From Serratia marcescens (lineage in GTDB: Bacteria; Pseudomonadota; Gammaproteobacteria; Enterobacterales; Enterobacteriaceae), in contig NZ_JARVZZ010000001.1 in assembly GCF_029846115.1 (NCBI RefSeq), positions 4,216,001 through 4,280,000 on the forward strand: a stretch of 64,000 bases of DNA. Direction: 5' to 3'. The position numbers were made by a program, and so were the translations under genes. Below the pieces are notes generated by a model. That model was not told the origin of the DNA. It made no database searches and saw only the letters and a list, made by a program, of their open reading frames with translations. The first letter of the stretch is position 1. Each line of letters starts with the position of its first letter. This document shows positions 1 to 64,000 of the stretch, piece after piece.

Positions 1-675
1 CGGTGTAGCCTCCACTGTTAAAGATGTACACAACCCTTTAACTGTCTCAAGCGTAATTTGCCATAGAAATATCGATCTCATATTAGATATCCGAGTAATC
101 TCCATTGATGCAACGACAAAGGGATCTTTCGATTTTTTTTGGTATGTAGACACCCAGTGATTAAGCCTTTTGTTTTTCAACTCGCCATTCAAAAGATCGT
201 AGTCGAACGTAACATAGTATTCAGTTGGATAAGCATCCGAAAGCCCATCATACATAAACATCTGAACAATATTATATGCATAGCCATTGATCCGGTTCGT
301 TGCGTGTTTTCTCCATATTGGCATTTGCCTGCTAAGACCCCAGTCTTTTTCAATAAAACTAGCCAAATAAATAATCTTATTAGCAGACTGGAAATCGAGA
401 ATACCTTTATTATTGGTCGTGATCCACGACTCAAGGCCATAAGGTCGTGGATATGGGCAGCCGTTTTCCTGTAAAAATTCGTTACCTGATTCAGGGTGTA
501 AAAGAGGTGGAATTGGTGATTGCCACATTGAGCGCCAGAGCAGCGTAGAAAAATTCAGAGGTGGCAGCTCAGCACGAGCAATGACTCTGCCAGCAACCGC
601 ACGGAGATGTTGTGCACTATATACAGCTAGAAGTTGATAACGTGGGTCAGATGTTAGCATAGCATAAATATCCAT
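1..675 (-). CDS. Unrecognised protein, C-terminus beyond the window edge
   Basis: Reading the minus strand from an ATG at 675 gives an uninterrupted frame of at least 225 codons that leaves the window at base 1. The frame is open upstream to an in-frame TAA near 790, but there is no ATG between that stop and 675, and no clear ribosome site precedes 675. The true N-terminus may therefore be missing, making this a decayed or frameshifted C-terminal piece. The product is rich in Trp and Tyr, with motifs such as PRPYGLESW and NGYAYNIVQMF. I do not recognise a family. The AT-rich composition, unlike the genes from 1.85 kb on, suggests acquired DNA. Confidence 0.5.
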   Translation of the reverse strand, partial: MDIYAMLTSDPRYQLLAVYSAQHLRAVAGRVIARAELPPLNFSTLLWRSMWQSPIPPLLHPESGNEFLQENGCPYPRPYGLESWITTNNKGILDFQSANKIIYLASFIEKDWGLSRQMPIWRKHATNRINGYAYNIVQMFMYDGLSDAYPTEYYVTFDYDLLNGELKNKRLNHWVSTYQKKSKDPFVVASMEITRISNMRSIFLWQITLETVKGLCTSLTVEATP

Positions 676-903
676 CACTACAGTCGTATAGTTAGATAAT
701 AGTACATGCTCTAAAATTACAATACCATAGTATATATTGTGTAACGTAACGACAGGTACAGATTCATGAATGCTCTGGCCTGTTTTTCGTTATCTTTTCA
801 AAAACGGATGACCTGTTGGCCAGGCTGGCAAAAAGTTGCGATATATGGCAATACGTAGATATAATCATACAACATCAATGTGCTATGACATGGAGTGTTC
901 ACT

Positions 904-1767
904 TTGAAAAAATCAATGTTGCTCTTTTTGCCGCTTATTTATTCATGCAATGTATATGCAAATAAACATCTCTGTTCTGAAAAAACATCAGCCAACAACG
1001 CCTTTAACAATGCCATCTTGGCTCAAGAGTGGTCAGCTAAGAAAACGCCTAAAAAAATCAGCATGCATATAACCAGCAAGGATGACTATATTTCGGCTGA
1101 TTCCCAGGTAGAGTTTGATGACTGCGGTACCCTGCTGCATTCACGCGCTAAAAAAACCGTCAGGTCACAAATTAACAAGAGTATTTTAGTGATCCAGTTC
1201 AGCAGCACGCTTGATAAAAACCATAACAACTGGGATTACAGCTCAACATTCAACATGTCTATGATTGAGAATGGCAATGCCCGCCATGAGCTGATGGCGC
1301 AAGAGATCAGCGGTACCGTGCTCACCGATGACAGTGGCCGAATCGTCCGATCGGAAGAGGCATCCGACCTGCTCATCAAGCAAAAGCACCAGTCAAGCAA
1401 GGCGGTAACAACATTTTTAGCCGATGACGCCGGGAGGCTATCCAAGGCAAAACGCATTAGTACGCTGGGCAATGACAGTGGCAACACCGTTTATAGTTAT
1501 GGCGCTAAAAATCGTTTAATAAGATCAACATCAGGTACAACCACCGCAGATTTTACTTATGATAGTGACGATAGAGAGTTAGCCAGCAAAGAAGTGATGA
1601 AGTCCTTCACCACAGAAACGACCATAACCACCTGTAAAAGCTGGGATAAGTTTGGAAGATGCATTAATGCTCAGCAAAATATTTCAATTTTGATTAAAGA
1701 CGTGAAGAAAAACCGGGATAACATCTACGACCACGTTGCAGAAATAAAGTATGACTATGTTTACTAG
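904..1767 (+). CDS. YnfC-like (UPF0257) envelope protein
   Basis: About 287 residues, of unknown biochemical role. The C-terminal part has the layout I recall for E. coli YnfC: a CxxWDxxGxCxNxQ-like cysteine region followed by a short tail ending in YDYVY, against a CEYDxxxNPVDC region and a tail ending in DYY in YnfC. The N-terminus is a signal sequence: Lys-Lys, a hydrophobic stretch and Cys15. It could be cut after NVYA, or Cys15 could be lipidated, although IYSC is a poor lipobox. A GGAG at 892-895 lies 8 bases before a TTG at 904, so I prefer that start to the GTG at 895, which overlaps the GGAG. The gene is AT-rich like its left neighbour and is followed by a strong hairpin. Confidence 0.62.
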   Translation: MKKSMLLFLPLIYSCNVYANKHLCSEKTSANNAFNNAILAQEWSAKKTPKKISMHITSKDDYISADSQVEFDDCGTLLHSRAKKTVRSQINKSILVIQFSSTLDKNHNNWDYSSTFNMSMIENGNARHELMAQEISGTVLTDDSGRIVRSEEASDLLIKQKHQSSKAVTTFLADDAGRLSKAKRISTLGNDSGNTVYSYGAKNRLIRSTSGTTTADFTYDSDDRELASKEVMKSFTTETTITTCKSWDKFGRCINAQQNISILIKDVKKNRDNIYDHVAEIKYDYVY

Positions 1768-1770
1768 TTT

Positions 1771-1800
1771 GTTATCGGGGGAATCATTTCCCCCGATAAC
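1771..1800. terminator. Perfect hairpin after the YnfC-like gene
   Basis: The arms GTTATCGGGGGAA (1771-1783) and its exact complement (1788-1800) flank a 4-base loop, three bases after the stop codon. There is no long T tract on either side, so it may act as a bidirectional or factor-assisted terminator between the convergent YnfC-like and ydcZ genes. It also marks the switch from AT-rich to GC-rich sequence. Confidence 0.55.
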
Positions 1801-1853
1801 ATGCGGCGTAGCTCAAGGCGCAGAAACAATCCCGGCGGCGGCAAACCGCTCCC

Positions 1854-2294
1854 TCAAAAACTGCGTTTCGCCACCAGATAGGCGCCCGCCACCAGCAGCA
1901 AAGCGCCGAACAGCGCCGGCAGATTCTCGCGCAGCGCCGCCGGGCCGGCGCGGTAGACGTCCACCAGCAGCCCCATGCACAGCTGGCTGGCGACCAGGAT
2001 CGAGATGGTGGCCGCCGCCCCCAGTTTTTGGTAGCCCAGGATACCGGCAAACACGAACAGCGATCCCAGCAGCCCCGGCAGCAGCATCCACCACCTGGCG
2101 GCGCCGGTCACTTCCGCCACCGCGCCGAGGCCGTTTTTGGCCAGCAACAACCCCACCAACAGCAGCAAACCGACGCTGGAGTTGATCACCAGCGTGATAA
2201 GGATGGTCGAGACGCTTTCGGTAATGCGCACCATCAGCAGATTCTGCACCACCAGTCCCATTCCCGCCGCGATCAGCAGCAATAGCATATTCAT
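1854..2294 (-). CDS. ydcZ: DMT-family inner-membrane protein YdcZ
   Basis: 146 residues with five likely membrane segments, the short DUF606/YdcZ form of the drug/metabolite transporter superfamily, which may work as dimers. The substrate is unknown. The start at 2294 (MNMLLLLI) is preceded by GGGAG at good spacing; the longer in-frame N-terminus back to 2375 is soluble in character and lies inside the upstream gene, so it is rejected. The gene sits 17 bases behind mnaT on the same strand. From memory ydcZ and mnaT are also neighbours in E. coli, which supports both calls. It may export acylated amino acids or toxic analogues, but that is inference from context. Confidence 0.78.
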   Translation of the reverse strand: MNMLLLLIAAGMGLVVQNLLMVRITESVSTILITLVINSSVGLLLLVGLLLAKNGLGAVAEVTGAARWWMLLPGLLGSLFVFAGILGYQKLGAAATISILVASQLCMGLLVDVYRAGPAALRENLPALFGALLLVAGAYLVAKRSF

Positions 2295-2311
2295 CGCCCT
2301 GTCTCCCGGGA

Positions 2312-2830
2312 TCAGCGCGCCGGCGGTGCCGCCCGCTCGTCGAGCGTCAGCTGCAGGAAAGTCAGATCCAGCCATTGGCCAAATTTGGCGCCCACCTGCT
2401 CCATGCGCCCCACCTCGCGGAACCCGAGCGCCAGATGCAGCTGAATAGAGGCCTGATTGCCGGATTCGATGCCGGCCACCATCACATGCTTGCCGATCTC
2501 CCGCGCCCGTGCGATCAGGGCGATCAACAGCGTTTTGCCAATCCCTTCACCGCGATGCGCCTGATGGACATACACCGAGTGTTCTACGGTATGGCGATAG
2601 CCGTCCCAGGCGCGCCAGTCGCCGAACGACGCGTAGCCGATCGCCTCGTCCGCGCCGTTCACCGCCACCAGCACCGGGTAGCCGGCCGCCTGCCGTTCGC
2701 CGATCCACGCCGCGCGGTTGGCCGCATCCACGGTTTGTTCATTCCAGATGGCGGTGCTGTTCAACACCGCGTCGTTATAGATGGCGGCAATCGCCGCGCT
2801 ATCGCTGAGCGTCGCATTTCGTATAATCAT
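2312..2830 (-). CDS. mnaT: L-amino acid N-acyltransferase MnaT (YncA/Pat-like GNAT)
   Basis: 172-residue GNAT acetyltransferase that moves acetyl from acetyl-CoA to the amino group of methionine derivatives and, in relatives, phosphinothricin. The acetyl-CoA pyrophosphate loop RGEGIG is at residues 93-98. The blocks YASFGDW (66-72), HTVEHSVYVH (80-89) and KHVMVAGIES (114-123) match what I recall of E. coli YncA closely, and the length is the family norm. It is the first gene of a two-gene operon with ydcZ and is divergent from a SutR-like regulator 38 bases away, which probably controls it. Confidence 0.85.
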   Translation of the reverse strand: MIIRNATLSDSAAIAAIYNDAVLNSTAIWNEQTVDAANRAAWIGERQAAGYPVLVAVNGADEAIGYASFGDWRAWDGYRHTVEHSVYVHQAHRGEGIGKTLLIALIARAREIGKHVMVAGIESGNQASIQLHLALGFREVGRMEQVGAKFGQWLDLTFLQLTLDERAAPPAR

Positions 2831-2868
2831 GGTTTACCCCGGCCAATTGTCCACTATAATACTACGAT
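2831..2868. promoter_or_regulatory. Divergent mnaT / sutR-like promoter region
   Basis: Only 38 bases separate two divergent start codons. On the plus strand TTTACC (2833-2838) and TATAAT (2855-2860) form a promoter with a 16-base spacer. Transcription should then start around 2866-2868, almost on the ATG of the regulator at 2869. ATTGTC (2846-2851) and GACAAT (2884-2889) form a spaced inverted pair around the start and could be operator half-sites. All functional assignments here are inferred. Confidence 0.45.
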
Positions 2869-3438
2869 ATGAATATTAAATTAGACAATCTAAATCAGCT
2901 GATCGGCGCACGCATTCGCATTGAACGCGAGGCGCGCCACTGGTCGCTGTCCGATCTGGCCGAGCAGGCGGGCGTTTCACGGGCGATGGTGCATAAGATC
3001 GAGCGCGGCGAGAGCAGCCCGACGGCGATGCTGCTGGGCAGGCTGGCGGGGGCGTTCGGCCTCAGCATGTCCAAGCTGATCGCCCGGGCGGAAACGCAGG
3101 AAGGCCGGCTGCTGCGCCGGGAAGATCAGCCGGTCTGGGTCGATCCGGAGAGCGGCTACGTGCGGCGCCACGTGTCGCCACGCACCGATCTGCCGCTCGA
3201 TCTGGTGCGTATCGAACTGCCGGCCGGCGCGACGATCCCGATGCCGGCTTCGGTGTATGCCTTCAAACGCCAGCTGATCTGGGTCTTATCCGGTGAGTTG
3301 GTCTTTCTTGAGGGTGAGGCACGCCATGACATGGCCGAGGGAGACTGCCTGGAGCTCGGCCCACCGGCGGACTGCCGCTTTGAAAACCAGAGCGACCAAC
3401 CGTGCGTGTATATGGTGGCGGTGCTGAGCGCCGCCTGA
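2869..3438 (+). CDS. XRE-cupin transcriptional regulator, SutR/YdcN-like
   Basis: 189 residues. Residues 10-70 are a Cro/C1-type helix-turn-helix (IGARIRIEREARHWSLSDLA, then AGVSRAMVHKIERGE), and residues 105-189 are a beta-rich cupin that would bind a small effector. This is the SutR (YdcN) arrangement. It is divergent from mnaT-ydcZ and is the obvious candidate regulator of that operon and of itself. No Shine-Dalgarno sequence precedes the ATG, and the likely -10 box is only 8 bases upstream, so the message may be leaderless. Confidence 0.75.
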   Translation: MNIKLDNLNQLIGARIRIEREARHWSLSDLAEQAGVSRAMVHKIERGESSPTAMLLGRLAGAFGLSMSKLIARAETQEGRLLRREDQPVWVDPESGYVRRHVSPRTDLPLDLVRIELPAGATIPMPASVYAFKRQLIWVLSGELVFLEGEARHDMAEGDCLELGPPADCRFENQSDQPCVYMVAVLSAA

Positions 3439-3451
3439 CGCCCCGCCCGCG

Positions 3452-3745
3452 CTAGCCCTGCGTCGGCCGGTTATAGCCGGCGCGGAAAAACTTCTCCGCC
3501 AGCCGGCTGTCGCCGCCGGAAAAGAACTCGCTCATCGGCTCACTGCCGAGGCCATAGGCGCGGCTCAGCTGTCCGGCTTCGAACGCCGCCCGGTTTTCGT
3601 CGCCGCAACGCTGCGCCAAATGGTGCGCATAGCCGAGCACAAAGCCGCGCTTGTAGTCGGAGCAAAAGCGCGACAGCTCCGTCTCCGGCTTCAGGTTCTC
3701 CGCCTTTAGCCCCGCCAACAGCCCTTTGCCAAAATGGTCACCCAC
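3452..3745 (-). CDS. yghW: DUF2623 protein YghW
   Basis: 97-residue soluble protein of unknown function. It begins MGDHFGKGLLAGLKA and contains CSDYKRGFVLGYAHH, both nearly identical to the E. coli YghW sequence as I remember it, and the length fits (about 95). The start at 3745 matches the family N-terminus. It converges on the SutR-like gene with a 13-base gap and appears to be a single-gene unit. In E. coli YghW lies near hydrogenase genes, but nothing similar is found here. Confidence 0.8.
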   Translation of the reverse strand: MGDHFGKGLLAGLKAENLKPETELSRFCSDYKRGFVLGYAHHLAQRCGDENRAAFEAGQLSRAYGLGSEPMSEFFSGGDSRLAEKFFRAGYNRPTQG

Positions 3746-3833
3746 GCTTTCCTCCTCATCACGCCATCGCTATATAACAAAATATACAGCGAATAAGCGA
3801 ACGAGAACATACTCCCTAAGTTTTACTCGCCGC

Positions 3834-3859
3834 ATAAAAAAGGCCCGCCAAGCGGGCCT
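3834..3859 (-). terminator. Rho-independent terminator of the nitroreductase gene
   Basis: On the minus strand the stem AGGCCCGC / GCGGGCCT with a 3-base loop (3841-3859) is followed directly by a T run. It lies 17 bases after the stop codon of the nitroreductase gene. Confidence 0.8.
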
Positions 3860-3875
3860 GAGGGAAAGCGGGCAA

Positions 3876-4463
3876 TCACAGCGTGAAATTCAGCCCTTCG
3901 CTGACGGTCTTGCCCAGCGGCAGGCGGCCCGACGGCGCCTCTTTTTCCTGCAGGAAATCCGGCAGGCGGGCCTTGTCGCCCGGTTTGCCGATCGCCACCA
4001 TGGCGTGCACCGCATAGTCGTCCGGCAGCTGCAGCGCCGTCTTAATCTTGTCGTGGTGAATGCCGCTCATGCAGTGGGTCAGCCAGCCTTTCAGGTGCGC
4101 CTGATGCGCCAGGCTGGCCCAGGCAGCGCCGGTGTCGAACGCGTGGGTCGGGTTGTCCACCCACCGTTCGCCGTTCAGGCTGGTGGTTTTGGAAACGATC
4201 ACTACCAGCGCCGAGGCGTGCTGCGCCCAGCCGCGGTTGAAGTCGATCAGGAATTCCAGGTATTTCTCCCAGCTGTCGGAACCGTGCTTGCTGTAGGCAA
4301 AGCGCCACGGCTGAATGTTGTAGGCCGATGGCGACCAGCGCGCCGCTTCAAAAAAGCTCAGCAGCGTTTGATCGTCGATGGCGTCGTTGGCCATCGCGCG
4401 CGGCGACCAGCGTTCGATAAATTGCGCATCAATCGGGTAATCGGAGGTTCTTGGCTGGCTCAT
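3876..4463 (-). CDS. Nitroreductase-family FMN oxidoreductase
   Basis: 195 residues, the short form of the nitroreductase fold, expected to use FMN and NAD(P)H to reduce nitro compounds, quinones or similar electron acceptors as a cytoplasmic homodimer. Family features are RWSPRAM near residue 19 (FMN phosphate contact), AARWSPSAYNIQPWRF at about 41-56, and AIGKPGDK near residue 157. It has its own terminator and faces away from the LysR gene behind it. The physiological substrate cannot be read from the sequence. Confidence 0.8.
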   Translation of the reverse strand: MSQPRTSDYPIDAQFIERWSPRAMANDAIDDQTLLSFFEAARWSPSAYNIQPWRFAYSKHGSDSWEKYLEFLIDFNRGWAQHASALVVIVSKTTSLNGERWVDNPTHAFDTGAAWASLAHQAHLKGWLTHCMSGIHHDKIKTALQLPDDYAVHAMVAIGKPGDKARLPDFLQEKEAPSGRLPLGKTVSEGLNFTL

Positions 4464-4532
4464 GATAGGTTCTCGCAGTGAAGTAAAAACAAAAGTTCGC
4501 TGATATTCCCACAGCTTAGGACGATAAAACTT

Positions 4533-5429
4533 TTATTTCGTGCCATTACCCTGCGGCAGCTCCTGCTGCAGCCAGGCGAGAAACGCCCTGACCGGCGGAT
4601 GCCGCTCGCGCCCCGGCGCGCACAGCACGCTGTAGGCGGCGCCCGGTACGCGCACCTCCGGCCGGTACGCCACCAGCAGGCCGTTGTCCACCATATCGGA
4701 CACCATCACCGAGCTGGCGAGCACCAGCCCCTGCCCGGCCACCGCCGCCTGCAGAGCGTAATGCTCCTCGTGATAGCTGCGCATCGCCGCATGGCGCTGC
4801 CACCAGTCTACGCCGGCGGCCCGGCACCAGTCATGCCAGCCGCTGTCGTACAGCGCCGAATCCCCCCACTTGACGGTGATCAGCACCGGGTTTTCCGGCT
4901 CGGCGGCGGCCAGCCCCGGCGCAGCGTAAACGCCAAAGCTTTCCTCCAGCCGCGCCGTCTGATGCAGCGCGGGATACTGCGCGCGGCTGTAACGCACCGC
5001 CACGTCCACGCTGGCGTCCTGCTGCAGATCGATCACCTCGGCGCAGGCCTCCAGGCGCACCAGATAGTGCGGGTACGCCTGATAGAAACGCCCCAGACGC
5101 GGCACCAGCCACAGCGCCGCAAAAGAGTGCGTGACCGAGACGCACAGCGATCCGGTGCTGGGCTGCGGCCGCAGGCCCTCGAGCGTGGCGGCGATGTCCA
5201 GCAGCGCGCCGTGCACCCCGGCAAACAGCGTTTCGCCTTTCGGCGTCAGCCGCACGCCGCGCGGCACCCGCTCGAACAGCGCAAACCCCAACTGCTGTTC
5301 CAGCGCTTTGATCTGGTGCGAAATCGCCGTCGGCGTCACCGCCAGCTCGGCCGCCGCCAGCTTGAAGCTGCACAGGCGAGCGGCGGATTCAAAGGTGCGT
5401 AATGCGTTGACGGGCAGCGTGGCGAACAT
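4533..5429 (-). CDS. LysR-family transcriptional regulator (GcvA-like)
   Basis: 298 residues. The N-terminal winged helix (MFATLPVNALRTFESAARL, then ELAVTPTAISHQIKALEQQLG) is typical of the GcvA subgroup. The C-terminal half is the periplasmic-binding-like effector domain, containing RYSRAQYP and GQGLVLASS. It is divergent from the NAD(P)H oxidoreductase gene at 5545 and by the usual LysR rule should control that gene. An inverted pair GATGA / TCATC (5445-5449 and 5457-5461) in the shared region is a possible binding site. Confidence 0.85.
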   Translation of the reverse strand: MFATLPVNALRTFESAARLCSFKLAAAELAVTPTAISHQIKALEQQLGFALFERVPRGVRLTPKGETLFAGVHGALLDIAATLEGLRPQPSTGSLCVSVTHSFAALWLVPRLGRFYQAYPHYLVRLEACAEVIDLQQDASVDVAVRYSRAQYPALHQTARLEESFGVYAAPGLAAAEPENPVLITVKWGDSALYDSGWHDWCRAAGVDWWQRHAAMRSYHEEHYALQAAVAGQGLVLASSVMVSDMVDNGLLVAYRPEVRVPGAAYSVLCAPGRERHPPVRAFLAWLQQELPQGNGTK

Positions 5430-5544
5430 GACGAAGCCTCTTGAGATGAGTTGAGATCATCCTGGCAGAAAAGCCGTCATTTGTCGCCTGCCGGTGCTTG
5501 TTTCTAGAGTAGGACTGAATCCACTTCATACCGAGGAACATGAC

Positions 5545-6180
5545 ATGAATACAACTCATCAATCCAAACGTTTGGTGGTGCTGGTCGGCAGCCCGCGCCG
5601 CGACGGCAACAGCGCCACGCTGGCGCAGGCGATCCTGGCGGGCGCCGCCGAAGCCGGCACATCCGCCAGCCTGCATTTTCTCGATGATTACCTGAGCGGT
5701 TTTCTGAGCGATGAACGCCACACGCCGCCGCCGGCCGATCGCTACGCCGAGCTGTTCCTTGAGCACTTCCTGCCGGCTGACGGCGCGGTATTTTGCACGC
5801 CGATTTACTGGTACGGCATGTCGGCGCAAACCAAAGCCTTTTTCGATCGCTCGTTCAGCTTCTATTCCAACGCCTACCCTCAGGCGGAACAGGTGCACCA
5901 GCGCATGAGCGGCAAGCGCATCGGGCTGGCGGTGGCGTCGGAAGAAACCTACCCCGGCGCGGCGCTGGGCATCGTGCATCAGATCCAGGAGTTCAGCCGC
6001 TACACCCATTCCGCGTTCGTCGGCGTGGTGCACGGCGCCGGCAACCAGCGCGGCGAGATCGCCCGCGATCCGCGCAACCCGCTGCAGGCCGCCCGCGAAC
6101 TGGGGCGCGAGTTCTTCACCCGCCCCTACTCGGATTATCAGATGGACAGCCCGCGCAGCACGCAGGTCTGGGAGGAGTAA
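5545..6180 (+). CDS. Flavodoxin-fold NAD(P)H-dependent oxidoreductase
   Basis: 211 residues. GSPRRDGNS at 15-23 is the FMN phosphate loop of the NADPH-dependent FMN reductase/iron-sulfur flavoprotein group, and CTPIYWYGMSAQTK at 84-97 is the second flavin loop. The likely activity is two-electron reduction of quinones, azo dyes or drugs. The start at 5545 has GAGGA 7 bases upstream; the longer in-frame version from 5494 has no such site. It is divergent from a LysR regulator, probably its controller. Confidence 0.82.
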   Translation: MNTTHQSKRLVVLVGSPRRDGNSATLAQAILAGAAEAGTSASLHFLDDYLSGFLSDERHTPPPADRYAELFLEHFLPADGAVFCTPIYWYGMSAQTKAFFDRSFSFYSNAYPQAEQVHQRMSGKRIGLAVASEETYPGAALGIVHQIQEFSRYTHSAFVGVVHGAGNQRGEIARDPRNPLQAARELGREFFTRPYSDYQMDSPRSTQVWEE

Positions 6181-6323
6181 GCGCGGCACCCGAAGGCAAT
6201 TGCAAGCATAACGTTAGCATCTGTCGCAATCTGTTGCGGGCCATTGGCCCGCCGTTGCCGCACTTGTATGATACGACGCGGCGCCAGACGGTGGCCGCCG
6301 ATCTCAAGCGGAAGCGAACTGCA

Positions 6324-7424
6324 ATGTCTAAACAGTGGAAAATAGCGGCGGCCAACGCCGGTTTGCGTCTCTATACCCGCATCGCGGGCAATTTCCGGCC
6401 CGCAGCGAGCTTCGATTCGCAGCAATCCTTTGAGCGCATCGTGATTTTCTCCACCAGCGCCCTCGGCGATCTGATGTTCAATACGCCCGCCATTCGCGCA
6501 CTGTGCGAACGCTACCCCGGCGCGCAAATCACGTTGGTCTCCAGCCACAAAAACCGGCAGTTGGTCGAAGGCAGCCCCTGCTTTCATGACGTGATTTACT
6601 GGGACCACAAGGCCAAAGACATGTTGGGCGTTATCCGGCGCCTGCGAAAAAATCGGCCACAGCTGGCGGTCATCCTGCACTCGAAGGCGCCTTACGACGT
6701 GCTGGTCGCCATCGCCACCGGTTGCCAATACCTGTTCAAAGACGTTTACGGCAACAAACCGAGCGGCATGGAGCGCTGGTTGACCGGCGTCAGCCACAGC
6801 ACCGGCGGCCATTTGATTCAGCGCAAGCTGGATATGGTGGGGCAACTGGGATGCCGTACCGATAATCCCGACATGTTCATCCCGATCGCTTTTCCCTCGC
6901 TGGCGAAACCGGCGGGCAAGATCCTGATCGGCTTTCAGATGGGCGCCTCCGAAACGCTGCGCCGCTGGCCGGTCGACCGCTTTGTTGAGCTGGCGCAACG
7001 GCTGCTGGCGCACTCCCCCGACTGTCAGATCGCGTTGATTGGCAGTAAGGCGGAGCGCAGCCTCGAGCGGGAATTTATGGCGGGTTTGAGCGAGGAACAG
7101 CAACAGCGGGTGGTAAGCCATATCGGCGCGACCACGTTACCGCAACTGCTGGCAACCATCGCCAATCTGCAGGTGCTGGTGACCGGCGATACCGGCCCGC
7201 TCCACCTCGCCGTGGCGTTGAAAACTGCCACCGTCAGCCTGTTCGTCACCGCTAACCCGCGCCATACCGGCCCCTATCAGGACAGCGAGCGGCATCAGGT
7301 GATGCACGTGCCGGTTGACAGCGCCGCGCTGAGTGCCGCCCAGCGCCACCAACCGCTCAGCATCATCGCGGCGGAACAGGTGCTGGAGAAAACCCTGGCG
7401 GCGTTACCGCCTGTACACGCCTGA
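6324..7424 (+). CDS. Family 9 glycosyltransferase (LPS heptosyltransferase-like)
   Basis: 366 residues. IFSTSALGDLMFNTPAIRAL (41-60) is the N-terminal acceptor motif and TGDTGPLHLA (287-296) the C-terminal nucleotide-sugar motif of GT9 enzymes such as WaaC, WaaF and WaaQ, which add heptose to the inner LPS core on the cytoplasmic face. The frame is open upstream into the preceding gene, but the ATG at 6324 fits the family length. Its last 62 bases overlap tail-to-tail with the O-antigen-ligase gene on the other strand. The exact sugar and linkage cannot be decided. Confidence 0.85.
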   Translation: MSKQWKIAAANAGLRLYTRIAGNFRPAASFDSQQSFERIVIFSTSALGDLMFNTPAIRALCERYPGAQITLVSSHKNRQLVEGSPCFHDVIYWDHKAKDMLGVIRRLRKNRPQLAVILHSKAPYDVLVAIATGCQYLFKDVYGNKPSGMERWLTGVSHSTGGHLIQRKLDMVGQLGCRTDNPDMFIPIAFPSLAKPAGKILIGFQMGASETLRRWPVDRFVELAQRLLAHSPDCQIALIGSKAERSLEREFMAGLSEEQQQRVVSHIGATTLPQLLATIANLQVLVTGDTGPLHLAVALKTATVSLFVTANPRHTGPYQDSERHQVMHVPVDSAALSAAQRHQPLSIIAAEQVLEKTLAALPPVHA

Positions 7425-8586
7425 TCGGCGACCGCTTTGGCTGCGACAGCAGCAGCGCCAGCGGCAGCCAAAACAGGTACCAAAACTCCGCCGGATTGGC
7501 GATCACAAACATGCCCTGCGAACTGTAGAACACCAGCATAAACAGAAACAGGCCCGCCTCCCAGCGCCGCCCTGCGCACCAGTGTGCGATGGCGAGCCGC
7601 GCGCCATATCCCAGCAGCGCCAGCAACAACAGGAACCCCACGCAGCCGCCCTTCAGCAACGCGCCAAGGTACAGGCTGTGCGTAGTGTGATTCAGCTCGC
7701 CGGTGTAATTGAGGAAATTAAGCTGCTTATCAAAGCCGTAGCCGAAGAACGGCGCCTGTTCAATCAGCGCCAGGCTGTGGTGCCAGATGCTGATGCGAAC
7801 AAAGCTCTGTTGATACAGCTCGCCAAAGCGCGTCAGCAGCATTTCGCCGATCGCGCTGTAAACGACGGCGAGAACCACAGCCAGCGCGCCGGGCAACAGA
7901 AACCACAGCCACCGTCCCGGCCGGTGTCGATAAGGCATCGCCACCACCACCGCGAGCGCCAGCGCGATCAGCGGGCCGCGGCTTTGCGTCAGCACCATGA
8001 ACGCCAGCAGCGGCGGGATAAAGCACAGCGCCGCTTTTTGCCCGGTATCGCGGAAAATCATCAGGCTCAACAAAATGGCGATGGCGGCGTAACCGGCCAG
8101 ATCGATCACGTTGCTCGGCCCCGGATTGCGGGCGGTGGTTTCCCGCAGATGATAAATCGACGGGGCATCGACCAGCGTCAGATACAGGCACAGCGCCGTC
8201 ATGCCGGCCAGCATCGCCCACAGCAGCTGATGACGCCGCTCACCGTCGAGCAGCGTCACCAGCCAGGCGAGATAGAGCAGGATATAGGCGCTGTGGGTCA
8301 GGGCCGACGGCATGTCGCCCGGCGTCTCGCCCCACAGCGCGCTGAGGGAATAATAAAGCAAAAACATCAGCGCCAGCCCGCCGCCCCACCGCGCCTGACG
8401 ATTGGCCCACAGTTGCCGCCGCAGCGGCGGCCAGGTGAACACGGCGGCCAGCCACAGCAGCGCTGCCAGATGAAACAGGTTGTTGACGCGGGTCTGCCCG
8501 CAAAAGATCGCGCTGAAAAACGCGAAGGCTAAAAACAACGCGCTGCCGACGCGATAACACCGCTCAGGCTTGCTGAAAGTAAACAT
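7363..8586 (-). CDS. O-antigen ligase family membrane protein (WaaL-like)
   Basis: 407 residues with about 11-12 hydrophobic segments and a periplasmic loop near residues 240-300 containing SFVRISIWHHSLALI, FFGYGFDK and HTTHSLYLG, the Wzy_C/WaaL signature region. Such proteins transfer O-polysaccharide or a sugar from undecaprenyl diphosphate to lipid A-core in the periplasm. It overlaps the WaaZ-like gene upstream by 23 bases, so the two are probably translated together. A polymerase role (Wzy-like) cannot be excluded, but pairing with core-modifying genes favours ligase. Confidence 0.78.
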   Translation of the reverse strand: MFTFSKPERCYRVGSALFLAFAFFSAIFCGQTRVNNLFHLAALLWLAAVFTWPPLRRQLWANRQARWGGGLALMFLLYYSLSALWGETPGDMPSALTHSAYILLYLAWLVTLLDGERRHQLLWAMLAGMTALCLYLTLVDAPSIYHLRETTARNPGPSNVIDLAGYAAIAILLSLMIFRDTGQKAALCFIPPLLAFMVLTQSRGPLIALALAVVVAMPYRHRPGRWLWFLLPGALAVVLAVVYSAIGEMLLTRFGELYQQSFVRISIWHHSLALIEQAPFFGYGFDKQLNFLNYTGELNHTTHSLYLGALLKGGCVGFLLLLALLGYGARLAIAHWCAGRRWEAGLFLFMLVFYSSQGMFVIANPAEFWYLFWLPLALLLSQPKRSPIRRVQAVTPPGFSPAPVPPR

Positions 8587-9472
8587 TGCCGTCCACCTTC
8601 TCGAAGATATCGCTGCCGATAGCGCTGTGCAGGGAGAGGTTTTTTATCGCGATCTGCTGCTTTTTCATGATCGCGCCGGCGTGTCGAAAAGCGGGGATCA
8701 CCAGCGACTCCACCTTGTCCGCCAGAAACGTCGGCAACCGATCCTGCTCGGTTTCGTAAAAGCGCGGTTGGTGGAAATTGTTCATGTCCAGCCCGGCGAT
8801 AAACAGCTGCCTGAAGCCAAGATAGGCGATGATTTGCAGCGCCCAATAGGCCACGGTGCCGGCATCGAAAATGCCGCAGCGGATATCCTGGCTGAAGCCG
8901 AGCATGCGGCTCTCGGCGGCAAAGACCACGCCGTTTTCCCGGCAGTAGTGATCCCACAGCGCGCCGCTGTCGATCCGGGGGCGATAAATCTTGCAGGCCG
9001 CGTCTTCGACGATCGCCAATCGGCAACCGATCGCCGCCGGGCCAAAGCGATCGAGAATGCGCGCCACGCCGTGCACGGTGGTGAACAGCGTCAGCTCAGT
9101 CCGTTGAATGACGTCGCGCACGATCTCCGGGCGGTTATCGATAAACCCCATGTCCACGATGACGTAGAAGCGAAAATCCACCTGCCGATGCAGGCAATAG
9201 GCGCCGTTGACCCCGATGGCGGGCATGGCGGGAATATTTTCGAAGCGCAGCGCCTTCACCGACGGGCCGGTAGCCGTCAGCAACGCCGGCCCCCGGCAGC
9301 TGTTGCGCAGTTCGCTCAATGTGACGATCGGCACCGGCCGGTGCTTGTACCATAAGGCGGCGATTTCACCGCCTTCGCCGCGCGCGATCTTCACGTAGGG
9401 CCAGAGGTTTTCGTTATGCCGATAAGGGCGCGCGTGGGAATAGCGGTAGATCTGCTTAAAAAAAGAGCCCAT
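8564..9472 (-). CDS. WaaZ-like LPS core protein (putative Kdo III transferase)
   Basis: 302 residues. The order of motifs parallels E. coli WaaZ as I recall it: LLTATGPSVKALRF and IGVNGAY (compare FLSGPTSQ and IAVNGSA), YVIVDMGFI, MLGFSQDIRCGIFDAGTVAYWALQI (compare VGFCKDISLGYCSCHTIAF), FIAGLDMN, and LSLHSAIGSDI near the end. WaaZ adds a third Kdo to the inner core. The start at 9472 has AGGAC 9 bases upstream. It is the first gene of an operon with the ligase-like gene. Similarity is remote, so the enzymatic call is tentative. Confidence 0.65.
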   Translation of the reverse strand: MGSFFKQIYRYSHARPYRHNENLWPYVKIARGEGGEIAALWYKHRPVPIVTLSELRNSCRGPALLTATGPSVKALRFENIPAMPAIGVNGAYCLHRQVDFRFYVIVDMGFIDNRPEIVRDVIQRTELTLFTTVHGVARILDRFGPAAIGCRLAIVEDAACKIYRPRIDSGALWDHYCRENGVVFAAESRMLGFSQDIRCGIFDAGTVAYWALQIIAYLGFRQLFIAGLDMNNFHQPRFYETEQDRLPTFLADKVESLVIPAFRHAGAIMKKQQIAIKNLSLHSAIGSDIFEKVDGNVYFQQA

Positions 9473-9776
9473 GGTGGCGATGTCCTGTCCAGAGTGCGTG
9501 ACGATACCTACAGAGGCATCTTTCTGTATGCTCAGAATTTAAAAACGAGTCAGCACTGGCCAGGCCGCACAGCGAGTATCTAAATATTCGTTTAGCGAGG
9601 CAATTTTTGTAATTTGAATTATTAGTCAGCGCATCGGCAAGAAATGTGTCGAAGTGTTATTTGAATGAGGAACTGTTGCAGTGCGTAAAAATACCGTGAA
9701 TGGCCGCAGCGCCGCCGCTTGGCATTGATGGGGTTTTGTTATAACGTATCAGAACTTAAGCCAAAGGAAGACGACG
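9473..9776. other. Intergenic region between the WaaZ-like gene and a small secreted peptide gene
   Basis: 304 bases of roughly balanced composition, AT-rich in the middle. It must hold the promoters for the minus-strand LPS pair and the plus-strand peptide gene. AAGGAAG at about 9762-9768 is the ribosome site of the latter. I see no other ORF with a ribosome site and no strong hairpin. Confidence 0.5.
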
Positions 9777-10019
9777 ATGAAAATCCAGCTGTCGCTGCTG
9801 TTTCTCAGCCTGCTGGCCGGCAAGGCCGCGGCGTTTCAGTCAAAAGTGTCCGAACCGCGCCCGGAACAGGCGCGCGCGGCGGAACAAAACATCGAAAATC
9901 TGTTTTACGGCTTTCACGCCATGGACGCCCAGCCGGTGAACATCGGCAGCTGCGCGGCAGTGCCGGTAGCGGGATGCCAATGCGCGTTCTGCACCCAGCT
10001 GCGGCAGGCCGGGCGTTGA
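9777..10019 (+). CDS. Small secreted cysteine-containing protein, unknown
   Basis: 80 residues. The N-terminus is a clear Sec signal peptide (MKIQLSLLFLSLLAGKAAA, cleavage before FQS). The mature part is about 61 residues with FYGFHAMDAQPVNIGS followed by a cysteine cluster CAAVPVAGCQCAFC and a basic tail. AAGGAAG sits about 8 bases before the ATG. Four cysteines in 14 residues suggest disulfides or metal binding after export. I do not recognise a family. It stands alone, convergent with alaX 11 bases on. Confidence 0.65.
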   Translation: MKIQLSLLFLSLLAGKAAAFQSKVSEPRPEQARAAEQNIENLFYGFHAMDAQPVNIGSCAAVPVAGCQCAFCTQLRQAGR

Positions 10020-10029
10020 AGCCCCTTAT

Positions 10030-10662
10030 TCAACTCAGCTCATACTGCACAATCAGCTGCCCTTTCTTCATCTTTACGCCGGTGATCGCAATTGCCCCCA
10101 CCTCCGCCAGCGTGGCGACATGGGTGCCGCCGCAGCCGTAGGCGGGCAGTTCGCCGAAACCGACCTGGCGCATACCGCCCACCGCCTGTTGGCGGCGCGG
10201 TAAATCGGCGGCGATCAAGCGCGCCAGCTCCGCCTGCAAAAAGTCCGCTTCTACCGTCTGCGCATCCGGGCCTGGCGTAAACGTGATGCGCCCTTCCCCC
10301 GGCCAATGATGCGCCTTGACCGGCCGCCAGCCTCGTGTTTCGCCCAGCCAGCCGATCAGATGCCCGCCGGAGTGCCAGCGGGCGTGCAGGCGGCGCTGCG
10401 CTTCATCGATTTGCATCGTAACCGGCCCGAGCGGCAGCGGCGCAGCGGTAAAGTGCAGCACGGTATCCCCTTGCTGCTGCACCCGTAGCACGGCGACGCC
10501 GCCTAACGTCCCCACGTCGGACGGCTGGCCACCGCCCTGCGGGTGGAACAGCGTGGCATCGAGCTCTACGGCGTAAGCGCCCGCCTCGGCCGGCGCGCAG
10601 CTCAACACCTGCGCCTGGCCCTGTACATCGTCGCTGTAGTAATAACGTCGTTCGATCATCAT
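10030..10662 (-). CDS. Alanyl-tRNA editing protein AlaX-like
   Basis: 210 residues, a free-standing version of the alanyl-tRNA synthetase editing domain that hydrolyses Ser-tRNA(Ala) or Gly-tRNA(Ala). HPQGGGQPSD (40-49) is the strand-loop signature of the family. The zinc ligands appear as H97 and H101 in HSGGH and C177 and H181 in CGGTH, the intact HxxxH/CxxxH set. It lacks the extra N-terminal synthetase-like domain of long forms. It is divergent from the LysR gene at 10745. Confidence 0.82.
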   Translation of the reverse strand: MMIERRYYYSDDVQGQAQVLSCAPAEAGAYAVELDATLFHPQGGGQPSDVGTLGGVAVLRVQQQGDTVLHFTAAPLPLGPVTMQIDEAQRRLHARWHSGGHLIGWLGETRGWRPVKAHHWPGEGRITFTPGPDAQTVEADFLQAELARLIAADLPRRQQAVGGMRQVGFGELPAYGCGGTHVATLAEVGAIAITGVKMKKGQLIVQYELS

Positions 10663-10744
10663 TTTTCTCCTCGGTTCGAAGAGCCATTATATTCATGTCA
10701 TAATCGAGGGATAATCCACCGCCATCACAATGGACCTTTGCGTC

Positions 10745-11680
10745 ATGAGCACAAATCTTTCTTACGCCCTGCTGCCCGAAATGGCCGTTTTCGTTCAGGT
10801 GGTAGAGAGCGGCAGTTTTTCCGCCGCCGCCCGTAAACTGGGCACTTCGCCTTCCGCCGTCAGCCGCAGCGTGGCGAAGCTCGAGCAGGCGCTGGCGCTG
10901 CAGCTGTTGCACCGCACCACCCGCAAACTGCGGCTGAGCGAAAACGGCGAAGAGGCGTTTGCGCACTGCCGCACCCTGCTGGCGGCGGCCGACGCGGTCA
11001 TGGCGATCGGCGGGCGCGGCGCCGTGGAGCCCGAAGGGCTGGTCAGCGTCAGCGTGCCCAAGGCGGTGGGCCGCTTCGTGCTGCATCCGCACATGCCGGA
11101 GTTCCTGCGCCGCTACCCGAAGGTGGACGTGAGGCTGCGGCTGGAAGATCGCTACATGGATTTGATCGACGATCGGGTCGATCTGGCGCTGCGCATCACC
11201 GATCGCCCGTCGCCCGGGTTGATCGGCCGCCAGTTGATGAGAATAGACCATCTGCTGTGCGCCACGCCGCACTACCTGGCGCAGCACGGCACGCCGCAGC
11301 ACCCGCACGATCTGGCGGCGCACAGCTGCATCTATCTGGGCGAAACGCCGAGCGACGCGCAATGGAAGTTCCGCCGCAGCGGCAAAACGGTGACGGTCAA
11401 CGTGCGCGGCCGCTACGCCGCCAACCACACCGGCGTGCGGCTGGACGCGGTGAAACAGCATATCGGCATCGGCAGCCTGCCGTATTTTACCGCCCGCCAG
11501 GCGCTCGACGACGGCGAGATCGTGCAGGTGTTGCCGGAGTGGGATTTCCTCAGCAGCTATCACGGCGGCCTGTGGTTGCTTTACGCGCCTAACCAGTATC
11601 TGCCGCCCAAACTGCGGGTGTTTATCGACTATCTCGTCGCCTGCCTGGCGCAGGAGCCGCAGCTAAAGCGCCTTGCGTAG
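10745..11680 (+). CDS. LysR-family transcriptional regulator
   Basis: 311 residues from the ATG at 10745, the N-terminus that best fits the family; an in-frame ATG at 10730 would add five residues. Neither has a good ribosome site. The helix-turn-helix is AARKLGTSPSAVSRSVAKLEQAL near residues 29-51, and the effector-binding domain starts near residue 90. It resembles the AaeR/DmlR type that often regulates a neighbouring transporter or oxidoreductase. The nearest divergent gene is alaX, which would be an unusual target. Its 3' end overlaps alkB by 18 bases. Confidence 0.83.
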   Translation: MSTNLSYALLPEMAVFVQVVESGSFSAAARKLGTSPSAVSRSVAKLEQALALQLLHRTTRKLRLSENGEEAFAHCRTLLAAADAVMAIGGRGAVEPEGLVSVSVPKAVGRFVLHPHMPEFLRRYPKVDVRLRLEDRYMDLIDDRVDLALRITDRPSPGLIGRQLMRIDHLLCATPHYLAQHGTPQHPHDLAAHSCIYLGETPSDAQWKFRRSGKTVTVNVRGRYAANHTGVRLDAVKQHIGIGSLPYFTARQALDDGEIVQVLPEWDFLSSYHGGLWLLYAPNQYLPPKLRVFIDYLVACLAQEPQLKRLA

Positions 11681-12310
11681 CGTGATGTTGATGCGGTGCG
11701 GCCCCACCAGCGAGTGGTAACCTTCCTTGACCGGCAGGATGCCGTGAAAACAGAGCCGCGCCGGGCCGCCCCATACCACCACATCGCCGTGCGCCAATGG
11801 GATGCGCCGCGCCCGGTCGCTGCGTTGCAGCCCGCCGAACTGAAACACCGCCGGCAGCCCGAGCGACACCGAGACGATCGGCGCACCGAAGTCGTGCTCG
11901 TCTTTATCCTGATGCAGCGACAGCTTGCTGCCCGGATCGTAACGGTTCATCAGACAAGAATCCGGCACGAAGGGGCCGAATCCCGCCTGCTGCGCGGCTT
12001 CGTCCGCCAGCGCCATCAGGATGGGGGGAATGGCCGGCCAGCGTTTGCCGCTGCGCGCGTCGCGTTCCGAATAGCGGTAGCCGCGGCTGTCGCTGGTCCA
12101 GCCGTTGCCGCACCAGCTCATCGCCACCGACATCACGTGCCCGCCGGGCGTGGTCAAATGCCGCCACGGCACCTGGACGACTACGCCCTGCACCGCCGCC
12201 AGCAGTTCCGGCCCGTGATCGCGCACGAAGCCGTGCATCACCACCGCGCCGGGGGCGATCTCTTCGCGCCACGGCGGCGGCAGCGCGTCTTCAAAAAGAT
12301 CGATTGTCAT
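11663..12310 (-). CDS. alkB: Alkylated DNA repair dioxygenase AlkB
   Basis: 215 residues, matching E. coli AlkB in length. It is an Fe(II)/2-oxoglutarate dioxygenase that removes 1-methyladenine and 3-methylcytosine lesions by oxidative demethylation. The iron triad is H133, D135 and H189, and the 2-oxoglutarate arginines are R206 and R212 in RINITLR. The substrate-lid block WTSDSRGYRYS lies at 71-81. The ATG at 12310 (MTIDLFED) gives the standard N-terminus. It is a single gene without ada alongside, unlike the ada-alkB operon of E. coli. Confidence 0.93.
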   Translation of the reverse strand: MTIDLFEDALPPPWREEIAPGAVVMHGFVRDHGPELLAAVQGVVVQVPWRHLTTPGGHVMSVAMSWCGNGWTSDSRGYRYSERDARSGKRWPAIPPILMALADEAAQQAGFGPFVPDSCLMNRYDPGSKLSLHQDKDEHDFGAPIVSVSLGLPAVFQFGGLQRSDRARRIPLAHGDVVVWGGPARLCFHGILPVKEGYHSLVGPHRINITLRKAL

Positions 12311-12443
12311 CGCCAAAACCTGTATGAATACACAGTACTCATTGTAAACCGCCGCCGCCGATTGTCCAGCGCCCGGCAACGCCATTGTCGTTGGCGGCAA
12401 ATTTCTCTACAGTAGCCGCCATAAAATCAATCACTCACCAGGA

Positions 12444-13328
12444 ATGCGTGTGATTAAGGGCATCACTCTTTCGGTCGTCGCCTCCATCTTTTTCGGCGCG
12501 ATGTATTACTTCACCTCTACCCTCACCCCGCTGAACGGCGAGCAGGTCTACGGCTGGCGCACGCTGCTGACGCTGCCGTTCCTGACGCTGTTTATGGCGC
12601 TGTCCGGCGATTGGCGCAAAGTGGGCGACACGCTGGCCTGGATCGGCCAACGGCCGCAGCGCCTGCTGGGCCTGCTGCTCACCTCGGCGCTGCTGGGGGT
12701 GCAGCTGTGGCTGTTCCTGTGGGCGCCGCTGCACGGCAAGGCGCTCGACGTGTCGCTCGGCTATTTTCTGCTGCCGCTGACCATGGTGCTGGCGGGCCGT
12801 TTTTTCTACCGCGATCGGCTGTCGCTGCTGCAAAAACTGGCGGTGGCGTGCGCCATGGTGGGGGTGGGCAATGAGCTGTATCAGGCGGGCGGCGTCTCGT
12901 GGCCGACGCTGGTGGTGGCGCTGGGCTATCCGTTCTACTTTATTTTGCGGCGGCGTTTCGGCACCGACAATCTCGGCGGGCTGTGGTGCGAGCTGGCGCT
13001 GATGCTGCCTGCGGCGGCCTGGTTCGCCTTCGGCGACGGCGGCGCGGCGGCGCTGAAAATTAATGCCGAGCTGTATTGGCGCATTCCGCTGCTCGGCATC
13101 ATCAGCGCCGTGGCGCTGGTGTGTTACATCCTCGCCAGCCGCCTGCTGCCGTTCAGCCTGTTCGGCCTGCTGAGCTATGTGGAACCGGTGCTGCTGGTGA
13201 TCGTCGCACTGCTGCTCGGCGAAAGCATCGGCCAAAGCGAATGGCCGACCTATCTGGCGATCTGGCTGGCGGTGCTGCTGCTGGCGGCGGAAGGCGCGCA
13301 GCACCTGCTGCGCCGCCAGCGGGTCTGA
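12444..13328 (+). CDS. EamA-family permease (RarD-like)
   Basis: 294 residues with ten predicted membrane helices in two five-helix repeats, the EamA/DMT layout. The sequence SVVASIFFGAMYYFTSTLTPLNGEQVYGWR near the N-terminus is close to the RarD subgroup. RarD itself was named for chloramphenicol sensitivity and the substrate is unknown. Transcription probably begins just upstream in 12311-12443. It ends one base before the entA stop codon, so the two genes converge tail-to-tail. Confidence 0.75.
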   Translation: MRVIKGITLSVVASIFFGAMYYFTSTLTPLNGEQVYGWRTLLTLPFLTLFMALSGDWRKVGDTLAWIGQRPQRLLGLLLTSALLGVQLWLFLWAPLHGKALDVSLGYFLLPLTMVLAGRFFYRDRLSLLQKLAVACAMVGVGNELYQAGGVSWPTLVVALGYPFYFILRRRFGTDNLGGLWCELALMLPAAAWFAFGDGGAAALKINAELYWRIPLLGIISAVALVCYILASRLLPFSLFGLLSYVEPVLLVIVALLLGESIGQSEWPTYLAIWLAVLLLAAEGAQHLLRRQRV

Positions 13329-13329
13329 C

Positions 13330-14088
13330 TCAGGCGGCCAGCGTGGCGCCGCCGTCGATCACGATGTCCTGCATGGTGATGTGGCTGGCCAAATCGGAGG
13401 CCAGGAACAACACCGCGTTGGCGATCTCATCCGGGCGGGCGATTTTGCCCAGCGGGATCCCCAGCTTGAACATTTCGGGGAAGCCGGCGATGGTGCGTTG
13501 TTGCGCATCGTCGGTCTGCCACATGCCGCGCTGCATCGGCGTGTCGGTCGAGCCCGGCGACACCAGATTGCAGCGCACGCCGAACGGCGCCATCTCCAGC
13601 CCCACACAGTGGTTCAGGCTGGTCAGCGCCGCCTTGGAGGCGCAGTAAGCCGCCATCTGCGCGCGCGGCACGTGCGCGGCATTGGAGCCGATGCTGACGA
13701 TCGCCCCGCTGCGCTGCGCCTTGAAGTGCGGCAGCACGGCGCGGAACAGGTAAAACGCCCCCGAAGCGTTGACGTTGATGCACTGATGCCAGTCATCCAC
13801 GCTCAGATCTTCGGTATTGCCCATGCGCAGAATGCCGGCGGCGTTGACCAACACGTCCAGTCGCGGGTTCTCCGCCAGCTGTTGGCGGCACACCGCCTCC
13901 ACCTGCTCCGGCCGGCTGATGTCCAACGTCACGCAAGGATAAGGCAGATCCGGATTGGCGAACTCGCGGTCAAATCCCACCACCTCGGCGCCCTGCGTCA
14001 AAAAATGGCGGGCGATCTGCTCGCCGATGCCGCGCGCCGCGCCGGTCACCCACACGCGTTTACCGGTGAAATCCATCTGAATGCTCAT
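13330..14088 (-). CDS. entA: 2,3-dihydro-2,3-dihydroxybenzoate dehydrogenase
   Basis: 252-residue short-chain dehydrogenase that oxidises 2,3-dihydro-2,3-dihydroxybenzoate to 2,3-dihydroxybenzoate with NAD+ in catecholate siderophore synthesis. The NAD motif TGAARGIG is at 15-22 and the catalytic set is S135, Y148 and K152. MDFTGKRVWVTG matches the EntA N-terminus, so translation may also start at 14076. The ATG at 14088 overlaps the stop of a 16-codon upstream ORF (ATGA) and has no good ribosome site of its own. It lies downstream of entC under one Fur-type promoter. Confidence 0.88.
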   Translation of the reverse strand: MSIQMDFTGKRVWVTGAARGIGEQIARHFLTQGAEVVGFDREFANPDLPYPCVTLDISRPEQVEAVCRQQLAENPRLDVLVNAAGILRMGNTEDLSVDDWHQCINVNASGAFYLFRAVLPHFKAQRSGAIVSIGSNAAHVPRAQMAAYCASKAALTSLNHCVGLEMAPFGVRCNLVSPGSTDTPMQRGMWQTDDAQQRTIAGFPEMFKLGIPLGKIARPDEIANAVLFLASDLASHITMQDIVIDGGATLAA

Positions 14089-14135
14089 GCGCACACCGCC
14101 ATCCGGGCACGCTGCCGGGTCATGTTGTTGTTCAT
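14085..14135 (-). CDS. 16-codon leader ORF coupled to entA
   Basis: MNNNMTRQRARMAVCA, preceded by a strong AGGAG about 6 bases before the ATG. Its TGA overlaps the entA ATG in an ATGA junction, while entA lacks a good ribosome site. The simplest reading is a translational-coupling leader that delivers ribosomes to entA; it could also be the leftover start of a lost gene between entC and entA. Too short for homology. Confidence 0.45.
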   Translation of the reverse strand: MNNNMTRQRARMAVCA

Positions 14136-14188
14136 CGTTATCTCCTGCGAAAGCGTATGACGCGGCGCGCACTGCGCCGCAAAGAGGC

Positions 14189-15379
14189 CTACAGCGCGCC
14201 GCTGTTCAGGCCGAAAGCGTTGAGCATGGTGCCCAGTTTGGCGGCGGTTTCCAGCCACTCGGACTGCGGCGTTGAGGCGGCGACGATGCCCGCGCCGGCG
14301 AACAGCCGCACCCGGTTGCCGCGCAGCAGGCCGCTGCGGATGACGATCGCCCACTCGCCGTCGCCGTTGGCGTCGCACCAGCCGACAATGCCGCTGAACA
14401 GGCCGCGATCGTGCGGTTCCAGATCGGCGATCAGCTGGCGGGCGCTCTCGGTCGGGAAGCCGCACAGCGCCGGCGTCGGATGCAGTAGGCAAGCCAGCTG
14501 CATCACGTTGAGATTCGGGTTCAGCAACTCGCCGCGAATGCGGGTGGACAGGTGCCACATGGTACCGGTGCTGAGCAGCGATGGGCCGCTGGGCACGCTC
14601 AGGCTGGCGCACAGCGGCGCCAGGTGGCGGCGAATGTCGTCGATCACCAGCTTGTGTTCGTATTTGTCTTTGGTCGAGCGCATCAGGCGCTCGCTGCCGA
14701 GGCGATCCTGCTGCGGATCGTCCTGACGGCGCGCCGAGCCCGCCAGCGGATTGGTGTGGATCTCGCCGCCCTGCTTGCGGATCAGCAGCTCCGGGCTGGC
14801 GCCGATCAGCACGCCGCCATCGGCCAGCGGCAGGGAAAAGTGGTAACCGGTCGGGTTCTGCACCATCAGGTTATTGAGGATCTGATGGCCCGCCACCGGC
14901 TGCTCCAGCTCAATGTCGAGGATGCGCGACAGCACCGCCTTGTCCAGCTTGCCCTGTTTAAAGCGGCTGACCGCTTCCGCCACCGCGTGCTTGAAGCGCG
15001 GCTCGTCCGGAATGCTGGTGCAGGCGGCCAGGCGATGCGGCTGTTGCAGCATCGGGCGCGCGGCGCGGGTAAAGCTGTCGTTGGCGACAAACTGGCAGTT
15101 TTCAGGCACGTACAGGCTGGAAGGCCGGCGCGTATCGAACGGAATGGCGCCCACCACCACCGGCGTCTCCTGGCCGGCGGTTTTGGCGCGCGCCAGCGCC
15201 TGGCGGATATGCTGCGTCAGCGCGCTGCCTTCCTGCTCGCCGCCGAACGCCGGCGTCTCGATACGCTCGAACACGCCGTCGGCGGAGAGGGAACGGAATT
15301 CAGACCGGTACAAAAAGGTCGATTGTTCGGCGTACACAAACCCGAGGAAGGTTTGGTTTTCTGTCGTCAGTGTCGCCAC
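14189..15379 (-). CDS. entC: Isochorismate synthase
   Basis: 396 residues (E. coli EntC is 391). It converts chorismate to isochorismate, the first step towards 2,3-dihydroxybenzoate. Chorismate-enzyme signatures are KAVLSRIL in the middle, GASPELLIRK, NPLAGSARR, KDKYEHKLVIDDIR, LSTGTMWHLSTRI, HPTPALCGFP and YCDANG-like WCDANGDGEW near the end. AAAGGAG lies 7 bases before a GTG at 15379, giving the normal N-terminus; the longer frame to 15436 would run through the Fur box. Distinguished from salicylate synthases by its partner entA. Confidence 0.88.
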   Translation of the reverse strand: MATLTTENQTFLGFVYAEQSTFLYRSEFRSLSADGVFERIETPAFGGEQEGSALTQHIRQALARAKTAGQETPVVVGAIPFDTRRPSSLYVPENCQFVANDSFTRAARPMLQQPHRLAACTSIPDEPRFKHAVAEAVSRFKQGKLDKAVLSRILDIELEQPVAGHQILNNLMVQNPTGYHFSLPLADGGVLIGASPELLIRKQGGEIHTNPLAGSARRQDDPQQDRLGSERLMRSTKDKYEHKLVIDDIRRHLAPLCASLSVPSGPSLLSTGTMWHLSTRIRGELLNPNLNVMQLACLLHPTPALCGFPTESARQLIADLEPHDRGLFSGIVGWCDANGDGEWAIVIRSGLLRGNRVRLFAGAGIVAASTPQSEWLETAAKLGTMLNAFGLNSGAL

Positions 15380-15408
15380 AAGACCACTCCTTTGTTGCGC
15401 CTTACCAA

Positions 15409-15435
15409 TGATAATGTTTATGCGAATAATTATCA
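15409..15435. promoter_or_regulatory. Fur box upstream of entC
   Basis: TGATAAT at 15409-15415 and its complement ATTATCA at 15429-15435 form two facing Fur half-sites. Read on the minus strand, 15421-15435 fits the 7-1-7 model at 12 of 14 positions. It lies about 30-55 bases upstream of the entC start, where Fur-Fe would block transcription when iron is sufficient. Confidence 0.75.
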
Positions 15436-15568
15436 TTAGCCATAAAAGGAGGATAAATTACACCGGATCCCCACCGTGGGTCAATCTCCGATGAATGAAT
15501 CTTTCCACCCGCCGCGGCAAATCCGATTTACGGCGCAGCAAGAAATAACACACTGTTATTATTGTGTT

Positions 15569-16261
15569 TTAACAGAAAATAAAAGTCGTGACGCCGTCAC
15601 CTTCACGCCAAAAACGCCCGTTAAACCGGCGGCCGGCGGGGCAATTTGGCGTCAACGTCTTAAGCAACGCTAATACAAACGTCTGCCGCTGCGTATCCAC
15701 GGCGACCATGCGCGCATCGAGAAAATCGAAGTAACAGCGCACCTGCGGATAAAGCGCCTTGAACAGGCTCTCTTTGGCGGAAAACGTCAGCGTCAGCAGT
15801 TCATTGAACGGCAGCGCCTCGCGCAGCAACGCCTCGCGCTCCCCCGCCGAAACGATCGCCCCCCACAGCTCCTCCGCCCGCACGTCGGAGAGCAGCGTCT
15901 CCACATCCAGCCCAACGCCGCCCAGCCCGCTCTCGCGGTGCACAGCGCACAGCGCGGTATCCGAATTATGGCTCAGCGCCCCGGCGATGCCCGGCGGCCA
16001 CTGCGGCGCGCGATCTTCGCCGCGCGCCAGGGTGAAATCGGCAAAACCGAGCGGCGCCAACAGTTGCCGCGCCAGAAAACGCCCGGCCAGATACTCCGCG
16101 CGGCGCTTCGGCACCGCGCGCGCCAGATGATCCGGCAGCGCAAAGCCCGCCTCGGGAAAACTCTCGTCACGATACTCCGCCAGCGCAAAATGGCAGCGCG
16201 CCACCTGGCCCGGATAGCCGTCCGGCGTGAAAAATTCGATATTGCGGATAAAAGTGGGCAA
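15569..16261 (-). CDS. entD: EntD-like 4'-phosphopantetheinyl transferase
   Basis: 230 residues. It transfers phosphopantetheine from CoA to carrier domains of siderophore synthetases. The Mg/CoA motifs are GLDVE (117-121) and FSAKESLFKA (160-169), with ALSHNSDTALCAV at 95-107; these are the EntD/Sfp landmarks, and the length is right for EntD. It points the same way as entC-entA, 189 bases upstream of them and across the Fur box. The carrier proteins it should modify are not in this window. Confidence 0.85.
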   Translation of the reverse strand: MPTFIRNIEFFTPDGYPGQVARCHFALAEYRDESFPEAGFALPDHLARAVPKRRAEYLAGRFLARQLLAPLGFADFTLARGEDRAPQWPPGIAGALSHNSDTALCAVHRESGLGGVGLDVETLLSDVRAEELWGAIVSAGEREALLREALPFNELLTLTFSAKESLFKALYPQVRCYFDFLDARMVAVDTQRQTFVLALLKTLTPNCPAGRRFNGRFWREGDGVTTFIFC

Positions 16262-16380
16262 CGGCGGTATCCATGATAAGCAGGCAGGCTGATGATGTTA
16301 GCCCCCGAAACGGCCTGCAACAATGACCCTGGGCAAAATAAATGGCGTTAAGGCCCGCACGGCGGCGCGTTAGCCGGGAT

Positions 16381-16398
16381 GGGGAGAGGCCTCTCCCC
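16381..16398. terminator. GC-rich inverted repeat after agp
   Basis: GGGGAGAGG directly followed by its complement CCTCTCCCC, with an overlapping second pair just downstream. It lies between the agp stop codon (16423) and the entD start, and could end agp transcription, though no T tract follows. Confidence 0.4.
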
Positions 16399-16422
16399 CG
16401 CGGTCGGGAGAGAGGCTGGGCA

Positions 16423-17652
16423 TTACAAGATGCCTTTCATGGTCTTCTCGAAATCGCTCCAGGCGCAGAAACCGTCTTTGTCGATCGGGCAGCCTTTCAG
16501 CGCCAGCGTTACCCGCTGCGGCGGGGTTTGCAGCGTCAGCGGCATCGCCTTGCGCAGCTGTTCGGTGGACTGATAGACGTACTCGATCTTCAGCAATTCA
16601 CGGTCGTTCTGCGCGTCGCGCCAGCGCTGGAACACCAGTTTGCCGCCGATCGGCGTTTTCTCGTATTGCTGCGGCAGCTGATACGGCTGGAACTGCATGG
16701 CCGACAACAGCGAGGCAATATTGGAATCGTGGCCGACCAGCACCGTCAGCTTCGGCGCGTCCGGTTTGCGCTCGCCGAGCAGCGCGTTGTTGATATAGGT
16801 CAGCAGCGGCTTGGCGACGTTCTGCGCCACCACCGGCGAGGTGAACAGCGAGTCCTGATAGCCGTCTTTCAGCTGCGCCAGCTGCTGCCACTGGTGCGGG
16901 GTGGCGATTTTGCCCCAGGCCACCTCTTTCATCGGGAAACCTTCGTAATACTGCAGCATAAAGGCGTCCACCAGCGAGTTGCCCACCCGCAGCGGGCCGG
17001 AGACGCCCGGCTCTTTGCCCGGCACCGCGCTCATCACGCTGGCTTCTTTGGTCAAGTCACAGTGTTTGTCGGTCTTGCAGGCGGCGGAATCCTTGTAGTC
17101 GATGATCTTCGCCAGCTGTTGGTAAGCCGCGTCCAGCTTCAGCGAGCCCAGCGCGGCGTTCATCGCCGCCAGCGCCTGCTGGTTGAAGGCCTCGCTGGTG
17201 TCGGTGATGATCGGGTTGAAGGTCGGATCCATCTCGCCCATCTTGTCCTGATGGTGCACGCTGACGTCACAGCCGGGGAACGCGCCGTTGCTGAAGAACT
17301 GCGCCGTGGCCACCGTGCGCTGCAGGCTGTTGGCGTAGACATACACGCTGCTGGCAGTCGGGCAGCCCTCTTGCGGCAACAGGCCGGTCTGTTTCAGCCA
17401 GGCGTTGAAGTAGTGCCCCATATACACTTCCAGCACCCCGCCCTTGGTGGTCAGCTGGCCGCCCGGCGTTTCCCAGGCCGGCCAGGCCTTCGGCGTAGAC
17501 TGCGCCAGCACGCTGCCGTTGTTGGCCAGCGGCGCGCGCAGGTTATGGCGGCTCATGACCAGCACCTGTTCCAGCTGATAACCGCCGGCGTCTGCCAGCG
17601 CGCTCCCGGTGAATAACAAAGGCAGGCACAGTAATAACGTTTTTTTTCTCAT
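16423..17652 (-). CDS. agp: Glucose-1-phosphatase / inositol phosphatase
   Basis: 409 residues with a Sec signal peptide ([20 protein letters not shown]). Periplasmic histidine acid phosphatase that releases phosphate from glucose-1-phosphate, letting the cell use it as carbon source. The active site [14 protein letters not shown] follows the signal peptide and the C-terminal HD motif is in [13 protein letters not shown]. Long stretches match E. coli Agp as I recall it ([33 protein letters not shown]). RHN rather than RHG is the normal form for Agp and separates it from the phytase AppA. Single gene. Confidence 0.95.
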
Positions 17653-17798
17653 CCGCAGAGGCTCCCGGAAAATGATTATTTTTAAGGTGTTAGCGTTTGC
17701 CCGAGTATGATGGCGGGGTTAGTGTGACAAGTGTGTGACAGGGTTCACGGGAAAGGATCGTAACCGCGGCCACCGGGCGGTGGCCGCGTGGCTTCAAC

Positions 17799-19262
17799 TC
17801 AGTACCACAGGCTCATGATCGGCCAGCCGATCAGCAGCAGCGCGGCAATGTACACCACGCCGAGAATGCCGCCCAGGCGCCAGTAGTCTTTCGACTTCAC
17901 GTAGCCGCAGCCGTAGATGATCACCCCCGGCCCGGTGGCGTACGGCGTCAGCACGCCCATGATACCGATCGACAGCACCAGCAGCATCGACAGCTGCTCC
18001 ATCGGCACGCCCGGCAGCCCTTTGCCGACCGCCAGGATCACCGGCAGCATAGTGGCGGTGTGCGCCGACAGGCTGGCGAACAGGTAGTGGGCGAAGTAGA
18101 ACACCAGCACCAGCGCCACCACCGTCATGTTCGGCGAGAAGCCGTCCAGGTGGGTGCTCATGGTCTGGGCGAACCAGTCGATAAAGCCGGAGCGCGTCAG
18201 GCCGTTGGCCATCACCACCAGCGTCGCCAGGTTAACCAGCGTGTTCCAGGCGCTGGAATATTTGGTGATCTCTTTCCACGACACCACGTGCAGCGCCAGC
18301 ATCAGCGACACCGCCAACAGACACACCGCGGTGGCGTCCAGCATTTTGCCGCCGAACACCCACAGGCACAGGCTGAGCAGCACCAGGCCGATCAGGGTGT
18401 ATTCCTTGCGCGTCAGCTTGCCCATTTCCCCCAGCGCGGTATCCGCCCAGGCGGCCACTTCGCTGCTGTGGGTCACGCCCGGTTTGTACAGGTAGTAGGA
18501 GATCAGCGGCGCGATGATCAGCAGCAGCAGGCCGACCGGCAGGAACGCCAGGAACCACTGCATCCAGCTGATGTGCACCCCGGCGATCTTGCCGACGAAC
18601 TCGATGCCCAGCACGTTCGGCGCGGCGCCGGTGACGAACATCGAGGAGCTGATGCTGGTGCCGACCACCATCATCCACATCAGGTAACCGCCGATGCGGC
18701 GTGAGGAGGGATCGTTGGGGAAGGAATCGAACAGCGGCGGCAGGTTTTTCACCACCGGGAATACCGTGCCGCCGGTGCGCGCGGTGTTGGACGGCGTGAA
18801 CGGCGCCAGCAGGATATCGATGATCACCACCGCATAGCCCAGCGTCAGCGTGCGCTTGCCCATGAACTTCACCAGGAACAGCGCGATGCGCCGCCCCAGC
18901 CCGGTGGCCTCGTAGCCCAGCGCGAAGATAAAGGCGCCGAACACCAGCCAGACGGTGGTGCTGGAGAAGCCCGCCAGCCCCCATTTCAGCGCCTCTTTAC
19001 CGGCCTTGAAGCCCGGCTCCGCCAGCTCCTGCGCGCCGAACAGCACCCAGTTGGCGCTCAGCACGCTGACGGTCACTGCGATAAAGCTGATGGCGGTGGC
19101 CGGGATCGGCTCCAGAATCATGCCGACGATCATCGCCACGAAGATGGCGAAGTAGTGCCAGGCCTGCGGCGGCATGCCGTCGGGAACCGGTATCAATAAC
19201 AGGATCGCGAGCACCGCCAGCGGCGCTATCGCTTTCCAGATCTTTTCCTGGGTTTGGGACAT
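17799..19262 (-). CDS. citT: Citrate:succinate antiporter CitT
   Basis: 487 residues, the E. coli CitT length, with about 12-14 membrane segments of the DASS family. It imports citrate in exchange for succinate, the end product of anaerobic citrate fermentation. Family landmarks include WVLFGAQELAEPGFK, FTPSNTARTGGTVFPVVKNLP and HTATMLPVILAVG. The ATG at 19262 is preceded by AGGAG; an extension to 19301 is unlikely. It is the last gene of the cit operon, 25 bases after citG. Confidence 0.93.
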   Translation of the reverse strand: MSQTQEKIWKAIAPLAVLAILLLIPVPDGMPPQAWHYFAIFVAMIVGMILEPIPATAISFIAVTVSVLSANWVLFGAQELAEPGFKAGKEALKWGLAGFSSTTVWLVFGAFIFALGYEATGLGRRIALFLVKFMGKRTLTLGYAVVIIDILLAPFTPSNTARTGGTVFPVVKNLPPLFDSFPNDPSSRRIGGYLMWMMVVGTSISSSMFVTGAAPNVLGIEFVGKIAGVHISWMQWFLAFLPVGLLLLIIAPLISYYLYKPGVTHSSEVAAWADTALGEMGKLTRKEYTLIGLVLLSLCLWVFGGKMLDATAVCLLAVSLMLALHVVSWKEITKYSSAWNTLVNLATLVVMANGLTRSGFIDWFAQTMSTHLDGFSPNMTVVALVLVFYFAHYLFASLSAHTATMLPVILAVGKGLPGVPMEQLSMLLVLSIGIMGVLTPYATGPGVIIYGCGYVKSKDYWRLGGILGVVYIAALLLIGWPIMSLWY

Positions 19263-19287
19263 AGGGACTCTCCTGAAGGCTTGGTTA

Positions 19288-20172
19288 TTATTCTTGGGCA
19301 CCCAGCTGCGCCAGCAGCCAGGTCACTATCAACAGGTCGGCGCTGCCGCCGGGGCTGAGGTTGCGGGCGATGCAGTCGGCATCGAAGCGCCGCAGGCGCG
19401 CCAGACCCGCCTCCCCCGCCGAGCCGCCCTGCGCCAGCAGCAATGCCGCCCGGCGCCGCAGCCAGCGCAGCCCGTGCAGGCCGCCGCGCGAGGCGACGTT
19501 GGTGTCGTCGTTGTGGGCCATCAGCCACAGCAGGCTGTCCAGCAGCGCCCGCTGTTCGTCGCCATCGGCGGCCAGCCGTTGCCGATACAGCGGCAGCGCG
19601 CCGTCAATGACCAGCCGGAAACCGGCCTCCGCCTCGCCGCGTGCGCCGCTCAACCCGTGCGCGGCGAACAGCCGCTGGCCGGCGGTCTGCCCAGCGTTGT
19701 TGCGCCGCAGCTCGCGATCCACCAGCCCCCGGCACATCGCCGCCACCTCGGCGCACAGCGCTTCGGCGCCGATGGCGCGGCCCTGCTGCTGCAGGCGGCC
19801 GAAGGCGGTGCACAGCAACCCGAGCGAGAACACGCTGCCCTTGTGGGTGTTAATGCCGCCGGTGGCGCGGAACATCTGGTTTTCGCAGGCCAGGCCGAGC
19901 GGCCGCAGCCGCGCCAGCTGCTGCTCTGCCGGCAAAGCGGCGTCCTCGCGCCCGCGTTGGATAAAGCGCGGCAGCCACACGCCGATGGCGCGGGCGCTGC
20001 GATAGAAGTGCCCGAGATCCATGTCGCGGTGGGCGCCGGTGTTATGGCGATCCACCAGCCCCGGCTTGGGCGTGAGGTTGACTTCCACCAGCAGCGCGCG
20101 GAAAGCGGCGCGGGCGAAATCGCAGGCCGGTTCGGCACGGTGGGCGGGCAGGTTAATCGGCAGAGATCGCAT
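19288..20172 (-). CDS. citG: Triphosphoribosyl-dephospho-CoA synthase CitG
   Basis: 294 residues. It makes the prosthetic-group precursor of citrate lyase from ATP and dephospho-CoA. Signatures: [26 protein letters not shown] near the N-terminus, [15 protein letters not shown] in the middle, and [12 protein letters not shown] near the C-terminus. The ATG at 20172 ([10 protein letters not shown]) overlaps the citX 3' end by 20 bases; a longer frame from 20292 is a shadow of citX. Separate citX and citG are like E. coli rather than fused forms. Confidence 0.93.
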
Positions 20173-20701
20173 CGTTGAACATCCTTTCCATTTCATGCAG
20201 CAGCTGCTCGCTGCTGTGCCGCCGCTGGCGGACGCAGATCTTGGCCGGTTGGCCGCACAGCAGGCAGCGCCGTTCCGGCAGGCCGATGTCACGGCGCGAC
20301 AAAATGCGCCCCTGCGTATCCAGCACGTCGATATCCCACAGCCGGCCGATCGGGCGGCTCACCTCCAGCTGCATGGCGCAGTCCTTCACCCGCTGGGCAT
20401 CGGCGCGCAGCGCGACAAACCCTTCGCAGCCGGTGGCGAGCGCCAGCGCCTCGGCCTGCGGGCTGGGCCAACCCTGTTCGGCGCACAGCCGCAGCAACGC
20501 CGCCCACCCCAGATTGAAGATGCCGCGCGTCAGCGCGCTGTCCTTCACCGGGCCGGGCACCACCAGCGTCAGCACCAGCAGCGTGCACTGGTGCTGCGCC
20601 AGCCACGCCTGCTGCCGCGCCTGGCGGCATTCGCGGCTGGTGAGCAGCGCCGGCAGGCTGACCGCACGTTCGGCGGCCAGTTGGGGATCGACGGCGGCCA
20701 T
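20153..20701 (-). CDS. citX: Apo-citrate lyase phosphoribosyl-dephospho-CoA transferase CitX
   Basis: 182 residues. It attaches the prosthetic group to the acyl carrier subunit CitD. The family motif [13 protein letters not shown] near residue 125, followed by [23 protein letters not shown], is clear. It starts three bases after the citF stop codon and overlaps citG, consistent with translational coupling in the operon. Confidence 0.92.
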
Positions 20702-20704
20702 CGT

Positions 20705-22213
20705 TTACTCCGCCACCTGATGCACCACGTCGATCACCGAGCCGTCGCGGTAGCGCACCACCGCCACCACCTTGTCGGTAAAGGCGATCGGCTGCGGTTC
20801 GCCGGTCAGTTGCAGCGCGCGGGCGCGCAGCCAATCGATGCTCACCACCTCGAGCCCGGCCTCCCGCAGGCGCTGCGCCAGCTCCGGCCGCGCCGGGTTG
20901 ACGGCGATGCCGTGGTCGGTCACCAGAATGTCGATGCTGGAGCCCGGCGTGACGCAGGTGGTCACCTGCTCCACCAGCGTCGGGATACGCCCGCGCACCA
21001 ACGGCGCAACGATGATCGCCAGCCGTGCGGCGGCGGCGGTGTCGCAGTGGCCGCCGGACGCGCCGCGCAGCACGCCGTCGGAGCCGGTCAGCACGTTAAC
21101 GTTGAAGCCGGTGTCGATTTCCAGCGCGCTCAGCACCACCACGTCGAGCCGATCGACCGACGCGCCCTTGGAACTGAAGTTGGCGTACTGGTTGGCGCTG
21201 ATTTCGATATGGCGCGGGTTGCGCGCCAGCGAGGTCGCCGCCGCCCGATCGAAGCTCTGCACGTCCAGCAGCTTGCCGATCAGCCCTTTCTCGTGCAGAT
21301 CCACCATGGTCGAGGTGATGCCGCCAAGGGCGAACGCGGCGCGAATGCCGCGGGCGCGCATCTTGTCCTCCAGGAACCGGGTCACCGCCAGCGAGGCGCC
21401 GCCGGTGCCGGTTTGCAGCGAGAAGCCTTCGGTGAAGTAGCCGGAACCGGCGATCACCTCGGCGGCGCGGCGGGCGATCAGCAGCTCGCGCGGGTTCGAG
21501 GTCATGCGCGTGGCGTCGGCGCCGATCTTGTCGGCGTCGCCCACCCGCTCCAGCTGCACGATCAGATCCACCCGATCCTGCGCCAGGCTGGCGGGATGAT
21601 GCGGATACGGCACCAGCTGCTCGGTCAGCAGCACCACGGTGCCCGCCGCCTCGGCGTCCACCCGCGCATAGCCGAGCGAGCCGCAGCAGGCTTCACCGCT
21701 GTAGCCGTTGGCGTTGCCGAACTCATCGCAGGCCGGCACGCCGAGGAAGGCCACGTCTATCTTCAGCTCGCCGGATTCGATCAGGTTGACCCGGCCGCCG
21801 TGCGAGTGAATTTGCACCGGCTCCGCCAGCAGGCCGCGCGAAACGGCGTCCGCCAGCGGGCCGCGCAGCCCGGAGGTGTAAATGCGGCTCACCACGCCGT
21901 GGCGGATATGCTCAACCAGCGGCGCATGGCAGTCGGTCAGCGAGCTGGAGGCCAGCGTCAGGTTGCGGAACCCCATCGCCGCCAGCGTCTCCATCACCTG
22001 GTTGAGGGTCAAATCGCCGCCGCGAAACGCATGGTGGAAGGAAATGGTCATGCCGTCCTGCAGCCCGCTGCGGCGCACCGCTTCCTGCAAGGAGTCGCAC
22101 AGCTTGAGATCGCGCGGTTTGCGCGCCTGCAGATTGGCTTTGGACACGTCCTGATAGCCCGGCAGATCCGCCGGGTTGGCGAAGGTCATCAATCGTTGTT
22201 GGCGGTTCATCAT
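20705..22213 (-). CDS. citF: Citrate lyase alpha subunit (citrate CoA-transferase)
   Basis: 502 residues. It exchanges acetyl for citryl on the carrier subunit in the cytoplasmic citrate lyase complex. Recognisable blocks are [62 protein letters not shown]-like [12 protein letters not shown] and [13 protein letters not shown]. The ATG overlaps the end of citE by four bases. Slightly shorter than E. coli CitF (510) but complete at both ends. Confidence 0.94.
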
Positions 22214-23130
22214 GCTTCCTCCCCGTGCTGCGCCGGTTCTTCCCGTAAGCCGGACAGCGCGGCGCGCTCCAGCACCAGCCGGGCGCGTTCAATCACCGGG
22301 CTGTCGACCATTTTTCCGTTGAGCGACACCACGCCGCGCCCATCCCGCTCCGCCGCTTCGGCGGCGTCCACCACCCGCTGCGCGTGCGCCACCTCTTTGG
22401 CGGTCGGCGCGTACAGGTTGTGCAGCAGCTCAATCTGGCGCGGGTTGATCAGCGATTTGCCGTCGAAGCCGAGCTGTTTGATCAGCGCCGCTTCCTGCAG
22501 GAAGCCGGCCTCGTTATTGGCGTCGGAATAGACGGTGTCGAACGCCTGAATGCCGGCGGCGCGCGCCGCCTGCAGCAGCGAACAACGAGCGAACAGCAGC
22601 TCGATGCCCTCCGGCGAGCGTTCGGTGCGCAGGTTGCGCACGTAGTCCTCCGCCCCCAGCGCGATGCCGATAAGCCGCGGCGAAGCGTGCGCGATCGCTA
22701 CCGCGTTGGTGATGCCCTGCGCCGATTCGATCGCCGCCAGCAGCCCGGTGCTGCCGACCGGCCGGCCGCAGGCCGCTTCGATGGCGGCGATCTCGCGTTC
22801 CATGTCGATAACGTCCTGCGCGCTGTCGGTCTTCGGCAGGCGCACGATGTCCGCGCCGCCGCGCACCACCGCCTGCAGGTCCGCCAGGCCGTAGGCGGAG
22901 TCGAGCGCATTGACGCGCACGATGGTTTCCACCTCCTGGTACAGCGGGTGCTGCAGCGCGTGGTACACCAGCCGGCGCGCCGCGTCTTTTTCACGCAGGA
23001 TCACCGAGTCTTCCAGATCGAACATCAGGGCATCGGCCTGGTAGATAAAGGCGTTGCTGACCATCGCCGCGTTGGCGCCGGGGACGAACAGCATGCTGCG
23101 GCGCAGCCGGGTTTTATTCAGCGTTTTCAT
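22210..23130 (-). CDS. citE: Citrate lyase beta subunit (citryl-ACP lyase)
   Basis: 306 residues, HpcH/HpaI aldolase-type TIM barrel. It splits citryl-ACP to oxaloacetate and acetyl-ACP. Motifs: [14 protein letters not shown] at the N-terminus, [14 protein letters not shown] (metal/substrate), [25 protein letters not shown] and [19 protein letters not shown]. It overlaps citD by 17 bases and citF by four. Confidence 0.94.
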
Positions 23131-23425
23131 CTTTCGCCTCCCACGGCAGTTGGCCGCCCTCGCAGGCGCGCATCAGCGCGGTTTCCAGCCGGGCGCGCAG
23201 CACGCAGTCCAGCGCGCCTTTGTCATCGACGATCACCTGCACCGGCTCCACCTCATAACGCTGCAGCACCTCCAGCAGGGTGTGGCGGATCGCCGCGCCG
23301 AACTGTTTTTCCACGCTGCTGGCGATCAACAGATCGTGCTGCGGCCCCTCGGCGGGCGCGATGCGCACCATGACATCGCTGGATTCCAGCGTGCCGGCCA
23401 TTGCTTCTCGGATAATTTTCATCAT
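23114..23425 (-). CDS. citD: Citrate lyase acyl carrier protein (gamma subunit)
   Basis: 103 residues. It carries the phosphoribosyl-dephospho-CoA arm of citrate lyase. [14 protein letters not shown] holds the serine to be modified (Ser15 from the first ATG, Ser14 from the second, matching the known Ser14). The C-terminus [16 protein letters not shown] is conserved. The first ATG overlaps the citC stop (ATGA), the next codon is also ATG; either may be used. Confidence 0.93.
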
Positions 23426-24492
23426 TCACCTGATTGTGCGGACTCAAAAGGATGCGGGGCCGCCTTGGCCCGGCGCTGCGTTTGCAGATCCTGCAGGTAG
23501 TACAGGGTGTCCGGCGGCACCAGCGGCGCGGCGGCGTGGAAGTCCCCCGCCGCCAGCAGCTTGCGCACCCAGGAGGCGGAGATCGCCGTGCCCTGATATT
23601 GCAAACGCTCGATTTCCACCAGCGCGATCGGCGGGCTGGGCAGCGCCGGCGTTTCCAGCCAGTAGCGCATGTCGCGGTTGTATTTCGCGGTCACCGCGCA
23701 GAACGGCTCGTTGCCGACGAAGCGGTGCGTAATGCCCAGCGCGGGCGCCAGATACTGGCGGAAGATCTTCAGATCGATTTCGGTGTAACAGTCGTCGGCC
23801 ACGCCCTGATCCTTGATGAAGTAACAGGGGAAGGTGGCGCGCGAGATCACGTACTGCGAGCCTTCGTGTACCGTGAGGTTGGGGATATCGGAAGTGCCGG
23901 CCAGCACCAGCCGACGGCGGTCTTCATAGCTGAAGCGCGAGGTGTTTTCCTTCACCAGAAACAGGTGCAGCCAGTCGCAGCGTTTGGCCGCCTGACGCAC
24001 CAGATACTGATGCCCGCGGGTGAAGGGGTTGGCGTTCATCACGATGCTGCCGATGGTGTCACCCGGCCGGCGCTGGCTCGCCAGCTGGGCGGCGTAGCGC
24101 TTCAGGCGACACGGGCTGTTTTCCATCAGCACCACGATGCCCGGCACAGTGGCGATCGGGTAGAAACCGCACTGGCGGAACAGCGGTTCGTTCTGCACCT
24201 TGGTGTAGATAAACAGCTGGGTGTGGTGGCGCTCGTAGGCCAGGTTCACCAGCTCGGTCGCCAGCGCCAGCGCCAACCCTTCGCCGCGCATCAGCGGGCT
24301 GATGGCGACGCATTTGATAATATTGTCGGCGATGCCGCCGCAGGCGACCAATTTGTCGTGCTGGGTAACGGTAATAAATATTTCAACCGTGGTGTCGATA
24401 TTCAGATCGTTACTGCGCAAGAAGGCGCTTATTTCCGAAATCGCTTTATGATCCGATCGCTTTACCCGATTAAATACGGCATCGCCTAACAT
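23422..24492 (-). CDS. citC: [Citrate (pro-3S)-lyase] ligase CitC
   Basis: 356 residues. It acetylates the citrate lyase prosthetic group with acetate and ATP, switching the enzyme on. Residues about 20-125 are a GNAT-like domain and the rest is a nucleotidyltransferase fold with [20 protein letters not shown], whose GH pair is the nucleotide-binding HxGH-type motif, and [17 protein letters not shown]. First gene of the cit operon, in the standard CDEFXG-T order. Confidence 0.94.
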
Positions 24493-24805
24493 AACACGCT
24501 CTCTGGGTTAACTGGCAAACAACAAATTAAATACAAAAATGCATTTTAATTAACATTAAGCAAGATAATTAAAACCTTAAAAACCATGAAGATAAACGCC
24601 GATTCGCGTTCGATAAATCAATGGTAAACAGAAAAAAAACGCCGATTATTGACCTATTTCACAAACCGATTCCGGTTAATAAGTTATTTAATGTTCTTTA
24701 TTTGCTTAATTAATCTTATGGTGTTTATTATTGAGATAATCTTTATTTGGCGCCGCAATTTACTTACATTCATTTAGCATCTTGATTGCAATAGTAGGTT
24801 TCATT
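24493..24805. promoter_or_regulatory. AT-rich divergent citC / dpiA control region
   Basis: 313 bases, strikingly AT-rich compared with both flanks, with no ORF. It must carry the promoters of the cit operon and dpiA and, by analogy with E. coli, binding sites for DpiA and perhaps CRP or anaerobic regulators. I could not assign individual sites with confidence. The kinase gene dpiB, which would normally precede dpiA, is absent from this interval. Confidence 0.6.
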
Positions 24806-25492
24806 ATGGAATGGCTGAACATCCTGATCGTTGAAGACGAAACGCCGCTGGCGGAAATGCACGCGGAGTTTATCCGCCAGAACGGCGGCTGCCGCCAGAT
24901 TTGGCTGGCCGGCACCCTGGCGCAGGCGCGCGCCATGACCGAGCGCTTCAAGCCGGACCTGATCCTGCTGGACAACTTTCTGCCCGACGGCCAGGGCATC
25001 ACCCTGCTGCGCGAACTGACGCTAAGCGGGTATCGCGGCGGCATCGTGTTCATCACCGCCGCCAGCGACATGGCCACCGTGGCCGAGGCGTTGCGTTACG
25101 GCGTGTTCGACTACCTGATCAAACCGCTGGCCTATGACCGGCTGAGCCAGACCCTGCAGCGCTTCAGCCAGCGCCGCGAAGCGCTGAAGGACAAAGCGCG
25201 CCTCAACCAGCGCCGCATCGACGAGATGTTCAACACCTACGCCCGCGGCGAACAGCAGGCGGCGCTGCCCGCCGGCATCGACGAGCTGACGCTGGGCAAG
25301 GTCCGCGCGCTGTTTGCCGAACCCGCCGCGCGCCACACCGCTGAAAGCGTTGCGCAAAAAATGGGGCTCAGCCGCACCACCGCGCGCCGTTATCTGGAGT
25401 TTTGCACCGCCGCGCAGCAGCTGCGCGCCGAGATCATTTACGGCAAGGTCGGCCGCCCGCAGCGGATCTACCGCGCCGGCGAACCGCATTAA
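24806..25492 (+). CDS. dpiA: Citrate response regulator DpiA (CitB)
   Basis: 228 residues. The receiver domain (1-120) has the acidic pair E10-D11, the phosphorylation site D56 in LILLDNFLPDG, T84 and K106 in LIKPL. The C-terminal helix-turn-helix contains TAESVAQKMGLSRTTARRYLEF. It activates the citrate fermentation genes when phosphorylated by DpiB. The ATG at 24806 gives the family N-terminus; the TTG at 24782 is less likely. It is divergent from citC, but no sensor kinase gene is next to it: lacZ follows instead. Confidence 0.9.
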   Translation: MEWLNILIVEDETPLAEMHAEFIRQNGGCRQIWLAGTLAQARAMTERFKPDLILLDNFLPDGQGITLLRELTLSGYRGGIVFITAASDMATVAEALRYGVFDYLIKPLAYDRLSQTLQRFSQRREALKDKARLNQRRIDEMFNTYARGEQQAALPAGIDELTLGKVRALFAEPAARHTAESVAQKMGLSRTTARRYLEFCTAAQQLRAEIIYGKVGRPQRIYRAGEPH

Positions 25493-25576
25493 CGGTTATT
25501 TGATCGCCCTTGCAAGGTTGCGTGTAACCGCTTTACTTTTTATGCGCCGGTCAGCATCTTGGTGAGCATCACCTAG

Positions 25577-28684
<3,108 letters not shown>

Positions 28685-28751
28685 ATCTGCCAAAAAACTC
28701 AACGGGTTGCGCATTCTGTAAGCAAACAGTCACAGAATGTGTAATCCGCCT

Positions 28752-28780
28752 TTGACATGCCGACGGTGCCTCGCTATTAT
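28752..28780 (+). promoter_or_regulatory. tRNA-Asn promoter
   Basis: A consensus TTGACA (28752-28757) and TATTAT (28775-28780) with a 17-base spacer lie 18 bases upstream of the tRNA, with a GC-rich discriminator after the -10 box as usual for stable RNA genes. Confidence 0.8.
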
Positions 28781-28798
28781 TCGCCCCGTTCACACGAT

Positions 28799-28874
28799 TC
28801 CTCTGTAGTTCAGTCGGTAGAACGGCGGACTGTTAATCCGTATGTCACTGGTTCGAGTCCAGTCAGAGGAGCCA
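28799..28874 (+). tRNA. tRNA-Asn (GTT)
   Basis: 76 bases including encoded CCA. The acceptor arm TCCTCTG pairs with CAGAGGA, the D arm is TTCAGTCGGTAGAA, the anticodon loop CTGTTAA has GTT at 28832-28834, and the T arm is CTGGTTCGAGTCCAG. It is a single gene with its own promoter and terminator. Asn tRNA genes are common integration sites for islands, and sequence of different composition begins downstream, but no integrase is seen. Confidence 0.97.
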
Positions 28875-28885
28875 TATTTAGAGAA

Positions 28886-28916
28886 GCCCGCTCAGGGAAA
28901 CCTGAGCGGGCTTTTT
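28886..28916 (+). terminator. Rho-independent terminator of tRNA-Asn
   Basis: An 11-base perfect stem GCCCGCTCAGG / CCTGAGCGGGC with loop GAAA, followed by TTTTT. Confidence 0.93.
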
Positions 28917-28968
28917 GCTGTTGGACGGTCATCATCGATGATCCCCGACACTCTCTACCCGAAACCGG

Positions 28969-29802
28969 TCAGCCATCCGTTGAACGGGTGAGTTTCTCCC
29001 ATTGTTCAATTTCCTGACCTAACGCCTCGAGCTTTTGCCGCACTAAACTTAATGCGTCGCTGCCTAACAACAGATGCGTTGGCGGGTTCCGGCTCTCGAT
29101 CAATGCCAGCATGGCGTGAGCCGCCTTAACCGGATCGCCGAGTTGCTTACCGCTTTTTTCCTGACGCGCCTGACGAACAGGTTCAAATAACGCGTCATAG
29201 TCAGGGAGACGGCGAGGGCTGCGCACCATTGAACGCCCGGCCCAGTCCGTTCGAAACGAGCCGGGCGCCACGGCGGTCACGTGTAGGTTGAACGGGGCAA
29301 GCTCTTTACTTAACGTTTCTGATATCCCTTCCAGTGCAAATTTGCTGCCGCAGTAATAGCTGATACCGGGCAAGGTAATGAAACTGCCCATTGAGGTGAT
29401 ATTGATAATGTGGCCGCGACGGCGCTGGCGCATGCCCGGCAGCACGGCTTTGATCATCGCCACCGCGCCAAACACATTGACGTCAAACTGGCGGCGCAGC
29501 TCTGCAAGCGGGGATTCTTCCAGAATGCCTTCATGGCCGTAACCGGCATTGTTCACCAGCACATCTATCGGACCGACGGCGGACTCTATCTCTCCAACCA
29601 CCTCATCAATACGCTCAACGTCCGTGACATCAAGCAGATAGCCAAAAGCCCGCTGCGTATCGAGCGCGCCGAAAGCCTGCAGCGCTTCGCTGTTGCGCAC
29701 CGTCCCTATAACACGATGCCCGACGGCGAGGGCTTCGCGCGCCAGCGCCTGACCAAAGCCACTGCTGACGCCGGTGATTAAAATCGTTTTTGCAGATGCC
29801 AT
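28969..29802 (-). CDS. Short-chain dehydrogenase/reductase
   Basis: 277 residues, classical SDR. The NAD(P) motif TGVSSGFG is at 10-17, NNAG at 84-87, and the catalytic set is S137, Y150 and K154. GGGAG lies 8 bases before the ATG at 29802, which is preferred to the in-frame ATG at 29835. It is divergent from an AraC regulator, a very common pairing in which the regulator controls the SDR. The substrate is unknown. An ACCATG / CATGGT pair (29820-29838) lies between the genes. Composition is less GC-rich than the upstream genes. Confidence 0.85.
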   Translation of the reverse strand: MASAKTILITGVSSGFGQALAREALAVGHRVIGTVRNSEALQAFGALDTQRAFGYLLDVTDVERIDEVVGEIESAVGPIDVLVNNAGYGHEGILEESPLAELRRQFDVNVFGAVAMIKAVLPGMRQRRRGHIINITSMGSFITLPGISYYCGSKFALEGISETLSKELAPFNLHVTAVAPGSFRTDWAGRSMVRSPRRLPDYDALFEPVRQARQEKSGKQLGDPVKAAHAMLALIESRNPPTHLLLGSDALSLVRQKLEALGQEIEQWEKLTRSTDG

Positions 29803-29907
29803 AAAAAGAACTCCCATGAACCATGAAGATTGCATGGTATTCTCTGATCTGCCGCATTTTTAGGCCGTATCTTCTCTTTTTCTTGCCTGATTTTATGAGG
29901 TGGTGGG

Positions 29908-30828
29908 ATGTCCGACATGATTGCCCTGATGAATAGACTTGCGGTGCAAGAGGGATACAACCTCACTGCCCTACCTGATGTGCGAATTTTGCGTTCCGAT
30001 CGCCCGCTTGCCAGAACGCCGGTGCTTTACGATCCGGGGATCGTGATTGTCTGCCAGGGCAGCAAACGCGGCTATTTCGGTCAACAGACCTATTTATATG
30101 ATGAGCAGCACTACCTGGCGGTTTCGGTGCCGGTGCCGTTTGTGATGGAAACCGATGCGTCGGCAGCACATCCGCTGCTGGCGATTTATATGCATCTGGA
30201 TTTTCGGCTTGCCGCGGAACTGATGTTGCAGATTGAACAGCATGGCGCCCCGCATCCTCCCGTCGCGCCGCAAAGCATGATGTCGAGCCCCATGGACGGC
30301 GCGGTAAAAATGGCCGTTCTTCGCTTACTTGACGTCCTGACCAACCCGCTTGAGGCGGCGATCCTCGGCCCGGCGCGGGTGCGTGAACTCTACTTCCGCG
30401 TGCTGACAGGCGCACAGGGCAACGCAATGCGTGCCGCGCTGGCCTTGCAGGGCCAGTTTGGCAAAATCGGTAAAGCACTGCAGCACATCCATGCCGCTTA
30501 CGCGGAGCCGTTAACGCTGACGCAGCTGGCGATGATGGCCGGCATGAGCGTGCCGACCTTTCATAGCCATTTCAAGGCGATAACGCAGATGCCCCCGATG
30601 CAGTATGTGAAATCGGTACGCCTGCACCAGGCACGGATGCTGATGGTGCGCCAACAAATCACCGCCGCCGCCGCGAGTTACGCCGTTGGCTATGAAAGCC
30701 CCTCGCAATTTAACCGTGAATTCAAGCGTCTGTTTGGCCTGCCACCGGCAGAGGAGATAAAACGCATGCAGCGTCACTTCGCCATTCCGCCCGCGCAGCC
30801 TGCATCGGTATTTGTTTCATCGCACTGA
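29908..30828 (+). CDS. AraC-family regulator with AraC_N domain
   Basis: 306 residues. The N-terminal half is the AraC-type arm often annotated AraC_N (VLYDPGIVIVCQGSKRGYFGQ, then YLAVSVPVPF). The C-terminal 100 residues are the double helix-turn-helix, with LTQLAMMAGMSVPTFHSHFKAI and YAVGYESPSQFNREFKRLFG. Proteins of this type typically activate an adjacent divergent oxidoreductase gene in response to an aldehyde or other stress compound; here that is the SDR. Confidence 0.87.
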   Translation: MSDMIALMNRLAVQEGYNLTALPDVRILRSDRPLARTPVLYDPGIVIVCQGSKRGYFGQQTYLYDEQHYLAVSVPVPFVMETDASAAHPLLAIYMHLDFRLAAELMLQIEQHGAPHPPVAPQSMMSSPMDGAVKMAVLRLLDVLTNPLEAAILGPARVRELYFRVLTGAQGNAMRAALALQGQFGKIGKALQHIHAAYAEPLTLTQLAMMAGMSVPTFHSHFKAITQMPPMQYVKSVRLHQARMLMVRQQITAAAASYAVGYESPSQFNREFKRLFGLPPAEEIKRMQRHFAIPPAQPASVFVSSH

Positions 30829-30985
30829 GGCTTATTTGGTATGGCGAAACTTTAGTTCGCTATGCGCGAAAAGCGGACGCTTCTAAAAGTAAGTATGCTG
30901 ACTGATATCCGTTAGCCCAGACGTCCAGCGTCTGGTTCGGAACCTGCTCAAAATTTCGCATATTGATAGCCGCGTATCTTTCGGA

Positions 30986-31564
30986 CTACAGTTGCGCACG
31001 CTCGGCAATTTTTTGGCGCGTATCCTCATCGAGGATTTCGCGCATTAACGTAAACAAGGGATGGGTGCTTGTGTACTCCTGACCATAGGTCAGATTGAAT
31101 TCGTAATTGAAGTCTGGTGGATTAATCCCCTGGTTGTGCTGGAGGATAGTTTCGAGTTTATCGAGTGCCTTGACGACCCTGGCTTCCGGCGAGGCGGCAT
31201 GCTCGTATTCTTGCCAAAGTGACAGAATTTCCTCCCGTTGCTTTTCACCAAGAGAATGTGTGAGATGCAACAGAGTGGCTTTCTCTTGTTCGCTCTTATC
31301 CGGATGCAGTTCTCGTTCTACAGCAGGAATGTCACCATGGATTGCTTCTCCCAGGTCGTGAACGAGACATATCTTAAGGATCCTGAGCATATCCATACCA
31401 GCGAGCTCGTTTTCAAAGATCATAGCCATCAGGCACAGGCGCCATGAGTGCTCGGCTGTACTTTCCGCTCTACCCGTAGATGAGTGCGCACTGCGTAGCA
31501 CGCTTTTGAGTTTTTCTGCTTTCTGAAGGAAGGTCAGACGCCCTTTAATTTTCACGATATCCAT
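30986..31564 (-). CDS. HD-domain phosphohydrolase (HDDC2/YfbR-like)
   Basis: 192 residues of the HD_3 family. The metal ligands are visible as H39 (EHSW), H69-D70 (HDLGE) and a C-terminal Asp in VVKALDKLETILQ. E73 supports 5'-deoxynucleotidase-like hydrolysis of nucleoside monophosphates, as in YfbR and HDDC2, but the substrate is inferred. It is a lone gene between an AraC regulator and a long intergenic region and has the lower GC content of this segment. Confidence 0.78.
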   Translation of the reverse strand: MDIVKIKGRLTFLQKAEKLKSVLRSAHSSTGRAESTAEHSWRLCLMAMIFENELAGMDMLRILKICLVHDLGEAIHGDIPAVERELHPDKSEQEKATLLHLTHSLGEKQREEILSLWQEYEHAASPEARVVKALDKLETILQHNQGINPPDFNYEFNLTYGQEYTSTHPLFTLMREILDEDTRQKIAERAQL

Positions 31565-31881
31565 GACTTGTCTCTCGTTATCCTATTTTGAATACGGAAA
31601 TTCTATAGCCAGAGTGGTCCTGTATGATATGACTCGTCAACCCAGTATTGGCAGGAATTATACAAGAATTTGTAATATTAATAGGGAGGGGGTAGAGGCG
31701 GCCTTGAGCGAGGCACGTTAGCGCTAAGGTTCGCATTTAGCACGGAACGGACCGCCTGTAGCGCCGAAAGCGGACATCTAAGAATTGGTGCAGAGTAGAA
31801 CATATTCATGTAATAAATAAATTTGACTGAAATAACATGATTACCGACCCGAAGGCCGGTCATTGTTAATACGGATAACGG
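31565..31881. other. Gene-free interval in the accessory segment
   Basis: 317 bases, AT-rich. A weak hairpin ACCGACC / GGCCGGT at about 31845-31860 may end the aldo/keto reductase operon. A short motif GAAAGCGGACA near 31765 resembles GAAAAGCGGACG near 30868 on the far side of the HD gene, perhaps a remnant of a small repeat. A 61-codon ORF at 31678-31863 has no coding character. I see nothing else. Confidence 0.45.
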
Positions 31882-32868
31882 TTACCATGCGTAGGCTTCA
31901 GGGGCTTCCCCGCCCGGTCCCGGCCAGATGGTATCCAGCCTTTTGAGCGTATCGCCTGAAAGGGACAACGTCAGGGCATTGAGATTCTGACGGAGCTGTT
32001 CAGCAGTGCGCGGGCCACTGAGCACAGCGGTAACCACGGGGTTCTGCAACAGCCAGGCCAACGCGACGTCTGACGGCGCCTCCCCCAACTCATCACACAG
32101 CGTTTCCCAGGCCTCCAGCTGCGGCCGCAAGCGATTGATCTGTGCCTGCAGCTGCGGTGTTGCCCGGCGGCCATCGGCAATTTTTTTCAGCACGCCACCT
32201 AGCATCCCCATCCCGACCGGGCTCCAGGGGATCAGGCCAATGCCGTAATGACGCAGTGCCGGAATGACTTCAAGCTCAACCGTTCGCTGGGTCAGGTTGT
32301 AAAGGCTCTGTTCCGATGCCAGCCCCAGCAGGTTGCGCGCATCAGCCGTGCACTGTGCGGTGGCAATATCCCAGCCGGCAAAGTTACTGCTGCCCACGTA
32401 GCTGATTTTACCCTCACGGATCAGCTGTTCCATGGCCTGCCAGATCTCCTCCCAGGGGGTGTTCCGGTCGATATGGTGCATCTGGTAGAGATCGATATGG
32501 TCCGTTTTCAGTCTTTTCAGGCTGGCCTCACAGGCCCGGCGAATATGGTAGGCGGACAGGTATTTGTCATTCGGGCCCGTGTCCATCGGCTGGTAAACTT
32601 TCGTGGCCAACACGATTCGGTCACGCTGGCCACTGAGCGCCAACCAGTTACCGATGATTTCTTCAGATGTCCCGTACCCCTTTGCCATATCCGGCGACTG
32701 CGGCCCGCCATAGACGTCAGCGGTATCGAAAAAGTTGATACCCGCATCCACGGCTTCATCCATGATCCTGAAGCTGGCCGGCTCATCCGTCAGCTCACCG
32801 AAATTCATGGTACCGAGACCGATGCGGCTCACCCGCAGGCCGGTACGACCCAGATGTTTATAGTTCAT
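31882..32868 (-). CDS. Aldo/keto reductase
   Basis: 328 residues, a TIM-barrel NADPH-dependent reductase of aldehydes and ketones. The catalytic tetrad D48 and Y53 (FFDTADVYGG), K90 (LATKVYQP) and H131 (YQMHHIDR) is intact. The block GIGLIPWSPVGMGMLGG is typical of the YajO/Tas-like group. It starts 25 bases after the secreted hydrolase gene and is the last gene of the LysR-flanked operon. Confidence 0.9.
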   Translation of the reverse strand: MNYKHLGRTGLRVSRIGLGTMNFGELTDEPASFRIMDEAVDAGINFFDTADVYGGPQSPDMAKGYGTSEEIIGNWLALSGQRDRIVLATKVYQPMDTGPNDKYLSAYHIRRACEASLKRLKTDHIDLYQMHHIDRNTPWEEIWQAMEQLIREGKISYVGSSNFAGWDIATAQCTADARNLLGLASEQSLYNLTQRTVELEVIPALRHYGIGLIPWSPVGMGMLGGVLKKIADGRRATPQLQAQINRLRPQLEAWETLCDELGEAPSDVALAWLLQNPVVTAVLSGPRTAEQLRQNLNALTLSLSGDTLKRLDTIWPGPGGEAPEAYAW

Positions 32869-32893
32869 GTCAGATGCTCCTTAACTGAACGTG

Positions 32894-33922
32894 TTATTGC
32901 AGGTTCTTACGGAAAAAGTCTGTCAGTTTGTCAAAAGGGATCACGTCGGTACGATCATAGAGATCGACATGCCCTGCGCCCGGTACAACATAAAGCTCTT
33001 TAGGCTGACCGGCGCGTTTGAATGCATCCTCGCTGAACTCTTTTGAGTGAGCCCGATCGCCGGTGATAAACAACATCGGGCGCGGTGAAATGGTTTCAAT
33101 ATCGTTGAACGGATAGAAGTTCATAAACTTGCCGATACTGCTCAACATCGGTTTCGTCGTCAGTGCTTCTTTCTCACCCTTTGGGGTGTAACCACCGCGT
33201 TCGGTGCGGTAGAAATCAAAGAACTCACGCTGAATATCCGGCGTAGAAGCGTTCAATTTATTCACGGTGCCGGGAATATACGCGGCCTCTCCCCCTTTGA
33301 ACTCAGCAAAACGCTGCTCAATGGCTGACTGGATAAAGGACTTCCGCTGTTCAAGCGTCTGCGAACGATTAAGGCCGTGACGGAACGCAGCCCCCATGTC
33401 ATACATGCTGACGGTAGCGATGGCTTTCATACGCGGGTCAATCTTCGCGGCACTGATAACGAAACTTCCGCTACCACAGATACCCAGCACTCCGATTTTT
33501 TCCGAATCAACAAACGGCTGTGTACTCAGATAATCAACCGCCGCGCTGAAATCATCCGCGTAGATTTCCGGTGAAATCAGGTGCCCCGGTTTGCCTTCGC
33601 TTTCCCCCCAAAATGAAAGATCGATAGCCAGCGTGATAAAACCCTGCTCCGCTAGCTTTTGAGCATACAGCGTTGAGCTTTGTTCCTTGACAGCCCCCAT
33701 TGGGTGGCCAACGACGATCGCCGGCTTTTTGGCGTTCTGATTCATCGATTTTGGGATAAACAGGTTGCCGATCACGTTCATCTGATACTGGTTTTTAAAG
33801 GTCACTTTTTGCTGCGTCACCTTATCGCTTTTATAAAAATTATCGGCTCCACCGGACATATCCGCCGCAGAGGCGGCAAATGAACTGATGAGCAGCCCCA
33901 GAACTACCGTAAATTTCTTCAT
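32894..33922 (-). CDS. Secreted alpha/beta hydrolase
   Basis: 342 residues with a Sec signal peptide (MKKFTVVLGLLISSFAASA). The mature protein has the alpha/beta hydrolase landmarks GHPMGAVKEQSS, DLSFWGES and GICGSGSFV as the nucleophile-elbow region, where the usual GxSxG is altered, and a C-terminal GAGHVDLYD with the likely catalytic His. It resembles YcjY/DUF1100-type proteins. AAGGAG precedes the ATG at 33922. It probably acts in the periplasm on a small ester or amide, together with the cytoplasmic reductase. The substrate is unknown. Confidence 0.78.
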   Translation of the reverse strand: MKKFTVVLGLLISSFAASAADMSGGADNFYKSDKVTQQKVTFKNQYQMNVIGNLFIPKSMNQNAKKPAIVVGHPMGAVKEQSSTLYAQKLAEQGFITLAIDLSFWGESEGKPGHLISPEIYADDFSAAVDYLSTQPFVDSEKIGVLGICGSGSFVISAAKIDPRMKAIATVSMYDMGAAFRHGLNRSQTLEQRKSFIQSAIEQRFAEFKGGEAAYIPGTVNKLNASTPDIQREFFDFYRTERGGYTPKGEKEALTTKPMLSSIGKFMNFYPFNDIETISPRPMLFITGDRAHSKEFSEDAFKRAGQPKELYVVPGAGHVDLYDRTDVIPFDKLTDFFRKNLQ

Positions 33923-33938
33923 GATGGTCTCCTTATAA

Positions 33939-34037
33939 TTAAGCCAGGGTGGCGTTATCCGAATGGCAGACACCGCAGAACGCGAAATCAATCTGCGCAT
34001 CATGGATGCCGCGGGCGCCATACGCTTTAACTGTCAT
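33939..34037 (-). pseudogene. Remnant of a zinc-dependent alcohol dehydrogenase N-terminus
   Basis: A 32-codon ORF with a good ribosome site (GGAG, 9 bases before the ATG). It starts MTVKAYGA and contains FAFCGVCHSDNA, which is the catalytic zinc motif of YahK/AdhP-type alcohol dehydrogenases (usually YCGVCHSD). The 20 or so residues normally between these pieces are shortened and everything after the zinc motif is gone. It lies exactly between the MFS and hydrolase genes, so the operon once probably encoded this third oxidoreductase. Confidence 0.72.
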
Positions 34038-34053
34038 GACATAACTCCTGGGT

Positions 34054-35271
34054 TTATGAATGGTCTCTGGCAGAGGTGTCTGCACGTGAGGTCAGGAAAA
34101 TCAGCCCGGTCGCGATAAGCAGCATCGTGACGCTGGCCAGGAAAGTGCTCTGGTAGCCGTGGTGATCGAAAAGCAGCCCCCCTACCGTTGAACCTAGCGC
34201 AATGGATAACTGGACCATCGCCACCATCAACCCGCCGCCGGCTTCGGCATTCTGCGGAAAGGTACGCGGTACCCAAGCCCACCACCCCACCGGTGCACCG
34301 GTGGAAATCAGCCCCCACAACCCGAGCAGCACCATCACGATGGCCACCTGACTGCCAAAAGCGATCAGTGCCAACGCGGTGATGGCCATCAGCACCGGAA
34401 TGGCTATCAGGGTCGAGTAGAAGCCGCGTTTCAGCACCCTGCCAATCAGCGTGGTGCCGATGAAACCCGCGACACCGATAACCAGCAGGATCAGGGTGAC
34501 CACTGAAGCATCCACCTTCGTCACCGTTTCAAGGAAAGGCCGAATGTAGGTAAATAGCGTGAACTGCCCCATAAAGAAGATGCCGACGCCCAGCATGCCT
34601 AATGTGACCACTCGACGGCGAAACAGCGTGAAGACATTGCTGGCACCGGTACTCTGCCGGGTGACCTGCATGGAGGGCAGGCTGAACAACTGCCAGATAA
34701 ACGCGACGATCGCGACCGGCACCAGACAAAAGAAGGCTCCGCGCCAGCCGATCACCGAACCGAGCCAACTGCCCAAAGGGGCCGCGATGACCGTGGCCAG
34801 TGCATTGCCGCTGTTAAAAATGGCCAACGCGAGCGGAACTCGGTGCACCGGAACCAAACGCATCGCCGTGGCAGCCGACATCGACCAAAATCCGCCGACC
34901 ACGATGCCAATCAGGGCTCGACCGACCATATAGATCAGATAATTAGGAGCCATGGCAATGATTGCGCCGGAAACCGCCATAATGCAGGTCAGACCGAGCA
35001 GCAGGATTTTCCGGTTAAGCGTACCTGCCAGTACGGAAATAAACAGGCTGGTTACCACCGCAAATGCCCCGGAAATGGCAATCCCTTGGCCGGCCATCCC
35101 TTCGGTGACATTCAGAGTCTGCGCCATCGGCGTCAGCAGGCTGACGGGCATAAATTCGGAGGCGATCAGTGCGAAGACGCACAGTGTCATGGCAAAGACG
35201 CCGCTCCAGTGCGCGGGATGTTTTCCGCTTCCTGTGATGTTTTTTCTGTTCTCGTCTGTCTGGTTACTCAT
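34054..35271 (-). CDS. MFS efflux transporter, NepI-like
   Basis: 405 residues with 12 predicted membrane helices, DHA1 group. The sequence FALIASEFMPVSLLTPMAQ, then GGFWSMSAATAMRLVP and GAPVGWWAWVPRTFP, parallels E. coli NepI (IVEFLPVSLLTPMAQ, GGFWAMSASLTMRLVP, LVPVGWSTWITRS), a purine ribonucleoside exporter. The real substrate here is unknown; the operon context (reductases, hydrolase) suggests removal of a toxic small molecule. Confidence 0.8.
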   Translation of the reverse strand: MSNQTDENRKNITGSGKHPAHWSGVFAMTLCVFALIASEFMPVSLLTPMAQTLNVTEGMAGQGIAISGAFAVVTSLFISVLAGTLNRKILLLGLTCIMAVSGAIIAMAPNYLIYMVGRALIGIVVGGFWSMSAATAMRLVPVHRVPLALAIFNSGNALATVIAAPLGSWLGSVIGWRGAFFCLVPVAIVAFIWQLFSLPSMQVTRQSTGASNVFTLFRRRVVTLGMLGVGIFFMGQFTLFTYIRPFLETVTKVDASVVTLILLVIGVAGFIGTTLIGRVLKRGFYSTLIAIPVLMAITALALIAFGSQVAIVMVLLGLWGLISTGAPVGWWAWVPRTFPQNAEAGGGLMVAMVQLSIALGSTVGGLLFDHHGYQSTFLASVTMLLIATGLIFLTSRADTSARDHS

Positions 35272-35402
35272 TGATGAATTTCTTTTCAGTGGTTAACACG
35301 ATGTCAGCTTCCCCGCGCCCTCAGCTTTCCAAAAGGCGCTGATACGGCATAAGGGGATGGGACGGTGATAAGGGAAAAGCGCGGTGCGGAAGATGTTGCA
35401 GG

Positions 35403-35894
35403 TCAGTCTGCGGCCCTAATCTGTACCGCTAGCGGTCCGCGACGCTCCAGGGCTGGCAGTCCGGAATCGATTTTCCCTAGCGGGATCAGTGAACGGGCGT
35501 AAGGTCTGCCCTGGACAAAAATCGCCAGATTGCCCCACGGCGTATAGAAAGTGATATCCCCGGCTTCCGGCGTCATGCCGTCCGGTGCGTGTGCCGTGGA
35601 AAGCCTGCGTGGCAGATTGCTGATGCGCTCAATATCGGCATAGTCTTCCAGCGTCAGGCTGAGGGGAAGCAGTGACGCAAAATCCCGTCCCGTTGGCGTG
35701 TCAAAAAGGGTAGCGGTGGCGGTTTCTCCATCCACAATGATCTCAATTTTCATAAGCGTCTCCCGTGCTCCTCCTCGGTCATGGCCATCCGCCATAACGG
35801 ACTGCGTGACGAAAAGCAGGCCGGCAAGGAGGGTCAGCAACAGTGACGTTCTGCGGTGGGCGTTTTGCATAAAGGTTAACGTTGACTTTTTCAT
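35403..35894 (-). CDS. Exported cyclophilin-like fold protein
   Basis: 163 residues. An N-terminal hydrophobic signal (LLLTLLAGLLFVTQSVMA) precedes a mature domain that matches the Cyclophil_like family: MKIEIIVDGETATATLFDTPTGRDFASLLPL, ITFYTPWGNLAIFV and LIPLGKIDSGLPAL. Members are small beta-barrels without proven isomerase activity. It is the first gene of the operon, 131 bases ahead of the MFS gene and divergent from the LysR regulator. Confidence 0.75.
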   Translation of the reverse strand: MKKSTLTFMQNAHRRTSLLLTLLAGLLFVTQSVMADGHDRGGARETLMKIEIIVDGETATATLFDTPTGRDFASLLPLSLTLEDYADIERISNLPRRLSTAHAPDGMTPEAGDITFYTPWGNLAIFVQGRPYARSLIPLGKIDSGLPALERRGPLAVQIRAAD

Positions 35895-35938
35895 TCCGTT
35901 ATTGTTACCAATATGCAGCGGGTTAACTAGCTAATGAA

Positions 35939-35959
35939 TACTTAATGCCCTTATAAGTA
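35939..35959. promoter_or_regulatory. Candidate LysR operator
   Basis: TACTTA and TAAGTA arms separated by nine bases, located in the divergent region 22 bases before the LysR start codon. The spacing fits a LysR dimer site and an autoregulatory position. Inferred only. Confidence 0.35.
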
Positions 35960-35980
35960 AAATTTATAAATAGACTGGAA

Positions 35981-36886
35981 ATGAACATGGCCAGACGTAA
36001 TCTCAACGATTTACTCTCTTTCATCACCGTGGCGCGGGAAGGCAGCTTTACACGCGCGGCCGCGCAGCTTGGTGTGACCCAGCCCGCACTGAGCCAGGCG
36101 ATTTCCGGATTGGAAGAACGGATGCAAATCCGCCTGCTGACGCGAACCACGCGCAGCGTGTCAGTGACTGCTGCAGGGGAACGCCTGCTGCAGTCTGTGG
36201 GCCATCGCATTGATGAGATTGAGGCCGAGTTGGACATGCTGACGGCACTGCGGGATAAGCCTGCTGGGATCGTTCGGATTACCTGCGGGCCGAACGTGCT
36301 GAAAACCACCCTGCTGCCCAAACTGACACCGCTGTTACGCGAATATCCGGATATCCAAATTGAGTTCGACGCCAACCACGGGTTCCGGGACATCGTGGCG
36401 GACCGTTTTGACGCAGGTGTGCGGCTCGGAGACACCATCGACAAGGATATGATAGCCGTACCTATCGGTCCGAAAATGCGCATGGCAGCGGTGGCCGCCC
36501 CTGAATATTTCGCTCTTCATCCTGCCCCTCAAACACCACGCGATCTCACGCAACACATCTGTATCAATGAACGGATGGTGCGTTCCGGGAAAATATATGC
36601 CTGGGAATTTGAGCAGGCGAGCGGCAAGTTCAATGTCCGGGTTCAAGGACAATTAACTTTTAATACATCGGATCATGTTGTTGATGCTGCGCTGGCCGGG
36701 CTCGGGATTGCCTTTTTACCTGAAGAGGAATTTGGTTCGCATATTAGCGAGGGGCGTCTGATTCGAGTACTTGAACCCTGGTGCCTGCCATTTCCGGGTT
36801 ACTATCTGTATTATCCCAGCCGTAAGCAACCGTCTCCGGCGTTTTCTCTCGTTGTTGATGCATTACGGATTAACCGAAAACTCTGA
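35981..36886 (+). CDS. LysR-family transcriptional regulator
   Basis: 301 residues. The helix-turn-helix is AAAQLGVTQPALSQAISGLEERM near residues 22-45; the effector domain begins about residue 90 and resembles the YafC/DmlR group. It is divergent from the cyclophilin/MFS/hydrolase/reductase operon, which it most likely controls. In-frame ATGs at 35981 and 35987 are both possible starts. It is the last gene of the less GC-rich segment. Confidence 0.87.
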   Translation: MNMARRNLNDLLSFITVAREGSFTRAAAQLGVTQPALSQAISGLEERMQIRLLTRTTRSVSVTAAGERLLQSVGHRIDEIEAELDMLTALRDKPAGIVRITCGPNVLKTTLLPKLTPLLREYPDIQIEFDANHGFRDIVADRFDAGVRLGDTIDKDMIAVPIGPKMRMAAVAAPEYFALHPAPQTPRDLTQHICINERMVRSGKIYAWEFEQASGKFNVRVQGQLTFNTSDHVVDAALAGLGIAFLPEEEFGSHISEGRLIRVLEPWCLPFPGYYLYYPSRKQPSPAFSLVVDALRINRKL

Positions 36887-36971
36887 TGCTGAAATTATCT
36901 GAATAATATCCCCACAAACACCAACAGGCCCGCCCCGCCCCCCAAGCAGGCCTTTGTCCCTCCGCAATGTC

Positions 36972-37544
36972 TCAGCCTCGATCCCGCTCTGCAACCCGCG
37001 CCATCAACGCCCCCAGCAACGCCAAATCGACCAGCAACGCCAGCGCGAAACAGCTCCCTCTCACGCCCGGCGCGGCGTAGGTTTGAATCAGCAAAGCGGC
37101 AACCCCCACGGCCACGATGGTCACCACCGTCGTCAGCCGGCACGCCACGGCGAACGCCGTTTTCTCCCCCACCGCCGTGCGGTAGGCTACGCCCTGCCCC
37201 AGGCCGCCGAGGGCGATGCCCGCCAGCAGAACCGGCCAGTCGTGGCCACCGAACAGTATCAGCAGCGTCAATAGCCATCCCGCCGCCGCCAGCAAAAAGC
37301 CGTAGCGGAGCATAGCCAGCGCAGGCCGGTTCCGCAGCGGCTGCCAGCGGGCCAGCGCGGCGCCGCCGAGAAACGCCAGCGCCAATGCCGTCAGCAGCAT
37401 CAGCGTTGCGCCGATGCCCAGCAGGCTTTCGGTCTTCAGCAGCAAGGCGCCCGCGGCCACCGGCACGCTGAGCGCCAAGGCGCTCGCCGCCGTTCCCGTG
37501 TGTTCCATGGCGCCTAAGGCGCCGTTGTTGATATAGAGGCTCAT
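36972..37544 (-). CDS. Six-helix inner-membrane protein, unknown
   Basis: 190 residues with about six hydrophobic segments (for example ALALSVPVAAGALLL, LLTALALAFLGGAALA, WPVLLAGIALGGLGQGVAYR). The N-terminal phrase TGTAASALALS and the GLGQG turn recall the second half of DHA1 MFS transporters, so it may be a half-size relative or a trimmed MFS gene, but GGGAG 7 bases before the ATG suggests it is expressed. It is divergent from the LysR gene at 37674, its likely regulator. Confidence 0.6.
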   Translation of the reverse strand: MSLYINNGALGAMEHTGTAASALALSVPVAAGALLLKTESLLGIGATLMLLTALALAFLGGAALARWQPLRNRPALAMLRYGFLLAAAGWLLTLLILFGGHDWPVLLAGIALGGLGQGVAYRTAVGEKTAFAVACRLTTVVTIVAVGVAALLIQTYAAPGVRGSCFALALLVDLALLGALMARVAERDRG

Positions 37545-37570
37545 CGTTCACTCCCGACATGATAGAAATG

Positions 37571-37585
37571 ATGAAATAAATTCAT
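37571..37585. promoter_or_regulatory. Candidate LysR operator
   Basis: ATGAA-N5-TTCAT lies between the six-helix membrane protein gene and its divergent LysR regulator, 27 bases before the former's start. A longer imperfect repeat GAAATGA / TCATTTC surrounds it. A TATAAT follows at about 37619. Inferred. Confidence 0.35.
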
Positions 37586-37673
37586 TTCCCTGTTCACATG
37601 TCAGTAGCCTATCTCTTGTATAATCGGTCAGACAAACTCATAGTTTTCAGCCTTAGATGAGAATAACTCAGCC

Positions 37674-38564
37674 ATGAGAAAAACCCGTTTGCCGCCGCTG
37701 GGCGCGCTGCGCGCCTTCCACGCCGTGGCCGGCTGCCGCAGCTTCAAACTGGCCGCCGAGGCGCTGGGCGTCAGCGCGACGGCGGTCAGCCATCAGATCA
37801 AGCTGCTGGAATCGGTGTTGGAGTGCCGGGTGTGCGAGCGCAGCGCGCAGGGCGTCAGCCTGACCGAGACCGGCGAGATCCTGTATGCCGGTACCCAGCG
37901 CGCCTTTGCCGCGCTGGAGCAGTCCGTTGCCCAAATCACCCGCGCCCAGCAGCCGCCGGCGCTGACCGTCACCACCACCTCCAATTTTCTCACCCACTGG
38001 CTGGTGCCGCGCCTGGCGGATTTCAAGGCGGAGTTTCCCGCCATCGATCTTCGCCTGCACACCAGCGTCGAGCGGGTGGATCTCAACCAGCGCACCGTGG
38101 ACGTCGCCATTCGCTACCGTGAAACGCCGGAAAGCGATCTGCACTGCACCCTGCTGCATGAGGACCGCTTTATCGTGGTGGCCAGCCCGGCGCTGGCGCT
38201 GGAGCGCAGCGAGGATTTGCAGCGGGTAACGCTGTTTCACGTGGCGCATCGGCAGGTGCCCGCCGACTCGCCGACCTGGGAAAACTGGCGGCGGCGCTAC
38301 GGGCCGGAAGGGTTGAACGTGGAAGCCGGGCTGACCTTCAGCGATGAGACGCATGCGCTGCAGGCGGCGGTGGCCGGCCAGGGAGTGGTGATCGCCAGCC
38401 GGCTGCTGGCGCGCGATTTATTGCAGCGCGGCGTGCTGGCCGCGCCGTTCGAGACGGCGTTACCCGGCGCCAACTATTATCTGGTGGCCACCGAAGAAAC
38501 CGCGCAGCGCCCCGATATCATTGCGCTGCGCGAGTGGTTGCTGCGGCAAATGGCGGCGGGCTAA
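37674..38564 (+). CDS. LysR-family transcriptional regulator (GcvA-like)
   Basis: 296 residues. N-terminus LPPLGALRAFHAVAGCRSFKLAAEALGVSATAVSHQIK is the GcvA-type winged helix; the effector domain contains RYRETPESD and GQGVVIASRLLARD. It is divergent from the six-helix membrane protein gene and overlaps the end of the LuxR-type gene on the other strand by four bases. Regulated process unknown. Confidence 0.87.
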   Translation: MRKTRLPPLGALRAFHAVAGCRSFKLAAEALGVSATAVSHQIKLLESVLECRVCERSAQGVSLTETGEILYAGTQRAFAALEQSVAQITRAQQPPALTVTTTSNFLTHWLVPRLADFKAEFPAIDLRLHTSVERVDLNQRTVDVAIRYRETPESDLHCTLLHEDRFIVVASPALALERSEDLQRVTLFHVAHRQVPADSPTWENWRRRYGPEGLNVEAGLTFSDETHALQAAVAGQGVVIASRLLARDLLQRGVLAAPFETALPGANYYLVATEETAQRPDIIALREWLLRQMAAG

Positions 38565-39289
38565 CGGCTCTCGGGGGCGATTTCCCCCAGGCGGATCGCC
38601 ACGCTGATCGCCTGCGCGGTGGTGGCGGCGCCAAGGCGCTGGCGAATGCGCCGCAGGTGGTTTTCCACCGTGCGTTCAGACAGGCCGAGCATCGCGGCGA
38701 TATCCGCCTGCCGCCGGCCGATGGCGGTCCAGCTCAGCACCTCGCGCTCGCGCGCCGACAACCGCCCCTCTCCCTCGCCGGCCGCCGGTGCGAACAGCCG
38801 CCGCGCCGCCTGAAAGGCCGCCGAGCCTACGAGCGACAGCGCCAGCCGCACCGGCGGCGAGGCATCGATGCGCTCGCCCCCCAGGCTGACGGCGCCCTCC
38901 AAACCGGCCGGGCCAAATATCGGGATCTGCACGCCGTGCAGGCCCGCGCCGCGCGGCGTGCGCACAATCCGGTAGCGCTCGCCCTGCTCCGCCCAGGTTT
39001 TGGTCCAGAAAAACGGCTCGCTGACCCGCAGCATATGCCGGGTCACCGGGCAGTGCCGCACGTAGGTCAACGCATCGACGGCCTCGCCGTCGCCGAACCA
39101 GTCGCCCTCGACCCAATAGATATGCTCGATCCCCGCCTCCGCCGCGGCGGAAGCGGAAAACAGCACAAAGCGATCGAAGCCGAACGGCGCGGCGAAGGCG
39201 CGAACCCGCCCCTGAATGGCGGACAGGGTTCGCTCGTGGTCCATCGCCAGCGCCGCCTGGAAAGCGCGCTGTGCGATCTCGTCGCTCAT
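38561..39289 (-). CDS. LuxR-family regulator with autoinducer-binding-type domain (LuxR solo)
   Basis: 242 residues. The N-terminal 160 resemble the PF03472 autoinducer-binding fold ([46 protein letters not shown]), and the C-terminus is a canonical LuxR helix-turn-helix ([31 protein letters not shown]). Aligned with TraR, the acyl-homoserine-lactone-contacting Asp70 is Cys80, while the next Pro and a Trp (W95) are kept. No luxI gene adjoins. It overlaps the hchA stop (ATGA), so the two are one operon. Confidence 0.75.
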
Positions 39290-40161
39290 CGCGCGGCGAC
39301 GTCGGCCAACAGCGTCTCCGCCGCCAGCTTGCCGAGGTTGTTGGAGGCCAGCGGGCTGTCGCCGGTCAGCAGGCGCCGATCTTTATGCACCTTGCCGGTG
39401 ATGTCGGCGTTGACGATCTTCACGCCCCGCTCGCGCAGGCGTTCGCCCACCAGCCAGGGCATCGGGCCGGGGATGTAGCCGATGTCGATGTTGGCGCCGG
39501 TATCGAGCGAGTCCGGGAACACGCACATTTCATAACCGCGATAGAGGAAATCGTCTTTGCTCTCGCCGATACCCGCCGCCAGCAGGCCCGCCGGCCCGTG
39601 GCACAGCGAGATCACGTAGCGATCGTTGTCGTGCGCCCAGTGCAGGGTCTTTTTCACCTCTTCGCTGAACGGGATATCATTGAGCACGCCGTGGCCGCCG
39701 GGGATGAAAACGCCGAGGTAGTTGCCGCCGTCCAGATCCTTCACCACCTCCGTCAGCTTTTTCGGCTGCTTGAGTTGGCTGCGGTACTTCTCGTAGGTGG
39801 CCTTGACCGCGTCGTCTTCCTGCGGGAACGCCCACATCTCCAGCTTCACCGGATCGCCGGACGGCGTGGCGATGTCGATCTCGAAACCGGCCAGATCCAG
39901 GTGATACATCGGTAACAGCATCTCGACCGGGTGGTTGCCGGTAGAGAAGAACTTGCCGTTTTGCATCAGCAGGTAGCGCTCCTGCGAGGCGATCATCAGC
40001 ACCTTCCACTTGCCGCCGCGATAGGCGTTCGGGTAGCTGGCGCCCGCGAAGTCGGTTTTGGACGAGGTGTACTGGCTGAGGGAGTAAGGCGATGGGAAGA
40101 ACGCGTTGTCTTCCGCCACATCCGGGGTGGGATTACGATCGTTGGACACTGAATCAGTCAT
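39286..40161 (-). CDS. hchA: Glyoxalase III / Hsp31 chaperone HchA
   Basis: 291 residues, DJ-1/PfpI superfamily. It converts methylglyoxal to lactate without glutathione and has protein deglycase or holdase activity in E. coli. [36 protein letters not shown] and [24 protein letters not shown] match E. coli HchA; the nucleophile is C187 in [13 protein letters not shown] precedes the ATG at 40161 (MTDSV). It is co-transcribed with a LuxR-type regulator, an arrangement not found in E. coli as I recall. Confidence 0.93.
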
Positions 40162-40225
40162 GATTATCTCCATATTCACCGTTACGTTGCCCTTTCAGCT
40201 TAAATAACCGCCGGCGGGGCCGCAA

Positions 40226-40241
40226 TGAGGGATATCCCTCA
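40226..40241. promoter_or_regulatory. Perfect 16-bp palindrome upstream of hchA
   Basis: TGAGGGATATCCCTCA, 65 bases before the hchA start codon and just after the ABC ATPase stop codon. Its position and symmetry make it a candidate operator, possibly for the LuxR-type protein encoded downstream. Confidence 0.5.
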
Positions 40242-40262
40242 AGCAATCTTTGCAGCCGAAAC

Positions 40263-41030
40263 TCAGGCGAGATTGCGCAGAGCGATAATAAAGGTTTCTT
40301 CGCCGGCGCCCTGGTGTTCATAGTGGCACTTTCTTACCGGCACCCGAAAATAGCGCTCCAGGATATCTTCCCGCAGCACAGCGCTTTTAACGCCAAACAA
40401 CGACTGCCGTTTTGTCATCAGTAAACACTTGTCGGAGATGCGTTCGGCGTAATTGAGGAAATGCGTATTCAGCACGATCGTCATCTGCCGCTCTTTGGCG
40501 AGGCGCCAGAGCATCTCGATCATTTTTGCCTGATTGTAAAAATCCAGGTTCGACTCCGGTTCATCAAGGATCATGACGTCAGGATCTGCCATCAGCGCCT
40601 TGGCGAAATAACACATCTGCAGTTCACCGCCGCTGATCTGATCGATGCTTTTCTGCGCCAACGGGCCGATTTCCAGGGATTGCAGCACCGCCTGCGCCCT
40701 GGCGAAATCGCGCTTTCCCGGCCGGGCGAACAGTCCGGCCTGACGAACGCAGCCGAAAGTGACAAACTCGAGTACGCCATAGGAAAAATGTGGCGCCTTC
40801 GCCTGCGGCACATAGGCCAGGCGTGCCTCTCGATTATCGACGCGGCCGATCTCGCACCAGCCGGCGCTGGGCCGACACAGGCCCGCAATATTTCTCAGCA
40901 GCGTCGTTTTGCCGGCGCCGTTCGGGCCCAGCACGCTGAGGATCTCGCCGCGCTTAAGCTCGAAGCTGACGTTGTCGAAAATGGGCTCCCGCCCTTTGAA
41001 ACCAAAGGATAGCCGGCTAGCGGTGATCAT
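40263..41030 (-). CDS. ABC transporter ATPase, FepC/FecE type
   Basis: 255 residues. Walker A GPNGAGKT (35-42), signature ISGGE (132-136), Walker B VMILDEP (152-158) and switch His190 are all present. It should power import of a metal chelate through the FecCD-type permease encoded just upstream. The ATG at 41030 overlaps the permease stop by 14 bases. Last gene of the MFS-lipoprotein-binding protein-permease-ATPase operon. Confidence 0.88.
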   Translation of the reverse strand: MITASRLSFGFKGREPIFDNVSFELKRGEILSVLGPNGAGKTTLLRNIAGLCRPSAGWCEIGRVDNREARLAYVPQAKAPHFSYGVLEFVTFGCVRQAGLFARPGKRDFARAQAVLQSLEIGPLAQKSIDQISGGELQMCYFAKALMADPDVMILDEPESNLDFYNQAKMIEMLWRLAKERQMTIVLNTHFLNYAERISDKCLLMTKRQSLFGVKSAVLREDILERYFRVPVRKCHYEHQGAGEETFIIALRNLA

Positions 41031-42033
41031 ATCGATTACCCATAATAAAAAGCGTGGCGAAAAGCGGCGCACCGATCAGCGCGGTCAGGATGCCGATCGG
41101 GATTTCTGCGTAGGTGGCGCCTCTGGCGATATTGTCTATCACCAGCAAAAACAACGCCCCGCTCAGCGCCGAGGCCGGGATCAGGCGGCCGTGGTTATAC
41201 CCCAGCACGCTTCTCACCAGATGCGGGATCACCAAGCCGACCCATCCCACCACGCCGGCCAAACTCACCGAGGCGGAAACCAGCAAGGAGGCGGCGATCA
41301 GCAGCAGGATCTTCAACCGGGGCGGATTCAGGCCGGCAATGCGCGCCTCGTCATCCCCCAGCGAGAGAATGTTCATTTTCCATCTGAGCCGATAGATTGT
41401 CAGGTAACACGCCGCAAACAGCGGGATTAGCCAATAGACCTGCGCTTTCGCTACCGAAGCGAAGCTGCCCATCAGCCAGAAGACGATCGCCGGCAAGGTA
41501 TCCTGCGGATCGGCGACATATTTTATGACCGAGACAAACGCGATAAACAACGACGCGATAATCATGCCGGACAGGATCGTCGTCAGCGCATCCTGCCGGC
41601 GTTTCAGGCGGCAGATGCCGAGCACCAGCAGCAGGCTCACCACGCCGAAAAGAAACGACAGCATGGCACTCAGGGCAAAAGGCAAACTCAATAAAATGCC
41701 CAGCGCAGCGCCAAAGGCGGAGGCGGAAGACGTGCCCAGCACATCCGGGCTGGCCAACGCGTTTTTCAGCACCGCCTGAAAGGTCGCGCCGGCGACCGCC
41801 AACCCACCGCCCACCAGCATCACCGCCACCACCCGCGGCGCACGCAGGTTAAAAATCACCGAATAGCGGGCCTGGTTTTCCCCCGGCATGTTCCCCTGCC
41901 ATAAAATCTGCACCACATCATGGGCCGACAAGGCGTAGCGGCCGGCAAACAGTGATGCGACGGCGACTACACACAAGGCCAAAAACAGCCCCACCAGGAT
42001 CGCCACATATTTTCCTCTGCCCGGCATCCCCAA
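41017..42033 (-). CDS. FecCD-family ABC permease
   Basis: 338 residues with about ten membrane helices. GGGLAVAGATFQAVLKNALASPDVLGTSSASAFGAALG and SLAGVVGWVGLVIPHLVRSVLGYNHG, then IPIGILTALIGAPLFATL, are textbook FecCD/BtuC motifs. It forms the homodimeric membrane pore for siderophore, heme or cobalamin-type substrates. It is 37 bases downstream of the binding-protein gene. Confidence 0.92.
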   Translation of the reverse strand: MGMPGRGKYVAILVGLFLALCVVAVASLFAGRYALSAHDVVQILWQGNMPGENQARYSVIFNLRAPRVVAVMLVGGGLAVAGATFQAVLKNALASPDVLGTSSASAFGAALGILLSLPFALSAMLSFLFGVVSLLLVLGICRLKRRQDALTTILSGMIIASLFIAFVSVIKYVADPQDTLPAIVFWLMGSFASVAKAQVYWLIPLFAACYLTIYRLRWKMNILSLGDDEARIAGLNPPRLKILLLIAASLLVSASVSLAGVVGWVGLVIPHLVRSVLGYNHGRLIPASALSGALFLLVIDNIARGATYAEIPIGILTALIGAPLFATLFIMGNRYDHR

Positions 42034-42070
42034 GCTCCCCCCATTAAATGAATGCTATTCAACCGTGGCA

Positions 42071-43147
42071 CTAGCGCTGTGCCAGCACCTCATCCAGCAA
42101 CCGGTCCGGGATGGCATAGGAGAACATCGTCTGATAATAGCGGCGCGTCTCCTCCCGCAGCGTCTTGTCGCTAATGTCTTCAGGGGCATAGCGGTTGATC
42201 ATAAACAGCGGTAGCAGTGACGTTTCCGCCGACAGGCCCCCCCAGTTGTGAATGCCCACCGGCGTCGAGAAAACCTTGCCGTTTTTTACCGCCCTGAGCG
42301 TTTCCCAGGCCTGACCGGGGATCCCCCCGTGCAGCAGCGCTTTGGCGCTGCCGAAAACCACGAAAATCACATCCGGGTCCCAGGCCATGATCTGCTCCAT
42401 CGAAACGTTGATGTACCTGCCGGCATCCCCTTTCACCGGCAAATCCCCGGCGACGTTGTCCATGCCGGCCATTTTCAGGTAGGTGTCGCCGTAGGTATGC
42501 GGGCCACTCACCTTCAGCTGCCTGCCGTCACTTTCTTCGAGATACAACGCCCTGACGTGCTGCGCATGGATGGCTGCGGCATAGGGGCGGATCTGCTTCA
42601 GGGTCTTTTCCCAGGCGTCTTTGAATTTATGCGTGCGCGGCAGGCCGAGCGTGTCGGCGAACGTGTTCTCCCAATATACCTGGGTGGCCATCGGCTGGTA
42701 TTTTGTCTCCCCGCCGGCATCCAGATCGACGGTCATCACGCCCGCCCTTTCCAGCCGATCGTCCTGGCTTTTGCCGTAGTAATAAATAATGTCGGGCCGT
42801 AGATTCATTAACGACTCCATGTTGACCCGGTAGTCCTTATTGATGAAGGCGGAGGTTATCCTGCCGATGTCAGGCTTCATGTCCTTCAACACATGCCTAT
42901 CGGCATGCATGAACGCCCAGGGCCCCACGCCGACGACGTGCCGGTAGGCCGCCTCGTTCGCCAGGATCACGCCGAAGGGGCAGTTGCCGGTGATGACGAT
43001 CCGCGGGTAGCTGCCGGGCAGCGTTTGCGCCGCCACGCTTTGTGGCGGTTCGGCCGCCGCCGGCTGGCCGGCGGTGGCGCAAGGCGCCGTCGGCAAGGCG
43101 AATATTGCCAGCAGAGCAGTGGCGATAAATTTCACTGTGACGCACAT
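42071..43147 (-). CDS. Periplasmic metal-chelate binding protein (PF01497-type)
   Basis: 358 residues. The start at 43147 is set by AGGAGG 5 bases upstream and gives a signal peptide (VKFIATALLAIFALPTAPCATA). The mature protein has the two-lobed Fe-chelate binding-protein features: RIVITGNCPFGVILANEA, VGVGPWAF, MESLMNLRPDIIYYYG, MEQIMAWDPDVIFVV, and NGKVFSTPVGIHNWGG. Ligand unknown: siderophore, zincophore or another chelate. A longer in-frame N-terminus to 43384 is a shadow of the lipoprotein gene. Confidence 0.87.
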   Translation of the reverse strand: MCVTVKFIATALLAIFALPTAPCATAGQPAAAEPPQSVAAQTLPGSYPRIVITGNCPFGVILANEAAYRHVVGVGPWAFMHADRHVLKDMKPDIGRITSAFINKDYRVNMESLMNLRPDIIYYYGKSQDDRLERAGVMTVDLDAGGETKYQPMATQVYWENTFADTLGLPRTHKFKDAWEKTLKQIRPYAAAIHAQHVRALYLEESDGRQLKVSGPHTYGDTYLKMAGMDNVAGDLPVKGDAGRYINVSMEQIMAWDPDVIFVVFGSAKALLHGGIPGQAWETLRAVKNGKVFSTPVGIHNWGGLSAETSLLPLFMINRYAPEDISDKTLREETRRYYQTMFSYAIPDRLLDEVLAQR

Positions 43148-43193
43148 GGTGCCTCCTGTGCGCACGCTCGGCGGCGTGCGTCGATGGGCTGCT

Positions 43194-43592
43194 TTAGGCC
43201 GACGCGGCGATGCCGGCGGCCATGATGGTGATCCCGGCCACAAACACGATTGCCGTGGTGGCGACCGCGCCGCCGCCGACCAACGCGGCGGTTTTTCCTG
43301 TGGAAAGGTCTTTGCGTTGCAGGAAAGAGAGCTGCGACAGGGGAATGATTTTTCCGCTGTCGGCAACCAAGTCTTTCGGTTCAACCTTCGCCACCGTCAG
43401 CTCGCCGCCGCTGCCGTCCTTCAGACCATATTTCAATTGGTCGCCGACATAGACCGGCGGCTGCAGCAGGTAATATTGGCTATTGAGCCCCGTCTCTTTT
43501 TGTTGCAACGCCACGTCGTGGTAGGTCGTGCAGCCGGCAAGGGAAAACGCCGCCATCCCGATAATCAACGGCACTAATGGGATAAATCGCAT
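43194..43592 (-). CDS. Small lipoprotein, unknown
   Basis: 132 residues. Lipobox LAGC (Cys21) after a hydrophobic signal, a mature domain of about 75 residues (YYLLQPPVYVGDQLKYGLKD, ADSGKIIPLSQLSFLQRKD), and a C-terminal Gly/Ala-rich hydrophobic segment (residues about 103-132). Acidic/serine-poor sorting region would suggest outer-membrane sorting. It sits between the MFS and binding-protein genes (16 and 46 base gaps) in the candidate zinc locus. No family recognised. Confidence 0.7.
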   Translation of the reverse strand: MRFIPLVPLIIGMAAFSLAGCTTYHDVALQQKETGLNSQYYLLQPPVYVGDQLKYGLKDGSGGELTVAKVEPKDLVADSGKIIPLSQLSFLQRKDLSTGKTAALVGGGAVATTAIVFVAGITIMAAGIAASA

Positions 43593-43608
43593 GGGAAACC
43601 TCGTGCTT

Positions 43609-44979
43609 CTATTTGCTGGTTTTTAACGTAACGGCGGACTTGAAGCGCATATAGCTCACCACCAGAGAAAGGAACGAGAATGCCGCCCCCGCCATTAAAC
43701 TGATATTCGTCGCTTGCGCGCCCCGCATATTGAAGAAAATCGCCACTAACGCCGAACCGACGATTTGCCCAATCAGCCGGGAGCTGCCCAGCAGGCCGCT
43801 GGCGATGCTGCTGTTTTCATGGGAGACCGACGTCATGATCAGCAGGTTGTTCGGTGATTGAAACAGGCCAAAACCGATGCCGCACAGCGCCACGCGCCAT
43901 ACGATCGCCCCATTCGACGGATCGCTGGGCAGATTGGCCATCAGCAGCATGCCTGCCAGCAGACAGGCAAGGCCCGAGAGGGCAACAAGATTGGGATCGT
44001 ACTTCTTGGCCAAATCGCCGGAAATTAGCGAAGACGCCATGGTGGCCAGCGGCCAGGCGGTCAGCAACAGACCGATATCCACCACGTTTCTTTGCAGGAC
44101 ATTGTGGAAATAGAAAGGCAGCGATACAAAAGCCAAAAGCTGGGTGCTGTAGGACAGCATCGACATCAGCAAAGACAATGACAGCGTCGGGTTATGCAGC
44201 ATCGCGATCGGGATCAGCGCGGCGTTGGCCTTTCTTTTCTGATTGATATACAGCAACCCGGCCAGCCCGGCGAATACCGCAAAGCTGAGCGCCGCCGCCG
44301 GCAGATGGTGGGTGGTCATGCTCATGGTGCTGAGCGAGAAAGCGATGAACAGCACAAACACCAACAGGGCGCCCCCGCGGTCGAATCCAACGCTGCGCCG
44401 CTCGCGGGGGGCCAGGAAGATCAGGCTCAGCAGCAGCGACAGGCAGGCGATGGGAACATTGATGGTAAACAGCCAGTTCCAGCTCGTTTGCGAAAGTATC
44501 GCCGAGGCGATGGACGGCCCGGCGGCGGCGGAAACCGACACCACCATCACGTTTATGCCCAGGCCGCGCCCCAGCAGCCTTTCCGGGTATATCTCCTTGA
44601 TCAGCGCCGCATTGACGCTGAGCACCGCCGCCGCGCCGAAGCCCTGTATTACCCTGAATGCCGTCAGCATCGACAGCGTCGTGGACAGCGCGCAGCCCAA
44701 GGATGAAAAAGCGAACAGCACCACCCCGGCTATAAAGATCTTTTTATTGCCCACCGCGCGGCCCAGCGCCGCGAAGGGCATCAAAGAGGCAACGACGGCA
44801 AACTGGTAGGCATTAATAATCATGATGGAGGCCGATTCGGAAACGCCGAAATCTTTGGCGATCACCGGCAGCGCCACGTTGGCGATGGTACTGTCGAGCA
44901 TGGCGATGACCGTGCTTAACGAGACGGCGAGAACGGCGAATATATTTAATGTCTCTTTTTCCTGGTGTTTAAAAGTCAT
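43609..44979 (-). CDS. MFS transporter, DHA2/EmrB-like
   Basis: 456 residues, about 12-14 membrane helices. Motif LDSTIANVALPVIAKDFG in the first helix, AALGRAVGNKKIFIAG between helices 2 and 3, and FRVIQGFGAAAV are characteristic of the drug:H+ antiporter-2 group. First gene of an operon with a lipoprotein and a FecCD-type importer, so exporting a metallophore or importing a loaded one is plausible; simple drug efflux is the alternative. A Zur-like half-site box is 68 bases upstream of its ATG. Confidence 0.8.
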   Translation of the reverse strand: MTFKHQEKETLNIFAVLAVSLSTVIAMLDSTIANVALPVIAKDFGVSESASIMIINAYQFAVVASLMPFAALGRAVGNKKIFIAGVVLFAFSSLGCALSTTLSMLTAFRVIQGFGAAAVLSVNAALIKEIYPERLLGRGLGINVMVVSVSAAAGPSIASAILSQTSWNWLFTINVPIACLSLLLSLIFLAPRERRSVGFDRGGALLVFVLFIAFSLSTMSMTTHHLPAAALSFAVFAGLAGLLYINQKRKANAALIPIAMLHNPTLSLSLLMSMLSYSTQLLAFVSLPFYFHNVLQRNVVDIGLLLTAWPLATMASSLISGDLAKKYDPNLVALSGLACLLAGMLLMANLPSDPSNGAIVWRVALCGIGFGLFQSPNNLLIMTSVSHENSSIASGLLGSSRLIGQIVGSALVAIFFNMRGAQATNISLMAGAAFSFLSLVVSYMRFKSAVTLKTSK

Positions 44980-45046
44980 GTTAACGCTCCAAAAACGTGA
45001 GTGGCTTCATGCCGGCGGCAAAGACCCCGTTTTTTATCCGTTTTAG

Positions 45047-45063
45047 TAATTACGTTATAACAT
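45047..45063. promoter_or_regulatory. Weaker Zur-like site before the MFS-ABC operon
   Basis: The right half TATAACAT (45056-45063) is a perfect Zur half-site; the left half TAATTACG matches only partly. It lies 68-84 bases upstream of the MFS start codon. Confidence 0.4.
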
Positions 45064-45264
45064 ATCAATTAAAGAGGAGAATAAATCTCATTTGAAATAT
45101 TGGATTAAATAGTGTGTCAAAATAAGAATTAACAAATACAAAACAAATAAATATCAATACGAACATTCAATAAACAAAATAAATGCAGTATAAAAAACCA
45201 GTTGATTTAAGGAATGACATTAAAAGTAACAGCCGCTAACAGACAACCTCGCCGGCGCGTAAAT

Positions 45265-45281
45265 TTGTTATGTTATAACAA
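45265..45281. promoter_or_regulatory. Strong Zur-like box before amiA
   Basis: TTGTTAT-GTT-ATAACAA is a perfect 7-3-7 palindrome. Its 13-base core differs from the enterobacterial Zur core GTTATA-N-TATAAC, as I know it, at one position. It ends 17 bases before the amiA ATG, where a bound repressor would block transcription. Confidence 0.65.
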
Positions 45282-45298
45282 TAACACCCTTCCCTTTT

Positions 45299-46144
45299 AT
45301 GCTGGTTACCCTTATGGCTAAGACGGACTTTTTGAACACCCGGTTATCTCGCCGCAGAATGATGTTGGCAGGGCTGGCAACCTTGGCGCTGAACGGCGCC
45401 ATTTCCCCGCTGGCTCACGCCCACGGTTTGCCGCGCCCCACACCTCACGGGGCGCGAAAAAGATTCCTGGTCATGTTGGATCCCGGTCATGGCGGCATCG
45501 ACTCCGGTGCCATTGGCCACACCGGTTCACTGGAAAAACATGTCGTTCTGGAGATCGCCAGAAATGTGCGTGCACAGCTCGATCGACACGGCATCGATGC
45601 CCGCCTGACGCGCGACAGCGACGTTTTTATTCCACTTTACGATCGGGTGGAGATCGCGCACCGGCATGGCGCGGATCTTTTCATGTCCATCCACGCCGAC
45701 GGTTTTACCTGCCCCAGCGCCTGCGGCGCTTCGGTTTTTGCGCTTTCCAATAAAGGTGCCAGCAGCGCGATGGCAAAATACTTATCGAACAGTGAAAACG
45801 CGGCGGACGATCTCGCCGGCCCTAACGTCATCAAGAAAGACCGCTATTTGCAGAAGATACTGTTTGATTTAGAGCAGACGGAAACGATCAAAGAAAGCCT
45901 GGCGCTGGGCTCACACCTGATTCAACATATTGCGCCCATCCATCATTTGCATGCCAAAAATACCGAACAGGCGGCCTTCGTGGTCTTAAAGTCCCCGTAT
46001 ATTCCTTCCGTTTTGGTGGAAACCTCTTTCATCACCAACCCTGAGGAAGAAAAGCTGCTCGGCACTCCCGCCTTCCGAAATAAAATTGCCACGGCGATCG
46101 CTCAGGGGATCGTCAGCTACTTTAAACGCGAAACGCACGCTTAA
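45299..46144 (+). CDS. amiA: N-acetylmuramoyl-L-alanine amidase AmiA-type, Tat-exported
   Basis: 281 residues from the ATG at 45299, or 276 from the ATG at 45314; neither has a clear ribosome site. The twin-arginine signal is LSRRRMMLAGLATLAL. The amidase_3 domain is very similar to E. coli AmiA: zinc ligands H64 (DPGHGG), E79 and H132 (SIHADG), and catalytic E241 (VLVETSFI). It cleaves the amide linking peptides to glycan during daughter-cell separation. Unlike E. coli amiA, which neighbours hemF, this gene follows a Zur-like box and precedes a porin, so it may be a zinc-regulated second copy. Confidence 0.9.
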   Translation: MLVTLMAKTDFLNTRLSRRRMMLAGLATLALNGAISPLAHAHGLPRPTPHGARKRFLVMLDPGHGGIDSGAIGHTGSLEKHVVLEIARNVRAQLDRHGIDARLTRDSDVFIPLYDRVEIAHRHGADLFMSIHADGFTCPSACGASVFALSNKGASSAMAKYLSNSENAADDLAGPNVIKKDRYLQKILFDLEQTETIKESLALGSHLIQHIAPIHHLHAKNTEQAAFVVLKSPYIPSVLVETSFITNPEEEKLLGTPAFRNKIATAIAQGIVSYFKRETHA

Positions 46145-46155
46145 GCTTCGCCGGG

Positions 46156-46179
46156 GCGGCAAGCTCACGGGCTTGCCGC
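46156..46179. repeat. Hairpin between amiA and the porin gene
   Basis: A 9-base perfect stem GCGGCAAGC / GCTTGCCGC with a 6-base loop and no T tract, 12 bases after the amiA stop codon. It may protect or process the transcript, or attenuate expression of the porin. Confidence 0.5.
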
Positions 46180-46198
46180 GCACAGGGACGGTGCCATC

Positions 46199-47251
46199 AT
46201 GATAAAACGCAATCCTCGTTATTTTTCGGCGGGCATGCTTTTCCCCCTGCTGGCCTTGTTACCGCGCGGCGCCTTCGCCGTGTCGTTGACGGGATCGCAG
46301 CAAAACAGCCTGAATTTCTACGGCACGATTATCGCCAGACGCTACAGCGGCCACAACGAACGCGACGACGGCGACCGCAGCTACCTCTATTTCGGCCTGA
46401 TAGGCAAAAAAAAGATCGCGCCGCGCTGGCGGGCCTACGCCCACTGGGAATATACCGTCAGCTTCGCCGACGCGACGCGCAACAGCACCCGGCTCGCCTA
46501 TATCGGCGTGCAAAACGCCGCCCTGGGCAGCCTCGATATCGGCCGCAACTGGGGCGTGCTTTATGATGTGACCGCCCTGACCGATCGCTCTCCGCTGTTT
46601 AGAGAGATGGCCTACAACTACATCGACAACTTTATGCGCGGCCGGGCGCATAACCTGCTCACTTACCGCCAACCTTTCAGCCTGTTTCAGCGGCGCGCCG
46701 CCATCGCGCTGCAATACCAGTTCAAAGACGGCGACGAACGGCAAGCACCGGGCAAACAAAACGGCAACGGATTCGGCGCCTCGTTCCGTTATGCGCTGAC
46801 GCCGACGCTCAGCCTCATCGCCGCCGCCTCGGCGTCTCAAACCACGCAGCGGCAGCAACACGCCGCCGGTTATCGCCGGCGCATCGACACGCTGGCCGAA
46901 GGGGTTCTCTATGCGTCGAAAAAAATCTATCTTGCAGCCGTGTTCACCCAAAGCGACAACGCCATCAGCCCGCAACAAACCGCTAACCGCGGTTCGGCGT
47001 CAAGTTACGAAGCGCTCGCCAAATATCGGCTGACGGACCATATCCAACCCAACATCGGCTACACCCGTTTGATACAGGCCCGAGCAGGCCGGAACACGGA
47101 CTTATTGAACTATGAGGAGTTGGGGGTCACCTGGTTGCTCAACGGCAATATGCAGGTGTTCATTAACTATGAATTCAATAACCTTTCGCAGCACGCGCCC
47201 GGCGTCGATGCGTCAGACAAGCTCGATATGGGCATCAGCTATCATTGGTGA
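46199..47251 (+). CDS. Outer-membrane porin (OmpC/OmpF superfamily)
   Basis: 350 residues with a Sec signal peptide ending GAFA. The mature protein has alternating hydrophobic beta-strands, SLNFYGTI at the first strand, IGRNWGVLYDVTALTDRSPLF resembling the constriction loop L3, and a C-terminal aromatic residue (GISYHW) as the assembly signal. It is 54 bases behind amiA and probably co-transcribed. In the candidate zinc locus it could admit zinc or a small chelate; no TonB-dependent receptor is present. Function inferred from context. Confidence 0.8.
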   Translation: MIKRNPRYFSAGMLFPLLALLPRGAFAVSLTGSQQNSLNFYGTIIARRYSGHNERDDGDRSYLYFGLIGKKKIAPRWRAYAHWEYTVSFADATRNSTRLAYIGVQNAALGSLDIGRNWGVLYDVTALTDRSPLFREMAYNYIDNFMRGRAHNLLTYRQPFSLFQRRAAIALQYQFKDGDERQAPGKQNGNGFGASFRYALTPTLSLIAAASASQTTQRQQHAAGYRRRIDTLAEGVLYASKKIYLAAVFTQSDNAISPQQTANRGSASSYEALAKYRLTDHIQPNIGYTRLIQARAGRNTDLLNYEELGVTWLLNGNMQVFINYEFNNLSQHAPGVDASDKLDMGISYHW

Positions 47252-47271
47252 TCCGCTCGCCCGCAGCCAAT

Positions 47272-47300
47272 AAAAAGCCCCGCCCGGTAAGGGGCGAGGC
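47272..47300 (-). terminator. Rho-independent terminator of the esterase gene
   Basis: On the minus strand GCCTCGCCC pairs with GGGCGGGGC (one G-U), followed by TTTTTA. It lies between the convergent porin and alpha/beta hydrolase genes and may serve both. Confidence 0.7.
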
Positions 47301-47317
47301 TCGCGAGCGTTGAGTCT

Positions 47318-48148
47318 TTAACTGTTCACGAACGCCAGCAGATCGGCGTTGACCTGATCGGCATGGGTGGTCGGGATGCCGTGCGGCGCGCCCTTATAGG
47401 TATGGAGCGTGCCGTTTTGCACCAGCTTGGCCGACAGCACGCCGGAGTCCTGATAAGGCACCACCTGGTCGTCGTCGCCGTGGATCACCAGCACCGGAAT
47501 GGCGATCTTCTTGAGATCCTCGGTGAAATCGGTCTGCGAGAAGGCGACGATGCCGTCGTAGTGCGCCTTGGCGCCGCCCATCATGCCCTGGCGCCACCAG
47601 TTCCAGATGATCGCCTCAGACGGTTTGGCGCCCGGGCGGTTATAGCCGTAGAACGGGCCGGCCGGCACGTCGTAATAGAACTGCGCCCGGTTGGCGGCCA
47701 GCTGCGCCTGGAAATCATCGAACACCGCTTTGGGGGTACCCTGCGGATTGGCGTCGGTTTTTACCATCAGCGGCGGCACCGCGCTGATCAGCACCGCTTT
47801 GGACACCTTGTCCTCGCCGTGGCGCACGATATAGCGCACCACCTCGCCGCCGCCCGTCGAGTGGCCCACGTGCATCGCGCCCTGCACGCCCAGGTGTTTT
47901 ACCACCGCGGCGACATCATCGGCGTAGTGGTCCATGTCGTGCCCTTCCGACACCTGGCTGGAGCGGCCGTGGCCGCGGCGATCGTGCGCGACGACCCGGA
48001 ATCCTTTGTTCACGAAGAACAGCATCTGGGCATCCCAGTCATCGCTGGACAACGGCCAGCCGTGGTGGAAGTAGATAACCTTGCCGTTTTTGGGGCCCCA
48101 ATCCTTATAGAAAATCTCGACGCCATCGCTGGTCGTTACGTAACCCAT
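47318..48148 (-). CDS. Alpha/beta hydrolase, cofactor-free haloperoxidase/esterase type
   Basis: 276 residues. Nucleophile S97 in GHSTGGG, Asp in IHGDDDQVVP, and His in KGAPHGIPTTH form an intact triad; AHDRRGHGRS and the N-terminal FYKDWGPKNG are typical of non-heme chloroperoxidase-like esterases. GGGAG is 8 bases before the ATG at 48148, so the longer frame to 48334 is rejected. A paralogue at 60603-61433 lacks the serine. Divergent from the aldehyde dehydrogenase gene. Confidence 0.85.
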   Translation of the reverse strand: MGYVTTSDGVEIFYKDWGPKNGKVIYFHHGWPLSSDDWDAQMLFFVNKGFRVVAHDRRGHGRSSQVSEGHDMDHYADDVAAVVKHLGVQGAMHVGHSTGGGEVVRYIVRHGEDKVSKAVLISAVPPLMVKTDANPQGTPKAVFDDFQAQLAANRAQFYYDVPAGPFYGYNRPGAKPSEAIIWNWWRQGMMGGAKAHYDGIVAFSQTDFTEDLKKIAIPVLVIHGDDDQVVPYQDSGVLSAKLVQNGTLHTYKGAPHGIPTTHADQVNADLLAFVNS

Positions 48149-48347
48149 GTTGTTTCTCCCATTTACACTATGGTTAAAAAAGAAGGTATATACTGCGCGC
48201 GGCGCCGGGATCTCTGGCTCCCTCATCCCGGTTGGCCGACGATCTTGCGTTGATCGTTTAACGAGTATAGGTTTAAAGCTCACTTTAAGGTCAAACCGGG
48301 TTAGGCAAACCGCATTCCCGCTTTCACTCGGCATCAGGAGAATTCAA

Positions 48348-49772
48348 GTGCAGGGAGATGACATCCTCATGACGCTGGAGCAACGGCTTGCCGCCCAACG
48401 TCATGCCTTCCTGCGCGACGGCGCACCGACGATCGCTCAGCGCAAAACCGCCCTGCGCCGCCTGCGGAGCGCCATTTTGGCCGAGCGCGGCGCGCTGACG
48501 GCGGCCGTCAGCGCAGACTTCGGCCACCGCTCGCCTTACGAAACCGACATCCTGGAGATCCTGGTCACCGTGCAGGCGATCGATTATCTGCTGCGCCACC
48601 TGAAGCGCTTTATGCAGCCGGAACGCCGCCACGTCGCCCTGCCGTACCAGGCCGGGCGCGCCTATGTGCAATACCAACCTAAAGGCGTGATTGGCGTCAT
48701 GGCGCCGTGGAACTACCCGTTTTCGTTGACCTTCATCCCGCTGGCCACCGCCCTGGCCGCCGGCAACCGCGTGATGCTGAAACCTTCGGAGCTCACGCCG
48801 CGCACCAGCCAACTCATCGAAACGATGCTGGCGGCGCTGTTTCCCGCCGATGAGGTCGCGGTGGTGACCGGCGGGCCGGACGTCGGGGCCGGGTTCAGCA
48901 CGCTGGCGTTCGATCACCTGGTGTTCACCGGCAGCACGGCGATCGGCCGCCAGATCATGCAGGCGGCCGGTAAAAATCTGGTGCCCTTGACGCTCGAGCT
49001 GGGCGGCAAAAGCCCCGCCGTCGTGGCGCCCGGCGCGCTCACCGCCAGAACCGTTAACAGCCTGGCGTTCGGCAAGCTGTCGAACGCGGGCCAAACCTGC
49101 ATCGCACCCGATTACCTGTTGATCCATCAGGACGATGTGGAAAACTTTATCGCGCTCTACGACGCGGCGGTCAAAGCGTTTTACCCCGACGGGCCGACGA
49201 GCCATGACTACGGCGCCATCATCAACGACAGGCACTACCACCGTTTGCAGGATCTGCTCACCGACGCCCAGGCGCGGGGCGCGCGGATCGTTCCGGTGGG
49301 CCACCGCCCGGACTCGGCGGCGGAACGGCCGAAAACCCTCGCCCCCACGCTGATCGTCAGCGCCCCCGACGACAGCCGAATCATGCAAGAGGAGATCTTC
49401 GGGCCGCTGCTGCCGATACGCACCTACGCCGCCTTTGATGAAGCGATCGACGTTATCAACGCCGGACCGCGCCCGCTGGCGCTGTACTACTTTGGCCCAG
49501 GCGGCCCCCTGCAGGACAGGCTGCTGACGCGCACCACCTCCGGCAACGTCAGCGTCAACGCCACCCTGCTGCATTTTGCCCAGGACGATCTGCCGTTCGG
49601 CGGCATCGGCCCCAGCGGTATGGGGGCCTATCACGGCATCGAAGGATTCCGGGCGCTGAGCCACGCCAAGGGCGTCTTCATCCAAAGCCGCTGGCACTTC
49701 ACCGATCTGCTGCGCGCACCGTTCGGCAAGCTGGCGGACACGGTGCTCAAGGTGATGCTGCGGCGCCGATAA
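48348..49772 (+). CDS. Aldehyde dehydrogenase (coniferyl-aldehyde type)
   Basis: 474 residues. It oxidises aldehydes to acids with NAD(P)+. GVMAPWNYPFSLTF, FTGSTAIGRQIM, catalytic Glu in LELGGKSP and catalytic Cys in SNAGQTCIAPDYLL are all present, and the short C-terminus fits the class 3/CALDH group. An AGGAG at 48336-48340 lies 7 bases before a GTG at 48348, which I take as the start; the ATG at 48369 is possible. Divergent from an esterase, so ester cleavage followed by aldehyde oxidation is conceivable. Confidence 0.87.
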   Translation: MQGDDILMTLEQRLAAQRHAFLRDGAPTIAQRKTALRRLRSAILAERGALTAAVSADFGHRSPYETDILEILVTVQAIDYLLRHLKRFMQPERRHVALPYQAGRAYVQYQPKGVIGVMAPWNYPFSLTFIPLATALAAGNRVMLKPSELTPRTSQLIETMLAALFPADEVAVVTGGPDVGAGFSTLAFDHLVFTGSTAIGRQIMQAAGKNLVPLTLELGGKSPAVVAPGALTARTVNSLAFGKLSNAGQTCIAPDYLLIHQDDVENFIALYDAAVKAFYPDGPTSHDYGAIINDRHYHRLQDLLTDAQARGARIVPVGHRPDSAAERPKTLAPTLIVSAPDDSRIMQEEIFGPLLPIRTYAAFDEAIDVINAGPRPLALYYFGPGGPLQDRLLTRTTSGNVSVNATLLHFAQDDLPFGGIGPSGMGAYHGIEGFRALSHAKGVFIQSRWHFTDLLRAPFGKLADTVLKVMLRRR

Positions 49773-49980
49773 GGCGGCGTGCTAGCTATCGATAACACAG
49801 CCATGAATCGCCGCAAGCTATCACAGTATTCAATCATTCCTATTTTATCTCTCCGCCGCCGCTGACTAAGCTTAGCCATGAGTCGCCCTGTGCCCGTTAG
49901 CGGCCAAGGCGATGTGATTTCATTGAGTTCAGTCATTTAGCGCAACACCCGACGCAAGCCTGACCCGCATGCCTTGTTAA

Positions 49981-52227
<2,247 letters not shown>

Positions 52228-52242
52228 CTAAGCGACAGCACA

Positions 52243-52273
52243 AAGCCCGCCACGGTAAGTCGGCGGGCTTTTT
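52243..52273 (+). terminator. Rho-independent terminator of katG
   Basis: AAGCCCGCC (52243-52251) pairs with GGCGGGCTT (52262-52270) around a 10-base loop, followed by T residues; 16 bases after the stop codon. Confidence 0.88.
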
Positions 52274-52340
52274 AATCATTGATGCATATCTTTATCGCAA
52301 TCTCGTGCTGACGTTGGCTAACCGCAGCCAAGGAGATGGC

Positions 52341-52700
52341 ATGATAAAGACATCGGACAGCGCTCACCCGCTCTTCAGCAGTTACAAAAAGACCTTCACT
52401 TACTCAGGCCGCGAAAGCCGTGGGCCTTACTCAATGCTGCTTTTGTGCCAGCACGTTTGGTTTCTGCTTTATCTCGCCGTTATCGCCAGCAAGATGAATG
52501 AGATTTCCATTTTCGCGCTTGCGGCGTTTTTGCTGCCTATGCTAGCGGCCAATGTGCGCCGTTTGCATGATGCGGGTTACTCCGGTGGTTGGTGCCTGAC
52601 ATGGTTCTGCTTCACACCCTATGTAATGCTGATCTTCGCGCTGTTCCTTCCCGCTAAGAACATCAATAACCCTTACGACGATCGCCCAAACCTGGCGTAA
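52341..52700 (+). CDS. DUF805 inner-membrane protein
   Basis: 119 residues with about three membrane segments. FTYSGRESRGPY near the N-terminus and the conserved ANVRRLHDAGYSGGWCL motif identify the DUF805 family (YhaH/YhaI-like). Function unknown. AGGAG is five to six bases before the ATG at 52341, inside a longer open frame that runs back into katG. Single gene after the katG terminator; its promoter is not obvious. Confidence 0.8.
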   Translation: MIKTSDSAHPLFSSYKKTFTYSGRESRGPYSMLLLCQHVWFLLYLAVIASKMNEISIFALAAFLLPMLAANVRRLHDAGYSGGWCLTWFCFTPYVMLIFALFLPAKNINNPYDDRPNLA

Positions 52701-53183
52701 GCCCCCTCAACGGCCTGCTTCGGCGAGCCATGGCTGGCGCCGCGATATTCTCTTTACCCGCTTATTCGTATTTACTCAACAAGTCATATAAAAATTTGAT
52801 GGGCAGCAATTCTTTTAATGCTGTATTTATATTTAGACGGCAATGAAGACCGTAAACTCAGCTGGCTAATGCGATATATCCTATCCAGGAGAAGACCGTT
52901 ATGGATTATTATCGATTCGCCTCAACATGCGCCAAGGCGGGCCTTATTCTCATCGCCGCCCCTTAGCGGCTGCGGGCGCGGCCGCCAAAGGCGCTCACCG
53001 TTTTTATGCCAATAAAAAAAGAGGTTCTGCACCTGGGTGATATTTTCCTGGGCGCCAGACGCTCGCCCTTCTTTAATGCTTCACCCCGCGCGCTGCGCTT
53101 TTCTTTTTTATTTTTCAACCGCCGGGAAAGGTCATAGGAAATCACACTTTACTCAGGAAAATAACCGCGACCTGGAGGTCATC
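52701..53183. other. Intergenic region with a frameshifted small ORF
   Basis: 483 bases, first half AT-rich. It contains a short ORF with a ribosome site at 52901 (listed separately), and the ribosome site GGAGG of the downstream VOC gene at about 53174. The 65-codon ORF at 52818-53015 has no coding character. A GC-rich stretch followed by a T-rich tract around 53088-53115 might act as a terminator. Confidence 0.5.
52901..53040 (+). pseudogene. Frameshifted small hydrophobic protein
   Basis: An AGGAG precedes ATG 52901 and opens MDYYRFASTCAKAGLILIAAP, then TAG at 52964. Dropping back one base at a CCCC run keeps the frame open with LAAAGAAAKGAHRFY and a basic end, to TGA at 53038-53040. Together this would be a 46-residue single-helix membrane protein with a basic tail. 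Either the gene is broken by a one-base indel, or a frameshift occurs, or the similarity to a small membrane protein is chance. Confidence 0.35.
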
Positions 53184-54083
53184 ATGCAACATATTATCGG
53201 TATTTCTTCTCGTCGGCTGAGGATATCGGCCCTTGCGCTGCTGCTCCCGGCGATGTCCTGGGCGGCCGATACGGCGTCTCTCGCCGTGGGGCCGCAATAT
53301 GACACCACCCACGTCTACGTCGAACGCGGCAAGATGGATGCCTTTGTCGACAGCATCCTGAAAACCTTCGGCGGCACCCGCACCGAACGCGTGCTGGTCA
53401 ACGTCACGCCCACGCCGAGCGAAACTTACTCCCAGCTGATACTGACGCCGGCCGGCAGCTTCTCGGTGTTCGATTTCAAAACGCCGATCCCGCACCCGTT
53501 CGGCACCGAGCGCAACGGTTTCCTGGTCAGGGATATGGACGCCGCCATCCGCCAGGCCAGGGCCGCCGGCGCCGATGTGCAGGTTGCGCCTTTCGACGAT
53601 CCGATCGGCCGCGACGCAGTGATCCAGTGGCCCGGCGGCGTCAACATGCAGCTCTATTGGCACACCAAGGCGCCCAACTATAAGCCGCTGCTGAGCGTGC
53701 CGGAAAACCGCCTGTATCTCTCCGCCTACCGCGTCGACGATTTCCTGAAAAGCTACCAGGCGTTCTCGCACGGCAAGGTCGTGAGCGACGAACTGGTCAG
53801 CGATACGGCGATCGGTCGCAGCGACAACGGCAAGATCCGCCAGATCGCGCTGGACTCCCACTTCGGCAAAACGCGCATTTTCGTCACCGACGGGCATCTG
53901 CCTTATCCGTTCGGCCATGAGCGCACCGGCTATGGCGTCGACGATCTGCCGGCCACGCTGGCCAAAGCGACGGCCAGCGGCGCGCAGGTGCTGTGGCGCT
54001 CGACGGCGGCGGAGCGGCGCGCCTCGGCGCTGGTGCGTTTCCCCGGCGGCTACATCGCCGAAATTCACCAGACGGCTAAATAA
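53184..54083 (+). CDS. Exported VOC/glyoxalase-fold protein
   Basis: 299 residues with a signal peptide (ISALALLLPAMSWAA). Two VOC-type beta-alpha-beta modules follow: about 40-145 (THVYVERGKMDAFVDSILKTFGG, FLVRDMDAAIRQARAAGADV) and about 170-295 (LYLSAYRVDDFLKSYQAF, YGVDDLPATLAKATASGAQVL). The repeated PHPFGTER / PYPFGHER blocks mark the two halves. Substrate unknown; a periplasmic location is unusual for VOC enzymes. Good GGAGG before the ATG. Followed by a terminator and then a porin gene. Confidence 0.75.
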   Translation: MQHIIGISSRRLRISALALLLPAMSWAADTASLAVGPQYDTTHVYVERGKMDAFVDSILKTFGGTRTERVLVNVTPTPSETYSQLILTPAGSFSVFDFKTPIPHPFGTERNGFLVRDMDAAIRQARAAGADVQVAPFDDPIGRDAVIQWPGGVNMQLYWHTKAPNYKPLLSVPENRLYLSAYRVDDFLKSYQAFSHGKVVSDELVSDTAIGRSDNGKIRQIALDSHFGKTRIFVTDGHLPYPFGHERTGYGVDDLPATLAKATASGAQVLWRSTAAERRASALVRFPGGYIAEIHQTAK

Positions 54084-54090
54084 ACCCAAG

Positions 54091-54112
54091 GCGCGCTGCG
54101 GCGCGCTTTTTT
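54091..54112 (+). terminator. Intrinsic terminator just ahead of the porin gene
   Basis: GCGCGC-TGCG-GCGCGC followed by six T, eight bases after the VOC stop codon and only 12 bases before the next start codon. Confidence 0.78.
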
Positions 54113-54124
54113 CTTCGGATATCC

Positions 54125-55414
54125 ATGATGAAACGCACGCTTCCCGCACTGTTGCTGTTCTCCACGCTCCCCGCCCTGGCGGCGGAGCCCGCCGCGTCTC
54201 CCTGGAAAAATATCCCCCTGGGCGATGCGGCCACCCTGTCTTTCGACGGTTCACTGCGCGAGCGCTATGAATGGACGGATCAACGCGATCTGAGCGGCGG
54301 ACGCGACGACACCTTCATGCAGCGCCTGCTGATTGGCGCGCGCCTCGACTACGGCGACAACTTTGGCGCCTATGTTCAGTTGGGATCGTCACTGGCCACG
54401 CCGCGCGATCGCGGGCGCAAGCCGACCGACGAAGATCATGCCTATCTCGGCCAGGGCTATGTGGACTTAAAACTGCCCACCGCCTACGGCCTCGGCACCC
54501 TGCGAGTCGGCCGCCAGGAGATTGCGCTGGGTTCGCTGCACCTGATGGGCACCCGCGACGGCCCCAACGTGCGCCGCGCTTTCGACGCCGTCCGCGCCAG
54601 CTGGGCCAAGGATAAAAACCGCCTCGACGCCTTTATCGGCCACCCCGTCACCCTCAAAACCGGCAGTTTCGACGACGATACCGACAACAGCCAAAAGGTG
54701 TGGGGGCTGTACGGCACCACGCCGCTGGCCGCGCTGGCTTCCTCGCTCGATCTCTACACCTTCGGCTTTGAGGATAGCGATGCCCACTACGCGCAGCTCA
54801 GCGGGCAAGAGCGGCGCTATACCGTCGGCGCGCGCATTTTCGGCGCAGCGCAGGGATTCGACTGGGACAACGAGGCCGCCTGGCAGTTCGGCAGCGCAGA
54901 ACAGCGCGACATCCGCGCCTGGTCGGCGTCGGCGCACGCCGGGTATACGGTGAGCGACTGGCGCTGGCAGCCGCGCTTTGGCGGCAAAATTGGCATCGCC
55001 AGCGGCGATAAAAACGGTCACGATGGGCAGCTCAACACCTTCAACGCCATGTACCCCAAGCTGCCCTACCTGACCGAGAACGGGCTGGTGGCGCCGGCTA
55101 ACCTGATCGCCATCCATCCTTCGGTCACGATTACGCCGTGGCAAACCCTGTCCATCGATTTCAGTTGGGACGCGTTATGGCGGCAACGCCGCGAGGATGC
55201 CTTCTACCTCGGGCCGATGCGCCCGGTGAAAGGCAGTACGCAGGGCTCGCGCTTTATCGGCAATCAGTACCAGGTCGAAACCACCTGGACGCCGAGAAGC
55301 GATCTTCAGTTCAAGGTGGCCTATGTCTACTTCGACGTCGGCCACAGCCTGCAGCAGCATGCCGGGCTGAAAAACATGAATTTCGTGCTGGCGCAGGGCA
55401 CCTACCGTTTTTAA
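54125..55414 (+). CDS. Alginate-export-type outer-membrane porin
   Basis: 429 residues, signal peptide LPALLLFSTLPALA, then a beta-barrel of the Alginate_exp family: LSFDGSLRERYEWTDQRD, MQRLLIGARLDYGDNFGAYVQLGSS, LRVGRQEIALGS, and VRRAFDAVRASW. It ends with Phe. Members transport polysaccharides or small carbohydrates across the outer membrane. The ribosome site is weak (GGATATCC) and a terminator lies directly upstream, so expression may depend on readthrough from the VOC gene. Confidence 0.78.
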   Translation: MMKRTLPALLLFSTLPALAAEPAASPWKNIPLGDAATLSFDGSLRERYEWTDQRDLSGGRDDTFMQRLLIGARLDYGDNFGAYVQLGSSLATPRDRGRKPTDEDHAYLGQGYVDLKLPTAYGLGTLRVGRQEIALGSLHLMGTRDGPNVRRAFDAVRASWAKDKNRLDAFIGHPVTLKTGSFDDDTDNSQKVWGLYGTTPLAALASSLDLYTFGFEDSDAHYAQLSGQERRYTVGARIFGAAQGFDWDNEAAWQFGSAEQRDIRAWSASAHAGYTVSDWRWQPRFGGKIGIASGDKNGHDGQLNTFNAMYPKLPYLTENGLVAPANLIAIHPSVTITPWQTLSIDFSWDALWRQRREDAFYLGPMRPVKGSTQGSRFIGNQYQVETTWTPRSDLQFKVAYVYFDVGHSLQQHAGLKNMNFVLAQGTYRF

Positions 55415-55915
55415 GTATCAGGCAAGTTAATCGGTGTACGCGGGTGCCCTTAATAATCCCGAACTCAATAATGACGTTCGCCGGCGAGTAGCCACCTCTA
55501 TGCATTGCGGCAATGGCGGCCACTCGCCGCTATTCAAAGATAAAAGTTAAAGAAAAGCAAAAAGATATATCAGCCACCTAAACTTCGCGAGCCAATTACA
55601 GAGTAATATTAAATAAAGGTTTAATTCCACCTGGTCATTTAAGAACGCCTTTTACGCATATCTTATGTAAAAGATTCATATAAGAATAACTCATTAATAA
55701 AATAATTATGCCTATACTGCTTTCAGCCAACCATTGCGCGCCATTAATTCCTCACCGTGATTAATGATAAGGACATATCCCGCTTGAGTGCGATATTCAA
55801 GCCAGACCAAGGAGGCAATCTAATGATAACCCACTAATTACCCCCTATTTTCAAACCTGTGTACGAGCATATAGAGCGTTAGGTGCAATATTGTCAACGT
55901 CCAAAGGAGTTTGAT
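55415..55915. other. Long AT-rich leader region of the serralysin gene
   Basis: 501 bases. After the porin there is an inverted pair CGGCGAGT (55482-55489) / ACTCGCCG (55522-55529) enclosing a smaller ATTGC-G-GCAAT repeat, perhaps the porin's terminator. The next 380 bases are AT-rich without ORFs and probably hold the regulated promoter of the protease; AAAGGAG at about 55903-55909 is its ribosome site. No other feature found. Confidence 0.5.
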
Positions 55916-57298
55916 ATGTCATTAGCGACCGATAAAATCTCAGATTATTTAACCGATTATGAAAGAGGCGATCACGCAGGGAGCAGCAAACCGTCATACG
56001 CCACAGAGGAGGTTTCAGATCTGTTGCTGAGGAGCCATTATTCCGCCAATGGCAAAGGCGTGACTGACCATGCGGCAACAATAACCTACTCTTTCCCCGT
56101 GTATACCGACAGCGATAAGCCAGGATCCGCACAGCTTAACGCCGCCCAACAGGCCCAAACCAAGCTTTCATTGCAGTCCTGGTCAGACGTCGCCAACGTC
56201 ACGTTTACCGAAGTCACAGGCAACGATGTGAAAAATGCAGATATAAAATTTGGTTTTTATAAAGCGGCCAGCGGGGGCAATTACACCTCTTATGAAAGTA
56301 CGCAAAACGATCTCAAAAGCACCATTTGGATCAGCGGTAACAATGGCTACGACGCCTCTAACCCACAAACCAATAACTATGCCAGGGATACGCTGACCCA
56401 CGAAATAGGGCATGCGCTGGGACTCTCGCACCCAGGGAACTACGATGCTTCCAACGCGACTTACCCCACCTACACCAACTCGGCGAAATATTATGAGGAC
56501 GACCATCAATATTCTTTGATGAGCTATTTTAGTGAACAAAACACCGGTGCCGACTATAAAGGCGTTTGGCCATCGGGGCCGCAGCTGGATGATATTACCG
56601 CCATACAGAAACTGTACGGCGCGAATACCACCACGCGCACCGGCGATACCACCTATGGTTTCAACTCGAATACCGACAGAGACTTTTTGAGCGTTAAGGC
56701 GTCCACGGACAAAATCGTGGCGGCTATCTGGGATGCCGGCGGCAACGACACGCTGGATTTTTCAGGCTACAGCCAGGATCAGCGCATCAACATTAACGAA
56801 GGCGCATTCTCAGATGTGGGCGGATTGAAGGCGAATATCGCCGTCGCCTACGGCGCGCAGATTGAAAACATCATCGGCGGCAGCGGCGCCGATATCTTAG
56901 TGGGCAACGCACTGAACAATACGCTCAAAGGCGGCGCAGGCAACGATATCATTTACGGTGCCGGCGGCGCCGATCAGCTCTGGGGCAATGCAGGCGCCGA
57001 CACCTTCGTCTTCAGTGCAGCCGGCGACAGCCAAGCCGCCGCACCGGACTGGATCCGCGATTTCCAGACAGCAGTGGATAAAATCGATCTGTCGTGGATC
57101 AACCAGACGGTTAAAGCCGAGGGGGGCGAGTTGCACTTCGTCGATAGCTTAAGCGGCTCGCTGTATGAAGCGGCGCTGAATTATGATTCGCAGCAGAATG
57201 TGACCGATCTGGCGATCAATCTCTCCGGTCATAACCAGCCTGATTTTCTGGTTAAAATCGTTGGGCAGGTCGACGCTTCCGCCGATATTCTCGTCTAG
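55916..57298 (+). CDS. Serralysin-family RTX metalloprotease
   Basis: 460 residues, M10B. Zinc site H162, H166 and H172 with E163 in THEIGHALGLSHP, Met-turn M202 and Tyr204 in SLMSYF. RTX repeats (GGSGADILVGN, GGAGNDIIYG, GGADQLWGN) bind calcium and the C-terminus ends DILV, the type I secretion signal. Closely related to serralysin PrtA of S. marcescens as I recall it but shorter and different at the N-terminus, so one of the Slp paralogues. No inhibitor or LipBCD-type exporter genes adjoin. GC content is below that of its neighbours. Confidence 0.93.
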   Translation: MSLATDKISDYLTDYERGDHAGSSKPSYATEEVSDLLLRSHYSANGKGVTDHAATITYSFPVYTDSDKPGSAQLNAAQQAQTKLSLQSWSDVANVTFTEVTGNDVKNADIKFGFYKAASGGNYTSYESTQNDLKSTIWISGNNGYDASNPQTNNYARDTLTHEIGHALGLSHPGNYDASNATYPTYTNSAKYYEDDHQYSLMSYFSEQNTGADYKGVWPSGPQLDDITAIQKLYGANTTTRTGDTTYGFNSNTDRDFLSVKASTDKIVAAIWDAGGNDTLDFSGYSQDQRININEGAFSDVGGLKANIAVAYGAQIENIIGGSGADILVGNALNNTLKGGAGNDIIYGAGGADQLWGNAGADTFVFSAAGDSQAAAPDWIRDFQTAVDKIDLSWINQTVKAEGGELHFVDSLSGSLYEAALNYDSQQNVTDLAINLSGHNQPDFLVKIVGQVDASADILV

Positions 57299-57313
57299 CC
57301 AAGACAAACTCGC

Positions 57314-57335
57314 AGTCCGGCGCGAACGCCGGACT
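57314..57335 (+). terminator. Hairpin terminator of the serralysin gene
   Basis: AGTCCGGCG / CGCCGGACT, a 9-base perfect stem with loop CGAA, 15 bases after the stop codon; a loose T-rich tail follows. Confidence 0.72.
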
Positions 57336-57415
57336 GTTCATCTCTTTTCAGGCCTGCCGCTGGCGTTTTTTGCGCGGTTCCCACATCGCCAAAGCAGTAA
57401 ATCGCGCAGACGAGC

Positions 57416-58471
57416 TCACACCGCTTCCAGCTCCGCCGCCAGGGTGGCGACCAGCTCCGCCGCCGGCATCGGCCGCGCCAGGCCCACGCCCTGCCCGGCC
57501 CACAGCGACATAAACTCTCCGCGACCGGCCTTGGCCGCCGCCTGGCGAATATCGCCGGTGAGCACATTCTGCACCGGATAAGGCAGGATCTGCGCCTCTT
57601 CCACGCGCATCTGGCGCATGAAATCATTGACGATGCCGCGCGCCGGGCGGCCGCTGAAGGCGCGCGTCAGGCGCGTGCTGTCATCACCGGCGTTGCTCAG
57701 CGCCGCCCGCCAGGCTTCGGCGATGCCCGACTCCGGGCAGCACAGGAACGCGGTGCCCAGCTGCGCCGCCTGCGCGCCCAGCAAGCGCGCCGCCGCGATG
57801 CCGCGCCCGTTCATGATGCCGCCCGCGGCGATCACCGGGATCTTCACCGCCGCCACTACCTGCGGCAGCAGGGCCATCAGGCCGACGCAGGATTGTTCGA
57901 TGTCGCCGAGGAAGGTCGGGCGGTGGCCGCCCGCCTCCGAGCCCGAGACGCAAACGAAGTCGGCGCCCGCCTCTTCCCAGGCGCGGGCTTCCGCCACCGT
58001 GGTAGCGGTGCCGATCACCCGCGAGCCGGCCTTCTTGAACTGCGTGACCGTGGCGCGCGGCAGCACGCCGAAGGTGAAACTGGCCACCGGCGGCGCCGCC
58101 TCCAGCAAGGCCGCGATCTGGTCACGGTTGTTTTCGGCGAATTGAGTGGGAATCGGCGGCTCGCTCAGCCCCAGCGCTTCGCGGAACGGCCGCAACAGGT
58201 GCTGGGCGCGCTTCAGCTCGGCGAGATCCGGGTGCTGCTCATCGAGCAGAAACAGATTGATGTTGAACGGCGCGGCGGTCTGCGCGCGGATCTGCTGCAC
58301 CCGTTCGAGGATCACCGCCGGTGAAAACAGCGCCGCCGCGCACGAGCCCAGCGCCCCGGCATTGCTCACCGCTACCGCCAACGCCGGCGGCGACGCGCCG
58401 TTCATCGGCCCCTGAACGATCGGATAGCGCAGCCCAAGTTCGCGGGCAAAAGCAGAAGGTGCCGTCATCAA
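57416..58471 (-). CDS. Nitronate monooxygenase-family flavoenzyme
   Basis: 351 residues, FMN-binding TIM barrel of the 2-nitropropane dioxygenase/NMO family. YPIVQGPMNGASPPALAVAVSNAGALGS at the N-terminus, GSEAGGHRPT with a likely catalytic His, and [32 protein letters not shown] are family marks. It oxidises alkyl nitronates or reduces quinones. GGGAG is 8 bases before the ATG at 58471. It follows the MFS exporter by 93 bases on the same strand and may belong to that operon. Confidence 0.87.
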   Translation of the reverse strand: MMTAPSAFARELGLRYPIVQGPMNGASPPALAVAVSNAGALGSCAAALFSPAVILERVQQIRAQTAAPFNINLFLLDEQHPDLAELKRAQHLLRPFREALGLSEPPIPTQFAENNRDQIAALLEAAPPVASFTFGVLPRATVTQFKKAGSRVIGTATTVAEARAWEEAGADFVCVSGSEAGGHRPTFLGDIEQSCVGLMALLPQVVAAVKIPVIAAGGIMNGRGIAAARLLGAQAAQLGTAFLCCPESGIAEAWRAALSNAGDDSTRLTRAFSGRPARGIVNDFMRQMRVEEAQILPYPVQNVLTGDIRQAAAKAGRGEFMSLWAGQGVGLARPMPAAELVATLAAELEAV

Positions 58472-58564
58472 TGTGTCTCCCTGTGCTGACTACATTCGTC
58501 TTACGGCGGCCGCGCCGCCGAACCGACCAAAAGCATAGCACCTTCTCACCGCCTGGCCGTGCAG

Positions 58565-60175
58565 TTAGTGCTTCACCTGCCGCCTGTCCAGCGACAGGAA
58601 GTGATGCACCACCGGTTTCTCCGGCCCGATATGGAAGCGCAGCGCCTCCTGCTGCAGATCGGCGTCGGCGTGCGACACCCGCTGGTGCTGGCGCAGGTGC
58701 TCTGCCCAGGACTCCACCAGGAACCACTCCATGATGCATTCCGGATCGCCGGTGTGCTCGGTGATGCCCCAGGCGTAAGCGCCATCGCGGCGACGCGCGT
58801 GCTCCAGCATCAACAGCGTGCGCAAGAACTGCGGCCGATCCTGTTCGCGGATGCGGTACTCCACCTGAATCATTACCGGGCCGCGATCGTTCTCGACCGG
58901 CGTGTTGACCAACGGCTCCGGCCAATGGTTCGACGGCTGCAGATCGGCTTCGCCGGTCGGCAGACGCAGGCGGTGGAACAGCAGCCCCGCCGCCAGCAGG
59001 CCGACGCCGCCGACCAGCAGCGTGGCGGCCACGCCCAGCTCCTGCGCCACCAGCCCCCACAGCAGGCTGCCCGCCGCCATCGCGCCGTTGAACACCATCA
59101 GGTAGATGGCCAGGCCGCGGCCGCGCACCCAGTTGGGCAGCACGCCCTGCGCCGCGCCGTTGAGCGTGGTCAGCGCGATAATCCAGCCGGCGCCCAGCAC
59201 CAACAACAGCACCACCGCCAACCACTGCGGCGGCGCCAGCGACAGAGCCGCCATCACCACGGCGGTCAGCACCGCCGCCAGCAACACCAGCCCGTCGGCA
59301 TTCAGCCGCTGACGCAGGCGCGGCAGCGCGATCGCGCCGAGGATCGCCCCGGCGCCTACCGCCCCCAGCAAAACGCCGTAAAAACCGGCGCTGCCGCCCA
59401 GCATGCGGCGCGCCACCAGCGGCAGCAGCGCCCAGACCGAGCTGGAGAAAGCGAAGAACACCGCCGCCCGCAGCAGCACCACGTGCAGCTCGCGGCTGGA
59501 ACGGGCATAGCGCAGGCCGGCGCGGAAGGCGCCGAAGAAATGTTCCGACAGGCCGCTGTCCTCAACCTTCGGCCGCTTCCACCACAGCAGCGCCGCGATC
59601 ACCAGCACATAGCTCATCACGTCCGCGCCGTAAGCCGCGCCGGCGCCGAAGCTGGCCAGCAGCAGGCCGCCGGCCGCCGGGCCGATGGAGCGGGCGATGT
59701 TGATGCCGAGCGAGTTCAGCGCCACGGCGTTTTTCAGCTCGGTGCGCGGCACCAGCTCCGGCACGATCGCCTGCCAGGTCGGCCCCATCAGCGCCGCGCC
59801 GATGCCGCCGACGAAGGTCAGCGCCAGCAGGTATTCCACCGTCAACGCGCCGGTTTGCGACAGCAGCAACAGGCTGCCGCTGACGCAGGCCAGCAGAATT
59901 TGCACGAAGATCAGAAAGCGCCGCCGATCGAGGATGTCCGACAATACCCCGGCCGGGATCGCCAGCAGGAATACCGGCAGCGTGGCGGCGGTCTGCATCA
60001 GCGCCACCGCCGAGGGGTTGCTCGACAGATCGGTGATCAGCCACGAGCTGGCGACGTCGCGCATAAAGCTACCGACGTTGCCGAGCACCGTGGCGCCCCA
60101 CAGCACCGCAAATAATGGGATTTTCAGCGGCGCGAAGCCGCCCGCCGCCGCCTTGTTTTCCGTCTGTTCAGCCAT
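58565..60175 (-). CDS. MFS_3/EntS-like exporter with C-terminal ABM-like domain
   Basis: 536 residues. The first 410 form a 12-helix MFS transporter of the EntS/DitE type (LWGATVLGNVGSFMRDVASSWLITDLS, LPAGVLSDILDRRR-like motif). The last 110 (VMIQVEYRIREQDRPQFLRTLLMLEHARRRDG, AYAWGITEHTGDP) resemble an antibiotic-biosynthesis-monooxygenase fold, as known for PF05977. It overlaps doxX by eight bases. The substrate is unknown; siderophore or drug export are candidates. Confidence 0.82.
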   Translation of the reverse strand: MAEQTENKAAAGGFAPLKIPLFAVLWGATVLGNVGSFMRDVASSWLITDLSSNPSAVALMQTAATLPVFLLAIPAGVLSDILDRRRFLIFVQILLACVSGSLLLLSQTGALTVEYLLALTFVGGIGAALMGPTWQAIVPELVPRTELKNAVALNSLGINIARSIGPAAGGLLLASFGAGAAYGADVMSYVLVIAALLWWKRPKVEDSGLSEHFFGAFRAGLRYARSSRELHVVLLRAAVFFAFSSSVWALLPLVARRMLGGSAGFYGVLLGAVGAGAILGAIALPRLRQRLNADGLVLLAAVLTAVVMAALSLAPPQWLAVVLLLVLGAGWIIALTTLNGAAQGVLPNWVRGRGLAIYLMVFNGAMAAGSLLWGLVAQELGVAATLLVGGVGLLAAGLLFHRLRLPTGEADLQPSNHWPEPLVNTPVENDRGPVMIQVEYRIREQDRPQFLRTLLMLEHARRRDGAYAWGITEHTGDPECIMEWFLVESWAEHLRQHQRVSHADADLQQEALRFHIGPEKPVVHHFLSLDRRQVKH

Positions 60176-60593
60176 CCGTTCGCTCCTTCAAATCGTTAAA
60201 TGCCACCAGCAACAGCGCGCCGGCCAGCCCAAGGTGTTCAAAAAATCCATTCATCATCTGGCCGCGTTCCGCCCCGTCGAACTGCCAGAACGGATTGGCC
60301 ATCAGCGTCGCCATCAGGGTAAAACCGGCCAGCGCCAACGCGCCGAGCCAGCGATAAAAGCCGCTCAGGATCAGCGCCGACGCCGCCAGTTCCAGCAGCG
60401 TCACCAGCGCGGCGAACAGCGCCGCCGGCTGCAAACCGAAGTGGGTCATCTCGGCAACCGCGCCTTCGACGTTCAGCGCCTTGACCAACCCGCCCTGGAT
60501 GTAGGCGGCGCAAATCGCGAGCAGCAGCAGCCAGCGCACCGCGGGTGCATGCAGCCGCTGCGCGCAGCGGGCGGCGATAACAGTCAGGTTCAT
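60168..60593 (-). CDS. DoxX-family membrane protein
   Basis: 141 residues with four membrane helices: LLLLAICAAYIQGGLVKAL, LFAALVTLLELAASALILSG, WLGALALAGFTLMATLMANPFW and HLGLAGALLLVAF. The Gly/Ala-rich helices and the ExxAxxxLxxG and NPFWQ patterns fit DoxX. Such proteins associate with redox enzymes; the exact role is unknown. It lies nine bases after the hydrolase gene and overlaps the exporter, so the three genes form one operon. Confidence 0.8.
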   Translation of the reverse strand: MNLTVIAARCAQRLHAPAVRWLLLLAICAAYIQGGLVKALNVEGAVAEMTHFGLQPAALFAALVTLLELAASALILSGFYRWLGALALAGFTLMATLMANPFWQFDGAERGQMMNGFFEHLGLAGALLLVAFNDLKERTDG

Positions 60594-60602
60594 CGCGCCC
60601 CC

Positions 60603-61433
60603 TTAGAACGGCGAATTCTGGATAAAGGCCAGCAGATCGGCGTTGAAGCGATCGGGATCGACCTGCGCCAAGCCGTGAGCGCCGCCGGCGTAAACGTTCA
60701 GCTCCGCCTGTTGCATAAGCTTAGCGGCTTTCAGCGCCGAGGCGCCGATCGGCACGATCTGATCGGCGTCGCCATGCACCAGCAGCGTCGGCTTGTCGAT
60801 CGCCAGCAGATCGGCGGTGTAATCCACTTCGGAGAACGCGCTCACGCCGTCGTACTGCCCTTTCACGCCGCCCTGCATGGCCATCAGCCAGAAGTGGTCG
60901 ATCAGCCCCGCATTGCTCTCCACCTCGTCGCAGTGGAAGCCATAGAACGGCACCGCCAGATCTTTGAAGAACTGCGAGCGGTTGCCCGCCACGCCGCTGC
61001 GAATGCCGTCGAAGGCCGCCATGGGCACACCTTCCGGGTTGGCCGGCGTTTGCAGCATCAGCGGCGGCACGGCGCCCACCAGCACCACCTTCGCCACCCG
61101 ATCGCTGCCGTGACGGCCGATGTAGCGTGCCACTTCACCGCCGCCGATGGCGTGGCCGACCAGGATCAGATCGCGCAGATCCAGCGTTTCAATCAGCAGA
61201 GCCAGATCGTCGGCGTATTGGTTGATATCGTTGCCGTGCCAGGTCTGATCCGAACGGCCGTGGCCGCGGCGATCGTGGGCGATCACCCGGAATCCGCTCT
61301 GGCCGAAAAACAGCAGCTGGTTGTCCCAGGCGTCGGCGGACAGCGGCCAACCGTGGGAGAACAGGATCGGCTGGCCGCGGCCCCAATCCTTATAGAAAAT
61401 GCGCGCGCCATCGGGCGCGGTGAGGATGCTCAT
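60603..61433 (-). CDS. Alpha/beta hydrolase homologue lacking the nucleophile serine
   Basis: 276 residues, cofactor-free haloperoxidase/esterase type and the same length as the intact paralogue at 47318-48148, with shared blocks FYKDWG, AHDRRGHGRS, IGRHG, AVPPLMLQTPANPEG and VHGDADQIVPIG. At the nucleophile elbow it reads VGHAIGGGE, so Ala95 replaces the expected serine of GHSxGGG. Asp (HGDAD) and His (GGAHGLAQ) remain. It is the first gene of an operon with DoxX and an exporter. It may be a non-catalytic binding protein, or use another mechanism. Confidence 0.85.
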   Translation of the reverse strand: MSILTAPDGARIFYKDWGRGQPILFSHGWPLSADAWDNQLLFFGQSGFRVIAHDRRGHGRSDQTWHGNDINQYADDLALLIETLDLRDLILVGHAIGGGEVARYIGRHGSDRVAKVVLVGAVPPLMLQTPANPEGVPMAAFDGIRSGVAGNRSQFFKDLAVPFYGFHCDEVESNAGLIDHFWLMAMQGGVKGQYDGVSAFSEVDYTADLLAIDKPTLLVHGDADQIVPIGASALKAAKLMQQAELNVYAGGAHGLAQVDPDRFNADLLAFIQNSPF

Positions 61434-61575
61434 GACGTGTTCCCCGCTCGGTATTGAATTGGATTTTGTACCGGGTAACAGTACGGCAGGCGCAAAGGCA
61501 GTGATAACGGAATAATTTTCGCATGATCGCGAGTTTTTTTGCTGAAGAGGCCGGCGTCGCCGCCGGCGTTAAACG

Positions 61576-62970
61576 TCAGATGTTTTCCAGATCGATGCCG
61601 CGCGTTTTCGGGCCGAACAGCCCAATCACCAGCATCACGATCAGCATGCTGGCGACGATAAACGCGATCACCCCCAGCGAGCCGCCGTACTGCAAGATAA
61701 TGCCGATGATGATGCTGCTGAACACCGTCGACAGCCGGCTGAAGGAGTAGCAGAAACCGACGGCGCGGGCGCGGATGTGGGTCGGGAAAATCTCGGATTG
61801 ATACGAGTGGTAGCTGTAGGTCAGCCAGGCGTTGGACCAGGTGATGAAGAAGCCGCACAGGATCAGCCACAGCGGGTTGTTCTGCAGCGCGAACAGCGAA
61901 CCGAAGATCACCGTCACCAGGCAAGACAACACGATCTGCCACTTGTTCTCCATCTTGTCGGCGTAGAAGCTGCACAGCAGCGAGCCCAGCGGGTAGGCCA
62001 GCGTGATGAAGAAAGCGTACAGCAGGCTGTGGGTGACCGAAGCGCCCTTGCCCGACAGCAGCGCCGGCAGCCAGTTGCCGAAGCCGAAGAAGCCGATGGC
62101 CTGAAAGAAGTTCATCACCACCAGCATCAGCGTGCGATCGCGGTACTGCGGCGCCCAGATATCGCGAAAGCGGCCGCGCGGCGGCGCCCCCTCGGCATCA
62201 TCCACCGGGCGCGACGGGAAGTCCGCGGCCGCCACGCCGCAGCGCCGCTCCATATCCCGCATCACCTGCCGGGCCTGCGCATAGCGCCGCTGCTGCACCA
62301 GCCAGCGCGGCGACTCCGGTAGCCCCTTGCGCACCAGCCAGATCACCAGCGAGGCCAGCGCGCCGGCGATCACCACGTAGCGCCAACCGCTCAGGCCCCA
62401 AATCGTCTGCGGCACCAACCACCAGGACATCAGCGCCACCGCCGGCACCGACAGGAACTGCACGAAGAACGCGAAGGCGAAAGCCCGGGTGCGCAGATGC
62501 GCGGGCACCCACTCCGTCAGGTAAGTATCGATGGTCACCAGCTCAATGCCGAGCCCGACGCCCACCAGAAAGCGCAGAAAGATCACCCATTCCGCCTGCT
62601 GTTGAAACGCCAGCAGCAGCGAGAAGACGCCATACCAGATCAGGGCGAACATGAAGGTGGCGCGGCGGCCGAAGCGATCGGCGTACGGGCTCAGCAAGCT
62701 GGCGCCGACGAACAGGCCAAGAAAGGTGGCGGAGGCGAAGGCCGCCTGGTCCGACACGCCGAAGACGCCCTGTGCGCCGGTGTGGAAAATGCCGTCGGCG
62801 ATAAGGCCGGTGCTGATATAGCCGGTCTGGAACAGATCGTAGAGTTCGAAAAAGCCGCCCAGCGACAGCAGAATGATAAAGCGCCACAGACCGGCCGACG
62901 CGGGCAAGGCGTCGATTCTGGTCGCCAAATCCCGCGCATGGATCGGCGACGCCGCTACAGAGTCACTCAC
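61576..62970 (-). CDS. MFS transporter, metabolite:H+ symporter type
   Basis: 464 residues with 12 helices. The N-terminus has SLGGFFELYDLFQTGYIS, typical of the sialate/aromatic acid group, then YADRFGRRATFM between helices 2 and 3, and RFLVGVGLGIELVTIDTYLTEWVP in helix 4. A central cytoplasmic loop of about 60 residues (near 210-270) is present. It likely takes up an organic acid or sugar acid. It has a 142-base gap to the hydrolase operon downstream and no adjacent catabolic enzymes, so the substrate remains open. Confidence 0.83.
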   Translation of the reverse strand: MSDSVAASPIHARDLATRIDALPASAGLWRFIILLSLGGFFELYDLFQTGYISTGLIADGIFHTGAQGVFGVSDQAAFASATFLGLFVGASLLSPYADRFGRRATFMFALIWYGVFSLLLAFQQQAEWVIFLRFLVGVGLGIELVTIDTYLTEWVPAHLRTRAFAFAFFVQFLSVPAVALMSWWLVPQTIWGLSGWRYVVIAGALASLVIWLVRKGLPESPRWLVQQRRYAQARQVMRDMERRCGVAAADFPSRPVDDAEGAPPRGRFRDIWAPQYRDRTLMLVVMNFFQAIGFFGFGNWLPALLSGKGASVTHSLLYAFFITLAYPLGSLLCSFYADKMENKWQIVLSCLVTVIFGSLFALQNNPLWLILCGFFITWSNAWLTYSYHSYQSEIFPTHIRARAVGFCYSFSRLSTVFSSIIIGIILQYGGSLGVIAFIVASMLIVMLVIGLFGPKTRGIDLENI

Positions 62971-63111
62971 CGTTAACCTCGCATTAACATTTTTGATGAC
63001 TTTCTATGCTAGCGAAGCGGCGTCGGAGTTAAATTTTTAATTAGCAGACTATGAAAAAAAGTTAAGCATAAAACGCTGCAGCAGCCTGTTTTATAGCAGG
63101 AAAATGCAACG

Positions 63112-63134
63112 CGGGATGCCGCAGCGGCATCCCG
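63112..63134. terminator. Hairpin after sotB
   Basis: CGGGATGCCG-CAG-CGGCATCCCG, a 10-base perfect stem 10 bases beyond the sotB stop codon; T-rich sequence appears only further on the minus strand. Confidence 0.55.
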
Positions 63135-63144
63135 AATCGGCGGC

Positions 63145-64000
63145 TTAACGGCTGGGGTGCTGCTGCAGCCGTTCGCTGCGGTAGACGCTCAGCAGGCACC
63201 AACCGAGGGCGATCAGCGCCAGCGGCGCGGCGACGAAGCCGATGTTGCCCATCCCAAGATGCAGGCTCACCTGGTTGCCCAGCAGCGCACCGCTGCCGAT
63301 GCCGAAGTTGTACAGGCCGGAGAAGATCGCCATCGCCACGTCGGTGGCGTCCGGCGCCAGGCTCAGCACTTTGGCCTGCATCGACAGGCCGATGGCCATG
63401 ATCGCCATGCCCCAGAAGATACACAGCACCGTCAGGTGGCTTTCGCTGCCGGCGGCCGGCAGCAGCAGCAGCAGGCTCAAGACCAGCAGCGCGATGGCGC
63501 CGATAAAGAAGCCGGAAGGAAAACGCTCGCTGTAACGGCTGAACAGCAGGCTGCCGACGATGCCGGCGGCGCCGAACAACAGCAGCATCAGCGTGGTGAA
63601 GTTCTCCGACAGCCTGGCCACGGTCTGGATAAACGGCTCGATGTAGCTATAAGCGGTGAAGTGCGCCGTCACCACGATGACGGTCAGCATATACAGCGCC
63701 AGCAGCGCCGGGCGTTTGAACAGCAGCGGCACGCTGGCCAGCGAACCGGAGTGCTCGCTTTTCAGCACCGGCAGCAGGCGCCACAGCAACACCAGCGCCA
63801 GGGTGGCGCACACCGCGATGCCGATAAAGGTCATGCGCCAGCCGAGCAGCTGCCCCACCACCCGCCCGAGCGGCAACCCGAGCACCATCGCCAGCGCGGT
63901 GCCGCCCGCCAGCAGGCTCAGCGCCTGGGCTTTCTTGCCCGGCGGCGCCACGCGGATCGCCAGCGAGGCGGTGATCGACCAGAACACCGAGTGCGCCAGC
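63145..64000 (-). CDS. sotB: Sugar efflux transporter SotB, N-terminus beyond the window
   Basis: The last 285 or so residues of an MFS protein, open to the window edge. [68 protein letters not shown] and [34 protein letters not shown] match E. coli SotB almost word for word as I recall it. SotB exports arabinose, lactose and IPTG. The visible part has about seven to eight helices of the expected 12, with no disruption. Confidence 0.93.

Follow-up and report, generated by a model that had tools for sequence, protein, structure and literature searches.

The locus described here consists of seven genes in two divergent operons, arranged around a 319-bp AT-rich region in the sequence of the window (the whole 64-kb stretch of DNA that was analysed). 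The preliminary description had named these seven genes and their divergent layout, and all were found at the positions it gave, with families backed by profile scores (Table 1). The start of the ATPase gene was picked from its overlap with the permease gene and from matches in relatives. No sigma-70-like promoter was found between 44900 and 45400, where shuffled sequences averaged 1.8, and no Rfam family reached its gathering score between 39000 and 49000. A search of the literature returned no account of this gene bundle, and precedents exist for each of its pieces.

Table 1. Genes and candidate regulatory sites of the locus, with positions in the window.
Feature	Position	Strand	Evidence
ABC transporter ATPase of chelate importer	40263..41030	-	PF00005, 87.5 bits
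FecCD-type ABC permease	41017..42033	-	PF01032, 275 bits
Periplasmic chelate-binding protein (Peripla_BP_2), narrow Enterobacterales family	42071..43147	-	PF01497, 66.3 bits
Small lipoprotein, without known family	43194..43592	-	no Pfam or NCBIfam match
DHA2/EmrB-like MFS transporter, probably an exporter	43609..44979	-	PF07690, 164 bits; TIGR00711 below cut-off
Candidate Zur box, MFS-importer operon	45053..45067	.	CGTTATAACATATCA, 2 mismatches
Position matching the Fur-like box of relatives	45076..45090	.	4 mismatches in the window, chance level
Candidate Zur box, amidase-porin operon	45265..45281	.	TTGTTATGTTATAACAA, perfect palindrome
AmiA2, AmiA-paralogue amidase	45314..46144 (alternative start 45299)	+	twin-arginine motif, zinc ligands
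General-porin family protein, altered constriction loop	46199..47251	+	PF00267, 161 bits

Candidate Zur boxes of the two operons

Immediately ahead of the amidase gene lies TTGTTAT-GTT-ATAACAA, a palindrome with perfect 7-base arms and a 3-base centre, separated from the gene by 17 bases (start 45299) or 32 bases (start 45314). A weaker box precedes the MFS gene, 73 bases from its start. Both had been noticed beforehand, the first as a perfect palindrome just before amiA and the second as a partial site, and both were recovered in this analysis. The earlier impression that they look like Zur sites also held, as a sequence match to the boxes of zinc genes in the same genome, with one box per operon. 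When the 319-bp region was shuffled at constant base composition, none of 1000 shuffles matched the Zur pattern as well.

Across the 5.22-Mb genome, the exact 17-mer of the amidase-side box occurs twice, and the stringent form TGTTATRNTATAAC gives 7 forward and 5 reverse matches at 8 distinct places; read backwards as a control, the same form gives none on either strand. The 15-base form with up to three mismatches yielded 273 and 281 matches versus 256 and 269 for its control, not above control, so weak copies alone mean little. Elsewhere in the genome the palindrome stands in front of FolE2/carbonic-anhydrase-like/ZigA genes, type-B L31, a metal ABC importer and cysS. A perfect Zur box also precedes a TonB-dependent receptor with a binding-protein gene of its own, and a second FecCD-type importer lies behind another Zur box; one stringent box, at 3994123, has no clear target gene. 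The genome encodes zur (NF008646, 324 bits versus a cut-off of 167) as well as fur. Judged by this company, the palindrome in the window is the genome's Zur box, common to known kinds of Zur target.

A scan with a Zur weight matrix, which had been proposed for this region, placed both sites at the top of the 64-kb window: with a matrix trained solely on three zinc-gene sites from the same genome, the two boxes took the first two ranks (30.6 and 21.6). A third match, at 9737, scored 21.1, close behind.

A search for the gene set and motif in other Enterobacterales had been proposed, and both recur there, with boxes present at orthologous loci. Eleven other chromosomal copies were found (nine in Serratia and two in other genera), and a Zur box with at most two mismatches lies ahead of each operon in all 11. 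An alignment of eight of the 12 chromosomal regions has its two longest invariant runs in the Zur boxes: a 13-column block overlaps the MFS-side box, and an 8-column block lies inside the amidase-side box. Five plasmid records showed 60-80% identity, and the four that were opened (Enterobacter and Klebsiella) all keep the MFS-side box; no second Zur box within two mismatches was found in these four loci. At L057 the sole Zur box has two mismatches, and 13 of 1000 shuffles equal it. A scan of genome contigs, with the single protein as query in place of an alignment, found 3 loci.

The encoded proteins

AmiA2 scores above the NCBIfam cut-off for AmiA (439.6 bits versus 400). His64, Glu79, His132 and Glu241 (numbered from 45299), which we take to be its catalytic zinc ligands, are kept in all nine AmiA2 copies that were aligned, out of 16 loci. 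Another AmiA, with 67% identity to AmiA2, is encoded at C1:4624553 and represents the housekeeping enzyme. In phylogenetic trees that included 7 of the 12 chromosomal and two of the four plasmid copies, AmiA2 formed its own group with support of 100/99, or 99/96 in the tree that had the AmiB of L114. Of the 34 amidase matches, four AmiB that had no locus and the AmiC sequences of L108 and L106 were left out of both trees, and the AmiB of L114 was also left out of the second. AmiA2 as the cell's only AmiA is thus ruled out by the gene at C1:4624553, and an AmiA2 with a lost zinc site by the intact ligands. On sequence grounds, AmiA2 is a dedicated AmiA paralogue with zinc ligands, not the cell's housekeeping AmiA. 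Since it keeps these ligands and stands beside a housekeeping AmiA, a spare zinc enzyme fits better than a zinc-free substitute; the AmiA-type assignment of the preliminary description stands as to family, and its reading shifts to a spare.

The search for relatives of the binding protein found 27 proteins (its own sequence included), 22 of them at 58% identity or above; 16 of the 27 entered the alignment with the window's protein. Its nearest folds are 4ovk, YiuA (with iron), CeuE with Ni-His, and MolA. Naming a ligand by fold match failed: the matches span binders of iron, nickel-histidine, molybdate, heme and B12, and the structural model is moderate (mean pLDDT 76), so that no ligand can be named. 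The MFS protein has EmrB as its nearest solved relative, and its solved relatives are mostly drug exporters. The lipoprotein was matched in nine other Serratia loci and in one other genus, with no match in the second other genus or in the four plasmid loci; its search returned 11 proteins (its own included), the named ones from Serratia and one distant at 49%, and no family.

No metallophore biosynthesis gene was seen at the locus. Opine-metallophore (cnt/zrm) loci are marked by genes for an opine dehydrogenase and a nicotianamine-synthase-like protein; of the two, the dehydrogenase (PF10100) was sought: the family is absent from the genome, and its spread across the genus is not tied to the locus (4 of 10 genomes with the locus and 4 of 20 without; p = 0.38).

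In the porin, the constriction loop reads TDRSPLFREM where PhoE has TDMFPEFGGD, and TDRSP[LF]FRE[MI] is found in all seven locus porins aligned, of 12 chromosomal loci.

A zinc-starvation reading and its alternatives

We consider it probable, at about two chances in three (0.68), that the locus is a zinc-starvation island which places a chelate traffic unit, a porin and a back-up amidase under Zur. From the genes, the boxes and their conservation, the zinc ligands and the difference in the Fur-like box, we infer Zur repression, a direction of transport, a substrate, and roles for the porin and amidase, as follows. When zinc is plentiful, Zn-Zur would sit on the one box of each divergent operon and keep both off; when zinc falls, both would be made. 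The left operon would be a traffic unit for a small metal chelate. Its FecCD-type ABC importer and the dedicated binding protein would move the chelate out of the periplasm and into the cell, while re-export of the chelator, or of its spent, metal-free form, would fall to the EmrB-like MFS protein. The chelator may be a product of genes elsewhere in the genome or may come from other organisms. The porin would add an outer-membrane path for small solutes of the chelate kind. AmiA2 would act as a back-up amidase for the cell wall and be exported in folded form by the Tat route; we propose that it could therefore be loaded with zinc inside the cell, which would uphold amidase activity when periplasmic zinc is scarce. 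Counting against this reading are the lack of a sigma-70-like promoter in the region scanned, the two mismatches in the window's MFS-side box and in the box of L057, the stringent box with no clear target, the absence of PF10100, the drug exporters that prevail among solved relatives of the MFS protein, the altered plasmid copies and the patchy spread of the locus.

Zur could also control the locus while importer, drug-type pump, back-up amidase and porin are separate answers to zinc stress that share a control region, a view that we regard as possible but doubtful. It draws on the plasmid copies, in which the porin is a different protein from the chromosomal one (no Pfam match in the two of four copies tested, and no PDB-sequence match for the one copy searched), and two of the four records have an amidase that appears broken or incomplete. 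The lipoprotein, unmatched in one other genus and in the plasmids, points the same way, as do Zur-controlled amidases and importers that occur separately in other bacteria (PMC6103462). In the K. variicola plasmid record, the MFS and permease genes are in two pieces as well, and with such swaps and damage the unit is evidently not intact everywhere. Against it, amidase, porin, MFS, binding protein, permease and ATPase genes keep the same order in all 12 chromosomal loci (window included). In the clearest genomes without the locus, which has a patchy spread (10 of 30 genomes of the genus), the entire block is absent. The MFS, binding protein, permease and ATPase were matched together in 15 of 15 other loci.

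A second alternative concerns the metal. Through a chelate of mixed metals, the importer operon may serve iron no less than zinc, and Zur would then be one input of two, by analogy with staphylopine, which carries several metals; we hold this, too, to be no better than a tentative reading. Its chief support is a Fur-like box with one or two mismatches that adjoins the MFS-side Zur box in 8 of 15 other loci (L056-L059 and L070-L073), by consensus match a new observation. The Fur consensus was checked against genome counts and against the neighbours of perfect places. The pattern far exceeds its control: at up to two mismatches it occurs at 63 places in the window's genome versus 6 for the control, and three of the six perfect places examined in two relatives adjoin a TonB receptor, suf genes and an Nramp transporter. 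YiuA with iron, among the nearest folds of the binding protein, agrees with such a role. In the window and five near relatives, however, the position has four mismatches, a match that does not exceed the shuffled level (410 of 1000 for the window); two more loci have three mismatches there (84 and 86 of 1000 shuffles). Moreover, near the other three perfect places none of the reading frames tested (10 of 29 around the six places) was an obvious iron gene. The original claim of control by Zur stands as regards a box before both operons, and is qualified by the Fur-like box that the importer operon also carries in over half of the other copies. Within the zinc-starvation reading, the ancestral import-export operon was probably also iron-responsive through the adjacent Fur box, and the window's clade would have retained the Zur box only, the Fur-like box having probably been lost there, not gained.

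Less likely still is that the porin stands in for a TonB receptor, giving a complete, receptor-free uptake path for a small diffusible complex of zinc with, for example, an amino acid or an organic acid. No TonB receptor appears among the annotated genes around the window's locus, and the incomplete gene tables of the four plasmid records show none within 9 kb. All 16 loci have a porin, even where its kind is swapped, and an anionic chelate would be well served by a constriction loop that lacks the usual acidic residues. There is also a precedent in the Zur-controlled porin MspD, which contributes to zinc homeostasis in Mycobacterium smegmatis (PMC13098993). The preliminary description had suggested such a replacement, and this is not supported, because the same genome has a TonB receptor behind a Zur box elsewhere. 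General porins already pass small solutes, and the pore role of this one is predicted from its sequence.

Lastly, it is very improbable that a regulator other than Zur binds the palindrome, or that this is an AT-rich repeat arisen by chance: the Zur assignment is a consensus match, but the same palindrome fronts well-known kinds of Zur target in this genome, the reversed control and the shuffles gave nothing, and the box is kept in all 11 chromosomal relatives.

If the zinc-starvation reading is true, a dedicated amidase and a porin join the Enterobacterales Zur regulon, as does a pair of orphan chelate transporters, and one locus ties zinc shortage to changes in peptidoglycan and outer membrane. 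With a Zur box next to a Fur-like box that fades in one clade, the locus would offer a natural series on iron-to-zinc control shifts of metal-carrier systems, and the narrow binding-protein family a concrete handle for seeking a new zinc carrier. A bolder version strikes us as unlikely. In it, the locus would be a portable and self-contained island for scavenging zinc, shared by chromosomes and plasmids across several Enterobacterales genera, and would work with a metallophore of foreign or unlinked origin while needing no TonB receptor. A dedicated porin would admit the chelate, a single FecCD importer would take it in, an MFS pump would return the carrier and a dedicated amidase would adjust the wall; control, ancestrally by both Zur and Fur, would have narrowed to zinc in the Serratia clade of the window.

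Comparison with known systems

A pump and a chelate importer under putative Zur and Fur control resemble, by analogy, metallophore operons such as the staphylococcal cnt operon. S. aureus cntKLMABCDFE (staphylopine) likewise joins an MFS exporter to an ABC importer, there with a Zur and Fur control logic, and some zincophore loci have FecCD-type importers, as does the Serratia locus (PMC7594338, PMC7438024). Unlike cnt and opine zincophore loci, the Serratia locus has no biosynthesis gene in view and its genome no PF10100; it also differs from cnt in being Gram-negative, in having a porin and an amidase, and in that the Fur-like box of the window's clade does not rise above chance. The MspD porin and the mycobacterial envelope are unrelated to those of Serratia. 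With that difference, M. smegmatis MspD is an outer-membrane porin whose production is induced when zinc is short or Zur is lost (PMC13098993).

ShyB of V. cholerae and the znu-linked endopeptidases are, likewise, Zur-controlled peptidoglycan hydrolases made in zinc starvation; ShyB is an endopeptidase, not an amidase, and has no porin or exporter tie in the context described in the portion of PMC6381278 cited. The E. coli Zur regulon is listed in PMC6103462 as znuABC, zinT, rpmE2, rpmJ2 and pliG. Also close are the Zur regulons of Pseudomonas aeruginosa, P. fluorescens/protegens and Xanthomonas campestris, for which Zur-controlled amidases are listed (PMC2770081, PMC6103462). According to these sources and PMC11753293, they include a Zur-linked N-acetylmuramoyl-L-alanine amidase with zinc-binding residues reported as kept, together with folE2, a COG0523 protein, further importers and TonB receptors; those of Pseudomonas also include an L31 paralogue and a carbonic anhydrase, as here. 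P. aeruginosa AmiA is described as a homologue of E. coli AmiC (PMC11753293), whereas the Serratia enzyme is an AmiA paralogue which, unlike the Pseudomonas and Xanthomonas amidases, adjoins a porin gene and lies opposite a pump-importer operon.

Zur boxes of the locus and of the genome

We trained a weight matrix on the FolE2, L31 and ABC-importer sites of the same genome, and on nothing else, and scored the 64-kb window with it. The sites before the two operons ranked first (amidase side, 30.6) and second (MFS side, 21.6), ahead of a site at 9737 (21.1), which bears out the proposal of the preliminary description that both operons are preceded by Zur-like sites. That Zur would control both operons is well supported by these sequences, and we regard it as very probable. 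The genome has 5.22 Mb, with the window at C1:4216001-4280000, and encodes both Zur (324 bits, cut-off 167) and Fur (259.7 bits, cut-off 146). Genome-wide, TTGTTATGTTATAACAA occurs in exactly two copies and TGTTATRNTATAAC in eight distinct places (seven forward and five reverse matches, against 0 and 0 for the reversed control), while the 15-base pattern at three mismatches showed no excess over the control. The motif was found in 27 of the 30 genomes of the genus sample, with one match of the reversed pattern over all of them; the three motif-free genomes (G681, G682 and G684) are each of 3.6 Mb or less.

Coordinates of the locus features in the window and of the Zur boxes in the genome (bit scores with cut-offs; L numbers denote opened loci)
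Feature	Window	Genome	Remarks
Leftward operon			from the control region outward: MFS transporter, small lipoprotein, binding protein, FecCD permease, ATPase
Rightward operon			from the control region outward: AmiA-type amidase, porin
MFS-side Zur box	45053-45067		2 mismatches
Amidase-side Zur box	45265-45281		perfect palindrome
Invariant run TTTGAAA	45091		7 columns
AmiA2 start candidate	45314		ATG; counterpart in sampled genome G663
AmiA2 start candidate	45299		ATG; counterpart in near clade
CPSAC of AmiA2	45710-45724		residues 138-142
Third Zur-like site	9733-9755		
Reading frame	9777-10019 (+)		80 codons
Zur box		3630894	(L044 5895) precedes FolE2 (294, cut-off 215), carbonic-anhydrase-like protein (below every cut-off), ZigA (673.5, cut-off 600); opposite side, divergent oligopeptide-type ABC importer with SBP_bac_5 binding protein
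Zur box		2031933	precedes type-B ribosomal protein L31 (118.7, cut-off 86)
Zur box		2028751	precedes metal ABC importer; binding protein best matches zinc protein AztC (277.8, below cut-off 350)
Zur box		2099277	(L041 6278) perfect; precedes cysS, cysteine--tRNA ligase (636.9, cut-off 340)
Zur box		2238728	(L042 5729-9732) precedes TonB-dependent receptor, Peripla_BP_2 protein, methyltransferase
Zur box		2308258	(L043 6258-9041) precedes ATPase (named by eye), Peripla_BP_2 protein, FecCD permease: second FecCD-type importer
Zur box		4261266	site of the present locus
Zur box		3994123	(L045 6123, L080 3122) just after azoreductase-like gene; no clear gene found downstream

Cysteine--tRNA ligase is a zinc enzyme. 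The TonB receptor behind the box at 2238728 is a candidate outer-membrane partner for a zinc chelate, and the box at 3994123 could possibly serve a small RNA or a small unrecognised gene. Several zincophore systems are described as using oligopeptide-type importers with an SBP_bac_5 protein (PMC7438024).

The third Zur-like site of the window ends 25 bases upstream of a short reading frame, whose product is probably secreted, has four cysteines near its C terminus and belongs to no Pfam family. A search returned 32 proteins including itself, and all those with an organism name came from Serratia.

Spread of the block and its Fur-like site

The block is flanked by hchA (474.7 bits, cut-off 365) and an alpha/beta hydrolase gene. 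Of the 20 genus genomes that lack the binding protein, nine gave an hchA match. It directly adjoins the hydrolase in G672 and katG in G661; in G669 its neighbours are a short match to the hydrolase and the flank gene that follows; in G668 and G671 it is about 1.2 kb from the hydrolase; and G665, G666, G667 and G674 had no probe flank gene within 1.5 kb of it. In the clearest cases, the whole 7-kb block looks present or absent as a unit.

The MFS protein was found at E 1e-120 or better in five of 295 family-sample genomes including its own (three Serratia and two other genera), and the binding protein at 1e-60 in two of 394 order-sample genomes, both Serratia, and in 10 of 30 genus genomes. A binding-protein search gave 27 proteins including its own, 22 at 58% identity or more and the next at 30%; those of the 22 with an organism name belong to Serratia, Klebsiella, Salmonella, Yokenella and Hafnia. 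The preliminary description had called for the same gene set and motif in relatives, and all 11 other chromosomal loci (the nine further Serratia found in the genus and the two other genera) had identical gene order and a Zur box within two mismatches before each operon; the lipoprotein had no match in one of them (L073). When eight of the 12 chromosomal intergenic regions were aligned, the longest invariant runs fell at the MFS-side box (13 columns) and the amidase-side box (eight), and a third read TTTGAAA.

Tblastn against plasmids returned 79 records, five of them at 60-80% identity (two Enterobacter mori, E. hormaechei, E. cancerogenus and K. variicola), and four of the five were compared. 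These are typed non-mobilizable, yet a TraM gene is listed about 7-8 kb from the cluster. Their MFS, binding-protein, permease and ATPase genes diverge from a different porin, with the amidase beyond it, and their single Zur box is on the MFS side (0, 2, 1 and 0 mismatches). The amidase matched as two fragments in E. cancerogenus and only in part in K. variicola; in the latter, MFS (by annotation) and permease are each split in two as well.

Adjoining the MFS-side Zur box is a site resembling the Fur consensus, TGATAATNATTATCA, with a start-to-start distance of 23 bases in chromosomal loci and 21 in plasmids; in plasmid locus L057 a second register fits just as well. It has one mismatch in L070, L071, L056, L058 and L059, two in L072, L073 and L057, three in L054 and L055, and four in the window, L053 and L074-L077. 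Out of 1000 base-composition shuffles, 410 did as well as the window's best match; the counts were 84 and 86 for the three-mismatch loci, 8 to 19 for the two-mismatch loci and 0 for the one-mismatch loci. In the window's genome, the pattern at two mismatches or fewer occurs at 63 places versus 6 for the control. Six perfect places were inspected in two relatives: three lie beside a TonB receptor, suf genes and an Nramp transporter, respectively, and the other three showed no obvious iron gene (10 of 29 surrounding frames tested over all six). The simplest reading of these sites is that Zur and Fur formerly both governed the import-export operon and that the Fur site has since disappeared from the window's clade; the Fur-like site may instead have been gained in the other loci.

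Amidase and porin

The genome holds four amidases of this type: the locus enzyme (AmiA2), the housekeeping AmiA (67% identity), and two at 48% and 41%, taken for AmiC and AmiB. In a tree of 29 rows, the AmiA2 copies (five Serratia genomes, two other genera and two plasmids) cluster together, supported at 100/99, leaving the other AmiAs outside; an earlier tree including one faulty row gave 99/96. Zinc ligands are intact in all nine aligned copies, and the twin-arginine motif is present in 7/7 chromosomal ones, the two plasmid rows not spanning that part. A cysteine pair (CPSAC) directly follows the SIHAD zinc ligand in the five Serratia copies; its second position is histidine in the two other genera, and housekeeping AmiAs have neither. 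Zur-linked AmiA paralogues elsewhere are described as retaining zinc-binding residues, with higher copy number suggested (PMC2770081), and amiA or amiC is placed in the Zur regulons of P. aeruginosa, P. protegens and X. campestris (PMC6103462). In P. aeruginosa, low zinc induces amiA and an amiA mutant is a poorer coloniser of Galleria; exporting the enzyme through Tat already loaded with zinc is proposed as the means of safeguarding its activity (PMC11753293). An endopeptidase gene adjoins znu in Serratia marcescens and others (PMC6381278).

All seven locus porins aligned carry TDRSP[LF]FRE[MI] in the constriction region; the corresponding stretch is TDMFPEFGGD in PhoE and TDVLPEFGSD in an ordinary porin (genome G152). 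In general porins, acidic residues in this loop give a preference for cations, so the altered loop would suggest neutral or anionic solutes. Possibly, the porin replaces a TonB receptor. The plasmid "porin" had no Pfam match (two copies tested) and no PDB-sequence match (one copy tested). Among known cases, a Zur-dependent porin is described in Mycobacterium smegmatis (PMC13098993), and OprD is under zinc-dependent control through CzcR, not Zur (PMC10393844).

Transporters and overall reading

As modelled with AlphaFold2 (mean pLDDT 76), the binding protein lies nearest, with TM-scores near 0.6, to Veillonella 4ovk, YiuA (Yersinia ruckeri, with iron), CeuE (H. pylori, Ni-histidine) and MolA, and its sequence profile gave a similar list. 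The modelled fold says metal chelate or oxyanion as the ligand class, and these folds do not single one out. Among solved structures, EmrB is nearest to the MFS protein. The opine-metallophore dehydrogenase family PF10100 is absent from the window's genome; it occurs in eight of 30 genus genomes (L081-L088), in 4/10 with the locus versus 4/20 without (p = 0.38).

Among the papers listed by searches of the open-access PMC library, none, judged by title and abstract start, deals with this gene set or with a Zur regulon established for Serratia. Our best reading is that the locus handles the traffic of a chelate and supplies a back-up amidase, with a probability of about 0.7 for the statement as a whole. 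FecCD importers occur in zincophore loci, in a network that names Serratia marcescens (PMC7438024), and in S. aureus cnt an exporter and an importer stand side by side, controlled by Zur and Fur (PMC7594338).
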